Assembly: GCA_017643365.1 (NCBI GenBank)
Contig: JAEPNO010000023.1
Span: 1 to 41,757, forward strand
DNA from: Balneolaceae bacterium
GTDB taxonomy: Bacteria; Bacteroidota; Rhodothermia; Balneolales; Balneolaceae
Length of the DNA: 41,757 nucleotides
Direction of reading: 5' to 3'
A model generated the notes under the pieces. It had not been told where the DNA came from, did not search any database, and saw only the letters and a list, made by a program, of their open reading frames with translations. Shown in pieces: positions 1-41,757 of the stretch (positions within the stretch are counted from its first letter, which is position 1; the number at the start of each line of letters is the position of its first letter). A program made the position numbers and the translations under genes.

Positions 1-227
1 TTGTGCAACTCAAATATACATTTGAGATACACAAAGTTCTTTCTCTCTTTTTTTATAACGTTTAGGACGCTATTGATGCCCGTACTAAAATGTCGGGCAC
101 CCGAAAATGAATCGCCGAGCTCTTCTTGCGAAATCATGCCGTCACTTCGGTACGTTTCTCTAAAAAAACCACCTTCGGGATGACTCTTCAGATCCAGAAA
201 CGATATCAGCTCTTCAATTCTATCCAT
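1..227 (-). pseudogene. DUF985/Cupin_5 family protein, N-terminal fragment, probably disrupted
   Basis: Reading on the minus strand from an ATG at 227, the first ~50 codons match the start of the DUF985 (Cupin_5) family closely: a short helical start, then 'HPEGGFFRETYRSDG', then 'GARHFSTGI'. In this family the next block should be a Tyr-Phe-Leu-Leu strand followed by a His-Arg...Ser-Asp-Glu...Trp-His cupin motif. Here the sequence changes at about position 75 to 'NSVLNVIKKERKNF', and neither other frame restores the family, so a simple frameshift does not explain it. The frame stays open to the window edge, so a fusion or divergent variant cannot be excluded. I think an insertion or rearrangement broke the gene. 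Family function is unknown. Confidence 0.5.
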
Positions 228-257
228 GATTATTGTTTATTGAAGGTTCAATGTTTC

Positions 258-292
258 AAATTCCAAATTCCAAATTCCAAATTCCAAATTCC
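258..292. repeat. Heptamer tandem repeat (5 x AAATTCC)
   Basis: Five perfect head-to-tail copies of the 7-mer AAATTCC run from 258 to 292. They lie between the 3' end of the M16 peptidase gene (stop at 351) and the start of the DUF985 fragment (227). Being noncoding, a 7-nt period is tolerated. A second heptamer array of different sequence is at 19364-19391. Confidence 0.9.
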
Positions 293-295
293 AAA

Positions 296-356
296 GTTCA
301 ACTGTTCAGAGTTCAACTGTTCAGAGTTCGATGTTCAACTGTTCAACTGTTCATTC
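296..356. repeat. Nested 15-mer and 8-mer tandem repeats
   Basis: Directly after the heptamers, the 15-mer GTTCAACTGTTCAGA occurs twice (296-310 and 311-325). It is followed by the 8-mer GTTCAACT at 333-340 and 341-348 and a degenerate copy at 349-356. All units share the core GTTCAACTGTTCA, so the block looks like successive slippage of one seed. The last bases overlap the stop codon of the M16 gene. Confidence 0.85.
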
Positions 357-3191
357 TTCATTTCCTTCTTTCACAACCTCGTTCACTAACACCGGTTTCC
401 CAAATCCTAGTTCTTCGAGCCTGTGCATTTGAGTATCGGCATCTCCAACCACTACATAAATCATTTTATTGGGATTAGCATATTCTAAAGCTAAGTCAGA
501 GATATCCTCGATAGTGATATCACGTACGATTTGTTCGCGCTCTTTCACATAATCAGGCTCCCAACCGTAGGTACTAACGTTGTATAACATATTCAGTTTT
601 GCACCCAAGGTCTCAAAGCGGCGAGCATTACTTTTCAGCAAGAAACTTTTTGGTGTGGCTAAATCAGTTTCGGTGAAAGTAGATGGGTATTCTTCCATGA
701 TTTGCTTAACCAGAGCCGCAGATTCTAAAGTAACATTGGTTCGAACACCGCTCGAAATTCTAAAAGCACCGGGAAGCTCATTGCCGTTAAAACCGGAGCG
801 GATGCCGTAGGTGTAGCCTTTCCCTTCACGCAGTTCCTGTGTTAATCGGGATGCGAATCCACCGCCACCCAGAATGTAATTCATAACTGTTGCAGGGTAG
901 TAATCCGGATCGGTTTCGGGCATGGCCAAATATCCGAAATTTAATACCGATTGCTTGGCTCCGGGTACATCGTAAAAATAAACGGTTGGCTCAGAAATTG
1001 GTTCAGGCTTTATAAACTCGGGGATTTGCACAGATGCTCCATTCCAGTTTTCTTCCAAGCCCGATAACACTGCTTGCACCTCTTGTTGATTGGTTGCCCC
1101 AACTACCATAAAATCAGCTACGCTTGGACTCACATTCGCATTGTAATACGATTTTAGATCATCCAGAGTGATGGTTTCTACGGTATTAATGGTTCCGATT
1201 GGGTTTTTCGAAAGAATGTTTTCATCCCCAAATACAACCGAGTTGAACGTGTTACTCGCGATGGCGTTCGGATCGGCACTTTGGGAAGCAATCGCACTTA
1301 ATGTGCTTTGTTTAGCCAAATTGAATTCGGTTTCGTCCCAACGTGGTTCCAGCAACATTTCTTCAACCAAAGCCATAGTCGCTTCAAAATTTCTGGCGAG
1401 CGTATTTCCGGAAATAATCATGGCTTGTCTGCCGGAGCGTATATTGATCGAAGCTCCTAATTCGTCGATGGCTTCTTCCAATTCCTCAGGCGTTTTGTTA
1501 GCCGTACCGCGCGTCATAACTTCCGCAAGCAGGTTCGAAACGCCGATTTTATCCATATCCTCAAGCATCAATCCTCCTTTAATGCGTAGCTCAAATTGAA
1601 CCAAAGGTAGCTCAGTGTTGGTGATGCCATGTACCGGAATTCCATTATCGAGGGTGAACGACCAAACTTCGGGAACGGCTAGTTCCGGAGAGTCGCCATA
1701 CGGTGGTTCTACTGTACGGTCAAAGCTGGAGGGAGTGCGTTCGTATTCGGTTTCTTCGGGTAATTCAAATTGTTCATCAGCGCCACTTTCGGCTATTACT
1801 TCTTCAACTACGGTGGCCGGCATCGAACCATCCAACGCTAAATCTGCCTGACCCATAGGAACAAAACTTGTAGCGATGTAATCCTTTCCTTTGATGTACA
1901 GCTCGTACACGCGCATAACATCTTCTTTGGTAACCGCGAGTGTTTTTTGGATGTCTTCGTTGATATAGCCCGGATCACCTGCAAAAATATTGTATTGCGC
2001 TAAGTTGAACGCTTTGCCCAACACACTGGACAGGCCATTATAAAACTGAGTTTCGATGCCGGCTTTAATTCTGTCCAAGTCAGAATCGGTAAATCCTTCT
2101 TGTTCAAAACGCTCGAATGCTTCAAAAACGGCACTGTGCACTTCATTGAGATCGGTATTCGGGAATGCACGCACGATCAGGGCCATTTCGCCGGCGATCT
2201 CTGAGGTGTTTGTAAAAAAGAACACGCCGGAGGTTAATTCCTTTTCATCCACAAGTACCTGATTTAAAGGAGCTTTTTTACCGGAGGCCAACAGCTCAGT
2301 TAGAATATCGAGTGCGTAAGAATCTTCGTGATAGATATCTACCGCAGGGTAGGTGAGTCGCAATTCAGGCAGACGTGCGAAGTTATCTTCGTAGAACAGT
2401 TTTTTAGTTTCTGATAAAGATGCAGGTTGATCTTCGAGGGGAGTAATTTCTTCGCCACGGGGTATTTCATCAAAATATTTATGTATCCAAGCTTTGGCTT
2501 GCTCAAAATCGAAATCGCCGGCAATAACTAATGTGGCATTATTTGGGACGTACCATTTGTTGTAGAACTCTTTTACATCGGCCAGCGTAGCATTTTGAAG
2601 ATCTTCGAGCGAGCCAATCACCTGCCAGTTGTAAGGATGTGTTTCAGGATAAAGGTTTTTGCCCACTACATAGTTTACATGTCCGTATGGGCGGTTATCC
2701 ACACCTTGACGCTTCTCATTTTTCACAACCTGCTTTTCTTTGGCAACAACGGCTTCGGTTACAGTGTTGATGAAAAACCCGAGTTTATCAGCTTCGGCCC
2801 AGATCATTTTTTCGAGTGCATCGTTCGGCACCGTCTGGAAGTAATTGGTGCGATCGCGAGAGGTTGAGCCATTCGCTCCTGATCCACCGATTCGGCTACT
2901 CATCTTATCCAATCCACCTTTCCCAAGGTTTTCTGATTCTAAGAACAACAGGTGTTCAAACAAATGGGCAAATCCGGTTTTCCCTTCTTTCTCGCGCGCA
3001 GAACCCACATGAAAAGTAAGGGCTACAGCAACAACGGGATCGGATTTATCTTCATGAAAGATTACTTCCAGACCGTTATCAAGTGTGAATTTTTCGAAAT
3101 CGACCGAGAAGTCCTGTGCAGAAGTATTTGAAGTGAATAAAAAAGCTGCTGTTAAAAGCAGAAACGATGAAATTCTTGTAATGGATACCAT
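351..3191 (-). CDS. Exported M16 family zinc metallopeptidase (two-domain, insulinase/pitrilysin type)
   Basis: A 946-aa protein with a Sec signal peptide (hydrophobic stretch ~9-20, cleavage near 'NTSAQ'). The first M16 domain (about 30-250) carries the inverted zinc motif H-x-x-E-H as HLFEH at residues 76-80, with the distal Glu region in 'TEAVVAKEKQVVKNEKR' about 70 residues on. A second M16 unit begins near 'FTLDNGIPVHGITN' and has 'GVSNLLAEVM' where the zinc motif would be, so it is the usual non-catalytic partner. Tandem active/inactive halves in one chain match the periplasmic M16B peptidases common in Bacteroidota-like bacteria. The likely role is degradation of peptides in the periplasm or outside the cell. 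The ATG at 3191 is preceded by about 130 bp shared with the divergent DUF3109-rpoN unit. Confidence 0.93.
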   Translation of the reverse strand: MVSITRISSFLLLTAAFLFTSNTSAQDFSVDFEKFTLDNGLEVIFHEDKSDPVVAVALTFHVGSAREKEGKTGFAHLFEHLLFLESENLGKGGLDKMSSRIGGSGANGSTSRDRTNYFQTVPNDALEKMIWAEADKLGFFINTVTEAVVAKEKQVVKNEKRQGVDNRPYGHVNYVVGKNLYPETHPYNWQVIGSLEDLQNATLADVKEFYNKWYVPNNATLVIAGDFDFEQAKAWIHKYFDEIPRGEEITPLEDQPASLSETKKLFYEDNFARLPELRLTYPAVDIYHEDSYALDILTELLASGKKAPLNQVLVDEKELTSGVFFFTNTSEIAGEMALIVRAFPNTDLNEVHSAVFEAFERFEQEGFTDSDLDRIKAGIETQFYNGLSSVLGKAFNLAQYNIFAGDPGYINEDIQKTLAVTKEDVMRVYELYIKGKDYIATSFVPMGQADLALDGSMPATVVEEVIAESGADEQFELPEETEYERTPSSFDRTVEPPYGDSPELAVPEVWSFTLDNGIPVHGITNTELPLVQFELRIKGGLMLEDMDKIGVSNLLAEVMTRGTANKTPEELEEAIDELGASINIRSGRQAMIISGNTLARNFEATMALVEEMLLEPRWDETEFNLAKQSTLSAIASQSADPNAIASNTFNSVVFGDENILSKNPIGTINTVETITLDDLKSYYNANVSPSVADFMVVGATNQQEVQAVLSGLEENWNGASVQIPEFIKPEPISEPTVYFYDVPGAKQSVLNFGYLAMPETDPDYYPATVMNYILGGGGFASRLTQELREGKGYTYGIRSGFNGNELPGAFRISSGVRTNVTLESAALVKQIMEEYPSTFTETDLATPKSFLLKSNARRFETLGAKLNMLYNVSTYGWEPDYVKEREQIVRDITIEDISDLALEYANPNKMIYVVVGDADTQMHRLEELGFGKPVLVNEVVKEGNEE

Positions 3192-3298
3192 TGATCTAGA
3201 TTGAGTTAAAAAGCCAATTGAAAGTACGTGTAGTTTACGATTGATGTCTTAAAAAATTGGGAATTGGTTTGTCATTTCACAATTTTAAAAGAAAGCAT

Positions 3299-3315
3299 AT
3301 GGCACGATTATTGTA
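3299..3315 (+). promoter_or_regulatory. Sigma-54-like promoter sequence upstream of the DUF3109-rpoN unit (tentative)
   Basis: TGGCACGATTATTGTA (3300-3315) matches the sigma-54 consensus TGGCACG-N4-TTGCW at every fixed position except T for C in the -12 GC dinucleotide. The position is awkward: transcription would start about 12 nt downstream, almost on the ATG at 3325, giving a leaderless message. It may be a fortuitous match. Confidence 0.25.
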
Positions 3316-3324
3316 TATTTGGTT

Positions 3325-3906
3325 ATGATTAAAGTTGGCGACATAATTCTCTCAGACGATATTGCGACACAAAAGTTTGCCTGTGATACACCCGTATGTA
3401 AAGGCGCTTGTTGTGTGGTTGGAGATGCCGGTGCTCCGGTTTCTAAAGATGAAGTTCCGGTATTGCACAAGGCCTATCATACCCTAAAAGATGAGCTTCG
3501 CCCTGAAGCTGTAGCCGTTGCCGAAAAAGACGGCGTGGTGATTGGATCGAAAGAGAAAGGCTACGAGATTTCGTGTGTAAACAAAGCTGAATGCATTTTT
3601 GTGAATTACGATGAACAAGAAGTGGCGTATTGCACCATTCAGAAGGCTTTTTTCGAAGGTCGATTCAAGTGGGAGAAGCCAATAAGTTGCCATTTATATC
3701 CCGTTCGATTAAAGAAAATTGGGGGTTTTGAATACGCCAATTTTGAGTACATTCCGAAAATGTGCTCAGCAGCTTGCATCAAAGCAGAGAAAGAAGATAC
3801 GTATTTGGCTGAGTTTCTAGAACGCCCGCTAGTTAGAAGATATGGGCAGGATTGGTACGACGAATTTTTAGCAGCGTGTAACTATGTAAGAGAACAGGAT
3901 GCTTAA
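3325..3906 (+). CDS. DUF3109 family Cys-rich protein
   Basis: A 193-aa soluble protein of the DUF3109 family. The family signature is at the start: 'MIKVGDIILSDDI', then 'FACDTPVCKGACCVVGDAG', with Cys in a C-x4-C-x3-CC arrangement. Further conserved Cys follow in 'YEISCVNKAECIF', 'AYCTIQKAF', 'ISCHLYPVR' and 'MCSAACIKAE'. The Cys spacing resembles the YkgJ-like zinc/iron-sulphur cluster proteins, but no reaction is established. I chose the ATG at 3325 because family members begin at this point; an upstream TTG at 3319 adds only two residues. The gene overlaps rpoN by 8 nt (…GAT GCT TAA containing the rpoN ATG), so the two are almost certainly translated from one message. Confidence 0.85.
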   Translation: MIKVGDIILSDDIATQKFACDTPVCKGACCVVGDAGAPVSKDEVPVLHKAYHTLKDELRPEAVAVAEKDGVVIGSKEKGYEISCVNKAECIFVNYDEQEVAYCTIQKAFFEGRFKWEKPISCHLYPVRLKKIGGFEYANFEYIPKMCSAACIKAEKEDTYLAEFLERPLVRRYGQDWYDEFLAACNYVREQDA

Positions 3907-5395
3907 AAACAGGCAAAATATAGGTCAGAGTCTTCAGCAAGGGATGCAGCAAAAGCTGTCGCCTCAGCAATTGCAGTACATCAAATTATTGCAGTTGAAT
4001 ACGATTGCCCTCGAGCAGCGCATCAAAGAAGAAATGGAGATGAACCCAATTTTGGAAGAGGGAGATCAAGATTCCGAAGCGGATGTAATTGAGAGAGAGG
4101 AGTCGACCAATGATAGTGAAGACGCTCTCGAAAGTTTAGATGAGCACGAAGTAGATTGGGACGACTATGACTCCAATACCGATTACGATGGCGAAACGTA
4201 TACTGCTCCTCGAAATCCGGATATGGATGAATGGCGGGATTTGCCAAACAAATACGAGGTCACACTGCTTGAAGAATTAGAACAGCAGGTTTCGTTGCTG
4301 GATTTGAATGAAGAAGAGGAACTGATTGCAGATCAGATTTTAGGCTCGCTGGATGAAGACGGATACTTTCGCCGCGAATTAATTGCGGTTGCTGATAACA
4401 TCACCTTTAACCACGGTGTTTTTATAGAAGAAGATGATGTGGAAGCGGTGCGAAAGAAAATTCAACTGCTCGATCCGATTGGGATTGCATCACGTGATTT
4501 GCAAGATTGTTTATTGGTTCAGCTAAAGCATTCTGATGAAGATCTTCCGGGTCGAAGTTTGGCAATTCGTATCGTTCGTGATGCATGGACAGCCTTCGAG
4601 AAAAAGCATTTTAAGAAATTGATCCAACGCCTTAACACAGACGAAGAAGCGTTAAAAGAAGCTTTTGAAGCCATCCGGCATATGGATCCTCGTCCGGGTG
4701 CGGTAAGCGATGGGATGGAAGAAACCCAAAATTATATTGAGCCAGACTTTGAAGTGTATTGGCGTGGGGCTAATCAAACCGAAAACGGTAAAGGCGAATT
4801 TGTGATATCGTTGAATCAACGAAATGCCCCTCAACTTCGGATTTCACCTGAGTACACGCAGATGTGGGATGAGATTAAGCGCCGAAAGGAAAAGCCGGAT
4901 GCCCAAACACAGCAGTTTATGCGTACCAAAATTGATTCGGCCAATTGGTTTATCGAATCGATAAAACAGCGCCAAAACACGTTGATGAATGTGATGAAAA
5001 CTATTGTTGCGCTGCAGGAAGATTTCTTCAAATTCGGGGATGGCTTAAAGCCTATGATTTTAAAAGATGTAGCCGAACGCATCGGGATGGATATTTCTAC
5101 AATTTCACGCGTTGTAAACGGGAAATACGTGCAGACAAACTTTGGGGTGTACGAGCTTAAATATTTCTTTAACGAAGGATTAACCACCGAAAGTGGGGAA
5201 GAGGTGAGTAATCGCGAAGTTAAAAACATCCTGCAAACCATCATCGACAACGAAGACAAGAGAAACCCACTCAGCGATCAGGCCCTAGCCGATATGTTGA
5301 ATGAGAAAGGTTATAACATCGCTCGTCGCACGGTTAGTAAATACCGCGAGCAGCTGAATGAGCCGGTTGCCAGGTTACGCAAGCAGATCATTTGA
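3899..5395 (+). CDS. rpoN: RNA polymerase sigma-54 factor RpoN
   Basis: A 498-aa full-length sigma-54. Region I is the Gln/Leu-rich N terminus (about 1-50: 'IGQSLQQGMQQKLSPQQLQ', 'LLQLNTIALEQRIKEEMEMN') that contacts bacterial enhancer-binding activators. An acidic Asp/Glu-rich region II follows (about 52-105). Region III has the core-binding domain (about 120-310), the HTH ('KDVAERIGMDISTISRVVNG') that reads the -12 element, and the RpoN box 'ARRTVSKYRE' near residues 474-483 that reads the -24 element. It directs core polymerase to GG/GC promoters and needs an AAA+ activator, none of which is encoded in this window. It is translationally coupled to the upstream DUF3109 gene. A large noncoding repeat block follows its stop. 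Confidence 0.97.
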   Translation: MLKNRQNIGQSLQQGMQQKLSPQQLQYIKLLQLNTIALEQRIKEEMEMNPILEEGDQDSEADVIEREESTNDSEDALESLDEHEVDWDDYDSNTDYDGETYTAPRNPDMDEWRDLPNKYEVTLLEELEQQVSLLDLNEEEELIADQILGSLDEDGYFRRELIAVADNITFNHGVFIEEDDVEAVRKKIQLLDPIGIASRDLQDCLLVQLKHSDEDLPGRSLAIRIVRDAWTAFEKKHFKKLIQRLNTDEEALKEAFEAIRHMDPRPGAVSDGMEETQNYIEPDFEVYWRGANQTENGKGEFVISLNQRNAPQLRISPEYTQMWDEIKRRKEKPDAQTQQFMRTKIDSANWFIESIKQRQNTLMNVMKTIVALQEDFFKFGDGLKPMILKDVAERIGMDISTISRVVNGKYVQTNFGVYELKYFFNEGLTTESGEEVSNREVKNILQTIIDNEDKRNPLSDQALADMLNEKGYNIARRTVSKYREQLNEPVARLRKQII

Positions 5396-5664
5396 CCATG
5401 ATTTTAAGGATTATCGGATTGCCTTGATTGGGATGGGGCTATTTGGTGAAAATTTTTTGGAACATGATTCAATGATTACCTGATTTACATGAGAAGAGAG
5501 GTAGAAATCCTGATCATCCTTAAATCGGAATAATCATGGTCAAAGTCAGAGTTTCAAGAGGACTCCATCACCCCGCTTTCAGCGAAATGATGGGTTTTGC
5601 TTAGTCCACCCATCCGTTGGGTGGCTGCCCGGCTGATGGAACTCGGAGTTGGTTAGTTCATTTT

Positions 5665-5690
5665 AGATCCCGCATCAAGTGCGGGATGAC
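5665..5690 (-). repeat. REP-like palindrome (GTCATCCCGCA...TGCGGGATCT), copy 1
   Basis: A perfect 8-bp stem, ATCCCGCA at 5667-5674 and TGCGGGAT at 5680-5687, with a 5-nt loop. On the minus strand it reads GTCATCCCGCA-loop-TGCGGGATCT, which fits the GTCAT...ATCT flank pattern of REP-like elements. It recurs at the same place in each unit of the array. Confidence 0.8.
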
Positions 5691-5991
5691 GGGTTGGTAG
5701 AGCGAGATGAAGGGAGGTAGTATTTTACTCGAACATGATTGATTGATTGCCTGATTTGCATGAGAAGAGAGGTGGAAACCCTGATAATCCTTGAATCAAG
5801 AGAATCATGGTCAAAAAGAGAGAGAAATGAATAAACACCCATCCGCTCACCATGATTTGAAGGATTAGATGATTGCCTTGATTTGAGTATTCCATCACCC
5901 CGCTTTCGGCGAAATGATGGGTTTGGCTTAATACAACCATCTGTTGGGCGAATGCCCGGCTGATGGGATTCGGGGATGGTTAGTTCATTTT

Positions 5992-6017
5992 AGATCCCGC
6001 ACCAAGTGCGGGATGAC
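5992..6017 (-). repeat. REP-like palindrome, copy 2
   Basis: Same element as at 5665: stem ATCCCGCA 5994-6001 and TGCGGGAT 6007-6014, with loop CCAAG instead of TCAAG. A truncated extra half, 'GAGCGGGATGACGG', follows at about 6027-6040. Confidence 0.8.
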
Positions 6018-6283
6018 GGGTTGGTGGAGCGGGATGACGGATTGGGGTTACATGATAATAGGAAGTAGTATATTATTCGAACATGATTGAATGATTACCT
6101 GATTTGCATGAGTAAATAGGTAGAAATCCTGCTAATCCTTAAATCAGATAAATCATGGTCAAAAAGAGAGTTTAATGAGAATCCATCACCCCGCTTTCAG
6201 CGAAATGATGGGTTTTTGATTAGTCCAACCATCTGTTGGGCGAATGCCCGGCTGATGGAAGTCGGTGATGGTTAGTTCATTTT

Positions 6284-6309
6284 AGATCCCGCATCAAGTG
6301 CGGGATGAC
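6284..6309 (-). repeat. REP-like palindrome, copy 3
   Basis: Same element: stem ATCCCGCA 6286-6293, loop TCAAG, TGCGGGAT 6299-6306, in the third unit of the array. Confidence 0.8.
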
Positions 6310-6434
6310 GGATTGGTGGAGCGAGATGAAGGGAGGTAGTATTTTACTCGAACATGATTGAATGATTTCTAGGTTTGTAGGATTAGAATTGAACAGAAGT
6401 AATCCTGCTAATCCTTAAATCAGATAAATCAAGG

Positions 6435-7331
6435 TCAAAGAGAGAGTATCCCTTCGTATTCCTTGATGATTTGCTCCCGAACCGGTATGCCATTTTCGAA
6501 GATGGTTTGCTGAGCTTCAAGGTATTCTTTTCGTCCTGCTTCGGTTTCAATTTTGATGGGTTCTATGCCATGTTCTCGCAAATCATAGGGACTTGCCTTC
6601 ATATCTACCGTTCGTGCTTCGTTAGCTAATTGGAAAGCCGCAAAAACGGTATCCGAAGAAATCCATGGAAAACCCTTAAACGCCCATTTGTATAAATCCA
6701 TATTGGAGTGGATGCATCCGGGCTGCTCCATATCGGCGAAAGTTTGTCGCGTAAGATGGTGTTTGTTTAGAGGTGCTGCATCAGGCGTGAAAAAGCGGAA
6801 GGCATCGAAATGTGTACACACCAAAGGACGTGATTCCACAAACTCAGCCAATTCATCAGATTCCATTCGAAGGGGAACCTGCCCATGGCGAATTTGCTCC
6901 GATTTATACACCATTGCCCATTCATGCATCCCAAAACATCCGAAAGCCGGTCGGCGATCCTGCGTACTTTTTAGCAAGTGCAAAATCCATTTAAAGGACT
7001 TCAGTCGTTTTTCGGGGATGGATTCAGGTGTTAGAAATGCAACTTGATCTTCAATCTGCCAGTTATTCACCGGAGGCAATTCTTCGCGATCAGCAATTTC
7101 TAGTCCAACCGCTATCCCGGGGCTCCATTTCTTAAGCCATGATGGTCGGAATGGGTAATACTCGAACAGAAAATCCATCACCGGCTGTTTTATCGCGCGG
7201 CTGCGTTTATCAAGGTATTCGTCGATGAGTACCGATACCTTTTTTTGATGTTCAGCCTCCATTGATTTCCATTCATCAAAGGATAATCGGGTTTTTATAA
7301 GATCGGAGATTTCTACAATTTGCGAGTGCAT
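6435..7331 (-). CDS. Conserved unknown protein (family often labelled '3-methyladenine DNA glycosylase' without support)
   Basis: A 298-aa soluble protein. It shares landmarks with a family that is mostly actinobacterial in databases: an N-terminal 'LSFDEWKSMEAEHQKKV' helix, 'HPV/QPVMDFLFEYYPFRPSWLKKWSPG', 'FGCFGMHEWAMVY', 'THFDAFRFFTPDAAPLN', 'CIHSNMDLYKWAFKGFPW', and a C-terminal 'ARTVDMKASPYDL' followed by 'IETEAGRKEYLEAQQ'. Annotation pipelines sometimes name this family 3-methyladenine DNA glycosylase. I see none of the helix-hairpin-helix or AAG-fold motifs that would justify that, so function is unknown. Conserved His, Asp and Trp clusters suggest an enzyme. I chose the ATG at 7331; an upstream TTG at 7382 would run into the divergent prenyltransferase gene. 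The two are transcribed divergently with 38 bp between start codons. Confidence 0.8.
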   Translation of the reverse strand: MHSQIVEISDLIKTRLSFDEWKSMEAEHQKKVSVLIDEYLDKRSRAIKQPVMDFLFEYYPFRPSWLKKWSPGIAVGLEIADREELPPVNNWQIEDQVAFLTPESIPEKRLKSFKWILHLLKSTQDRRPAFGCFGMHEWAMVYKSEQIRHGQVPLRMESDELAEFVESRPLVCTHFDAFRFFTPDAAPLNKHHLTRQTFADMEQPGCIHSNMDLYKWAFKGFPWISSDTVFAAFQLANEARTVDMKASPYDLREHGIEPIKIETEAGRKEYLEAQQTIFENGIPVREQIIKEYEGILSL

Positions 7332-7369
7332 CCCCGAAGATACGGGTTTAACCAATTTCGTGTGCAAGA

Positions 7370-8239
7370 ATGTCGCCAGCAACTCAGGTTTTAAATTTCA
7401 TCATTCATATGCGCCTGCATTATCAGGTTTTGATCCTTTCGGGCGGATATCTGTTAGCCACACTTTTCGTTGATTTCATTGATTGGGGACAATACATAAG
7501 ACAGTTTGTGAACGTGCACATATTTTTATTCGGTGGAGCAACGGTTTTCAATTCATTCTGGGATAAAGATGAAGGCCCAATCGGCGGCTTGAAACATCCA
7601 CCAAAAATGAAACCATGGATGCGGCCGGTTTCTATGGTGATGCAGTTCTTTGCCTTGGCTTGGTGCCTAACAATCAGTGTAGAGTTTACCGTAATCTATG
7701 GCATTAGTTTATTGTTGTTTTGGCTGTATTCATCGCCAAAAGCCAGATGGAAAGGGCATCCGCTTTTAAGCTTGATTGCCATTGGAATTAGCACCGGAAC
7801 AAACTCTTTTTTGCTGGGCATTTTAGCAACAGGACAACCAGAATTGAGGCTCGAGCATATTATCGCTTCAATTGGCGTTGCCTGTATTATCCTCAGTTTA
7901 TACCCGATTTCACAGATTTATCAAATGGAGGAAGATAGTAGGAGAGGGGACGTCACTTTTACCATGAAATATGGCCTGGGTAATGCAAAGCGTTTCTTTT
8001 TAGTTCTTTTCCCTGCGGGTGTACTAATTATTAGTACGATGATGTATCCAATTTCACATGAAGTTGCGATGCCCTTTTTTCTTTGTGGGATTTTTGCGTT
8101 TGTGCTCATCTCAATGTTAATGACTCGGCTCATTGGGAGCACATCCGAATACAATCTTGTAATGCGAATGAAATTTCTAGCTTCCTTTTCATTCGTGATG
8201 TTTATCCTATCATCACTATTGATCAAATCAATCATTTAG
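7370..8239 (+). CDS. UbiA family prenyltransferase, uncharacterised subgroup
   Basis: A 289-aa integral membrane protein with about eight hydrophobic segments. The first Asp-rich motif of UbiA enzymes is recognisable as 'FNSFWDKDEGPIGGLKHP' (N61, D65, D67) and the second as 'YQMEEDSRRGDVTFTMKYG' (D189, D194). These Mg-binding sites position a prenyl diphosphate for transfer to an aromatic or other acceptor in the membrane. The 'DKDEGPIGGL' form of motif 1 is like that of chlorophyll-synthase/geranylgeranyltransferase-type members rather than UbiA or MenA, but no pathway partners are nearby, so the acceptor is unknown. The ATG at 7370 is used; an internal ATG at 7409 is an alternative. The thioredoxin-like gene follows 52 nt downstream on the same strand. 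Confidence 0.85.
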   Translation: MSPATQVLNFIIHMRLHYQVLILSGGYLLATLFVDFIDWGQYIRQFVNVHIFLFGGATVFNSFWDKDEGPIGGLKHPPKMKPWMRPVSMVMQFFALAWCLTISVEFTVIYGISLLLFWLYSSPKARWKGHPLLSLIAIGISTGTNSFLLGILATGQPELRLEHIIASIGVACIILSLYPISQIYQMEEDSRRGDVTFTMKYGLGNAKRFFLVLFPAGVLIISTMMYPISHEVAMPFFLCGIFAFVLISMLMTRLIGSTSEYNLVMRMKFLASFSFVMFILSSLLIKSII

Positions 8240-8291
8240 TACGCCAAGGCTTCGTAACTTGGTCACATATTATTTTAAATCAAAAAGTGTC

Positions 8292-8912
8292 ATGGATACT
8301 ATTAAACAATCTTCGATTACAAGCGAAATTATTGATCAAGCGATGGATTACGAAGCCTTTAATAAGCTAACTACAGAGTTGTTTGATGAAGGCCGTACTA
8401 CGAATGATGATAATTCAGAAAGCATGCTGAATTATACAAAGTTGAATATTCAGCGTACTCATCGCATCGATAAACGAGGGGTTATTTCGGACGAAACGAA
8501 AGCTATTATTGAGGAGATTAACACCGATCAAGTTTGGTTGGTCATTACCGAAGGATGGTGTGGGGATTCGGCTCAACTGCTTCCATATGTTAAGAAAATG
8601 GCCGACTTGAATGACCACATTGAATTGAAGATTATCATAAGAGATAAATATCCCCAAGTGATGGATGAGTTTTTAACGGATGGCAAAAGCCGCTCCATCC
8701 CAAAAGTGATTATTCTGGATAAACATACACTTGAAGTATTAGGTAGCTGGGGACCACGTCCGGCAGAAGTGCATCAAAAATATTTAGCCGAAAAATTAGA
8801 TCCGGAAGTTGGTGGTACGCTGGCATCTCAAAACTTACACACTTTTTATGCTCGGGATAAAGGTGCAATTCTCCAGGTTGAGTTTCGAGCATTGCTTAAA
8901 TCAATCACATAA
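8292..8912 (+). CDS. Thioredoxin-fold family protein with single-Cys WCGDS motif
   Basis: A 206-aa cytoplasmic protein with a thioredoxin-like core from about residue 70 to 180. The active-site region is 'VITEGWCGDSAQLLP' with Cys90, followed by the conserved cis-Pro strand 'SRSIPKVIILDKHTLEVLG'. The second Cys of the CxxC motif is replaced (C-G-D-S), so it cannot act as a classical dithiol oxidoreductase. This WCGD form is typical of the 'Thioredoxin_9'-like group seen in Bacteroidota and Bacillota. The role is unknown; it may be a monothiol or non-catalytic member. I chose the ATG at 8292 because the upstream in-frame start at 8259 is a TTG that adds an unlikely tail. It is possibly co-transcribed with the UbiA-family gene and is followed at once by a shared terminator hairpin. 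Confidence 0.85.
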   Translation: MDTIKQSSITSEIIDQAMDYEAFNKLTTELFDEGRTTNDDNSESMLNYTKLNIQRTHRIDKRGVISDETKAIIEEINTDQVWLVITEGWCGDSAQLLPYVKKMADLNDHIELKIIIRDKYPQVMDEFLTDGKSRSIPKVIILDKHTLEVLGSWGPRPAEVHQKYLAEKLDPEVGGTLASQNLHTFYARDKGAILQVEFRALLKSIT

Positions 8913-8940
8913 AAAAAGGCAGCACTAAGGCTGCCTTCTA
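8911..8940 (-). terminator. Rho-independent terminator between convergent genes
   Basis: A perfect 8-bp stem, AAGGCAGC (8916-8923) and GCTGCCTT (8930-8937), with a 6-nt loop. On the minus strand the stem is followed by a run of Us (the A run at 8911-8917), so it mainly ends the transcript of the BNR protein gene. It may also act weakly on the plus-strand thioredoxin transcript. Confidence 0.85.
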
Positions 8941-8948
8941 GAATCGAA

Positions 8949-11780
8949 TTACTTGATTAATGTCATCGTTTTGGTTTGCCTAAATGCATTGCTACCATTT
9001 TGTGGCAGTGCCTCAAGTTGATAGAGATAAGTTCCACTGGCAAGATTTGAAGCATCAAATGAGGCTGTAAATGAACCGGCTGCCATCGAGCGATTATTGT
9101 AGACTTCAGCTACTCTACGTCCGTTAAGATCGAAAACCGACAAATTAACGATTGCATTCGATGGCAATGTAAATGAGATGTTGGTAGTTGGATTAAATGG
9201 ATTCGGGAAATTCTGATTCAGCGTGAATTCTGAAGGCTGATCGAATTTTGTTTCCACTAATTCGTTTGAAACTGCATTCCCGATTTTACCCACAAACAAT
9301 CCACGACCGTGAGTCCCTACAGCTAGAATCTGATCGGAACGGCGGTAATCGAGGGACGACACAATTGCATTTCCAATTTTATCTTCGGCAACTCTGGTCC
9401 ACACAGTTTCAGTTCCGTTTAGTTGATCGGTATAGTATAAACCAACACTTGTTCCAACAAAATAAAAGGTTCCGCTTTCGTTGGTGGCAGCAATCGCCCC
9501 GGAGCGAATTGAAGGCGCGTCTTCACCAGCCAGGTTTCCTTCAATATCTGTCCAGTTTGAGCCGGCATCAGTGCTGTGCCAGATACTTTTAACTCTGTAA
9601 TTCGACATTATTACCATCACTTCATCGCCATCATCAGGATTTACTGTAATATCGTTTACGTACGAACCACCGGTAGCATTTGGAATCACAATATTCAAGT
9701 CGCTATCGTTGGCAGTAACATCATCAACTCGTTTGATGAACGGGATTTGAACATCAACGGCATCAGAGCTTCCGTAATATAATCGGTCGATTGGGTTTGT
9801 GTTAGTAAATGTAAGCGCAGTTATTTCATGGTTTTCTGTGCCTGAATCTAAATCTGCTCGCGCTGTCCAACCTTCCGAAGTACCATCAGAGTTTGAGGTG
9901 TTCCGCGAGATGGTTAGCAATTGATCATTAATCCAGATTCGGTCAAAAGCAGGATAAGCCATAAAATTTTCGTCGGATGGATTTACGGCGTATGGATGAA
10001 TGAATTGTTGATCTGTAGCATTGATTGGGGTTATATATGAGAATGAAAAATTATTTATCAATCCATTTCCGTTGTAGTCATATTTTGCAACGTTTCCATT
10101 TTGTGAAGATGTGGTAGCATAATTTATACCTAGATATATAGTAGCACCGTCACCAGAAGAAACATCTATAGAATTTCCTGATTCATTTTTTAGACTAAAT
10201 AGAAAATGAGGAGTTCCATTGTCTTGAGTTCCTCCCCCGATTCTACTGTCATCAGCATCGGGGTGTATGGATACCGTATAAAATTGAGTGACATTATAAC
10301 CGTCGTCAAGGTCTACCCATTCAACTGGGGTTGCGGTGATGTCGTTGGTGAGGCTTAGTCCACCATCATGAGCACTTATAGCTTTATTTGGATTATTAGG
10401 ATAGAAAATCAAGTTATGCTGATCCGGATGTTGATTTGGATATTGACTAATGTCATTATCATAATCATATCCACCGATCCAATATTTCGGCCCCTCACCA
10501 GAGTCTGTAGTTCCATTTGAATTTGGGGGAACACTTGAGAAACCGTCAGTCGATCTAAACAGATTAGTTGCGCCTACAAAAACTATATTTGGATTAGTTG
10601 GGTGTATGCGAACCATCATATTATAGCTAAATTGAGGATCCAAATCGCCAACAGGGTTTCCAAAATCAGGAATACCTGATGAACGGTCACTTGTTTTAAT
10701 GTTAGATGGCTGAGATATATCAAATCGGTGTAAATTCATACCTGCAGCACCAGACCCAGTATCGGTTAATATAAAAAAGATGGAAGGGTTCGATTCGGAA
10801 ATTCCAATTACACTTCGATCACCATTCGACGGAAAACTGCTTGGGGTAATATTTATCCAACTTAATCCGTCGTCTTTTGAAAGATAAACCCCTGGGCTTT
10901 GAGTTGGAGTATCGCCACCAAAACCATTTGAAATTACTGCTATAAAATCACCTGCAGAATTTACACTAACCTCAGCCCAAACATGATCACCTCGTCCACC
11001 CAAGCTGAGAAACGAATTTTCGAAGTCACTTGTGGTTCGAAAAATCCCAAACCCATTACTCGAAATCAACAATGTTCCCGTAGTTGGGCTGATGGCAATA
11101 TTTGTAATGAAGTCAAACTCCGAGTCAAAACTGGTACTAGTATCTCTGGTTTTTTCAATTTGTAACCAAGTTTCGCCATTATCTTCAGATTTATAAATAC
11201 CCGAACCGTAAAAGCTAGCTCCTGAGGCGCCTGCTGATCCACGAAACTCGCCGGTTGAGTAGTACCAGTTATCAGGAGCAGTAGGATCTTGTACCAACGC
11301 GGTAACACCCAGATGACTGTTGATATCTGTTTTCTTGCTCCAATTCTGTCCGGCATTGGTCGACTTCCAAATACCACCGGAAGCACCACCTGCCAAAATT
11401 ATGTTAGGATCGCGCATATCCATAGCTAAAGCACGGGTTCGTCCACCTACATCGGATGGACCAACTTCTTTCCATTCCAAAGCTTCATTAACTGCTTTTC
11501 TACGATTAGGATTTTGCTGGCTTAATCTTTCTGCAAAGGCAATTTCTTTGGCATGAATGGCGCGTGGAATTATCCCCAATTGAGGATCGCGAAGCATTTT
11601 ATGGAAATATTCCGCACGATCTTGTTGAGTAGTTTCCTTACTGATTATGGTTGGATTTTTTACAAAAGTAAGACCTTCGTTTTGATCTGTTTTTGCTGTT
11701 CCATAATTGTTTTGCACCAGATAAAATGTACCTGCTATACAAAACACGGTTAGTGTAATAGCTGTGATAAATCTTTTCAT
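8949..11780 (-). CDS. Exported BNR/sortilin-like repeat protein with T9SS type A C-terminal sorting domain
   Basis: A 943-aa exported protein. An N-terminal hydrophobic segment (~5-25) is followed by a short propeptide-like region. From about residue 100 there are several BNR/Asp-box type repeats ('GGIWKSTNAGQNW', 'GIYKSEDNGETW', 'GVYLSKDDGLSW', 'SIWHSTDAGSNWTDI') that form beta-propeller blades as in sortilin/VPS10 and exo-alpha-sialidase-like folds. I see no catalytic residues that would prove glycosidase activity. The last ~90 residues, with 'NQNFPNPFNPTTNISF', 'VFDLNGRRVAEV' and a final 'TKTMTLIK', are a type IX secretion sorting domain. The protein is therefore likely sent across the outer membrane and either surface-attached or released. 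It lies 10 bp downstream of a lipoprotein gene on the same strand and ends at a strong terminator. Confidence 0.9.
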   Translation of the reverse strand: MKRFITAITLTVFCIAGTFYLVQNNYGTAKTDQNEGLTFVKNPTIISKETTQQDRAEYFHKMLRDPQLGIIPRAIHAKEIAFAERLSQQNPNRRKAVNEALEWKEVGPSDVGGRTRALAMDMRDPNIILAGGASGGIWKSTNAGQNWSKKTDINSHLGVTALVQDPTAPDNWYYSTGEFRGSAGASGASFYGSGIYKSEDNGETWLQIEKTRDTSTSFDSEFDFITNIAISPTTGTLLISSNGFGIFRTTSDFENSFLSLGGRGDHVWAEVSVNSAGDFIAVISNGFGGDTPTQSPGVYLSKDDGLSWINITPSSFPSNGDRSVIGISESNPSIFFILTDTGSGAAGMNLHRFDISQPSNIKTSDRSSGIPDFGNPVGDLDPQFSYNMMVRIHPTNPNIVFVGATNLFRSTDGFSSVPPNSNGTTDSGEGPKYWIGGYDYDNDISQYPNQHPDQHNLIFYPNNPNKAISAHDGGLSLTNDITATPVEWVDLDDGYNVTQFYTVSIHPDADDSRIGGGTQDNGTPHFLFSLKNESGNSIDVSSGDGATIYLGINYATTSSQNGNVAKYDYNGNGLINNFSFSYITPINATDQQFIHPYAVNPSDENFMAYPAFDRIWINDQLLTISRNTSNSDGTSEGWTARADLDSGTENHEITALTFTNTNPIDRLYYGSSDAVDVQIPFIKRVDDVTANDSDLNIVIPNATGGSYVNDITVNPDDGDEVMVIMSNYRVKSIWHSTDAGSNWTDIEGNLAGEDAPSIRSGAIAATNESGTFYFVGTSVGLYYTDQLNGTETVWTRVAEDKIGNAIVSSLDYRRSDQILAVGTHGRGLFVGKIGNAVSNELVETKFDQPSEFTLNQNFPNPFNPTTNISFTLPSNAIVNLSVFDLNGRRVAEVYNNRSMAAGSFTASFDASNLASGTYLYQLEALPQNGSNAFRQTKTMTLIK

Positions 11781-11790
11781 ATGCCCCTAT

Positions 11791-12180
11791 TTATTCTGAT
11801 ATAATTTCTGTGATTGTCCAACTGCCTTTTTTCATTCCCATGCCGGCTGGTTGCATGGCTACAAGTGCAATAAATTTATCGCCTTCTTGCATTTGTTCAA
11901 GATCGTCAACAACGTCTTTATGTACATAATAATTTACAGGAGCTGATCTGCTTATTCGATCTGTTGAGGCCCCATAACCGATTATCTCGGTAACATTTGC
12001 AGTTACCATTTCATCGTTGTAGCTAAGGAACTCTAATTCTACTTTAGCTGAACCAACGGGGATAGGAACTTGTTTCTCAATACCTTCTGTATCCACACTA
12101 GGTTTGTTATTTTTATTGGATGCACAGCCAGTTGTTACCCCTATCAACATGACCATTGCCAAAATGAAATGTATACGCAT
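11791..12180 (-). CDS. Small putative lipoprotein
   Basis: A 129-aa protein with a lipoprotein signal peptide ending in a lipobox (V-T-T-G-C, Cys19). The mature part has a Ser/Asn/Lys-rich linker and then a small beta-rich domain (about 40-127) containing 'VELEFLSYNDEMVTANVTEI' and 'MQEGDKFIALVA', which ends in 'GSWTITEIISE'. I do not recognise the domain; it resembles OB-like small beta folds but with no diagnostic motif. It sits 10 bp upstream of the BNR/T9SS gene and probably forms an operon with it, so it could be a periplasmic or outer-membrane companion of that exported protein. The absence of Asp at +2 (Cys-Ala) would normally favour outer-membrane sorting. Confidence 0.75.
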   Translation of the reverse strand: MRIHFILAMVMLIGVTTGCASNKNNKPSVDTEGIEKQVPIPVGSAKVELEFLSYNDEMVTANVTEIIGYGASTDRISRSAPVNYYVHKDVVDDLEQMQEGDKFIALVAMQPAGMGMKKGSWTITEIISE

Positions 12181-12269
12181 TAAAGAATGGTTGAATTAAT
12201 TAATTGAATCGTCAATATGCTAAATTAAACTTTTCAAAACACCTGAAAATTGCATAACACATTGATAAT

Positions 12270-13457
12270 ATGAACACCCTCGATCGATTTAAATCTGTAG
12301 TAGCTCAAACCAGCGATGCTCCTCTTGGTTTGGAGATTTCTCACGCCGAAGGAGTCTATCTTTATACTACTAAGGGGCAACGATTTATCGATTTTATTTC
12401 GGGCATTGCCGTAAGTAGTTTGGGGCATCGGCACCCAAAAGTTGTGGAAGCTTTACATCAGCAAATCGATAAACATCTACACGTGATGGTGTATGGCGAG
12501 TTTATTCAACAGCCACAACTTGAGTTTGCTGAATTACTTACTGCTCAACTTCCTGCGCATTTAGAGCAGGTTTATTTTGTAAACAGTGGCACCGAAGCGA
12601 TTGAAGGAGCGCTCAAGCTGGCCAAAAAACATACGGGACGATCTAAACTGGTAGCTTTCAAAAACAGTTATCATGGCGATACCCATGGTTCTTTATCGGT
12701 TACCGGGCGGGATGTTTATCGTGATCCATATTTGCCACTTTTGCCTGATGTTCACTTTTTAGAGTTTAATAGTTTTGAAGGGCTGGATATAATCGATGCT
12801 GAAACTGCCGTGGTGGTTTTGGAACCCATTCAAGGAGAGGGTGGCATCATCCCTGCAAAAAAAGAATGGCTGGCTGAAATCAGAAAGCGTTGCAATGAAG
12901 CAGGTGTTCTTTTGATTTATGATGAGATTCAATCCGGCTTCGGTAGAACCGGTAAACTGTTTGCTTTCGAGCATTATGGCATTGCTCCAGATATTCTTTG
13001 TGTAGCTAAAGCCATGGCAGGCGGAATGCCAATGGGCGGTTTCGTTTCGAGTAAAGCCATTTTCGAGAGTTTTATGTACAATCCGCCGTTAAATCACGTA
13101 ACAACTTTTGGCGGACATCCGGTATCTGCCGCGGCAGCATTGGCAAATTTAACGGAGTTACTTTCGGGAGATTATCTGCAACGAGCTATTCAAATCGAAC
13201 AAATAATTAAAGAAACGTTGCAAGGCACCGGAATTGTTGAAGTGCGGGGAATGGGAGCTATGCTGGGACTTCAACTCGAATCGCGCGAACTTACTCAAGC
13301 GGTGGTAGAGGAGTGTTTCGAGCAAGGAATTTTATTGGGATGGACTCTGCATTCCAACACACTGATTCGATTGGCTCCACCGCTTATTATCGATGATGAA
13401 ACATTATCGATGGTGTTGAATACGATTAAAGAGAGCATTAACCGAAATTACACATAA
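12270..13457 (+). CDS. Class III PLP-dependent aminotransferase (ArgD/GABA-transaminase-like)
   Basis: A 395-aa class III aminotransferase. Hallmarks are the phosphate-binding 'VNSGTEAIEGALKLA' (N105-), the 'SYHGDTHGSLS' motif (~133-143), 'LIYDEIQSGFGRTG' with the PLP N1-binding Asp218, and the Schiff-base Lys247 in 'CVAKAMAGGMPMGGF'. Length and motifs fit acetylornithine/ornithine aminotransferases and related omega-transaminases that use 2-oxoglutarate as amino acceptor. No arg genes are near, whereas a succinate-semialdehyde dehydrogenase starts 5 nt after its stop. That makes 4-aminobutyrate (or another omega-amino acid) a plausible donor, but the sequence alone does not decide between substrates. 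The ATG at 12270 is the first in-frame start. Confidence 0.88.
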   Translation: MNTLDRFKSVVAQTSDAPLGLEISHAEGVYLYTTKGQRFIDFISGIAVSSLGHRHPKVVEALHQQIDKHLHVMVYGEFIQQPQLEFAELLTAQLPAHLEQVYFVNSGTEAIEGALKLAKKHTGRSKLVAFKNSYHGDTHGSLSVTGRDVYRDPYLPLLPDVHFLEFNSFEGLDIIDAETAVVVLEPIQGEGGIIPAKKEWLAEIRKRCNEAGVLLIYDEIQSGFGRTGKLFAFEHYGIAPDILCVAKAMAGGMPMGGFVSSKAIFESFMYNPPLNHVTTFGGHPVSAAAALANLTELLSGDYLQRAIQIEQIIKETLQGTGIVEVRGMGAMLGLQLESRELTQAVVEECFEQGILLGWTLHSNTLIRLAPPLIIDDETLSMVLNTIKESINRNYT

Positions 13458-13462
13458 ATAAG

Positions 13463-14827
13463 ATGTTACAGACTATAAATCCTGCTACCAACGAACTTGT
13501 GGGGGAATACAGAGAACACACTTTTGAAGAAGTTGAGTTGTTTATTCAAGAAGCGAATATTGCACAGGAACAATGGAAAACTACCGAATTTGATCATCGA
13601 GCAAGCCTGCTGAAAGAACTTGCCAATCAGCTGGAAGAAAATAAAGATGCATTGGCAGAGCTTATGGCCGATGAAATGGGGAAACCCTTAAAGCAAGGCG
13701 TGGGTGAAGTTGAAAAATGCGCATGGCTTTGCCGGTATTATGCTGATAATGCCGAAGATTTTTTGAGCAATGAACTCGTAGACACCGATGCCCAAAAAAG
13801 TTATGTCGCATTCGAACCGTTGGGAGTAGTGTTGTCGATAATGCCTTGGAATTTCCCTTTCTGGCAAGTGCTTCGATTTGGTGCACCGGCGTTGATGGCA
13901 GGAAATGGCGTGATTTTAAAACATTCTGAAAACACCACTGGATGTGCGTTAGCCATTGAAAAAATGATACAGAATGCCGGCTATCCGAAAGAATTATTTC
14001 GCACCATTGTGGTGGACAAAGAAAATATGAAGCCCATTGTGCAACACGATGGGATTGCAGCTATCACCCTAACCGGAAGTACGCGTGCGGGAAAAACCGT
14101 AGCTGCTCAAGCCGGAGAAGTGCTAAAGAAAACGGTACTCGAATTGGGAGGCTCAGATCCGTATATCATTTTAGAAGATGCCGATCTGGAACACGCAGCC
14201 AATGTTTGCGCTACCTCGCGATTGATTAACAGCGGACAAAGTTGCGTGGCTGCCAAACGCTTTATTGTAGTGGATGGGGTATATGATGAGTTTCTGAAGT
14301 TGTTCAAAGAGGAGTTGAAAGCTCGCAAAGTAGGTGACCCAACTAAAGAATCAACGGATATTGGGCCTATGGCTCGCGAAGATTTACGCGATGAACTCCA
14401 TCGACAGGTAACCGAAAGCATCGAAGCGGGAGCGAGTGCCGAGCTTGGCTGCACTTTGCCAGAGGGTGAAGGCTCTTTCTATCCTGTATCGCTTTTGACA
14501 AATGTGAATCCCGGAATGCCGGCCTATCACGAAGAATTATTCGGTCCGGTTGCTGCTGTTATTAAAGTTGCCGATGAAGAAGAAGCCATTCGAGTGGCAA
14601 ATGACACCAATTATGGCTTGGGCGCAGCTGTTTTTTCGAACAATGTAGATCGCGCTGAGGTAATTGCAGCAAAAAAACTAAAGGCCGGTTGCTGTTTCGT
14701 AAACTCGTTGGTTAAATCAGATCCCAGATTACCATTTGGCGGAATTAAAGATTCGGGTTATGGAAGAGAACTCAGCCTATTTGGTATCCGCGAGTTTGTA
14801 AATGTGAAAACAGTTTGGGTAGAGTGA
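13463..14827 (+). CDS. NAD(P)-dependent succinate-semialdehyde dehydrogenase (aldehyde dehydrogenase family)
   Basis: A 454-aa aldehyde dehydrogenase. It has the Rossmann/cofactor motifs 'IMPWNFPFWQVLR' (Asn130) and 'NGVILKHSENT' (Lys153), the glycine turn 'LTGSTRAGKTVA', the general-base Glu227 in 'VLELGGSDPYI', and the catalytic Cys261 in 'INSGQSCVAAKRF'. The C-terminal 'LPFGGIKDSGYGRELS' motif is also present. The short N terminus (~455 aa rather than ~480) and 'EMGKPLKQG' fit the GabD2/YneI-like succinate-semialdehyde dehydrogenase group, which oxidises succinate semialdehyde to succinate. It is coupled to the aminotransferase gene 5 nt upstream, so together they could form the two GABA-shunt steps. 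Cofactor preference is not decided. Confidence 0.88.
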   Translation: MLQTINPATNELVGEYREHTFEEVELFIQEANIAQEQWKTTEFDHRASLLKELANQLEENKDALAELMADEMGKPLKQGVGEVEKCAWLCRYYADNAEDFLSNELVDTDAQKSYVAFEPLGVVLSIMPWNFPFWQVLRFGAPALMAGNGVILKHSENTTGCALAIEKMIQNAGYPKELFRTIVVDKENMKPIVQHDGIAAITLTGSTRAGKTVAAQAGEVLKKTVLELGGSDPYIILEDADLEHAANVCATSRLINSGQSCVAAKRFIVVDGVYDEFLKLFKEELKARKVGDPTKESTDIGPMAREDLRDELHRQVTESIEAGASAELGCTLPEGEGSFYPVSLLTNVNPGMPAYHEELFGPVAAVIKVADEEEAIRVANDTNYGLGAAVFSNNVDRAEVIAAKKLKAGCCFVNSLVKSDPRLPFGGIKDSGYGRELSLFGIREFVNVKTVWVE

Positions 14828-14873
14828 AAACTAATTAGCATCTTATCGCATCCTACAATTTTATCTATTATAA

Positions 14874-15251
14874 ATGGATGCACCTTCGATTGTTCTGGCC
14901 GAACCCAATGAACTGTTACGTAAAGTTCTCGATGATAAACTCAGCATGCATGGGTTTAATATACTGCCGGTTGTAAATGGGATAGAGTTAGAAGAAATAC
15001 TTGATGAAAAAACCGTTGATCTCATTATTGCTGAAGAATTTCTGCCCTATAAAAATGGATTGGAAATAATCGAGTTAGCAAATTTAAAAAACATCCCGGT
15101 TATCATTATTAGCGATGCCGATCTTGAGGAGAAAATCATAGAAGCATTCGAATTGGGCGCCTCTGATTTTATCGACAAACCGTTTTCTCCCAACGAAGTT
15201 CTTGCCCGAGCTAAGAATATTCTAAAAACAAAGAGCAGAGTGAATGTTTGA
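14874..15251 (+). CDS. Pseudo-receiver domain protein (response-regulator fold, phospho-Asp replaced by Glu)
   Basis: A 125-aa single receiver-fold protein. The CheY-like order is clear: strand 1 'SIVLAEPNELLRKVL', then 'VDLIIAEEFLPYKNGLEII', then 'IPVIIISDADLEEKI', then 'GASDFIDKPFSPNEVL'. The switch Ser80 and the conserved Lys102 are present. However, the phospho-acceptor Asp position is Glu54, and the N-terminal acidic pair is reduced to Ala-Glu (A9-E10). An Asp-to-Glu change can lock a receiver in an active-like state, so this may be a phosphorylation-independent protein-interaction module. There is no output domain. The stop overlaps the start of the HEAT-like gene by 8 nt, and a GT2 synthase follows, so it may control polysaccharide synthesis by direct contact. 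Confidence 0.85.
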   Translation: MDAPSIVLAEPNELLRKVLDDKLSMHGFNILPVVNGIELEEILDEKTVDLIIAEEFLPYKNGLEIIELANLKNIPVIIISDADLEEKIIEAFELGASDFIDKPFSPNEVLARAKNILKTKSRVNV

Positions 15252-15966
15252 CGTCAATGTTTTCACTTGGGCTCCGGTCGAAGATTATTGGTTAGTTCAA
15301 ATTGTGCAATATATAATTGCTTTAATTGGAGTCGTGCTCTTTGCCTTAGCCTATTTTCGACTCATACATACGGTTACAGAAGCGAATCGCAGAAAATTTG
15401 AATCCACTCTTTATAGTTTACTTTCGAAAATTTTAAACCATCCTGAAAAGAAAGAACAGTATTTGAAAAGGATGGATAAGCTGGTAAAAAAACACTGGCA
15501 AAAAGAAATACTACTTGATCAATTAATAAACATATGTTATTCGTTTAAAGGGGTTTATGCCGATCGGGGTCGAGAAGTGTTCGATCACTACAAATTCTTA
15601 AAACGTTCGAAGCGTAAACTGAAATCCTTACGTTGGAATAAGGTTGTAGAAGGAATCATCGAGTTATCAATAATAGCAGAAAAGGATGGCAGACGAGAGA
15701 TTTTTAAGTTGATAAACGATCCGCATCCCGAAGTTCGAAAAGAAGCTAGAATTGCAATCGTAGAAATAGATCGTATTCAAGGTTTGATAGATATGAACGG
15801 TGTCCTCGGGAAAATGTCGCGGTGGACATACATCTCAATATTTTCGGTTTTGCAACGAAGTCCGTTTAAACTTTCTACAAAGGATTTCAATGCGCTTTCA
15901 AAATCGAAAAACCCAAGTATGCGAAAGTTAGTGCGCGAACTTGAACCTTATGCAGTGGCTGATTAA
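15244..15966 (+). CDS. Membrane-anchored HEAT-repeat-like protein
   Basis: A 240-aa protein with one N-terminal transmembrane helix (about residues 18-42: 'LVQIVQYIIALIGVVLFALA') and a long, very basic, helix-rich cytoplasmic part. The segment around 'INDPHPEVRKEARIAIVEI' (~157-176) has the HEAT/PBS-repeat look, with alternating helices and a conserved Asp-Pro-x-x-x-V-R-x-x-A. The last ~40 residues ('SKSKNPSMRKLVRELEP') look like another repeat. HEAT-like domains usually act as scaffolds. It overlaps the pseudo-receiver gene upstream by 8 nt and the glycosyltransferase gene downstream by 1 nt (TAATG). The likely role is to connect the receiver with the membrane synthase; this is inference from context. 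Confidence 0.75.
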   Translation: MFDVNVFTWAPVEDYWLVQIVQYIIALIGVVLFALAYFRLIHTVTEANRRKFESTLYSLLSKILNHPEKKEQYLKRMDKLVKKHWQKEILLDQLINICYSFKGVYADRGREVFDHYKFLKRSKRKLKSLRWNKVVEGIIELSIIAEKDGRREIFKLINDPHPEVRKEARIAIVEIDRIQGLIDMNGVLGKMSRWTYISIFSVLQRSPFKLSTKDFNALSKSKNPSMRKLVRELEPYAVAD

Positions 15967-17399
15967 TGGAATTTTCGGGGCAAGTATTAGTCGAGTTTTT
16001 AAATGTGGGGATCATAATCTTCGCAATAAGCATTATGTCGGCATATTTTATACTAGCGGTAATCTCGCTTTATGCAATGCGCAGTTACCTTCGAAAAAAC
16101 TCGAACGAGTATTTTGAAGATCTGCTTCGATCACCACTCGCGCCCAAAGTATCGATCATAGCCCCGGCATTTAACGAACAGCTTTCTATCGTAGAAAATA
16201 TTCGATCGTTATTATCGCTGCATTACAATAAATACGACATCATTATTGTGAATGATGGTAGCAAGGACAACACCTTGCAGTTGATGATAGATGCCTACGA
16301 TCTGGAAATTGTTGAAGAAGAACCAACTTCTGAGTTAGCTCATAAACCGGTTAATAATGTCTATCGATCAAAGAAAAGAGCTTATCGGAAATTGGTAGTA
16401 ATCGACAAAGAAAATGGAGGCAAGGCGGACGCTTTAAATGCCGGAATCACCTATTCCGATGCCGAGCTAATCGCCTGCGTTGATGTTGATTGTGTGATTG
16501 AGGATGACGCACTGCTACGAATGGTTAAGCCTTATTTATCGGCAAACGACCACAAAGTTATTGCAGTGGGTGGGGTGATTCGAATTGCTAACAACTGCGA
16601 AATCAAAAATGGCAGGTTGATAAAAGTGAGACTGGCTAAAAACTGGTTAGCCACCTTTCAAACGTTGGAATACATTCGAGCATTTTTACTGGGCAGGATG
16701 GCATGGGCGCATCTGGATGGCTTACTCATCATTTCCGGCGCTTTCGGTATGTTTGATCGGAAATTGGTAATAAAAGTGGGCGGCTACGATCATAAAACTG
16801 TGGGCGAAGACATGGAATTGGTGGTTCGACTCCGGAAATACATGGCCGAAAAGGAAGCACCTTACAAAGTGGCATATGTTCCTGATCCGCTATGTTGGAC
16901 TGAAGCCCCTGAAGACTTAAGTACCTTTATTCGTCAACGCAATCGGTGGACACGCGGCACTATTGAAACCCTCAGTTTTCATAAAGAGATTTTCCTGCGC
17001 CCTAAATTCGGGTTGATGGGCATCCTCAGTTATCCGTTCTGGTTTGTTTTCGAGTGGTTGGCACCTTTGATCGAGTTTTTTGGCCTGTTCTATTTTATCG
17101 TGATTGCATCCCTAGGCTTAGTGTATTGGTCGCACTTTTTTCTGCTGATTTTACTCGTGTATGTTTTTGCCGTGTTGATATCGTGGTTCGCGTTGCTAAT
17201 GGAAGAAACCACTTACCGCGAATATGCACAGGGCGGAGCGCTACTAAAACTGATGTTTTTTGCCCTCCTGGAGCCGCTAATTTATCACCCAATAACAGTT
17301 TGGGGAGCGGTAAAAGGCAACATCGATAAATTCATTCTAAAGAAAAACAGTTGGGGTGCACAGCAGAGAAAAGGGTTTTCAAAAACGGGAAAGACTTAG
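15966..17399 (+). CDS. Processive family 2 glycosyltransferase, membrane-embedded (exopolysaccharide synthase type)
   Basis: A 477-aa membrane GT2. One N-terminal TM (~13-36) precedes a cytoplasmic GT-A domain with the nucleotide-sugar motifs 'IIIVNDGSKDNT' (D97), the metal-binding 'CVDVDCVIED' (D173, D175), the acceptor-site 'VGEDMELVVRLR' (E281-D282) and the processive-enzyme signature QRNRW (324-328). Three or more TMs follow (about 353-450). This layout matches the cellulose/hyaluronan/poly-N-acetylglucosamine synthase group that polymerises and extrudes beta-linked polysaccharide; the sugar cannot be told from sequence. There is no PilZ domain, so direct c-di-GMP control is not evident. 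The overlapping pseudo-receiver and HEAT-like proteins are the likely control partners. A diverged copy of its 3' end lies just downstream. Confidence 0.9.
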   Translation: MEFSGQVLVEFLNVGIIIFAISIMSAYFILAVISLYAMRSYLRKNSNEYFEDLLRSPLAPKVSIIAPAFNEQLSIVENIRSLLSLHYNKYDIIIVNDGSKDNTLQLMIDAYDLEIVEEEPTSELAHKPVNNVYRSKKRAYRKLVVIDKENGGKADALNAGITYSDAELIACVDVDCVIEDDALLRMVKPYLSANDHKVIAVGGVIRIANNCEIKNGRLIKVRLAKNWLATFQTLEYIRAFLLGRMAWAHLDGLLIISGAFGMFDRKLVIKVGGYDHKTVGEDMELVVRLRKYMAEKEAPYKVAYVPDPLCWTEAPEDLSTFIRQRNRWTRGTIETLSFHKEIFLRPKFGLMGILSYPFWFVFEWLAPLIEFFGLFYFIVIASLGLVYWSHFFLLILLVYVFAVLISWFALLMEETTYREYAQGGALLKLMFFALLEPLIYHPITVWGAVKGNIDKFILKKNSWGAQQRKGFSKTGKT

Positions 17400-17442
17400 G
17401 GAAATGTTAAATTTTAAGTGGTGATTTAATTTATAACTCAAG

Positions 17443-17545
17443 GAACCGTTGATTTACAACTCCATTACAGTTTGGGGAGTCGTAATAGGCAACATCGATA
17501 AATTCACTCTTAAGAAAAACAGTTGGGGCTCTCTGTAGAAAATGG
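17443..17545 (+). pseudogene. Remnant of a second GT2 3' end
   Basis: This stretch repeats the last part of the GT2 gene at a constant offset of 172 nt. Over 62 nt (17467-17528 against 17295-17356) I count 57 identities, and the similarity extends upstream to 17443. Translated in the matching frame it gives 'EPLIYNSITVWGVVIGNIDK' and then 'FTLKKNSWGSL' before a TAG, against 'EPLIYHPITVWGAVKGNIDK' and 'FILKKNSWGAQQ' in the gene. It has no start or upstream body, so it is a leftover of a tandem duplication. Confidence 0.8.
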
Positions 17546-17626
17546 GTTTTTCGCAGAATTAGGATGCTAAATTATTTGCAAACTTGGTTCAGTTTATCTA
17601 TTTACAAATAAATCACATATAAGAAT

Positions 17627-18088
17627 ATGGAACAAGATGCAAAGTTAATTGGTGAAAAAGCTTTTTCATTAATACAAAAATTGAAAAGTGGTGCAATAAG
17701 TGAGAATGATTACAGAAGTGATCCAGTAGCAGTAGCAAAAGCTCATGGTATTGTCATTCATCACAGTAAGGTTGATGAGTTTAGATCTAAAGTGAAAGAT
17801 TCGTTTCAAAAAAGAGATCATGCTGAAATACGAACAATGCTTGTTGCCACTAACCAGGGGTGCTTTTGGTGTGAACAAGGAATGACAGTTGCAATTGCTG
17901 CACTCGCAATTTTATCGATAGCAGCAATTGCCTATGCAGTTGTCACTTTTACAGGAGGTTTTGGCGTTGAAGCAATTATTGCATTTTTAGAATCACAATT
18001 TGCAGTTAATGTCTCAACAGCGATAATCGTTGTAGGTGCGGGAGTACTTGCAGAGATGTTATGCAAAGAATTTGGTGCGTGTAACTAA
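17627..18088 (+). CDS. Unrecognised 153-aa protein: leader-like N terminus, CFWC motif, two hydrophobic segments
   Basis: I do not recognise this family. Residues 1-75 are soluble and helical; 'YRSDPVAVAKAHGIVIHH' resembles the 'DPxxAlxxxGI.I' core of nitrile-hydratase-like (NHLP) leader peptides. Then comes 'NQGCFWCEQG' (Cys79, Cys82), a hydrophobic helix (about 86-108, Ala/Ile-rich), a Gly-rich turn, a second hydrophobic stretch (130-145) and a Cys-containing end 'LCKEFGACN' (Cys146, Cys152). A charged leader followed by a Cys-bearing, Ala/Gly/Ile-rich hydrophobic core is what peptide-bacteriocin or RiPP precursors look like. However, no modification enzyme, peptidase-transporter or immunity gene is adjacent. 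It could equally be a small membrane protein with a CxxC site. It stands alone, after the GT2 remnant, and looks AT-richer than its neighbours. Confidence 0.7.
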   Translation: MEQDAKLIGEKAFSLIQKLKSGAISENDYRSDPVAVAKAHGIVIHHSKVDEFRSKVKDSFQKRDHAEIRTMLVATNQGCFWCEQGMTVAIAALAILSIAAIAYAVVTFTGGFGVEAIIAFLESQFAVNVSTAIIVVGAGVLAEMLCKEFGACN

Positions 18089-18155
18089 TGCTATTGATGT
18101 TGTAGTAGTGCTATTTCAATTTTTGAATTATTCCTTTTTTTTGAAATACCTTCTA

Positions 18156-18917
18156 TCATATCCCCTTTATCCAACCACCATCAACCGGCAGAGAAACTCC
18201 GGTAATAAATGCAGCTCTTTCGCTGGCTAGGAATGTAACGGCCGCTGCAAACTCTTCAGGTTCGGCAATGCGTCCGAGTGGAATATGAGCCGTGATTTTA
18301 TCCCAATCTGGATCTTCACCCAATAACTCAATCAACCGTTCGGTGCGGGTGTAGCCCGGCAATACATTGTTAACCGTGACGTTGAATTCGCCTAATTCGT
18401 TGGATAGCGTTTTCACCAAGCCAAGTAGGGAAGCTCGAACTGAGTTCGAAAGAATCAATCCGTTTACCGGCTGTTTGATGGCTTGCGATGAAATAGCAAT
18501 GATGCGCCCCCAACGCTGCTCTTTCATTCCCGGAAGCACAGCTTGGATCATTCCAACTGTACTTTCGAGCAATAGTTTGTAGGCCGATTCCCATTCGTCA
18601 AGCGAGTGGTCATCGAAGGTTCCCGCGGGCGGACCACCTGCGTTGGTGATCAAAATATCTACTGTTCCCAGGGCTTCTTTGGCTTTGCGCAAAATGGCGT
18701 CACGACCTTCAACCGTGGTTACATCCCCAACAGCATAATGCACGGTGCCACCTGTTTTTTGGGAGATTTCGGATTGAGCACTTTTCAGGTCAGATTCGGT
18801 TCGACTGCAAATCAAAACCTCAACGCCTTCGAGTGATAGTTCGGTGGCAACGGCTTTTCCTAATCCTTTGCTGGATGCCATTACCAACGCTTTTTTGCCT
18901 TTGATTCCTAAATCCAT
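18156..18917 (-). CDS. SDR family oxidoreductase with non-canonical S-x3-R active site
   Basis: A 253-aa short-chain dehydrogenase/reductase. Cofactor binding is shown by 'ALVMASSKGLGKAVA' (the TGxxxGxG position), 'ICSRTE', 'GDVTT' and 'ILITNAGGPPAG'. The catalytic Ser is S144 in 'IIAISSQAIKQP'. Thirteen residues later, where YxxxK should be, the sequence is S157-N-S-V-R161 ('LILSNSVRASLLGLVKTL'), so both Tyr and Lys are replaced. This Ser/Arg form occurs in a recognised branch of FabG-like SDRs whose reaction is not well defined. The C-terminal 'VTFLASERAAFITGVSLPVDGGW' is normal. It is 83 bp downstream of a cupin gene on the same strand. The substrate is unknown; do not assume a 3-oxoacyl-ACP reductase. 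Confidence 0.88.
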   Translation of the reverse strand: MDLGIKGKKALVMASSKGLGKAVATELSLEGVEVLICSRTESDLKSAQSEISQKTGGTVHYAVGDVTTVEGRDAILRKAKEALGTVDILITNAGGPPAGTFDDHSLDEWESAYKLLLESTVGMIQAVLPGMKEQRWGRIIAISSQAIKQPVNGLILSNSVRASLLGLVKTLSNELGEFNVTVNNVLPGYTRTERLIELLGEDPDWDKITAHIPLGRIAEPEEFAAAVTFLASERAAFITGVSLPVDGGWIKGI

Positions 18918-19000
18918 GTGTATGTTAGTTTTTTCTTTATCCTGAGATTACTTCGTCATTGGCTCCATGCTGTCGCCGAATTCCTCGTAAATGGTGATGA

Positions 19001-19360
19001 CTACTTCTTCAAGTAATCGTCGGTGCCGTCGATCCAATCAGTTCGGGGAGGAGCCCAGGTATCGGTCTCTTCTACATCGCCGATCATCAACGCTTTATGG
19101 GGCAGATTTCCGGGAATTACCACCGAATCACCGGCGTGTAAATCAACAGGTTCAGTATCTTCACTTTCGAACCAAAATCGTATTGTCCCTTTTTGAACCT
19201 GAGTAATTTGCTCATTTTCGTGGCTGTGCATCGGAACCACAAATCCATCTTTAAATTTCATTCGCGCAATCATGATCTTTTCGCCCCAAATCATTTTGCG
19301 CTTCATCTTCGGGTTTACTTGCTCTTCGGGCACTTCGTCCCAGTTTATTTTCTGTATCAT
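19001..19360 (-). CDS. Small cupin domain protein
   Basis: A 119-aa single-domain cupin. Motif 1 is 'GFVVPMHSHENEQITQVQKG' (metal-ligand pattern H-x-H-x3-E/Q) and motif 2 is 'LHAGDSVVIPGNLPHKALM' with the closing His. The 'MHSHENEQI...GTIRFWF' version is common in Bacteroidota-like bacteria. These proteins bind a divalent metal and may be dioxygenases, isomerases or small-molecule sensors; nothing here decides. I start at the ATG 19360, where 'MIQKINWDEV' gives the normal family N terminus. A GTG at 19396 would add twelve residues encoded by the heptamer repeat next to the start. It lies between M14 peptidase and SDR genes on the same strand. Confidence 0.85.
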   Translation of the reverse strand: MIQKINWDEVPEEQVNPKMKRKMIWGEKIMIARMKFKDGFVVPMHSHENEQITQVQKGTIRFWFESEDTEPVDLHAGDSVVIPGNLPHKALMIGDVEETDTWAPPRTDWIDGTDDYLKK

Positions 19361-19363
19361 ATT

Positions 19364-19391
19364 AAAAGTGAAAAGTGAAAAGTGAAAAGTG
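19364..19391. repeat. Heptamer tandem repeat (4 x AAAAGTG) just upstream of the cupin start codon
   Basis: Four perfect copies of AAAAGTG occupy 19364-19391, ending three bases from the cupin ATG. They therefore fill the place where its ribosome binding site would be. A change in copy number would alter the leader by 7 nt per unit. Confidence 0.9.
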
Positions 19392-19478
19392 AGCACTTTG
19401 TGCTATTGTTCTTTAAGAATAACAGGAATCGCTCAAAAGATAGTTTTGAATGATTCCTGATTCCAATTTGCGGTAAGA

Positions 19479-22256
19479 TTAATCTAAGGCATTCCAGTTG
19501 ATTAACACATTCCAGAGCATGCCGGAGTCGTGATGATTAAGGAATCGATTAAGTGGATTGAAAGTAAAAAAGACCACGTTTCCATCGCCAACCGGTGCGT
19601 TCATGATGGCTGCATGACCGATAATCGAATTTTGGTTGCGAACCATACCTGATCGAACATAAGGTGGGGCTTTTTCTTTTTTCTCTTCTTTTTTCATTTC
19701 AGAATCATCACTTTCTGCCATCGAATCATCAAGTGGTTCTCCCCACGTTTCGCCTGTATAAGGCTTTTCATCCGACAGCGGATTGGTGCCGAATTGCAGC
19801 ACTTTCATGTCTCGATCGCGACGATTGGTGTTCAATAATTGTCCGTTGCCTTTAAACACATGGAAAGTCTCCGGGTAGCCGAACAAAATTGGACTTGAAT
19901 TGTCTTTCTTTTTTACGGTTACGATGGAGCCGGGATGGAATAATCCACTTGGGTTAAAGGAACTTACTTTTGGTGCGATTCCAAGATCGGCGATCATGCG
20001 AGATGAATTCGCCAATGGAACCAAAACTCCACCGGTTTCTACAAATGCTTTTAAATTAGCGATACCTTCGAAGCCGGGACCTCCGGTGATGTCGTCGCTG
20101 GCATCAGGAGTTCCGAAAGCAGGAGTTTCATCCGTTTTTTTGAAAGCGATAGGACCGAATGAATCATCAAATCCATTTACAAAACTGGAAGCATCTCCTC
20201 GTTGATGAGGAATTAAAATCACATCAAAATTTCGCTTTAGATTTCCGGCTTTCAGATCGTCTTTGTCGATGGAGGTGTACGGAATCCCTTTTTGTTCGAG
20301 CGTATAACGCACCCAGCCCTCAGCTTGGGTATCGTACCAACTGTGATAAACAGCAACTTTAGGAAGAGTAACTTCTCGTCCTTCATCCAAATCAAAATCT
20401 CCGGCGATTAGATCCAAACCGTGCTTCTCGGCTAGTTCATTTGCTCGATCACCATTCAAGCCCGACATCAACACAGAGCCGGCAGCAAGGGTATCATCCC
20501 CAAAAATGGTTTCTGTTTCCAACACAACTGCTTTAAACCTTCGAATGTTTTCTTGAGCATCATAAAGTGCTGAAATAACACTTGATTCGGCTTCGTAATT
20601 GATTGCGTAAGAATTTCCATTGCCTGAAACGGTGCCTTCGTAAGTCACCATTTCTGTTACCATCGATAATTCGTTTTCTGCGAATGCCATTGAATCTAAC
20701 GCTTCTACTTCAACGCCATACATGTAGCCTAGGGTCCAGGCGATGGCGTCGTACGGTGGGAATTTGGCGTCTTGCGGATACTTTTGTTCGGTAAGTAAAT
20801 CAACGGCTAATTTGCTGTAAGGTTGATTTAACAAAACTATGTAGTCACCGTTTTCAGCTTGATGAATTTCAATTCCCTGCCTTTGTAACTGATTTATTAA
20901 ATAGGCAGTCATTACCGGATCACGTTGATCTGCCGGAATGTGAAACATTTTGATGTCGCCTGTTTCTCCGGTTTTGGTGTTGTTCAAACTTTTTTGATAG
21001 AAATTGCGAAGCAAAGTTGTGCTGTTGTCTGCCGCGTAAGTTAGCGAGGCTAGCACTCCGGCCTGCATGTAATTGGTGTTATTTCGGGCCGACCACCAGA
21101 TGTTTCCGGCCGGTGGATCAGGTCGATACCATTCTCGTGAAGTGGCTGGATCACCGGCATAGCGCGAGCGGGAGATGTCTCGCAAATATGTGTCGGCACC
21201 GGCATTTCCGAATGTTTCATAAAATCGTCCAACCGAGTTGTGATTGTTTGCCACCCAAATGCCATAGCCCGGCCACCAGCCATCATAAAATGCCCAATTA
21301 AATACACCCGGCATGCCTTGTGCGGCCAAGGTTGTCATTTCATGATTCGCAATGGTTTTCCACTCGCCAATGGTGATGGGATCTACATTTTCGTTATAAG
21401 GCCCGGTTCCAGTTGAGATATATAACAACGGCACTGATTCGTGAAGATCCAGCATGATGGTTGGATGCCAATCGAAATAGATGTTAAAAATCCCTTTCGT
21501 AATGGCTTGCGAAATCTGTAATCCATCGCGGTTATTATCGTGAAATACATATTTACCCCAATAGGGAGGAGTACGGCGAAAACCGTCGTTCCAATCGGTA
21601 CGTCCTTTGGTGTAGGCATAATACCAATCTACTTGTTTGTCGCGCCCGTCGGGTTCCGAAACAGGATTGATCAGAACAATCGTATTCTCAAGTACTTTTT
21701 GGATGTCTTCGGATGGATCAACGATTAAGCGATACGCCAATTCCATCAGCATTTCCGGTGATCCCATTTCGGTAGAATGCATACCTCCATTCAAGTAATA
21801 CACCGGTTTTCCTGTTTTGGCAATCATTTCGGCCTCTTCTTTTGATGTAATTCTTGGATCGGAAAGTTTGGCCAGCATTTCTTTGTACTCGTCAATGTTT
21901 GCGATGGTGGCTTCATCTGAAATAGTGATTAGATATATTGGGCGACCTTCTTCGCTGGTTTCCACCTGTTCCATGGTTAAGTTGGGAGAAGATTCAGCCA
22001 GCACCCGGTAATACTCATAAATTTGGGATGTAGTGTGCATCACTCCCGGTTCACCAATTATGGTTCCAAAATGATCTAGGGGAGAAGGGATAGTGGGGTG
22101 ATCGGCAATACGCTCGACTGAGCTGCCTAAAAAACGAGCATCCGTCGTGTATTCTTTAATTTTTGCTTCGTAGTCGGTCTCGTAGGTTTGTGCCGATAAC
22201 GTAGTGGTGAAGAGCGAGGCCAGCATAATCAGCCCCAATAATCTGAATTTTCCCAT
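19479..22256 (-). CDS. Exported M14 family zinc carboxypeptidase
   Basis: A 925-aa protein with a Sec signal peptide (cleavage near 'TTTLSAQ'). The M14 catalytic domain covers about 75-400. The zinc site is H160-S-T-E163 in 'YLNGGMHSTEMGSPEML', with 'LINPVSEPDGRDKQV' following. The third ligand His is probably in 'IMLDLHESVPLLYIS'. The C-terminal half (about 430-925) is an all-exported extension typical of the large M14 peptidases of Bacteroidota-like bacteria. It includes a glutamine-amidotransferase-like segment ('PKVAVYHSWYDTQAEGWVRY', 'GVLVPLANSSRM', 'VVFFTFNPLNRFLNHH') and an acidic/Lys linker near 'SDDSEMKKEEKKEK'. It should trim C-terminal residues from external peptides. The cupin and SDR genes follow on the same strand. 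Confidence 0.9.
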   Translation of the reverse strand: MGKFRLLGLIMLASLFTTTLSAQTYETDYEAKIKEYTTDARFLGSSVERIADHPTIPSPLDHFGTIIGEPGVMHTTSQIYEYYRVLAESSPNLTMEQVETSEEGRPIYLITISDEATIANIDEYKEMLAKLSDPRITSKEEAEMIAKTGKPVYYLNGGMHSTEMGSPEMLMELAYRLIVDPSEDIQKVLENTIVLINPVSEPDGRDKQVDWYYAYTKGRTDWNDGFRRTPPYWGKYVFHDNNRDGLQISQAITKGIFNIYFDWHPTIMLDLHESVPLLYISTGTGPYNENVDPITIGEWKTIANHEMTTLAAQGMPGVFNWAFYDGWWPGYGIWVANNHNSVGRFYETFGNAGADTYLRDISRSRYAGDPATSREWYRPDPPAGNIWWSARNNTNYMQAGVLASLTYAADNSTTLLRNFYQKSLNNTKTGETGDIKMFHIPADQRDPVMTAYLINQLQRQGIEIHQAENGDYIVLLNQPYSKLAVDLLTEQKYPQDAKFPPYDAIAWTLGYMYGVEVEALDSMAFAENELSMVTEMVTYEGTVSGNGNSYAINYEAESSVISALYDAQENIRRFKAVVLETETIFGDDTLAAGSVLMSGLNGDRANELAEKHGLDLIAGDFDLDEGREVTLPKVAVYHSWYDTQAEGWVRYTLEQKGIPYTSIDKDDLKAGNLKRNFDVILIPHQRGDASSFVNGFDDSFGPIAFKKTDETPAFGTPDASDDITGGPGFEGIANLKAFVETGGVLVPLANSSRMIADLGIAPKVSSFNPSGLFHPGSIVTVKKKDNSSPILFGYPETFHVFKGNGQLLNTNRRDRDMKVLQFGTNPLSDEKPYTGETWGEPLDDSMAESDDSEMKKEEKKEKAPPYVRSGMVRNQNSIIGHAAIMNAPVGDGNVVFFTFNPLNRFLNHHDSGMLWNVLINWNALD

Positions 22257-22335
22257 AAAATCCTGTGTCGGTTAATTTTCCAGACAATACAGAATTAGCG
22301 GGAGATAATCAGCGTATCTAACTAAGATGTTTTAA

Positions 22336-22366
22336 TTGATAAAGCTGGATTTACTAACTTTATCAA
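22336..22366 (-). terminator. AT-rich inverted repeat at the 3' end of the kinase cluster (possible weak terminator)
   Basis: TTGATAAAG (22336-22344) and CTTTATCAA (22358-22366) form a perfect 9-bp stem that includes the stop codon of the last receiver gene. The stem is AT-rich and the following minus-strand sequence (TTAAAACATC) is not a clean U tract, so termination strength is doubtful. Confidence 0.3.
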
Positions 22367-22743
22367 GTTGTTGGAAGTAGTTCGGTTAATGCAGCTTCCA
22401 CTTCTTTTTTGATAAATGGTTTTTGCAAGTACTTTGCAATTACACCTCGATCAACGGCATCCAATATTTCCTCGTTAATGCCAAAGCCAGTTAAAATGAG
22501 GTATTGTTTGTTGGGGTATATAGCACGTGCACTTTCGATAAACTGAATCCCATTCATTTCAGGCATTCTCATGTCAGAAATTACAATGTTTATTTCCGGA
22601 TGATCACTCAGTTTTACGAAGGCCTCTTTAACCGATTCAACAACAATGATATTGTACTTTTTACCGAAAGTCATTTCAAATACTACAAGGTTGATGGTTT
22701 CATCATCAACGTATAACACGGATTTTTTTTCTTCATTATTCAT
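22363..22743 (-). CDS. Stand-alone response regulator receiver (partner of the PAS kinase just upstream)
   Basis: A 126-aa receiver domain with no output domain. All functional residues are present: the acidic pair D13-D14 ('LYVDDETINLVVFE'), phospho-acceptor D57 ('IVISDMRMPEMNG'), T85 ('LILTGFGINEEI') and K108 ('YLQKPF'). Its start overlaps the end of the 602-aa histidine kinase gene by 8 nt, which makes cognate pairing very likely. Single-domain receivers act by protein contact or as phosphate sinks/shuttles. It resembles the receiver at 24642 closely (shared 'YVDDE.INL.VFE', 'SDM.MP.MNGI.FI', 'LTGFG.NE'), so the two kinase-receiver pairs arose by duplication. Confidence 0.92.
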   Translation of the reverse strand: MNNEEKKSVLYVDDETINLVVFEMTFGKKYNIIVVESVKEAFVKLSDHPEINIVISDMRMPEMNGIQFIESARAIYPNKQYLILTGFGINEEILDAVDRGVIAKYLQKPFIKKEVEAALTELLPTT

Positions 22744-24544
22744 AAGGCAATAAAATTTTGGCTGTTGTACCCTTACCTAAAGTAGAGTTGTATGTAATCG
22801 TCCCTTGATGTTCTTTTATGATATTAAATGTGATTGATAAGCCCAAACCAGTTCCCTCGCCGGGATTTTTAGTGGTAAAAAAGGGATCACTTATTTTTTC
22901 TAAATGATCTGGTTCAATTCCTGAGCCATTGTCTTCTACTTCAATTGCTAGATTACCGTTGTTTGAACTTGTTGTAAGCATGATTTTACCATTTTGGTTT
23001 TCAATAGCTTGAATCGAGTTCGTAATGATATTTATAAACACTTGGTGTAATTTCCCACTATTGCCCATTATCGCATGCTGTTCTGCATCAAAATTCCTTA
23101 CAATTTCGACTTTATTTTTATACATGGTTTTAAGCATAAGCAGGCAATTCTCTAAAATTGAATGAATATCGCACACTTCATCATACTTATCGTTACTTCT
23201 GTTGAATTGGTTAAGTCCATGCACAATAGCGGTGGCTCTATCTACTCCTGTTTTAATGGTAGAAAGTAATAAGTCTACCGTGTCATCTTTCTTTTCAGGT
23301 TCATCTTCGTAGTGCATTTCTAAAGCCTGATAACCACCAAGTATATAGTTCAATGGATTATTGATTTCATGCGCAACGCCTGCAGTAAGCACACCTAAGG
23401 AGGCCATTTTTTCGGAATGGACTAATTGAGATTGAGCTTCTTTAAGGTTCGACATTGCAGTTTTTAGCTCATTATTCGTTTCTCTTAATTCTTGATTTGC
23501 AGCTTCAAGATCTTCGGTTTTTTGTTGAACCAGTTCTTCCAAATTATATCGATACTTTTCCAGTTCTCTCTGTATCGACTTTTCTTCGGTGATATCTCTT
23601 AAAATGCCTTGTATATACTTTTTATTATCAAGTTCTACCACATTTAAAATTATTGAAAACTCCATGATATCGCCATTTCCGGTTAGATGTTGCCATTCGA
23701 ATGGTTTAGAGTTTCCATCAAAAGCAGCCTGAACATATTCTATCGATTTTTCTGACGACCTACTCCCATCCGGTTGAAATTCCGGGCTTAGTTCACCGGG
23801 CGATTTGCCAATCAATTCTTTTTTAAGAAGTCGAAAATATTCGCACGCTTTATTGTTTACATCTACAAAAGCATTATTCTCGAGTACAACAATGGCGTCG
23901 TTTGCACAATCAAACAATTGCCTGTATTTGGCTTCGTTGTTTGACAACTCTGCATTTTGTTGCTCAATTTTAATGTAGTTGTTTTCCAGCCTCTTGCGGA
24001 AATAATGTGCGATAAATAAAAATCCACAGGAAGTAAATGAAATCAGAATTAATTCAACAAACCAAGTTATGGGGTGAGAAATGTACCCAATTACGTTAAA
24101 TGAGTATTCACGAAAGCCGGTTACGAAACTCCAGTAACCGAAAAGATAGATTACGGTAAAACCTAAGTAAGCATACAATGCTGCTCGAATTGATATAACA
24201 AAAGACAGAAAAACAGGGGTGAGAATAATAAATGCTTTTGTTGAGCTGAGATATCCACGGGTATAAAAGGCAGATATAGTTACTGCAAGAACAGCAAAAA
24301 CAAAGAAAAAGACTTTTTGATTGAGTGTTAGTCGTTTTCTGAAATAAGTGGCTCCAAAAATCACTAATGCGTTAGCAAGCTGAATGTAGAATGCAGTATT
24401 AAAGCCAAAATCGAACGCAATATTTCTATAAAAAACAATTGTGTTAATTATGCCGATGAAAATACTAAATGCAATCAGCGAACGATCAACTATGATATTT
24501 TTTAGCTGATGGAGTTCCCCGGTTGTTTCAACTTTTTGGAACAT
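22736..24544 (-). CDS. Membrane PAS histidine kinase (third of three paralogues)
   Basis: A 602-aa sensor kinase. An N-terminal membrane module of about six helices (~20-185) is followed by a PAS domain (about 205-320, '[19 protein letters not shown]' to '[13 protein letters not shown]'). Next come a coiled coil (~322-375), an H-box with the phospho-acceptor His392 ('[15 protein letters not shown]') and a GHKL ATPase domain ('[20 protein letters not shown]', 'VEDNGSGI', '[17 protein letters not shown]'). The ligand is unknown. The membrane module is homologous to those of the kinases at 25019 and 26510. It is coupled to the receiver gene at 22363 and follows the receiver at 24642 by 97 bp, all on the same strand. 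Confidence 0.93.
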
Positions 24545-24641
24545 TTCATACCCTTAAACTTGAAACCATTTATTACGCAATGAAATACATAACACTGATT
24601 TAAATTTTGATACCCTTTTATCGGAGAATTTAGAACGAATC

Positions 24642-25022
24642 TTAAGTATTAAGTTCTTCTACGGATGCCCTGATAGTGAGCTCTAAATTTCTTTTCAGAT
24701 ATGGTTTTTGGATGTATTCTTTAATTAAGCCATTTGCCATGGCCTCTTTAATCACCTCATTTTTGCCAAAGCCGGTTAGTATGAAATAAATGGTATCCGG
24801 ATGTGTAGTTTTAGCTTGGGTTATGAATTCAATTCCATTCATACGAGGCATTTTCATATCAGAAACTACCACATGGATCTTCGGGTGCTCATTTAGAACT
24901 TCTAAAGCAAGTGCACCATTTTTGGCGGTATACACTTCAAATTTTTCTTTGAAGGCAAGTTCAAATACTCTCAAGTTGATAACTTCGTCATCGACATATA
25001 AAACTTTTATTGGATCAATCAT
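24642..25022 (-). CDS. Stand-alone response regulator receiver (partner of the 453-aa kinase)
   Basis: A 126-aa receiver domain, complete for phosphotransfer: D11-D12 ('LYVDDEVINLRVFE'), phospho-acceptor D55 ('VVVSDMKMPRMNG'), T83 ('FILTGFGKNEVI') and K107 ('YIQKPY'). There is no output domain. Its ATG overlaps the TGA of the kinase at 25019 in an ATGA junction, so translation is coupled and the two are surely a cognate pair. It is a close paralogue of the receiver at 22363. With no DNA-binding or enzymatic partner in the cluster, its target must be elsewhere, or it may serve to cross-wire the three kinases. Confidence 0.92.
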   Translation of the reverse strand: MIDPIKVLYVDDEVINLRVFELAFKEKFEVYTAKNGALALEVLNEHPKIHVVVSDMKMPRMNGIEFITQAKTTHPDTIYFILTGFGKNEVIKEAMANGLIKEYIQKPYLKRNLELTIRASVEELNT

Positions 25023-26380
25023 GTCACCGAAAATGCTTCAAATTCAATATTTACTTCCGTACCCGAAGATTCGTTAGAATTGTACGTAATTATAGCATTA
25101 TGCTCAGATAATATTTTAAAAACAATGGAAAGCCCTAATCCGGTGCCTTCTCCGGGTGAACGGGTAGTAAAAAAAGGTTCCGATATTTTTGGAAGTATAT
25201 CTTTAGAAATACCAATTCCACTATCCTTTATATTAACAGCAATTACTTGGTCATCAACATTGGTTTCGATATCAATAGTGCCTGATTCTGGAATTGCCTG
25301 TATAGAATTGGTTAAGATATTCAAAAACACCTGATGCAATTTCCCATTATTCCCTTTTACAAATGCGGGAGAGAGGGAGAACATTTTATTTACCGTAATT
25401 TTATCATCCAGCTTTTGGTTTAATATTACGACGCAGTTTTTAATAATCAGGTGGAGGTCGCAGACGTCATGCATGTCGTCAGATTGTTCGCTAAACTGAC
25501 TTAAACCCGATACTATGGTCTTTGACCTATCGAAGCCGGTTTCAATACTGTGGAGATAAAATTCTAGCTCTTCGTCTTTCAATTGAGGATTATCTTCAAA
25601 AAACTCGGAGATTCCGGTTAACCCGCCTTGAATAAAATTGAGGGGATTATTTAACTCGTGCGCAACTCCTGAAGTTAATATCCCGAGCGAAGCTAACTTT
25701 TCGTTATAAACTAATTGATCCTGAGTGTTTTTAAGTTCAGAAAGTGTTTTTTCCAAATCGGCAGTTTTTTTGCCAACCATTTGTTCCAGATTATCTTTGT
25801 ACTGCTTTAGTTCAGAATAATTCTCCTTTAGTTTTTCTTTAAATCGATGACCGATATAAAGTGTAACCCAGCTTGTGAAAAACAAAATGGTGGCGTACAA
25901 AACCCAAGCTTTTAAACTTGTAACTACGCCTTCTACATCAATTGAATAGGTTAGCGTGCCAGATGTATACAAAAACCCGAAGGTGATAAAGATTCCGGTG
26001 AGTAAAAGTAATGATGAAAATGCCTGTCGATACGATCTAATGAACGAAAGTATGAAGGGGAGTACGGTTATGTAAACGGTAGCATTAGCGAGGTAGCCAA
26101 GGTTAGATAAACCGGTAATTAGTGTGAGCAAAACTACGGCAAAAAGAACAACTATCTTTGTATTTAGGCTCAGTTTCTGCCTTAAAATAGTTATGCCGAT
26201 AATTCCGAGAAGACTAACAGATTGTATGATAAAAGCCTGGCCAACATCAAACTGGACATCACGAAAATAGGAGACGATCTGAATAACAATCCCAACTCCA
26301 CTAAACAAGATCAAGCCTGTGTTTACAACCTGATTTTGAAGCTCATAAATTTCATCATTAATAGAGTTTTTGTCACTCAT
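25019..26380 (-). CDS. Membrane histidine kinase without PAS domain (second of three paralogues)
   Basis: A 453-aa kinase. It has the same six-helix N-terminal membrane module (~20-180) as its two neighbours but no PAS domain: a short coiled coil (~183-225) leads directly to the H-box His241 ('LTSGVAHELNNPLNFIQGG'). The GHKL ATPase domain is complete ('GNNGKLHQVFLNILTNSIQA', 'IKDSGIGI', '[19 protein letters not shown]'). Comparison with the 602- and 607-aa paralogues shows the PAS was lost here or gained by the other two. It ends in an ATGA overlap with its receiver gene. A gap of 129 bp separates it from the end of the first kinase. Confidence 0.93.
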   Translation of the reverse strand: MSDKNSINDEIYELQNQVVNTGLILFSGVGIVIQIVSYFRDVQFDVGQAFIIQSVSLLGIIGITILRQKLSLNTKIVVLFAVVLLTLITGLSNLGYLANATVYITVLPFILSFIRSYRQAFSSLLLLTGIFITFGFLYTSGTLTYSIDVEGVVTSLKAWVLYATILFFTSWVTLYIGHRFKEKLKENYSELKQYKDNLEQMVGKKTADLEKTLSELKNTQDQLVYNEKLASLGILTSGVAHELNNPLNFIQGGLTGISEFFEDNPQLKDEELEFYLHSIETGFDRSKTIVSGLSQFSEQSDDMHDVCDLHLIIKNCVVILNQKLDDKITVNKMFSLSPAFVKGNNGKLHQVFLNILTNSIQAIPESGTIDIETNVDDQVIAVNIKDSGIGISKDILPKISEPFFTTRSPGEGTGLGLSIVFKILSEHNAIITYNSNESSGTEVNIEFEAFSVT

Positions 26381-26509
26381 AGAATTGCATAAAGCAGATA
26401 ACCTAAAAAAAATGGAAGCTTAAAGAAGCCTCCATTGATAGCACAAAAATATAGTTTAAATAATTCAAGCGTTTCCGAATCTGAGAGCATTCTAATAATG
26501 CGAAGAGAC

Positions 26510-28333
26510 TTACTCTAGAATAGAGTATTTAAAAGATAAGTTTACAGTTGTACCAAGGTTGTTGGATGAGTCAAAGTGTATTTCGGCACCATGAGCATCA
26601 AGAATTTTAAAAACAATGGTTAAGCCTAATCCGGTGCCTTTGCCGGGGGCTTTGGTTGTGTAGAAGGGATCGGCAATTCTACTCAAATCTTCTTTGGAAA
26701 TTCCGGTTCCATTATCATTAATTACAATCTGAAATATAGACTCAGTTTTATTGATTTGTATTCTAATTAATGGTGATTCAACTTGTTCAACCGCGTGAAT
26801 GGCATTCGTGAGTAAATTCAAAAATACCTGATGTAGTTTTCCTGAATTTCCCTTTATCCTTGCCTGAGAATCTGTGTAGTCTTTTTCGATGGTAAGCTCA
26901 TCGGGTATTTGATGGCGAAGAATGACTAAACAATTTTCAATAATCTGTTTAAGATCACAGACCTCGTCTAAATCATCGTTTTGCCTACTAAATTCATTTA
27001 AACTCGAAACGATAGAATTAGATCGATCAATTCCATTTTGGATGCTGAATAAATAGAATTCAAGTTCTTCGTTGGTTAAATGGTCATTGTTTTTGAAGAA
27101 CTCTTCAATGCCTTCTAACCCGCCCTGTATAAAGTTAAGCGGATTGTTTAGTTCGTGGGCAACTCCTGAAGTTAACACCCCAAGCGATGCCATTTTATCG
27201 GCTTGCATAAGCTGACTTTGGGTTTCTTTCAGTTCTTGGAGCGCCAAGTTTAATTCATTATTCGAACTCTTTAACTCTTTATTTTTCCTATTTAAATCTT
27301 TGGTTTTTTTCCTAACCATTTGTTCGAGTTTGTTTCTGTACTTATCTAACTCTCTTTCAATTTCTTTTTGTTCGGTTATATCGCGTAAAATTCCTTGAAT
27401 GTAGATTTCATCGCTAAGCTCAACTAAACTCAGTTTTATATCAACATCTATAATCTTGCCGGAACTATGAAGATGCTGCCATTCGAATCGAACTTTCTCA
27501 CCACCCATTAATTCAGCAACATTATTTTCGGCCGCTTGTTTCGAGCTTAATCCATTAGGTTGAAATTCGGGGCTTAATTCCCACGGAGTTTTACCTATAA
27601 ACTGCTCTTTCTCTAACCCAAACAATTCAAGTGCTTCTTTGTTACTCTCGAAATACACACCATTGTTTAACAGAACAATTGCATCATTGGCTTGCTCAAA
27701 AAGTGCTTTAAATTTCTTTTGATTGTTATCCAGCTCAATATTTTGTTGCCCTAGCTCAATATTTTTGGATCGGATTTTTGATCCAAATCGATAGGCAACA
27801 TACAATACTCCCCAGGTAGTACTAATGATTGTTATTAGCTCGCCAACCCAAGAGGAGGGATGGTCGAGGTAAGTTCTAATATCAAAGTTGTAATCGAGAT
27901 AATCTGTTAAGAATAAAAAACCAACTGAGATATAAAATAAACAGTAAAATAATAGGGTATAGACTGCATGCCTAATCGACCAAACAAATGCTATAAAAAT
28001 GGGGGTAATTGCCAGATAATATTTAACCGGTGAAATTAACCCTCTACTAATTAAACCATTAAAAAGGCCAATAGTGATAATTACTACAATAATTGAGAGC
28101 TTTATTTCTATCGAAATGCGTTTTCGAAGAATTGCCAATCCTATTATAAGTGACGTAATAACCGATTGAATAATAATCGGTAAAACTAGGTCAAACTGGA
28201 TGTTTCTGATATACGCAACTATGGTTACGATTACCAGAATAAAACTGAATACAACCAACGCTTTATCGAGAACTTCATTCTGAAGATCGTAAAGCTCTTT
28301 GTCTCGATTCCAGCTTTTGTTGTTTCTAAACAT
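26510..28333 (-). CDS. Membrane PAS histidine kinase (first of three paralogues, no adjacent receiver)
   Basis: A 607-aa kinase with the same architecture as the one at 22736. A membrane module of about six helices (~25-185) precedes a PAS domain (~207-322, 'KFKALFEQANDAIVLLNNG' to '[12 protein letters not shown]') and a long coiled coil. The H-box His393 lies in 'LTSGVAHELNNPLNFIQGG' and the GHKL domain contains '[20 protein letters not shown]', 'INDNGTGI' and 'FYTTKAPGKGTGLGLTIVF'. Its H-box region is closer to that of the 453-aa kinase, while its domain layout is closer to that of the 602-aa kinase. Unlike those two it has no receiver gene after it. It is the promoter-proximal member and follows the S10 peptidase gene by 78 bp. 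Confidence 0.93.
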   Translation of the reverse strand: MFRNNKSWNRDKELYDLQNEVLDKALVVFSFILVIVTIVAYIRNIQFDLVLPIIIQSVITSLIIGLAILRKRISIEIKLSIIVVIITIGLFNGLISRGLISPVKYYLAITPIFIAFVWSIRHAVYTLLFYCLFYISVGFLFLTDYLDYNFDIRTYLDHPSSWVGELITIISTTWGVLYVAYRFGSKIRSKNIELGQQNIELDNNQKKFKALFEQANDAIVLLNNGVYFESNKEALELFGLEKEQFIGKTPWELSPEFQPNGLSSKQAAENNVAELMGGEKVRFEWQHLHSSGKIIDVDIKLSLVELSDEIYIQGILRDITEQKEIERELDKYRNKLEQMVRKKTKDLNRKNKELKSSNNELNLALQELKETQSQLMQADKMASLGVLTSGVAHELNNPLNFIQGGLEGIEEFFKNNDHLTNEELEFYLFSIQNGIDRSNSIVSSLNEFSRQNDDLDEVCDLKQIIENCLVILRHQIPDELTIEKDYTDSQARIKGNSGKLHQVFLNLLTNAIHAVEQVESPLIRIQINKTESIFQIVINDNGTGISKEDLSRIADPFYTTKAPGKGTGLGLTIVFKILDAHGAEIHFDSSNNLGTTVNLSFKYSILE

Positions 28334-28411
28334 CAGGAGTAATTACATGAATTAATCAGTTTAGCAATCATCCATTATTTTAACCTAAAACTCAAACTAA
28401 ATATATTTGAA

Positions 28412-29905
28412 TTAATATTTTGCCGGCACCCCTTCAGCAGGTAGTGATTTCTTAATAAATTCTCTGATATCTTGATTTGAAAGCTCGAGATCTTCACGAC
28501 GTAAGTACATCATATGTCCGCTTCTATAGCCTTTAAAACTTAGTCGATCTTTCATTCGCCCACTTGGGTCGAGTTGCCACATGGTGTATTTGGCATCAAA
28601 ATATTTAGTAGCTCCATCGTAATACCCACTTTGTACCATGGTGTGTAGGTAGGGATTCATAGCCATTGCCTGGCGTAGATTTTCGCCCGTTTCATTGCCC
28701 GAGCGATCCCAAGGGTGAACCGGCCCAAACATGTTATATTTGATGTCGGTTACATAGTTCAGTTCGTTTTTAAAGTAGTAATTGATTGCAGGGGTAAATG
28801 AGTGTAACCATGAAGTTAATTCTGAATTAAAATCAGGGCGATCGCCGGCAATCGTTTTATCTAAACCTTTATATCTGGAATCCAATCGACCAATGGTGTG
28901 GCCTTCATCCCGTAGTAACTCTTTCCAATAAAATGCGGTAGGCACATCGAGGTTATATTGCAGGATGGCTTCTTCCGAAATGCCGGAGAATCTTGAAATC
29001 ATGCGCGCAGCTTCAGCTTTTTCTTGATCTGAGGCAAAACCACCTTTAGCAATTATCGGCATCAATGTGTTGAGAGAATACTCTTCAGAAAGTTCGAGAA
29101 CTTCCAATAAATCTTTTGATTGCAAATCAGCCGGGAGCTTGTTGTGATACCATGCTGCAGCGGTAAAATACGGTACTCTTAAGCTTGCACCCAAAGGGCC
29201 ATCTCTACGACCGGTTCCACTATGTACACCTAATTCGGTTGGTGATACCAGAATTACCCCATTCAAATACATCCAATGTCTGTTTTGAAGCTGAAGTGCC
29301 AACCCCGAAACTCGCGTAGTTCCGTAGCTTTCACCAATTAAATATTTAGGAGAGTTCCACCGATTTGCACGAGAGACAAAAGTGTTGATCCACTCTGCCA
29401 AGTACTCAATATCCTGATTGACACCAAAGAATTGCTTGCGATCAGCTTCCGGATCTAAAATGCGAGAATATCCGGTATTAACAGGGTTAACAAATACAAT
29501 GTCGGCAACATCAAGTATCGAAAATGGATTTTCTTTCACTCCATATGGTTGGATCGGAAATCCTTCATCATCAATTTTTAGGATTCTAGGGCCGGTATAA
29601 GCAAGGTGCATCCACACTGAGGCTGAACCCGGTCCACCGTTAAAAGAAATAACCAGTGGGCGACGATCTATGTCTTCAACATCTTTGCGTTGGTAGTAGG
29701 TATAAAATAAAGTTGCTATGGGTTTGCCGTCGTCATCCCAAACAGGCTGTGTCCCGGCAGTTGCCGTGTAATCAAAGCGGTCACCCAAAATAGTAGCTGT
29801 GTGCGTGGTAGTAACTTCCGATTCGGCCTCTATAGCACGTTCTTGTGCAGAAATTACCGGGGAACAAATCAAAACAAATAAAATAGAAAGAGCAATATTT
29901 TTCAT
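28412..29905 (-). CDS. Exported S10 family serine carboxypeptidase-like protein
   Basis: A 497-aa protein with a Sec signal peptide (cleavage near 'SPVISAQ'). Alpha/beta-hydrolase features of peptidase family S10 are clear. The oxyanion region is 'PLVISFNGGPGSASVWMHL' (~83-101). The nucleophile is Ser193 in 'YLIGESYGTTRVSG'. The acid Asp is probably in the C-terminal 'YYDGATKYFDAKYTM' segment and the His in 'YRSGHMMYLRRED'. 'FVNPVNTGYSR' is the equivalent of the family's 'DqPvGtGfS' strand. It should remove C-terminal residues from peptides in the periplasm or medium, complementing the M14, M16 and M3 peptidases in this window. It is divergent from the VWA lipoprotein gene. Confidence 0.92.
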   Translation of the reverse strand: MKNIALSILFVLICSPVISAQERAIEAESEVTTTHTATILGDRFDYTATAGTQPVWDDDGKPIATLFYTYYQRKDVEDIDRRPLVISFNGGPGSASVWMHLAYTGPRILKIDDEGFPIQPYGVKENPFSILDVADIVFVNPVNTGYSRILDPEADRKQFFGVNQDIEYLAEWINTFVSRANRWNSPKYLIGESYGTTRVSGLALQLQNRHWMYLNGVILVSPTELGVHSGTGRRDGPLGASLRVPYFTAAAWYHNKLPADLQSKDLLEVLELSEEYSLNTLMPIIAKGGFASDQEKAEAARMISRFSGISEEAILQYNLDVPTAFYWKELLRDEGHTIGRLDSRYKGLDKTIAGDRPDFNSELTSWLHSFTPAINYYFKNELNYVTDIKYNMFGPVHPWDRSGNETGENLRQAMAMNPYLHTMVQSGYYDGATKYFDAKYTMWQLDPSGRMKDRLSFKGYRSGHMMYLRREDLELSNQDIREFIKKSLPAEGVPAKY

Positions 29906-30096
29906 ACAAACCTCAGATTATTAATTGGGTTGTATTTAATGAAAACTAAAGTGCCAATCTGTAAAAAATCATGTAACCATTTAATTAATTGGGTGTAATA
30001 AGTTTTGATTTTTAATGGGTATGGTCGGGATTAATCTATATTTTTGAGGTGTCAAGAGAAATTTTGGCATCTACAGAATATCAACAGCTACGAATT

Positions 30097-31113
30097 ATGA
30101 AAATGCGCACACCAATATTTGTAATAACACTACTCCTAACCATATTTACGGCTTGTGGAAAAGACAGTGGTGGAGAACCATCGATCGAAATGGAATTGAT
30201 TGAACGAACTACCGAAGAACCGGCAAAAGTTCGTTTATTTTTTAAAGTTGATTTAGGCGAAGAAAACCTATTTGAGACCTTAGATCAAAACGACTTCGAG
30301 ATTTATGAAAATAATTCTCTGATCTCAACGCTGGAGTCTCAGGCTCGGATCCAGAATCAAAATGGAGCATACCTATTTAGTTCGGTGTTGCTGCTCGATC
30401 TTAGCGGAAGTGTACTAAACAGCACCGATCTTCCCAGAGTGAAAGACGCAGCCGTTAATTTTATCGAAACGGTAATGCCAACTTCCTTCAATTCAGAATA
30501 TGGATCGAAAGAAATGGCCGTGTTTTGGTTCGATGGAGAAGAAAATATCCATTCATTAACTCCTTTTACCATCGATCGTGATGCATTGATTGATTCAATC
30601 CGCAGTATCGATACCGATATCAGCATCGATAATTCAACAAACTTGAATGGTGCAGTTGTTCAAGGGTTATCGGCACTGGAATCTCGATTATCTCAAACAA
30701 GCCAAGATCCGCAACTATCTACAGCGGGAGCGATGCTCATATTTACAGATGGAACTGATCAAGCAGGGCGAGTATCGTCATCAACCGCTGAATCAACGGT
30801 ACGTGGACTTTCAAGCCAGTATTCGGTGTTTACCATTGGTCTTGGCTCAGAAATCGATGAAAATACACTCCGCAAATTTGGACGTGATGGTTTTGAATTG
30901 GCGGTGAATTCCTTCGATTTGAATCAAGCATTTTTAGATATCGCAGATCAAGTGAAAAGTGCTTCGGGCTCGTTTTATGTGCTCGAGTATTGCTCACCCA
31001 AAAGATCAGGTGAGCATACGATTCAACTTCGTGCTAATTTCGCCGATCGATCCGGTCGATTTTCTACTGATTTCAACGCTACCGGATTTACCGGTGGTTG
31101 TGTGATTAATTAA
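30097..31113 (+). CDS. VWA-domain lipoprotein
   Basis: A 338-aa protein starting at the ATG 30097, which gives a lipoprotein signal 'MKMRTPIFVITLLLTIFTAC' with the lipid-anchored Cys20. A GTG at 30049 would add sixteen residues in front and spoil the signal. After a short beta region comes a von Willebrand A domain (about 92-300). Its MIDAS is complete: D101-L-S103-G-S105 ('LLLDLSGS'), a Thr in 'STNLNGAV' and Asp in 'LIFTDGTDQ'. It should bind a divalent cation and a protein or surface ligand. The last ~40 residues carry two Cys ('LEYCSPKRSG', 'GGCVIN') that could form a disulphide. It converges with the CbiX-like gene, sharing an 8-nt overlap at the two stop codons (TTAATTAA). Confidence 0.88.
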   Translation: MKMRTPIFVITLLLTIFTACGKDSGGEPSIEMELIERTTEEPAKVRLFFKVDLGEENLFETLDQNDFEIYENNSLISTLESQARIQNQNGAYLFSSVLLLDLSGSVLNSTDLPRVKDAAVNFIETVMPTSFNSEYGSKEMAVFWFDGEENIHSLTPFTIDRDALIDSIRSIDTDISIDNSTNLNGAVVQGLSALESRLSQTSQDPQLSTAGAMLIFTDGTDQAGRVSSSTAESTVRGLSSQYSVFTIGLGSEIDENTLRKFGRDGFELAVNSFDLNQAFLDIADQVKSASGSFYVLEYCSPKRSGEHTIQLRANFADRSGRFSTDFNATGFTGGCVIN

Positions 31114-32053
31114 CCGACGAACGCTGGTTAATTTCTGACAATCCTTCTTCCACACGTTTTTTAATAAAATGCTGAATATTAACGTGTGGGAGCAAAGTTT
31201 CGCCACTCCACTTGTAGTTTAAGCCTTCGAGGCGTTGAACGTATTTCTTTTCAACACCGCCGCTTGCCAGTAACACAGGAATTACGATAGCCGTGCCTTC
31301 ATCATCTGCTTTTTGAACTTGAGCACGGAAAGCCAGACGAGCTTTTTCATGGATTTCTTCATCAGCATCATCACGAACAGTTAGTGATACCATGTTCGAA
31401 TACATCGTACCATTTGTACTTTGCAAACGCTGTATTTTCTGCCCCAAATTTTCTAAAGTTGCCACCCACTTGTCGTTATCTGCTTCTTGATTTGGGCCAT
31501 GAGCAACTAATAGCACTGTTTCATTTTCAGGCTGCTCGCTTAAAGCCTGAATGCGTTCGTGAAGAATTTCGGCCACTAAATCATGATCATCTAAAGGATC
31601 AGTGATCACAATTTTGGCATTTACGTTTAGAGGCTGAAGATTTTCAGGCATTTTCATGGTCATGCGCTTATTCTTCATGTCATGAATCATCATCGGCATG
31701 GGAGCATCTGCAAGTGAATCGCGGAACCCTAACAGGTATTCGTTTTGGCGGATAATCGGGCTATACGACGAAACAAAGAGTTGAACAACTACAATATGAC
31801 CTACGCCTTTAGCATCTAGTTTTTCAAGCGCAGGTTGCATATTTAAAGCGTTAGCCATGCCCCATGCAATTTCTACCGGATGTTGATCGCGAACAGGCTC
31901 AACGGCTTCTTCGATAGCCAAATTCCAGGTTTTGTCCATACTTCCGTGGGCAAGTACAAGAACACCAACTTCGCTGTTAGATTGAAAAGCGGACGTATTA
32001 TTGATGAAAAGTAAAGTGAAAAACAGGCCAAAAAGGAGTGATCGAAAATGCAT
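31106..32053 (-). CDS. Exported CbiX/sirohydrochlorin chelatase-like protein
   Basis: A 315-aa protein with an N-terminal signal peptide ('LFGLFFTLLFINNTSAF') followed by two CbiX-type halves. The first begins 'VGVLVLAHGSMDKTWN' (His36) and continues 'HIVVVQLFVSSYSPIIRQ'. The second begins 'VLLVAHGPNQEADNDKW' and continues 'VIPVLLASGGVEKKYVQRL' and 'LLPHVNIQHFIKKR'. Class II chelatases (CbiX, SirB, CbiK) use such His residues to insert Co or Fe into sirohydrochlorin. The cytoplasmic enzymes lack a signal sequence; an exported form recalls the periplasmic CbiK of sulphate reducers, thought to handle metal or haem. No cobalamin or sirohaem genes are adjacent, so the role is open: metal/haem binding outside the cytoplasm is plausible. 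Confidence 0.8.
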   Translation of the reverse strand: MHFRSLLFGLFFTLLFINNTSAFQSNSEVGVLVLAHGSMDKTWNLAIEEAVEPVRDQHPVEIAWGMANALNMQPALEKLDAKGVGHIVVVQLFVSSYSPIIRQNEYLLGFRDSLADAPMPMMIHDMKNKRMTMKMPENLQPLNVNAKIVITDPLDDHDLVAEILHERIQALSEQPENETVLLVAHGPNQEADNDKWVATLENLGQKIQRLQSTNGTMYSNMVSLTVRDDADEEIHEKARLAFRAQVQKADDEGTAIVIPVLLASGGVEKKYVQRLEGLNYKWSGETLLPHVNIQHFIKKRVEEGLSEINQRSSVN

Positions 32054-32132
32054 GAGCTTTGCTTAATGTTAATTTAGACTATTTCTAAATTAAGGACATT
32101 CTGAATAAGCATCAATGCAGAAAAACACTTTT

Positions 32133-32168
32133 ATAAAAAAAGCCAACCCTGACAAGAGTTGGCTTTTC
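32133..32168 (-). terminator. Rho-independent terminator of the 2-oxoglutarate enzyme gene
   Basis: AAAAGCCAAC (32137-32146) and GTTGGCTTTT (32158-32167) form a 10-bp stem with an 11-nt loop. On the minus strand the stem is followed by a U run (the A run from 32134). It sits 21 bp beyond the stop of the fused 2-oxoglutarate gene and separates it from the CbiX-like gene. Confidence 0.85.
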
Positions 32169-32188
32169 AATAGCAATATGAGCTATTT

Positions 32189-35100
32189 TTATAGTTTCAT
32201 TGCTTCTTCAACAAGTTTTTGCTGTTCGGCATCGTGCATGGCTTTTTGCCCGGCTGCAGGAGATGCAGAAGCTTGACGACCGGCATAGATTAATTTCTGT
32301 CCATCGTCGAATTCTTCCATAAATCGAGTTGCAACGAAGGTCCAAGCACCCATGTTTTTTGGTTCTTCTTGGCACCAAACGATTTCTTTCACATTTGGCA
32401 TCGAAGCAAGGTACTCTTTCACATCTTTATCCGGGAATGGATAAATCTGCTCTAGTCGTGCTACCGCAATATTTTCGATTTCATTTTCCTGCTGATATTT
32501 CAACAAATCGTAATACACTTTGCCCGAGCATATCACTAAGCGTTCGAGCTTTTTCGTATCTACGTTAGTTTCATCTTTGATGAATGGCTGGAATCTGCCT
32601 TCGCCTAAATCTTCGGCTTTAGAGGTTGCCATTGGGTGACGTAGCAAACTCTTTGGCGACATCAACACTGTTGGCTTAAACTTGTCCATCAACGTTTGCT
32701 TGCGCAACATGTGGAAGTATTGCGCAGGAGTAGTGAGGTTCATCACATACATGTTATCCTCGGCACAAAGCTGTAGGAAACGCTCTAAGCGAGCAGATGA
32801 ATGCTCCGGACCTTGGCCTTCATAACCATGAGGAAGGTTCAAAACAACGGAACAAGTTTGTCCCCATTTAGCTTCACTCGAAGCCAAGAATTGATCGATA
32901 ATAATCTGAGCGCCGTTGGCGAAATCACCAAATTGTGCTTCCCAAATTACTAAGGCATCTTTCTTAGTTGCTGAGTATCCGAATTCAAAACCTAGGGCTG
33001 CATATTCACTCAACAAACTATTGTGAATATGAAACACTGCCTGATCATCAGATAAGTTGTTTAATGGCGTAAAAGTCTGATTCGTTTCAGTACCGTGTAA
33101 TACAGCATGACGGTGTGCAAAGGTGCCCCGTTCAACATCTTGTCCGGTAATACGAACTGTTCTTCCGGCTTTGAGCAACGTACCGAATGCCAATGCTTCA
33201 GCAAATCCCCAATCAATTTTCTTTTCGTTGTTTTGTACGATTTCAGCTCTCTTCGCAAGTAATCGCAACAACTTAGGGTTTGCATCAAAGTCTTTAGGAA
33301 CAGTGTTTATTTTAACCGCAATGTCTTTAAGATCATCGATGGTTGTGGTAGTATCAGGCTGCTTGCTCCACTCATCTTGATCCATTTCGATGCGTTCGAA
33401 AAATGCATTTTCTTTTGATAAGCTTGGTGCTTTTTTAGCGTCTTCGAATGCAGCTTGCAACAAATCATCAAACTCATCGAAAATCTGTTGCGTTTCTTCC
33501 TGCGTTAACTCACCGGCTTTAACCAACGATTTTGTGTAAAGATCGCGAACGGTATTATGATCGTTGATTTCTTTATACATACCGGGTTGCGTAAATGCCG
33601 GTTCATCGCCTTCGTTATGACCGTGCTTACGATATCCGATTAAATCAATAATCACATCTTTACCAAACTTCTGTCGGTATTCCAGCGCCATTTGAATTGC
33701 GTGAACGGCAGCTTCAGGACGATCACCATTTACGTGAAAAATAGGAGCGAGTACCGTTTTTGCAAGATCGGAAGCGTATTCAGTAGAGCGACCGTCTTCA
33801 GGAAGTGTGGTAAATCCAATTTGGTTGTTAATGATAATGTGAATGGTCCCACCGGTACGATATCCATCCAAAAGAGAAAGGTTTAGCGTTTCAGCAACTA
33901 CACCTTGTCCTGCAAAAGCAGCATCACCGTGCATTAACACCGGTAAAATTCGTTTTTCGGCATCTTCTTTTTCGTGATGATCGATCACTGCACGAACGGC
34001 GCCTTCCACAACTGGATTAACAGCTTCGAGGTGACTCGGATTCGGCATGAGCTGAATATCAACTTCTGCACCTGATTTCGTTTTGTGCGTTCCTTTAGCT
34101 CCCAGGTGATATTTCACATCGCCACTACCTTGTATAGTATCCGGATCTACGTTGCCTTCAAACTCGGCAAAAACGCGGTGGTAAGGCTTGTTCATAATAT
34201 TCACGAGGATATTTAAACGGCCACGATGCGCCATCCCCATAAATATTTTCTCGATATCCACTTCGCCGGCTTTTTCAAGCATAAAGTGAATCATCGGAAT
34301 CAGGGTGTCGTTACCCTCAAGCGAAAAGCGCTTATGCCCGATGTACTTTTTGTGCAAAAACTCTTCGAAGGCCATTGCCTGATTGAGTTTATGCAAAATT
34401 CCTTTTTTGTCTTCTTTGGTAAGATTTGGCTCGTTACCGGTTGATTCCATATTCTCACGCAACCAACGACGCTCTTCCATGTCGAGCAAGTGCATGTACT
34501 CAGCACCGATATGCTCGCAGTAAGTGTCGCGTAATTTTTTGATGATCTCACGTAAGGTTGCACGTCCACTTGGGAACAATTTCCCGCAGAAAAACTCTCG
34601 ATCTAGATCCCAAAGCGACAGACCATAATATTCGAGATCGAGCTCAGGATTATGTCCCGGTTTCTTTTCGAGAGGATCGAGGTTCGCAAGCACATGACCA
34701 CGCATGCGATACATATTAATCAGGCGCCAAACACCCACGGTACGGCGATCTTCCATATCAGATTTAGACGCACCGCCGAACATTCCTTCGAACTGATCTT
34801 CGCCATAAGGGATTGGCTCGTACGGAATTTCCAGATCTAAAAAGATTTCCGTCCAGAAATCAGATTGTCCGGTAAGTAATTGGTTTACTCTCTGTAAGAA
34901 CGCACCCGATTCCGCTCCTTGAATAATTCGGTGATCGTAGGTGCAGGTCATCGTCATTACTTTGCTAATGCCGAGGTGGTTCAGCGCTTGTTGCGACATC
35001 GCCTGATATTCGGCAGGATAGTCGATAGCACCAGTTGCGATGATCGCTCCCTGACCTTGCATCAATCGTGGTACCGACGAAACGGTTCCGAGCGTACCCG

Positions 35101-35821
35101 GATTGGTAATACTGATGGTAGTTCCTTGGAAATCAGCCAAGCCGAGTTTGCCATTTCTGGCTTTAGAAACTAGATCAGCAAAGGCATACAAGAACTCTTT
35201 AAAGTTCATTTTGTCGACGCCTTTAATATTCGGAACCACAAGATTACGGCTGCCATCTTTATTAGGTAAATCAACCGCTACACCAAGATTCACTTGCTCA
35301 GGAACCGAACGAAAATGATTTTTTCCGTCGAAATAGTAGGAGTGATTGATAGTTGGGAATTGCTTCATGGCTTTAATCACCGCCCAACAAATAAAATGGG
35401 TGAAAGAAGCTTTAGGCTCGTTTCGCTTCACTAAATGGCGATTGATGATGGTACGATCTTCGATCATCATTTTTACCGGAAGCACGCGTAAAGAAGTAGC
35501 CGTTGGCACTTCTAAACTATCGTCCATGTTCTCTACAATCTTGGAAGCAACGCCTTTTATTTTCTGGAGATCAGCGTTTTTAGGCGGATCTGCGATCACC
35601 TTGCCTTTGGCCGGCATTACAACAGGATCGGCAGATTGAGTGCCGTTAACCGGTTGCTCTACAGATTTTGGAGTTGGTTTTTCGGTAGGCTGATTACCAG
35701 TGAGTTCGTCGAAATAGGATTTCCAGTGAGCAGGGACCGATTCAGGATCACTTTTATATTGTTCGAAAAGTTCTTCTACAAGTGCTGAATTTGGCCCAAA
35801 TAAGGCTTCAAGTGATTTCAA
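32189..35821 (-). CDS. kgd: Fused 2-oxoglutarate dehydrogenase/decarboxylase (E2 succinyltransferase domain + E1, Kgd/OdhA type)
   Basis: A 1210-aa single-chain enzyme. Residues 1-40 are the E1o N-terminal helix ('FGPNSALVEELFEQYKSDP'). A Pro/Thr/Lys linker (~45-95) follows, then an acyltransferase (E2) domain (~98-335) with the catalytic 'TCTYDHRIIQGAESG' (His297) and no lipoyl domain. The TPP-dependent E1o part runs from ~350 to the end: 'MGMAHRGRLNILVN', the TPP-site 'HGDAAFAGQGVVAETLNLS' (H631-), 'NNQIGFTT', and a C-terminal transketolase-like domain ending 'AGRQASASPAAGQKAMH'. This matches actinobacterial Kgd/OdhA, which converts 2-oxoglutarate to succinyl-CoA with a separate lipoyl E2/E3, or decarboxylates it. 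The start codon is TTG: an in-frame stop lies just upstream, the first ATG is some 70 codons in, and homologous sequence begins at once. An AAAGG lies about 10 nt before it. Confidence 0.93.
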   Translation of the reverse strand: MKSLEALFGPNSALVEELFEQYKSDPESVPAHWKSYFDELTGNQPTEKPTPKSVEQPVNGTQSADPVVMPAKGKVIADPPKNADLQKIKGVASKIVENMDDSLEVPTATSLRVLPVKMMIEDRTIINRHLVKRNEPKASFTHFICWAVIKAMKQFPTINHSYYFDGKNHFRSVPEQVNLGVAVDLPNKDGSRNLVVPNIKGVDKMNFKEFLYAFADLVSKARNGKLGLADFQGTTISITNPGTLGTVSSVPRLMQGQGAIIATGAIDYPAEYQAMSQQALNHLGISKVMTMTCTYDHRIIQGAESGAFLQRVNQLLTGQSDFWTEIFLDLEIPYEPIPYGEDQFEGMFGGASKSDMEDRRTVGVWRLINMYRMRGHVLANLDPLEKKPGHNPELDLEYYGLSLWDLDREFFCGKLFPSGRATLREIIKKLRDTYCEHIGAEYMHLLDMEERRWLRENMESTGNEPNLTKEDKKGILHKLNQAMAFEEFLHKKYIGHKRFSLEGNDTLIPMIHFMLEKAGEVDIEKIFMGMAHRGRLNILVNIMNKPYHRVFAEFEGNVDPDTIQGSGDVKYHLGAKGTHKTKSGAEVDIQLMPNPSHLEAVNPVVEGAVRAVIDHHEKEDAEKRILPVLMHGDAAFAGQGVVAETLNLSLLDGYRTGGTIHIIINNQIGFTTLPEDGRSTEYASDLAKTVLAPIFHVNGDRPEAAVHAIQMALEYRQKFGKDVIIDLIGYRKHGHNEGDEPAFTQPGMYKEINDHNTVRDLYTKSLVKAGELTQEETQQIFDEFDDLLQAAFEDAKKAPSLSKENAFFERIEMDQDEWSKQPDTTTTIDDLKDIAVKINTVPKDFDANPKLLRLLAKRAEIVQNNEKKIDWGFAEALAFGTLLKAGRTVRITGQDVERGTFAHRHAVLHGTETNQTFTPLNNLSDDQAVFHIHNSLLSEYAALGFEFGYSATKKDALVIWEAQFGDFANGAQIIIDQFLASSEAKWGQTCSVVLNLPHGYEGQGPEHSSARLERFLQLCAEDNMYVMNLTTPAQYFHMLRKQTLMDKFKPTVLMSPKSLLRHPMATSKAEDLGEGRFQPFIKDETNVDTKKLERLVICSGKVYYDLLKYQQENEIENIAVARLEQIYPFPDKDVKEYLASMPNVKEIVWCQEEPKNMGAWTFVATRFMEEFDDGQKLIYAGRQASASPAAGQKAMHDAEQQKLVEEAMKL

Positions 35822-36079
35822 GGGGAGTAACCTTTAATTCGTGTTTAATCTGTACGGAACGTTGATAGATAAATGCGTTTATCGGCTCGAAAGTTTCGCT
35901 TCGTAACATATTGTTGGAAGCGATTTTAAAGGTACACAGAAGAGTTTTAAAAAACACATCAATCAAATACAGAAAGCAGGTTTTAAGTAAAAGCTTCTAA
36001 ACAAGCTTTCACGATTTGATACTTTATTACAGGAGCGCTTAACAGTATATTCAATCGAATTTAAAAAGAGACTATACAC

Positions 36080-37900
36080 ATGAGCGAATCAACAGAACAA
36101 AAAATAACCGGCGCCGAAAACATCCACTGGGATTTAAGCGATTTATATGCATCGAGCAGCGATCCCCAACTGGCAAAAGATAAAGAAGACGTTTTAAAAG
36201 AAGCCGATGACTTCGCAGCCAAATATAAAGGCAGAATTGCTGAATTATCGGTAAACGAGTTTAAAGCTATGCTTCAGGAATATGAAGCGCTGCAGGATAA
36301 AGGCGGGAAAATTGGGTCGTTCGCATATTTACAATGGAGCACCGATACAGGAAATTCGGAATTTGGAAAGTTGGTGCAGGAGGCCAACGAATTGGGTTCA
36401 GAAATCAACCAACGATTGGTGTTTTTGGATGTAGAATGGTTGAAAGTGCCCGATGATGAAGCTCAGAAATTAATTGATGCGCCCGAGATGGAGTTCTACA
36501 AGCACTATCTGGAATCATCGCGCCGATACAAAGATCACGTGTTAAAAGAAGAACAAGAGCAGATTCTTTCGGCAAAATCGGTAACAGGACGAAGTGCCTG
36601 GGTTCGCTTTTTTGATGAGACTTTAGGTCAGGCGAAGTTTGAATTGGACGGCAATGAATATTCAGAACAGGAAGTGCTTAGTAAGCTTCACGAAAGCGAT
36701 CGGGAATTACGAATCAGAGCACACGCATCTCTCACTAAGAAATTCAAAGAATTAGGTCACCCGCTTACTTTCGTATTTAACACCTTGTTGGCGGATAAAA
36801 GCACCAATGACAAACTTAGAGAGTATCCGAGCTGGATTACTTCTCGAAACCTATCCAACGAAACCGACGACGAAACGGTGGATGCTCTCGTAAATGCGGT
36901 GACGGCTCAATATCCGCTGGTGCAACGCTACTACAAATTAAAAGCAAAATTGCTCGGCCTTGACGAAATGTTTGATTACGATCGCTACGCACCGATTATC
37001 CAAAACGAAGCTACGATTAATTGGGAATCGGCTAAAGAAATGGTGTTGGAATCGTACAGCGAATTTCACCCAAAAATGGGGGAGATCACCAACGAGTTTT
37101 TTGAGAAGAATTGGATCGATGCTGCCATCAAACAGGGAAAACGCGGTGGTGCTTATTCAGCGGGTACGGTTCCGTCGGTGCATCCTTACGTGTTCATGAA
37201 TTTTGATGGGAAAATCCGAGACGTACAAACGTTGGCTCACGAATTGGGACATGGAGTGCATCAATATTTAAGCCGACAACAAGGTCCATTGCAAGCCGGA
37301 ACGCCCCTTACAACCGCCGAAACAGCTTCGGTTTTTGGTGAGATGCTGGTATTCCAGAATTTGTTGAAAGAGCTTTCTGATCCGAAAGAAAAATTGGCGC
37401 TTATCATCGGTAAAATCGATGACACCATCGCTACGGTTTTCCGTCAGATTTCGATGAATCGTTTCGAAAATTCTATGCACACGGCCCGACGGGAAGAAGG
37501 CGAACTTACGACCGAACGTTTTTCTGAGCTTTGGATCGAACAACAAAAAGCCTTGTACGGCGATGCCGTTACACTCACCGACGAATATGGCATTTGGTGG
37601 AGTTACATTCCACATTTTCTGCACACGCCCGGTTATGTGTACGCGTATGCCTTTGGCGAATTATTGGTGCTGGCGCTGTACGAAGAGTTTACTCAACGTC
37701 CCGATGGCTTCGCCGACCGCTACATGGAATTGCTGAGTGCCGGTGGCTCTGAATGGCCGCACGATTTAGTGGCAAAAATGGGGCTGGATATCCGCGATCC
37801 GGAATTCTGGAATAAAGGGCTGGCCTCGTTCGAGAAAATGGTTGAAGAGGCGGAAGAGTTAGCGCAGAAATTAACTGACATTCGAAAAAACTACATTTAA
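36080..37900 (+). CDS. pepF: M3 family oligoendopeptidase F
   Basis: A 606-aa cytoplasmic metallopeptidase without signal sequence. The N-terminal half is the helical PepF domain ('WDLSDLYAS', 'GSFAYLQWSTDTGN', 'LTFVFNTLLADKS'). The catalytic M3 domain has the zinc motif H387-E-L-G-H391 in 'QTLAHELGHGVHQYLSRQQG', the third ligand Glu in 'TTAETASVFGEML' and the substrate-loop 'IWWSYIPHFLHTPGYVYAYA'. Length and motif order are those of oligoendopeptidase F (~600 aa), which cuts imported peptides of roughly 7-17 residues. It would complete the degradation started by the exported M16, M14 and S10 peptidases. It starts at the ATG 36080 and is divergent from the 2-oxoglutarate enzyme gene across 258 bp. 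Confidence 0.94.
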   Translation: MSESTEQKITGAENIHWDLSDLYASSSDPQLAKDKEDVLKEADDFAAKYKGRIAELSVNEFKAMLQEYEALQDKGGKIGSFAYLQWSTDTGNSEFGKLVQEANELGSEINQRLVFLDVEWLKVPDDEAQKLIDAPEMEFYKHYLESSRRYKDHVLKEEQEQILSAKSVTGRSAWVRFFDETLGQAKFELDGNEYSEQEVLSKLHESDRELRIRAHASLTKKFKELGHPLTFVFNTLLADKSTNDKLREYPSWITSRNLSNETDDETVDALVNAVTAQYPLVQRYYKLKAKLLGLDEMFDYDRYAPIIQNEATINWESAKEMVLESYSEFHPKMGEITNEFFEKNWIDAAIKQGKRGGAYSAGTVPSVHPYVFMNFDGKIRDVQTLAHELGHGVHQYLSRQQGPLQAGTPLTTAETASVFGEMLVFQNLLKELSDPKEKLALIIGKIDDTIATVFRQISMNRFENSMHTARREEGELTTERFSELWIEQQKALYGDAVTLTDEYGIWWSYIPHFLHTPGYVYAYAFGELLVLALYEEFTQRPDGFADRYMELLSAGGSEWPHDLVAKMGLDIRDPEFWNKGLASFEKMVEEAEELAQKLTDIRKNYI

Positions 37901-37983
37901 GAACCTAAATACCAAATTTCTATCTAGTTTTAGTTTCGTACCTTCCACGTTGGAAATCGAATATTGGAATTTACATCTAAAGG

Positions 37984-39447
37984 ATGAGTCTAGACCGACA
38001 AGAAAAAGCATTACGGGAATTTAAGCAGATTATGACCGATTTGGTGCATCTGCTGCGCACCTCTGCCCGTGTTGAACTCGCGTACATGTGCTGGGTAAAT
38101 CACGGCCGCCAGCAATTTGTGTGGGAAAGCAACAGCACCAATTTGCCCAACGTGATGTTTAAAGACCGAGTGGCTTTCGAGCATCATTTTTTAAACGATT
38201 ATAAAGAGATTACTGAAATTGTACAGCTCAAGATTGGTGATGACATCGCCAAAGGAAAGTTGGGGCATTACTTCGATTTTGTAAACGCCAAGCACATGTT
38301 GATCATGCCCTTCATCAACAAAGGGGAAACGGTTGCACTCACGGTGTTGGAGTCGGAAGAAGAGATAAATTTGCGCCAAATCAATGATCAACTGCATGCG
38401 TATAACAACGCATTAGTGAATGTACTGGATACCTATTTGGAAGTGGTTGACCTGCACGAGCAGCAAAAGGAATGGGAAGATTATGAGCAATCGCTGAATG
38501 CCCTGGATTATCGACTACATCGTGTGGATTTGCTGGCACGGATGTTGGAAGAAATGCAACTGTTTCTGCCAACCGGTGGCGCATGTTTGATCGTACCGGC
38601 CATGGACAGTTGGACGTTGGCGTTGACTTCAAAATTTGCACGGAACTCACCTTTGCTCGGACTTACATTAGACGACAAATCGGTTGCTTACGATGCCATT
38701 GAAAAAGGCGAGCCGGTGTTTAGCATGCACTTTAACAACAACCCAAAGCTGATTTCGAATCGAGAGCGAAGGGTAGAGGGAGCAAGTTACGCAATCCCGA
38801 TTCTGGTGCACGATCGACGACAAGCAGTGGTAGTAACTTACGATCAAGATCCACTGACCTACAAAGAATCGACGAAGCATAAACTAGCGAATTTGGCTCG
38901 AATTGCATCGTTATCGATTCAATCGGTGGTGAAGAAATCGGGGATGACCGAAGAGTTATTTACTGAGAATTACGGCGCAATTGTGACGGAGCTTTGGGAA
39001 AACACCATCGAAAACGAAATTAAAAAAGTACAGGCAGGTCGAGCTCAACATACTTGGTTTGGGATGATAACCCCTCATGATTTATCGACATTACGAACCA
39101 AACATCGGCTGGAAGAATTGCAACGCATCCAGAAAGATTTTGTGACTTTTTTAAATCCTGCAAAGCATGGAATTCCGGGTTACATCGGTTTTAACTCTGA
39201 TTACGTGTACTCGTTTATTATCCAAAGTGATAAAGAAACGGCAGTAGAAGATTGGATGAATAGCGTGCGAACTAAATTAGCGCATGGCTTAAAATTATCG
39301 GCCGGTGGTACGCTGGACGTAGCTTTTAAAGCCGGTTATACCCAATTGATGCCTGAGGATGTCAATGCGTATCAGGTACAGACCAAGGCGAAAAAAGCGC
39401 TAAGCGAAGTGGTTAAAAACGAAGAGCTAGAGCTATTCGAGGCTTGA
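37984..39447 (+). CDS. GAF-GAF-degenerate GGDEF-like cytoplasmic signalling protein (tentative)
   Basis: A 487-aa soluble protein I cannot place in a named family. Two GAF-like alpha/beta units are suggested. The first (~20-150) is 'LLRTSARVELAYMCWVNHGR' to 'HMLIMPFINKGETVALTVLE'; the second (~185-320) is 'LFLPTGGACLIVPAMDSWTL' to 'SYAIPILVHDRRQAVVVTY'. A Glu-rich coiled coil links them (~155-182). The C-terminal ~130 residues ('HTWFGMITPHDLS', 'YVYSFIIQSDKETAVEDWM', 'KLSAGGTLDVAFKAGYTQL', 'AYQVQTKAKKALSE') follow the strand/helix pattern of a GGDEF domain: '.SaG.a', then the final 'A..AK.AL'. The GG[DE]EF site is absent, so it would not make c-di-GMP. It may be a ligand-binding regulator. 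It stands 83 bp after pepF and 112 bp before deoB on the same strand. Confidence 0.65.
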   Translation: MSLDRQEKALREFKQIMTDLVHLLRTSARVELAYMCWVNHGRQQFVWESNSTNLPNVMFKDRVAFEHHFLNDYKEITEIVQLKIGDDIAKGKLGHYFDFVNAKHMLIMPFINKGETVALTVLESEEEINLRQINDQLHAYNNALVNVLDTYLEVVDLHEQQKEWEDYEQSLNALDYRLHRVDLLARMLEEMQLFLPTGGACLIVPAMDSWTLALTSKFARNSPLLGLTLDDKSVAYDAIEKGEPVFSMHFNNNPKLISNRERRVEGASYAIPILVHDRRQAVVVTYDQDPLTYKESTKHKLANLARIASLSIQSVVKKSGMTEELFTENYGAIVTELWENTIENEIKKVQAGRAQHTWFGMITPHDLSTLRTKHRLEELQRIQKDFVTFLNPAKHGIPGYIGFNSDYVYSFIIQSDKETAVEDWMNSVRTKLAHGLKLSAGGTLDVAFKAGYTQLMPEDVNAYQVQTKAKKALSEVVKNEELELFEA

Positions 39448-39463
39448 TCATTCTTTTTTTGTG

Positions 39464-39486
39464 TCACCCCTGCGAAAGCAGGGATC
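39464..39486 (+). repeat. REP-like palindrome, left member of an inverted pair
   Basis: GTCACCCCTGC-GAAA-GCAGGGATCTT: stem CCCTGC 39468-39473 and GCAGGG 39478-39483, with a GAAA tetraloop. The flanks TGTCA and ATCTT fit the GTCAT...ATCT pattern. It lies 17 bp after the stop of the GAF protein gene. Confidence 0.8.
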
Positions 39487-39522
39487 TTGAGAGAATTTAA
39501 AACTGGCATTAATATTAAATTT

Positions 39523-39549
39523 AAGATTCCCGTCTGCACGGGAATGACC
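39523..39549 (-). repeat. REP-like palindrome, right member of an inverted pair
   Basis: AAGATTCCCGT-CTGC-ACGGGAATGAC: stem TTCCCGT 39527-39533 and ACGGGAA 39538-39544. Read on the minus strand it begins GTCATTCCCGT and ends ATCTT, so it is the same element type as the one at 39464 in opposite orientation. Together they form a pair 40 nt apart in front of deoB. Confidence 0.85.
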
Positions 39550-39559
39550 TACTTATTTC

Positions 39560-40801
39560 ATGAAAAACTGTTATTTAATCATCATTGATGGACTTGGGGT
39601 TGGGGCGCAGGAAGACGCGCATGAGTATGGCGATGTTGGCATGAACACTCTTGGAAATGTGAGCGCTCAAATCGGCGTAGAATTACCGAATTTGGCTAAG
39701 ATGGGCATTGGGAATATCATCCCGCTAGAATCTGTTCCATCTACCGAAAACCCAACGGCCACTTTTGGTAAAATGCGAGAAGTTTCGGGCGGTAAAGACT
39801 CTACTACCGGTCATTGGGAAATAGCTGGCGTTCACCTTGATAAACCTTTCCCAACCTATCCCAAAGGATTTCCTGAGGATGTGATTCAGAAATTTTGCGA
39901 TAAAGTTGGCGTAGAAAAGGCACTCTGCAATTTGCCGTATTCCGGAACCGATGTGATTCGTGATTTCGGCGAAGAACATCTGAATTCCGGAAATCCGATT
40001 GTGTACACTTCTGCCGATTCCGTATTTCAGATTGCTACCCATGATTCGGTTACTTCGGTCGAAAAACTTAATGAGTGGTGCGACATTGCCCGTAATCAAA
40101 TTTGTGTGGGTGAACATGAAGTGGGAAGGGTAATTGCCCGACCGTTTTCCGGTAAGCCCGGTGATTTTTACAGGCTTTCTGATCAGCGAAAAGATTTTTC
40201 AGCCATCCCGCCGGAAAACAATGTAGTACAAACCGCTTTTGATGCAGGCATTCACACGCTTTCAATAGGCAAAGTGGTCGATTTGTTTGCCGGAAAAGGA
40301 TTTTCAGAATATCGAAAAACAAAAAATAACGCTGAGGGAATCAGCACGCTACTCGACGTAATGGACGAAGTGAAAGAGACCTTTGTGTTTGTAAACCTGA
40401 TCGATACTGATCAGTTATTCGGACATAGGTTAGATCCTGCAGGATACGCCGCTAGCCTCAAAGAATTTGATGATGCGTTGCCCCAAATCTTATCCAAAAT
40501 CGACGAAGATGATGTGTTGATCATCACTGGGGATCACGGCAACGACCCTTGTTCAGATTCCACTGATCACTCCCGTGAGTTTGTGCCATTGTTGGTGTAT
40601 CCTAAATCTACAACCCTTCGCGAGGAGCTTGCGATGAAGCGATCTCAGACTTCAGGGCTTGATAATAGTATCCGTCAGACGGGAAATCCGTCAGACGGAG
40701 TGGTAAATCTTGGCACCCGTGAAACTTTTGCAGATGTGGCTTCGAGCATAGCAAGCTTTTTTGGGATTGAGGATTCCTTTCCTGGGAAGTCGTTTCTTTA
40801 A
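39560..40801 (+). CDS. deoB: Phosphopentomutase DeoB with a C-terminal insertion
   Basis: A 413-aa phosphopentomutase, which interconverts ribose/deoxyribose 1-phosphate and 5-phosphate in nucleoside salvage. Alkaline-phosphatase-superfamily motifs are intact: 'LIIIDGLGVGAQEDA' (metal Asp), 'GGKDSTTGHWEIAG' with the phosphorylated Thr, 'VNLIDTDQLFGHR' (Asp, His), 'ITGDHGNDPCSDSTDHSREFVPLL' region with the metal ligands, and 'LGTRETFADVASSIASFFG' at the end. Normal DeoB is ~390 aa and passes directly from 'PLLVY' plus a short loop to 'LGTRETFAD'. Here about 33 extra residues (about 350-382) lie between them, encoded by repeat-like DNA (40605-40702). All catalytic residues lie outside the insertion, so the enzyme may still work. 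Confidence 0.95.
   Translation: MKNCYLIIIDGLGVGAQEDAHEYGDVGMNTLGNVSAQIGVELPNLAKMGIGNIIPLESVPSTENPTATFGKMREVSGGKDSTTGHWEIAGVHLDKPFPTYPKGFPEDVIQKFCDKVGVEKALCNLPYSGTDVIRDFGEEHLNSGNPIVYTSADSVFQIATHDSVTSVEKLNEWCDIARNQICVGEHEVGRVIARPFSGKPGDFYRLSDQRKDFSAIPPENNVVQTAFDAGIHTLSIGKVVDLFAGKGFSEYRKTKNNAEGISTLLDVMDEVKETFVFVNLIDTDQLFGHRLDPAGYAASLKEFDDALPQILSKIDEDDVLIITGDHGNDPCSDSTDHSREFVPLLVYPKSTTLREELAMKRSQTSGLDNSIRQTGNPSDGVVNLGTRETFADVASSIASFFGIEDSFPGKSFL
40605..40702 (+). repeat. Repeat-like DNA inserted in frame inside deoB
   Basis: Between codons for 'VYPK' and 'NLGTRETFAD' lies about 98 nt unlike coding DNA. It contains 'CGCGAGGAGCTTGCGATGAA' running into 'GCGATCTC' (40619-40646), the body of the widespread GTCATTGCGAGGAG...AATCTC extragenic element. 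After it come two 13-bp direct copies of ATCCGTCAGACGG (40670-40682 and 40686-40698), each with the inverted repeat CCGTC-A-GACGG. The reading frame stays open through all of it. Confidence 0.75.
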
Positions 40802-41757
40802 TAAGTCATTCAGAGCGAAAGCGATGAATCTGCAGAATTGGATGTTTGTGTAGAAAGATATTTGTGCAGACTCCTCGGTGTGACTCATTTCTGTTGAATG
40901 ACATAATGGTTCTGTTATAAAATAGACCCCATCTGTCTTCCCCTTTAAAAAGGGGAGGGACTCGTTGGTATAGAGTTTAAGTTGTTTCAACGTTCGAGGT
41001 TTTCAATTTGAAAACACAGTTAGTTAAAAAGTCATCCAGAAGGAGAAGCGCATGCTTCGACTGAAGGATCATCACAACGCTGATCTAACTTTTTACTTAG
41101 CAGTGAAGACTTGTCCGGATCCTTCATTTGCGGGGTGTAGGATATGAATGGGTAGCAGGACTGAATCAATTATTTAGCAAAAACGGTAATCAACGTTGAT
41201 CAAAATGCAACTTGTTATAGCTAGAGAAACACTAATCCGTCTAGGTTCATCGCTTTCGCTCTGAATGACAAAATTGGGTATGAAGCAAATAAGAAGTCGA
41301 ATTGCTGAATATTTATAGGCATAACTCGTGAATCGGGTTAATTTGCCAAACGAAGGGTTTCAACCCTTCGATAAACAAACTCCTTCTGTTAAAAAGGGGG
41401 AAGGACTCGTTGTTATAAATTTTAAGCTGTTACAGCAATAGAGTCATCCAGAAAGAGAAGCGCATGCTTCGACTGAAGGATCCGCACAACGTCGATCTAG
41501 CTTTTTAACTTAATTGTGTAGACTCCTCTGCCATAGGCATCCCTTCGGGAGATTCCTCGGAGTAATTCATTTCTGTTGTTAACTTTGCTTTCAATAGAAC
41601 TATTTATTCAGAGTCCCTTAACAACAGGATGATAATTCTGCACTTTTAAAATCCGCAATAGGGTAATTTGAGGTGCTTTATTTGGGCTTGAAGCAAAGGC
41701 TATTACGTGCTTATTCAATTACTATTTTTTTCTTTCTAGTCAGTCGTAATTGAATAG
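40802..41757. repeat. Gene-free repeat region downstream of deoB
   Basis: No gene is supported in these 956 bases. They contain: GTCATTCAGAGCGAAAGCGATGAATCT (40805-40831) and an inverted copy at 41243-41269; a 40-nt element starting GTCATCCAGAA and ending CTGAAGGATC at 41031-41070 and 41443-41482; a CCCCTTTAAAAAGGGG hairpin (about 40939-40957) with the following GGGACTCGTTG...TTTAAG stretch, repeated in diverged form at about 41388-41432; AGACTCCTC...CATTTCTGTTG twice (from 40868 and 41520); and a perfect CGAAGGGTT/AACCCTTCG palindrome (41351-41370). The larger order is a diverged duplication with about 412-nt offset (40940-41096 against 41386-41512). Confidence 0.75.

Follow-up and report, generated by a model that had tools for sequence, protein, structure and literature searches.

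What do three neighbouring membrane histidine kinases with a common N-terminal module detect, and where does their signal go when the two receivers encoded beside them possess no output domain? The question is raised by five genes in the window analysed here (the whole 41,757-nucleotide stretch of contig JAEPNO010000023.1, from the Balneolaceae assembly GCA_017643365.1), which we designate HK1 to HK3, R2 and R3.

Organisation of the kinase-receiver cluster

All five genes lie on the minus strand, with coordinates agreeing with a preliminary description of the sequence (Table 1). That description had reported three paralogous membrane kinases together with two receivers that have no output domain and are coupled to two of the kinases only. 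The paralogy of the kinases was confirmed by core and module identities far above chance (given below), and the status of the receivers by gene order and Pfam analysis. The kinases are of the HPK4 type, with H-E-x-N-N-P-L in HisKA and N, G1, F and G2 boxes in HATPase_c; direct reading of HK1 to HK3 revealed H-E-[LI]-N-N-P-L and intact N, G1 and G2 boxes in each. R2 and R3 are single-domain response regulators comprising a receiver only, with the acidic pair DD, the phospho-Asp, Thr and Lys, and Response_reg was the only Pfam family above cut-off in either protein. Searches of the full proteins against NCBIfam returned nothing beyond generic kinase and receiver matches.

In the manner of translationally coupled pairs, the HK2 and R2 genes overlap by 4 nt and those of HK3 and R3 by 8 nt; no receiver gene is coupled to HK1. 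A strong terminator-like hairpin lies between HK1 and HK2, so that HK1 probably has its own transcript, apart from the two kinase-receiver pairs. Alignment of HK2 with the other two kinases showed a clean gap across PAS. The preliminary description had correctly counted two kinases with PAS and one without; that HK2 had lost the domain does not follow, because a related kinase from the Bacteroidetes bin GSL.Bin23 (locus L173) is also without PAS.

Table 1. Features of the kinase-receiver cluster, with positions in the window.
Feature	Position	Strand	Remarks
HK1: MASE11-like six-helix (6TM) module + PAS + HPK4-type HisKA + HATPase_c	26510..28333	-	607 aa
HK1 N-terminal 6TM MASE11-like module, aa 1-205	27719..28333	-	AlphaFold2 model, pLDDT 87
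HK1 PAS domain, about aa 206-323	27365..27718	-	
HK1 kinase core, HisKA + HATPase_c	26513..27238	-	sister of HK2 core
HK1-HK2 intergenic terminator-like hairpin with T run	26411..26436	-	consensus match only
HK2: 6TM module joined to kinase core, without PAS	25019..26380	-	453 aa
HK2 6TM MASE11-like module	25766..26380	-	23.2 bits, best of three
HK2 kinase core, HisKA + HATPase_c	25022..25741	-	
R2: stand-alone receiver	24642..25022	-	126 aa, phosphorylation motifs intact
HK3: 6TM module + PAS + HPK4-type kinase	22736..24544	-	602 aa
HK3 6TM MASE11-like module	23930..24544	-	
HK3 kinase core, HisKA + HATPase_c	22739..23452	-	
R3: stand-alone receiver	22363..22743	-	126 aa, phosphorylation motifs intact
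Whole block	22257..28411	.	35.4% GC; missing at the same site in a sister species

A shared module related to, but divergent from, MASE11

The presence of one six-helix membrane module in all three kinases was borne out, the window trio forming a single clade in the module tree (support 96/93). To which family does it belong? Scored against Pfam MASE11 (PF20969; curated cut-off 27.3 bits), every window copy was sub-threshold: HK2 at 23.2 bits (E 7e-5), HK1 at 15.7-17.8 and HK3 at 12.1. A MASE11 search of the whole genome gave eight matches, all below the cut-off, three in the window and five on another contig (C11), and all eight fall within the two kinase arrays that these contigs carry. A profile built from the eight copies in turn found true MASE11 proteins of other genomes over the full module length. 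Furthermore, profile-profile comparison of the module with MASE11 (hhalign) gave 97.5-97.7% over 185-186 columns, with E from 1e-12 to 8e-12, compared with 0.1-3.4% for control profiles that had been reversed or column-shuffled. MASE11 was matched by 21 of 24 module relatives and the runner-up Pfam family by 7 of 24, at E 0.014 or worse. The L173 kinase scored 27.9 bits, above the MASE11 cut-off, and was also found by the window-derived profile. NCBIfam searches with the modules alone gave no consistent match, and the literature searched contained no paper that mentions MASE11.

On the evidence of the bridging L173 protein, the profile-profile match and the matches within the genome itself, the module of HK1 to HK3 is, by sequence comparison, a divergent relative of MASE11 and not a member by Pfam's own rule. 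This relation is well supported, as is the gene anatomy. The module and MASE11 have six helices of matching lengths, a colinear full-length profile match and common K/G/W anchor positions, and both are often fused to HisKA_2 kinases in the bacterial family. However, the YWR-type motif that precedes helix 1 of true members is absent from the window copies, which lie under the curated cut-off and in a separate clade, split from MASE11 at 100/99. The preliminary description had been unable to assign the module to a known sensor domain such as one of the MASE families. At the profile level that view is refuted, whilst the scores of the individual window copies remain under the Pfam cut-off. The sequence motifs that it had named are all present; R-[ND]-[IV]-x-F-D and SIR.A.Y occur in HK1 to HK3 alone, and of the R-K-x-x-S region the wider relatives share just the R and one downstream K.

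The module is combined with several outputs

In the same genome, the second tandem array, on contig C11, carries the module on kinases of another class, HisKA_2. The module is present in 13 of 92 genomes of the family, and HisKA_2 was found in all 15 family relatives close to the clade whose kinase part is complete. A sister species of the same genus (genome G001) has the C11-type array only. Sampling 394 genomes of the phylum gave a single further module match outside the family, in a chemoreceptor (MCP); the outputs across relatives are HisKA, HisKA_2 and MCP. The L173 protein has the module on the same kinase type as the window, without PAS or receiver, and a locus from the Bacteroidales lineage UBA5349 (L178) combines a MASE11-like module, PAS and the same kinase type with a downstream receiver. 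The named relatives retrieved with an alignment of the three kinases are Bacteroidota.

Might the module be a mere membrane anchor or dimerisation element, leaving sensing to the PAS domains of HK1 and HK3, with HK2 constitutive or modulating? It has no predicted periplasmic domain and most loops are short in the AlphaFold2 model, two of the three kinases carry PAS, and HK1 and HK3 are more alike in PAS (49% identity) than in the module (31%). Conversely, HK2, L173 and the C11 kinases carry the module without a Pfam-recognised PAS, and it would therefore be the sole input there; moreover, certain K, P and W positions are invariant in it, and it is found on three kinds of output. We thus consider a purely structural role improbable.

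The predicted fold best matches membrane cyclase domains

AlphaFold2 models of the HK1 module (pLDDT 87) and of a true MASE11 (pLDDT 86) each have six helices, with matching lengths. Comparison of the HK1 module with the PDB using VIA-align ranked membrane adenylyl cyclases and the diguanylate cyclase ImcA highest (AC9 Z 12.5, AC5 11.4, ImcA 11.0, AC8 9.8 and Rv1625c 9.5), with 11 membrane cyclase structures ahead of the first unrelated one at Z 8.7, all of these cyclase matches lying below Z 13, a range in which chance agreement of helical bundles may occur. The same reading applies to the true MASE11 model, for which the best PDB match was Rv1625c at Z 10.2, followed by a next match at 8.0. 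What lends the fold match weight is that two families, modelled separately, both point to this one small class. Foldseek gave no match to the module model with E below 0.8, and HMMs of both module families gave none among PDB sequences up to E 10. In the models, then, the module and MASE11 come closest to the six-helix fold of membrane cyclases, without a sequence match.

Six-helix membrane domains have precedents as ligand receptors (PMC4821796, PMC12505454). Mono-unsaturated C18 fatty acids are reported to inhibit Rv1625c, an effect that requires its membrane domain (PMC12505454), and replacement of the Rv1625c anchor with the six-helix quorum sensor CqsS conferred a response to the autoinducer CAI-1 (PMC4821796).

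Receivers without output are ordinary for the cassette

The preliminary description had noted the missing output of the two receivers. Nine stand-alone receivers of the R2/R3 type were read, each with an HPK4 kinase gene immediately upstream; the sensors of these kinases are beta-propeller, PAS or short membrane regions. At seven of the ten nearest named Bacteroidota loci a receiver again directly follows the kinase; the sensors at these nearest loci include 7TMR-DISM, multi-PAS and, at one locus, PAS together with a MASE11-like module. Since receivers without output recur behind unrelated sensors, the lack of output, real as it is, is on this comparison ordinary for the Bacteroidota cassette. 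In other phyla, receivers adjoining related kinases are mostly part of longer proteins of 280-830 aa.

Where could phosphate go from such receivers? They might serve as sinks for phosphate or exert feedback inhibition on their kinases, the cross-inhibition of the preliminary description, with nothing downstream. Neither R2 and R3 nor their Bacteroidota cassette relatives have an output domain, and no neighbour gene common to cassette relatives of different genera was found, as a sink would allow. Yet in other phyla the receivers mostly form part of longer proteins, and so many lineages would, we infer, scarcely have retained a pure sink. Additionally, a search elsewhere in the genome for a histidine phosphotransfer protein, proposed at the outset, yielded a stand-alone HPt-like ORF of 144 aa above cut-off, which makes a relay possible. 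A sink function is thus rather unlikely. Parallels exist elsewhere: PhcS is thought to phosphorylate receivers without a DNA-binding site (PMC11960443), and single-domain receivers such as EpsW can act by direct protein contact (PMC12802240).

Origin of the trio and choice of partner

Kinase core identity is 56% between HK1 and HK2 and 45% between HK1 and HK3, and that of the modules 31% and 31-33%, respectively. A simple tandem triplication of one kinase-receiver unit, after which HK2 lost PAS and HK1 its receiver, agrees with the single module clade and with the sister relation of the HK1 and HK2 cores (100/99), and a single origin of the three cores is allowed (p-AU 0.07-0.15). The HK3 core, however, groups with Bacteroidota kinases from outside the family (96/94), and R2 and R3 are ungrouped in the receiver tree, in which support is weak. 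The tandem duplication put forward in the preliminary description is thus partly supported: it fits the HK1 and HK2 cores, and the placing of the HK3 core speaks against it without deciding the matter; triplication of the entire unit has, in our estimate, a little under an even chance. A mosaic origin or gene conversion of HK1, with HK1 joining HK3 in the module tree and HK2 in the core tree, was considered and set aside, as a grouping of HK1 with HK2 is compatible with the module tree (p-AU 0.16).

The DHp region sets partner choice in two-component systems. Among DHp sites common to just two of the three kinases, 23 are shared by HK1 and HK2, 6 by HK1 and HK3 and 8 by HK2 and HK3. As the DHp regions of HK1 and HK2 are much alike and that of HK3 differs, HK1 is predicted, from the similarity of the three kinases, to use R2, with HK3 and R3 forming a separate, insulated pair.

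In the sister species G001 the S10 and M14 peptidase genes lie 247 bp apart and the block is missing; elsewhere the flanking gene order matches, at 78-95% identity, so that the two species differ cleanly in the presence of the block. This absence, amid a matching gene order, and a GC content of 35% against 42-45% in the flanks would suit a recently acquired horizontal island. The inference from low GC is weakened by third-position GC, which at 31-36% is within the range of the genome, and by the C11 array, which is conserved in the genus and equally AT-rich. Moreover, homology upstream of M14 reaches the R3 stop codon, a pattern that loss from the sister species would explain as well, and no integrase gene was seen beside the block. 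Recent acquisition is hence possible but doubtful. A candidate R3 remnant in the sister species was set aside, its alignment being too weak to call loss.

A proposed sensor exchange on an existing cassette

We lean towards the view that the cluster is a lineage-specific trio built on an existing Bacteroidota cassette of HPK4 kinase and receiver that has acquired a divergent six-helix module of MASE11 type as its sensor. On this reading, a dimer of the module would bind a hydrophobic or membrane-borne ligand, such as a lipid, a fatty acid or a lipid-like signal. Helix 6, which in the models continues as a signalling helix, may then transmit the change to the histidine-bearing helices, via PAS in the case of HK1 and HK3 and without an intermediate domain in HK2. 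Phosphate would pass to R2 from HK2, and probably also from HK1 given its very similar DHp region, and to R3 from HK3. R2 and R3 could then act by protein contact, or phosphate could move on via the stand-alone HPt-like protein found elsewhere in the genome. Together with its relatives, the cluster would provide natural sensor swaps on one cassette, in which to ask how receivers without output signal.

A bolder proposal, which we consider speculative and on present estimate unlikely, is that one six-helix receptor superfamily includes MASE11 and the divergent clade along with the membrane domains of adenylyl cyclases and that of ImcA, the first two being exchangeable receptors for lipid or hydrophobic signals on two histidine kinase classes and chemoreceptors. 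The window trio would then sense lipids through three inputs, with one receiver common to two of the sensors. Were the fold common with the cyclase domains, which are reported to respond to fatty acids, it would suggest a concrete ligand class, on a kinase with a simple readout.

Comparison with known systems

The class III adenylyl cyclase membrane domains (Rv1625c/Cya and mammalian AC5, AC8 and AC9) and that of ImcA may share with the window module, as its model suggests, a fold of six helices, the last of which extends into a signalling helix; they differ in lacking any detectable sequence relation to it, and the output in the window is a kinase and not a cyclase. The six-helix quorum kinases of the CqsS type and PhcS are similar at the level of architecture, a membrane sensor being joined to a histidine kinase. 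CqsS, unlike HK1 to HK3, is a hybrid kinase, and no signal synthase was noticed beside the window cluster. The pairs of HPK4 kinase and stand-alone receiver in Bacteroidota, with Reg_prop/Y_Y_Y, 7TMR-DISM or PAS sensors, share with the cluster the kinase core, the receiver type and the overlapping or near-adjacent gene order; the window differs from them in its MASE11-like sensor and in the clustering of two pairs with an orphan kinase.

Related signalling genes in the genome and in the window

MASE11-like modules, the six-helix membrane modules of the window's kinases HK1-HK3, recur in a second tandem array on another contig of the same genome (C11), here on kinases of the HisKA_2 class. An array of this type is also present in a same-genus genome, with a different copy content. 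In the fifth kinase an in-frame TAA leaves a sensor without a kinase; this stop directly precedes the phospho-histidine box. The array has a PIG-L-type deacetylase-like gene on one side and a phenylalanine hydroxylase-like gene on the other. In a distant family, two methyl-accepting chemotaxis proteins carry a membrane module that is weakly MASE11-like.

The S10-M14 stretch, in which peptidase genes flank the window's kinase cluster, is variable within the genus, since in a third genome (L255, G002:C174) S10 is followed by the cupin gene, and M14 and the cluster are absent.

Elsewhere in the window's genome, the L117 pair is possibly one kinase regulating another. The sole free HPt found there is an HPt-like protein encoded near unrelated metabolic genes.

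Locations of the features discussed
Feature	Location	Strand
HAMP histidine kinase, then receiver-HisKA_2 kinase fusion	L117:5937-8901 (G000:C14)	
Stand-alone HPt-like protein	L261:7597-8028 (G000:C3)	
Second array, five MASE11-like modules	L039:4881-12555 = G000:C11:172880-180554	
Kinase no. 5 with TAA	L039:11353-12555	
Chemotaxis proteins	L159:343-2130; L094:235-2031	
Third stand-alone receiver and adjoining genes	window 14874-17399	+
153-aa protein	window 17627-18088	+

Within the window, the 153-aa protein, which had zero matches in Pfam and NCBIfam, runs from a soluble start through a GCFWCEQG stretch to a very hydrophobic tail. The third receiver gene overlaps an unannotated 240-aa gene, followed by a PgaC-like glycosyltransferase; this group resembles receiver-linked polysaccharide synthesis.
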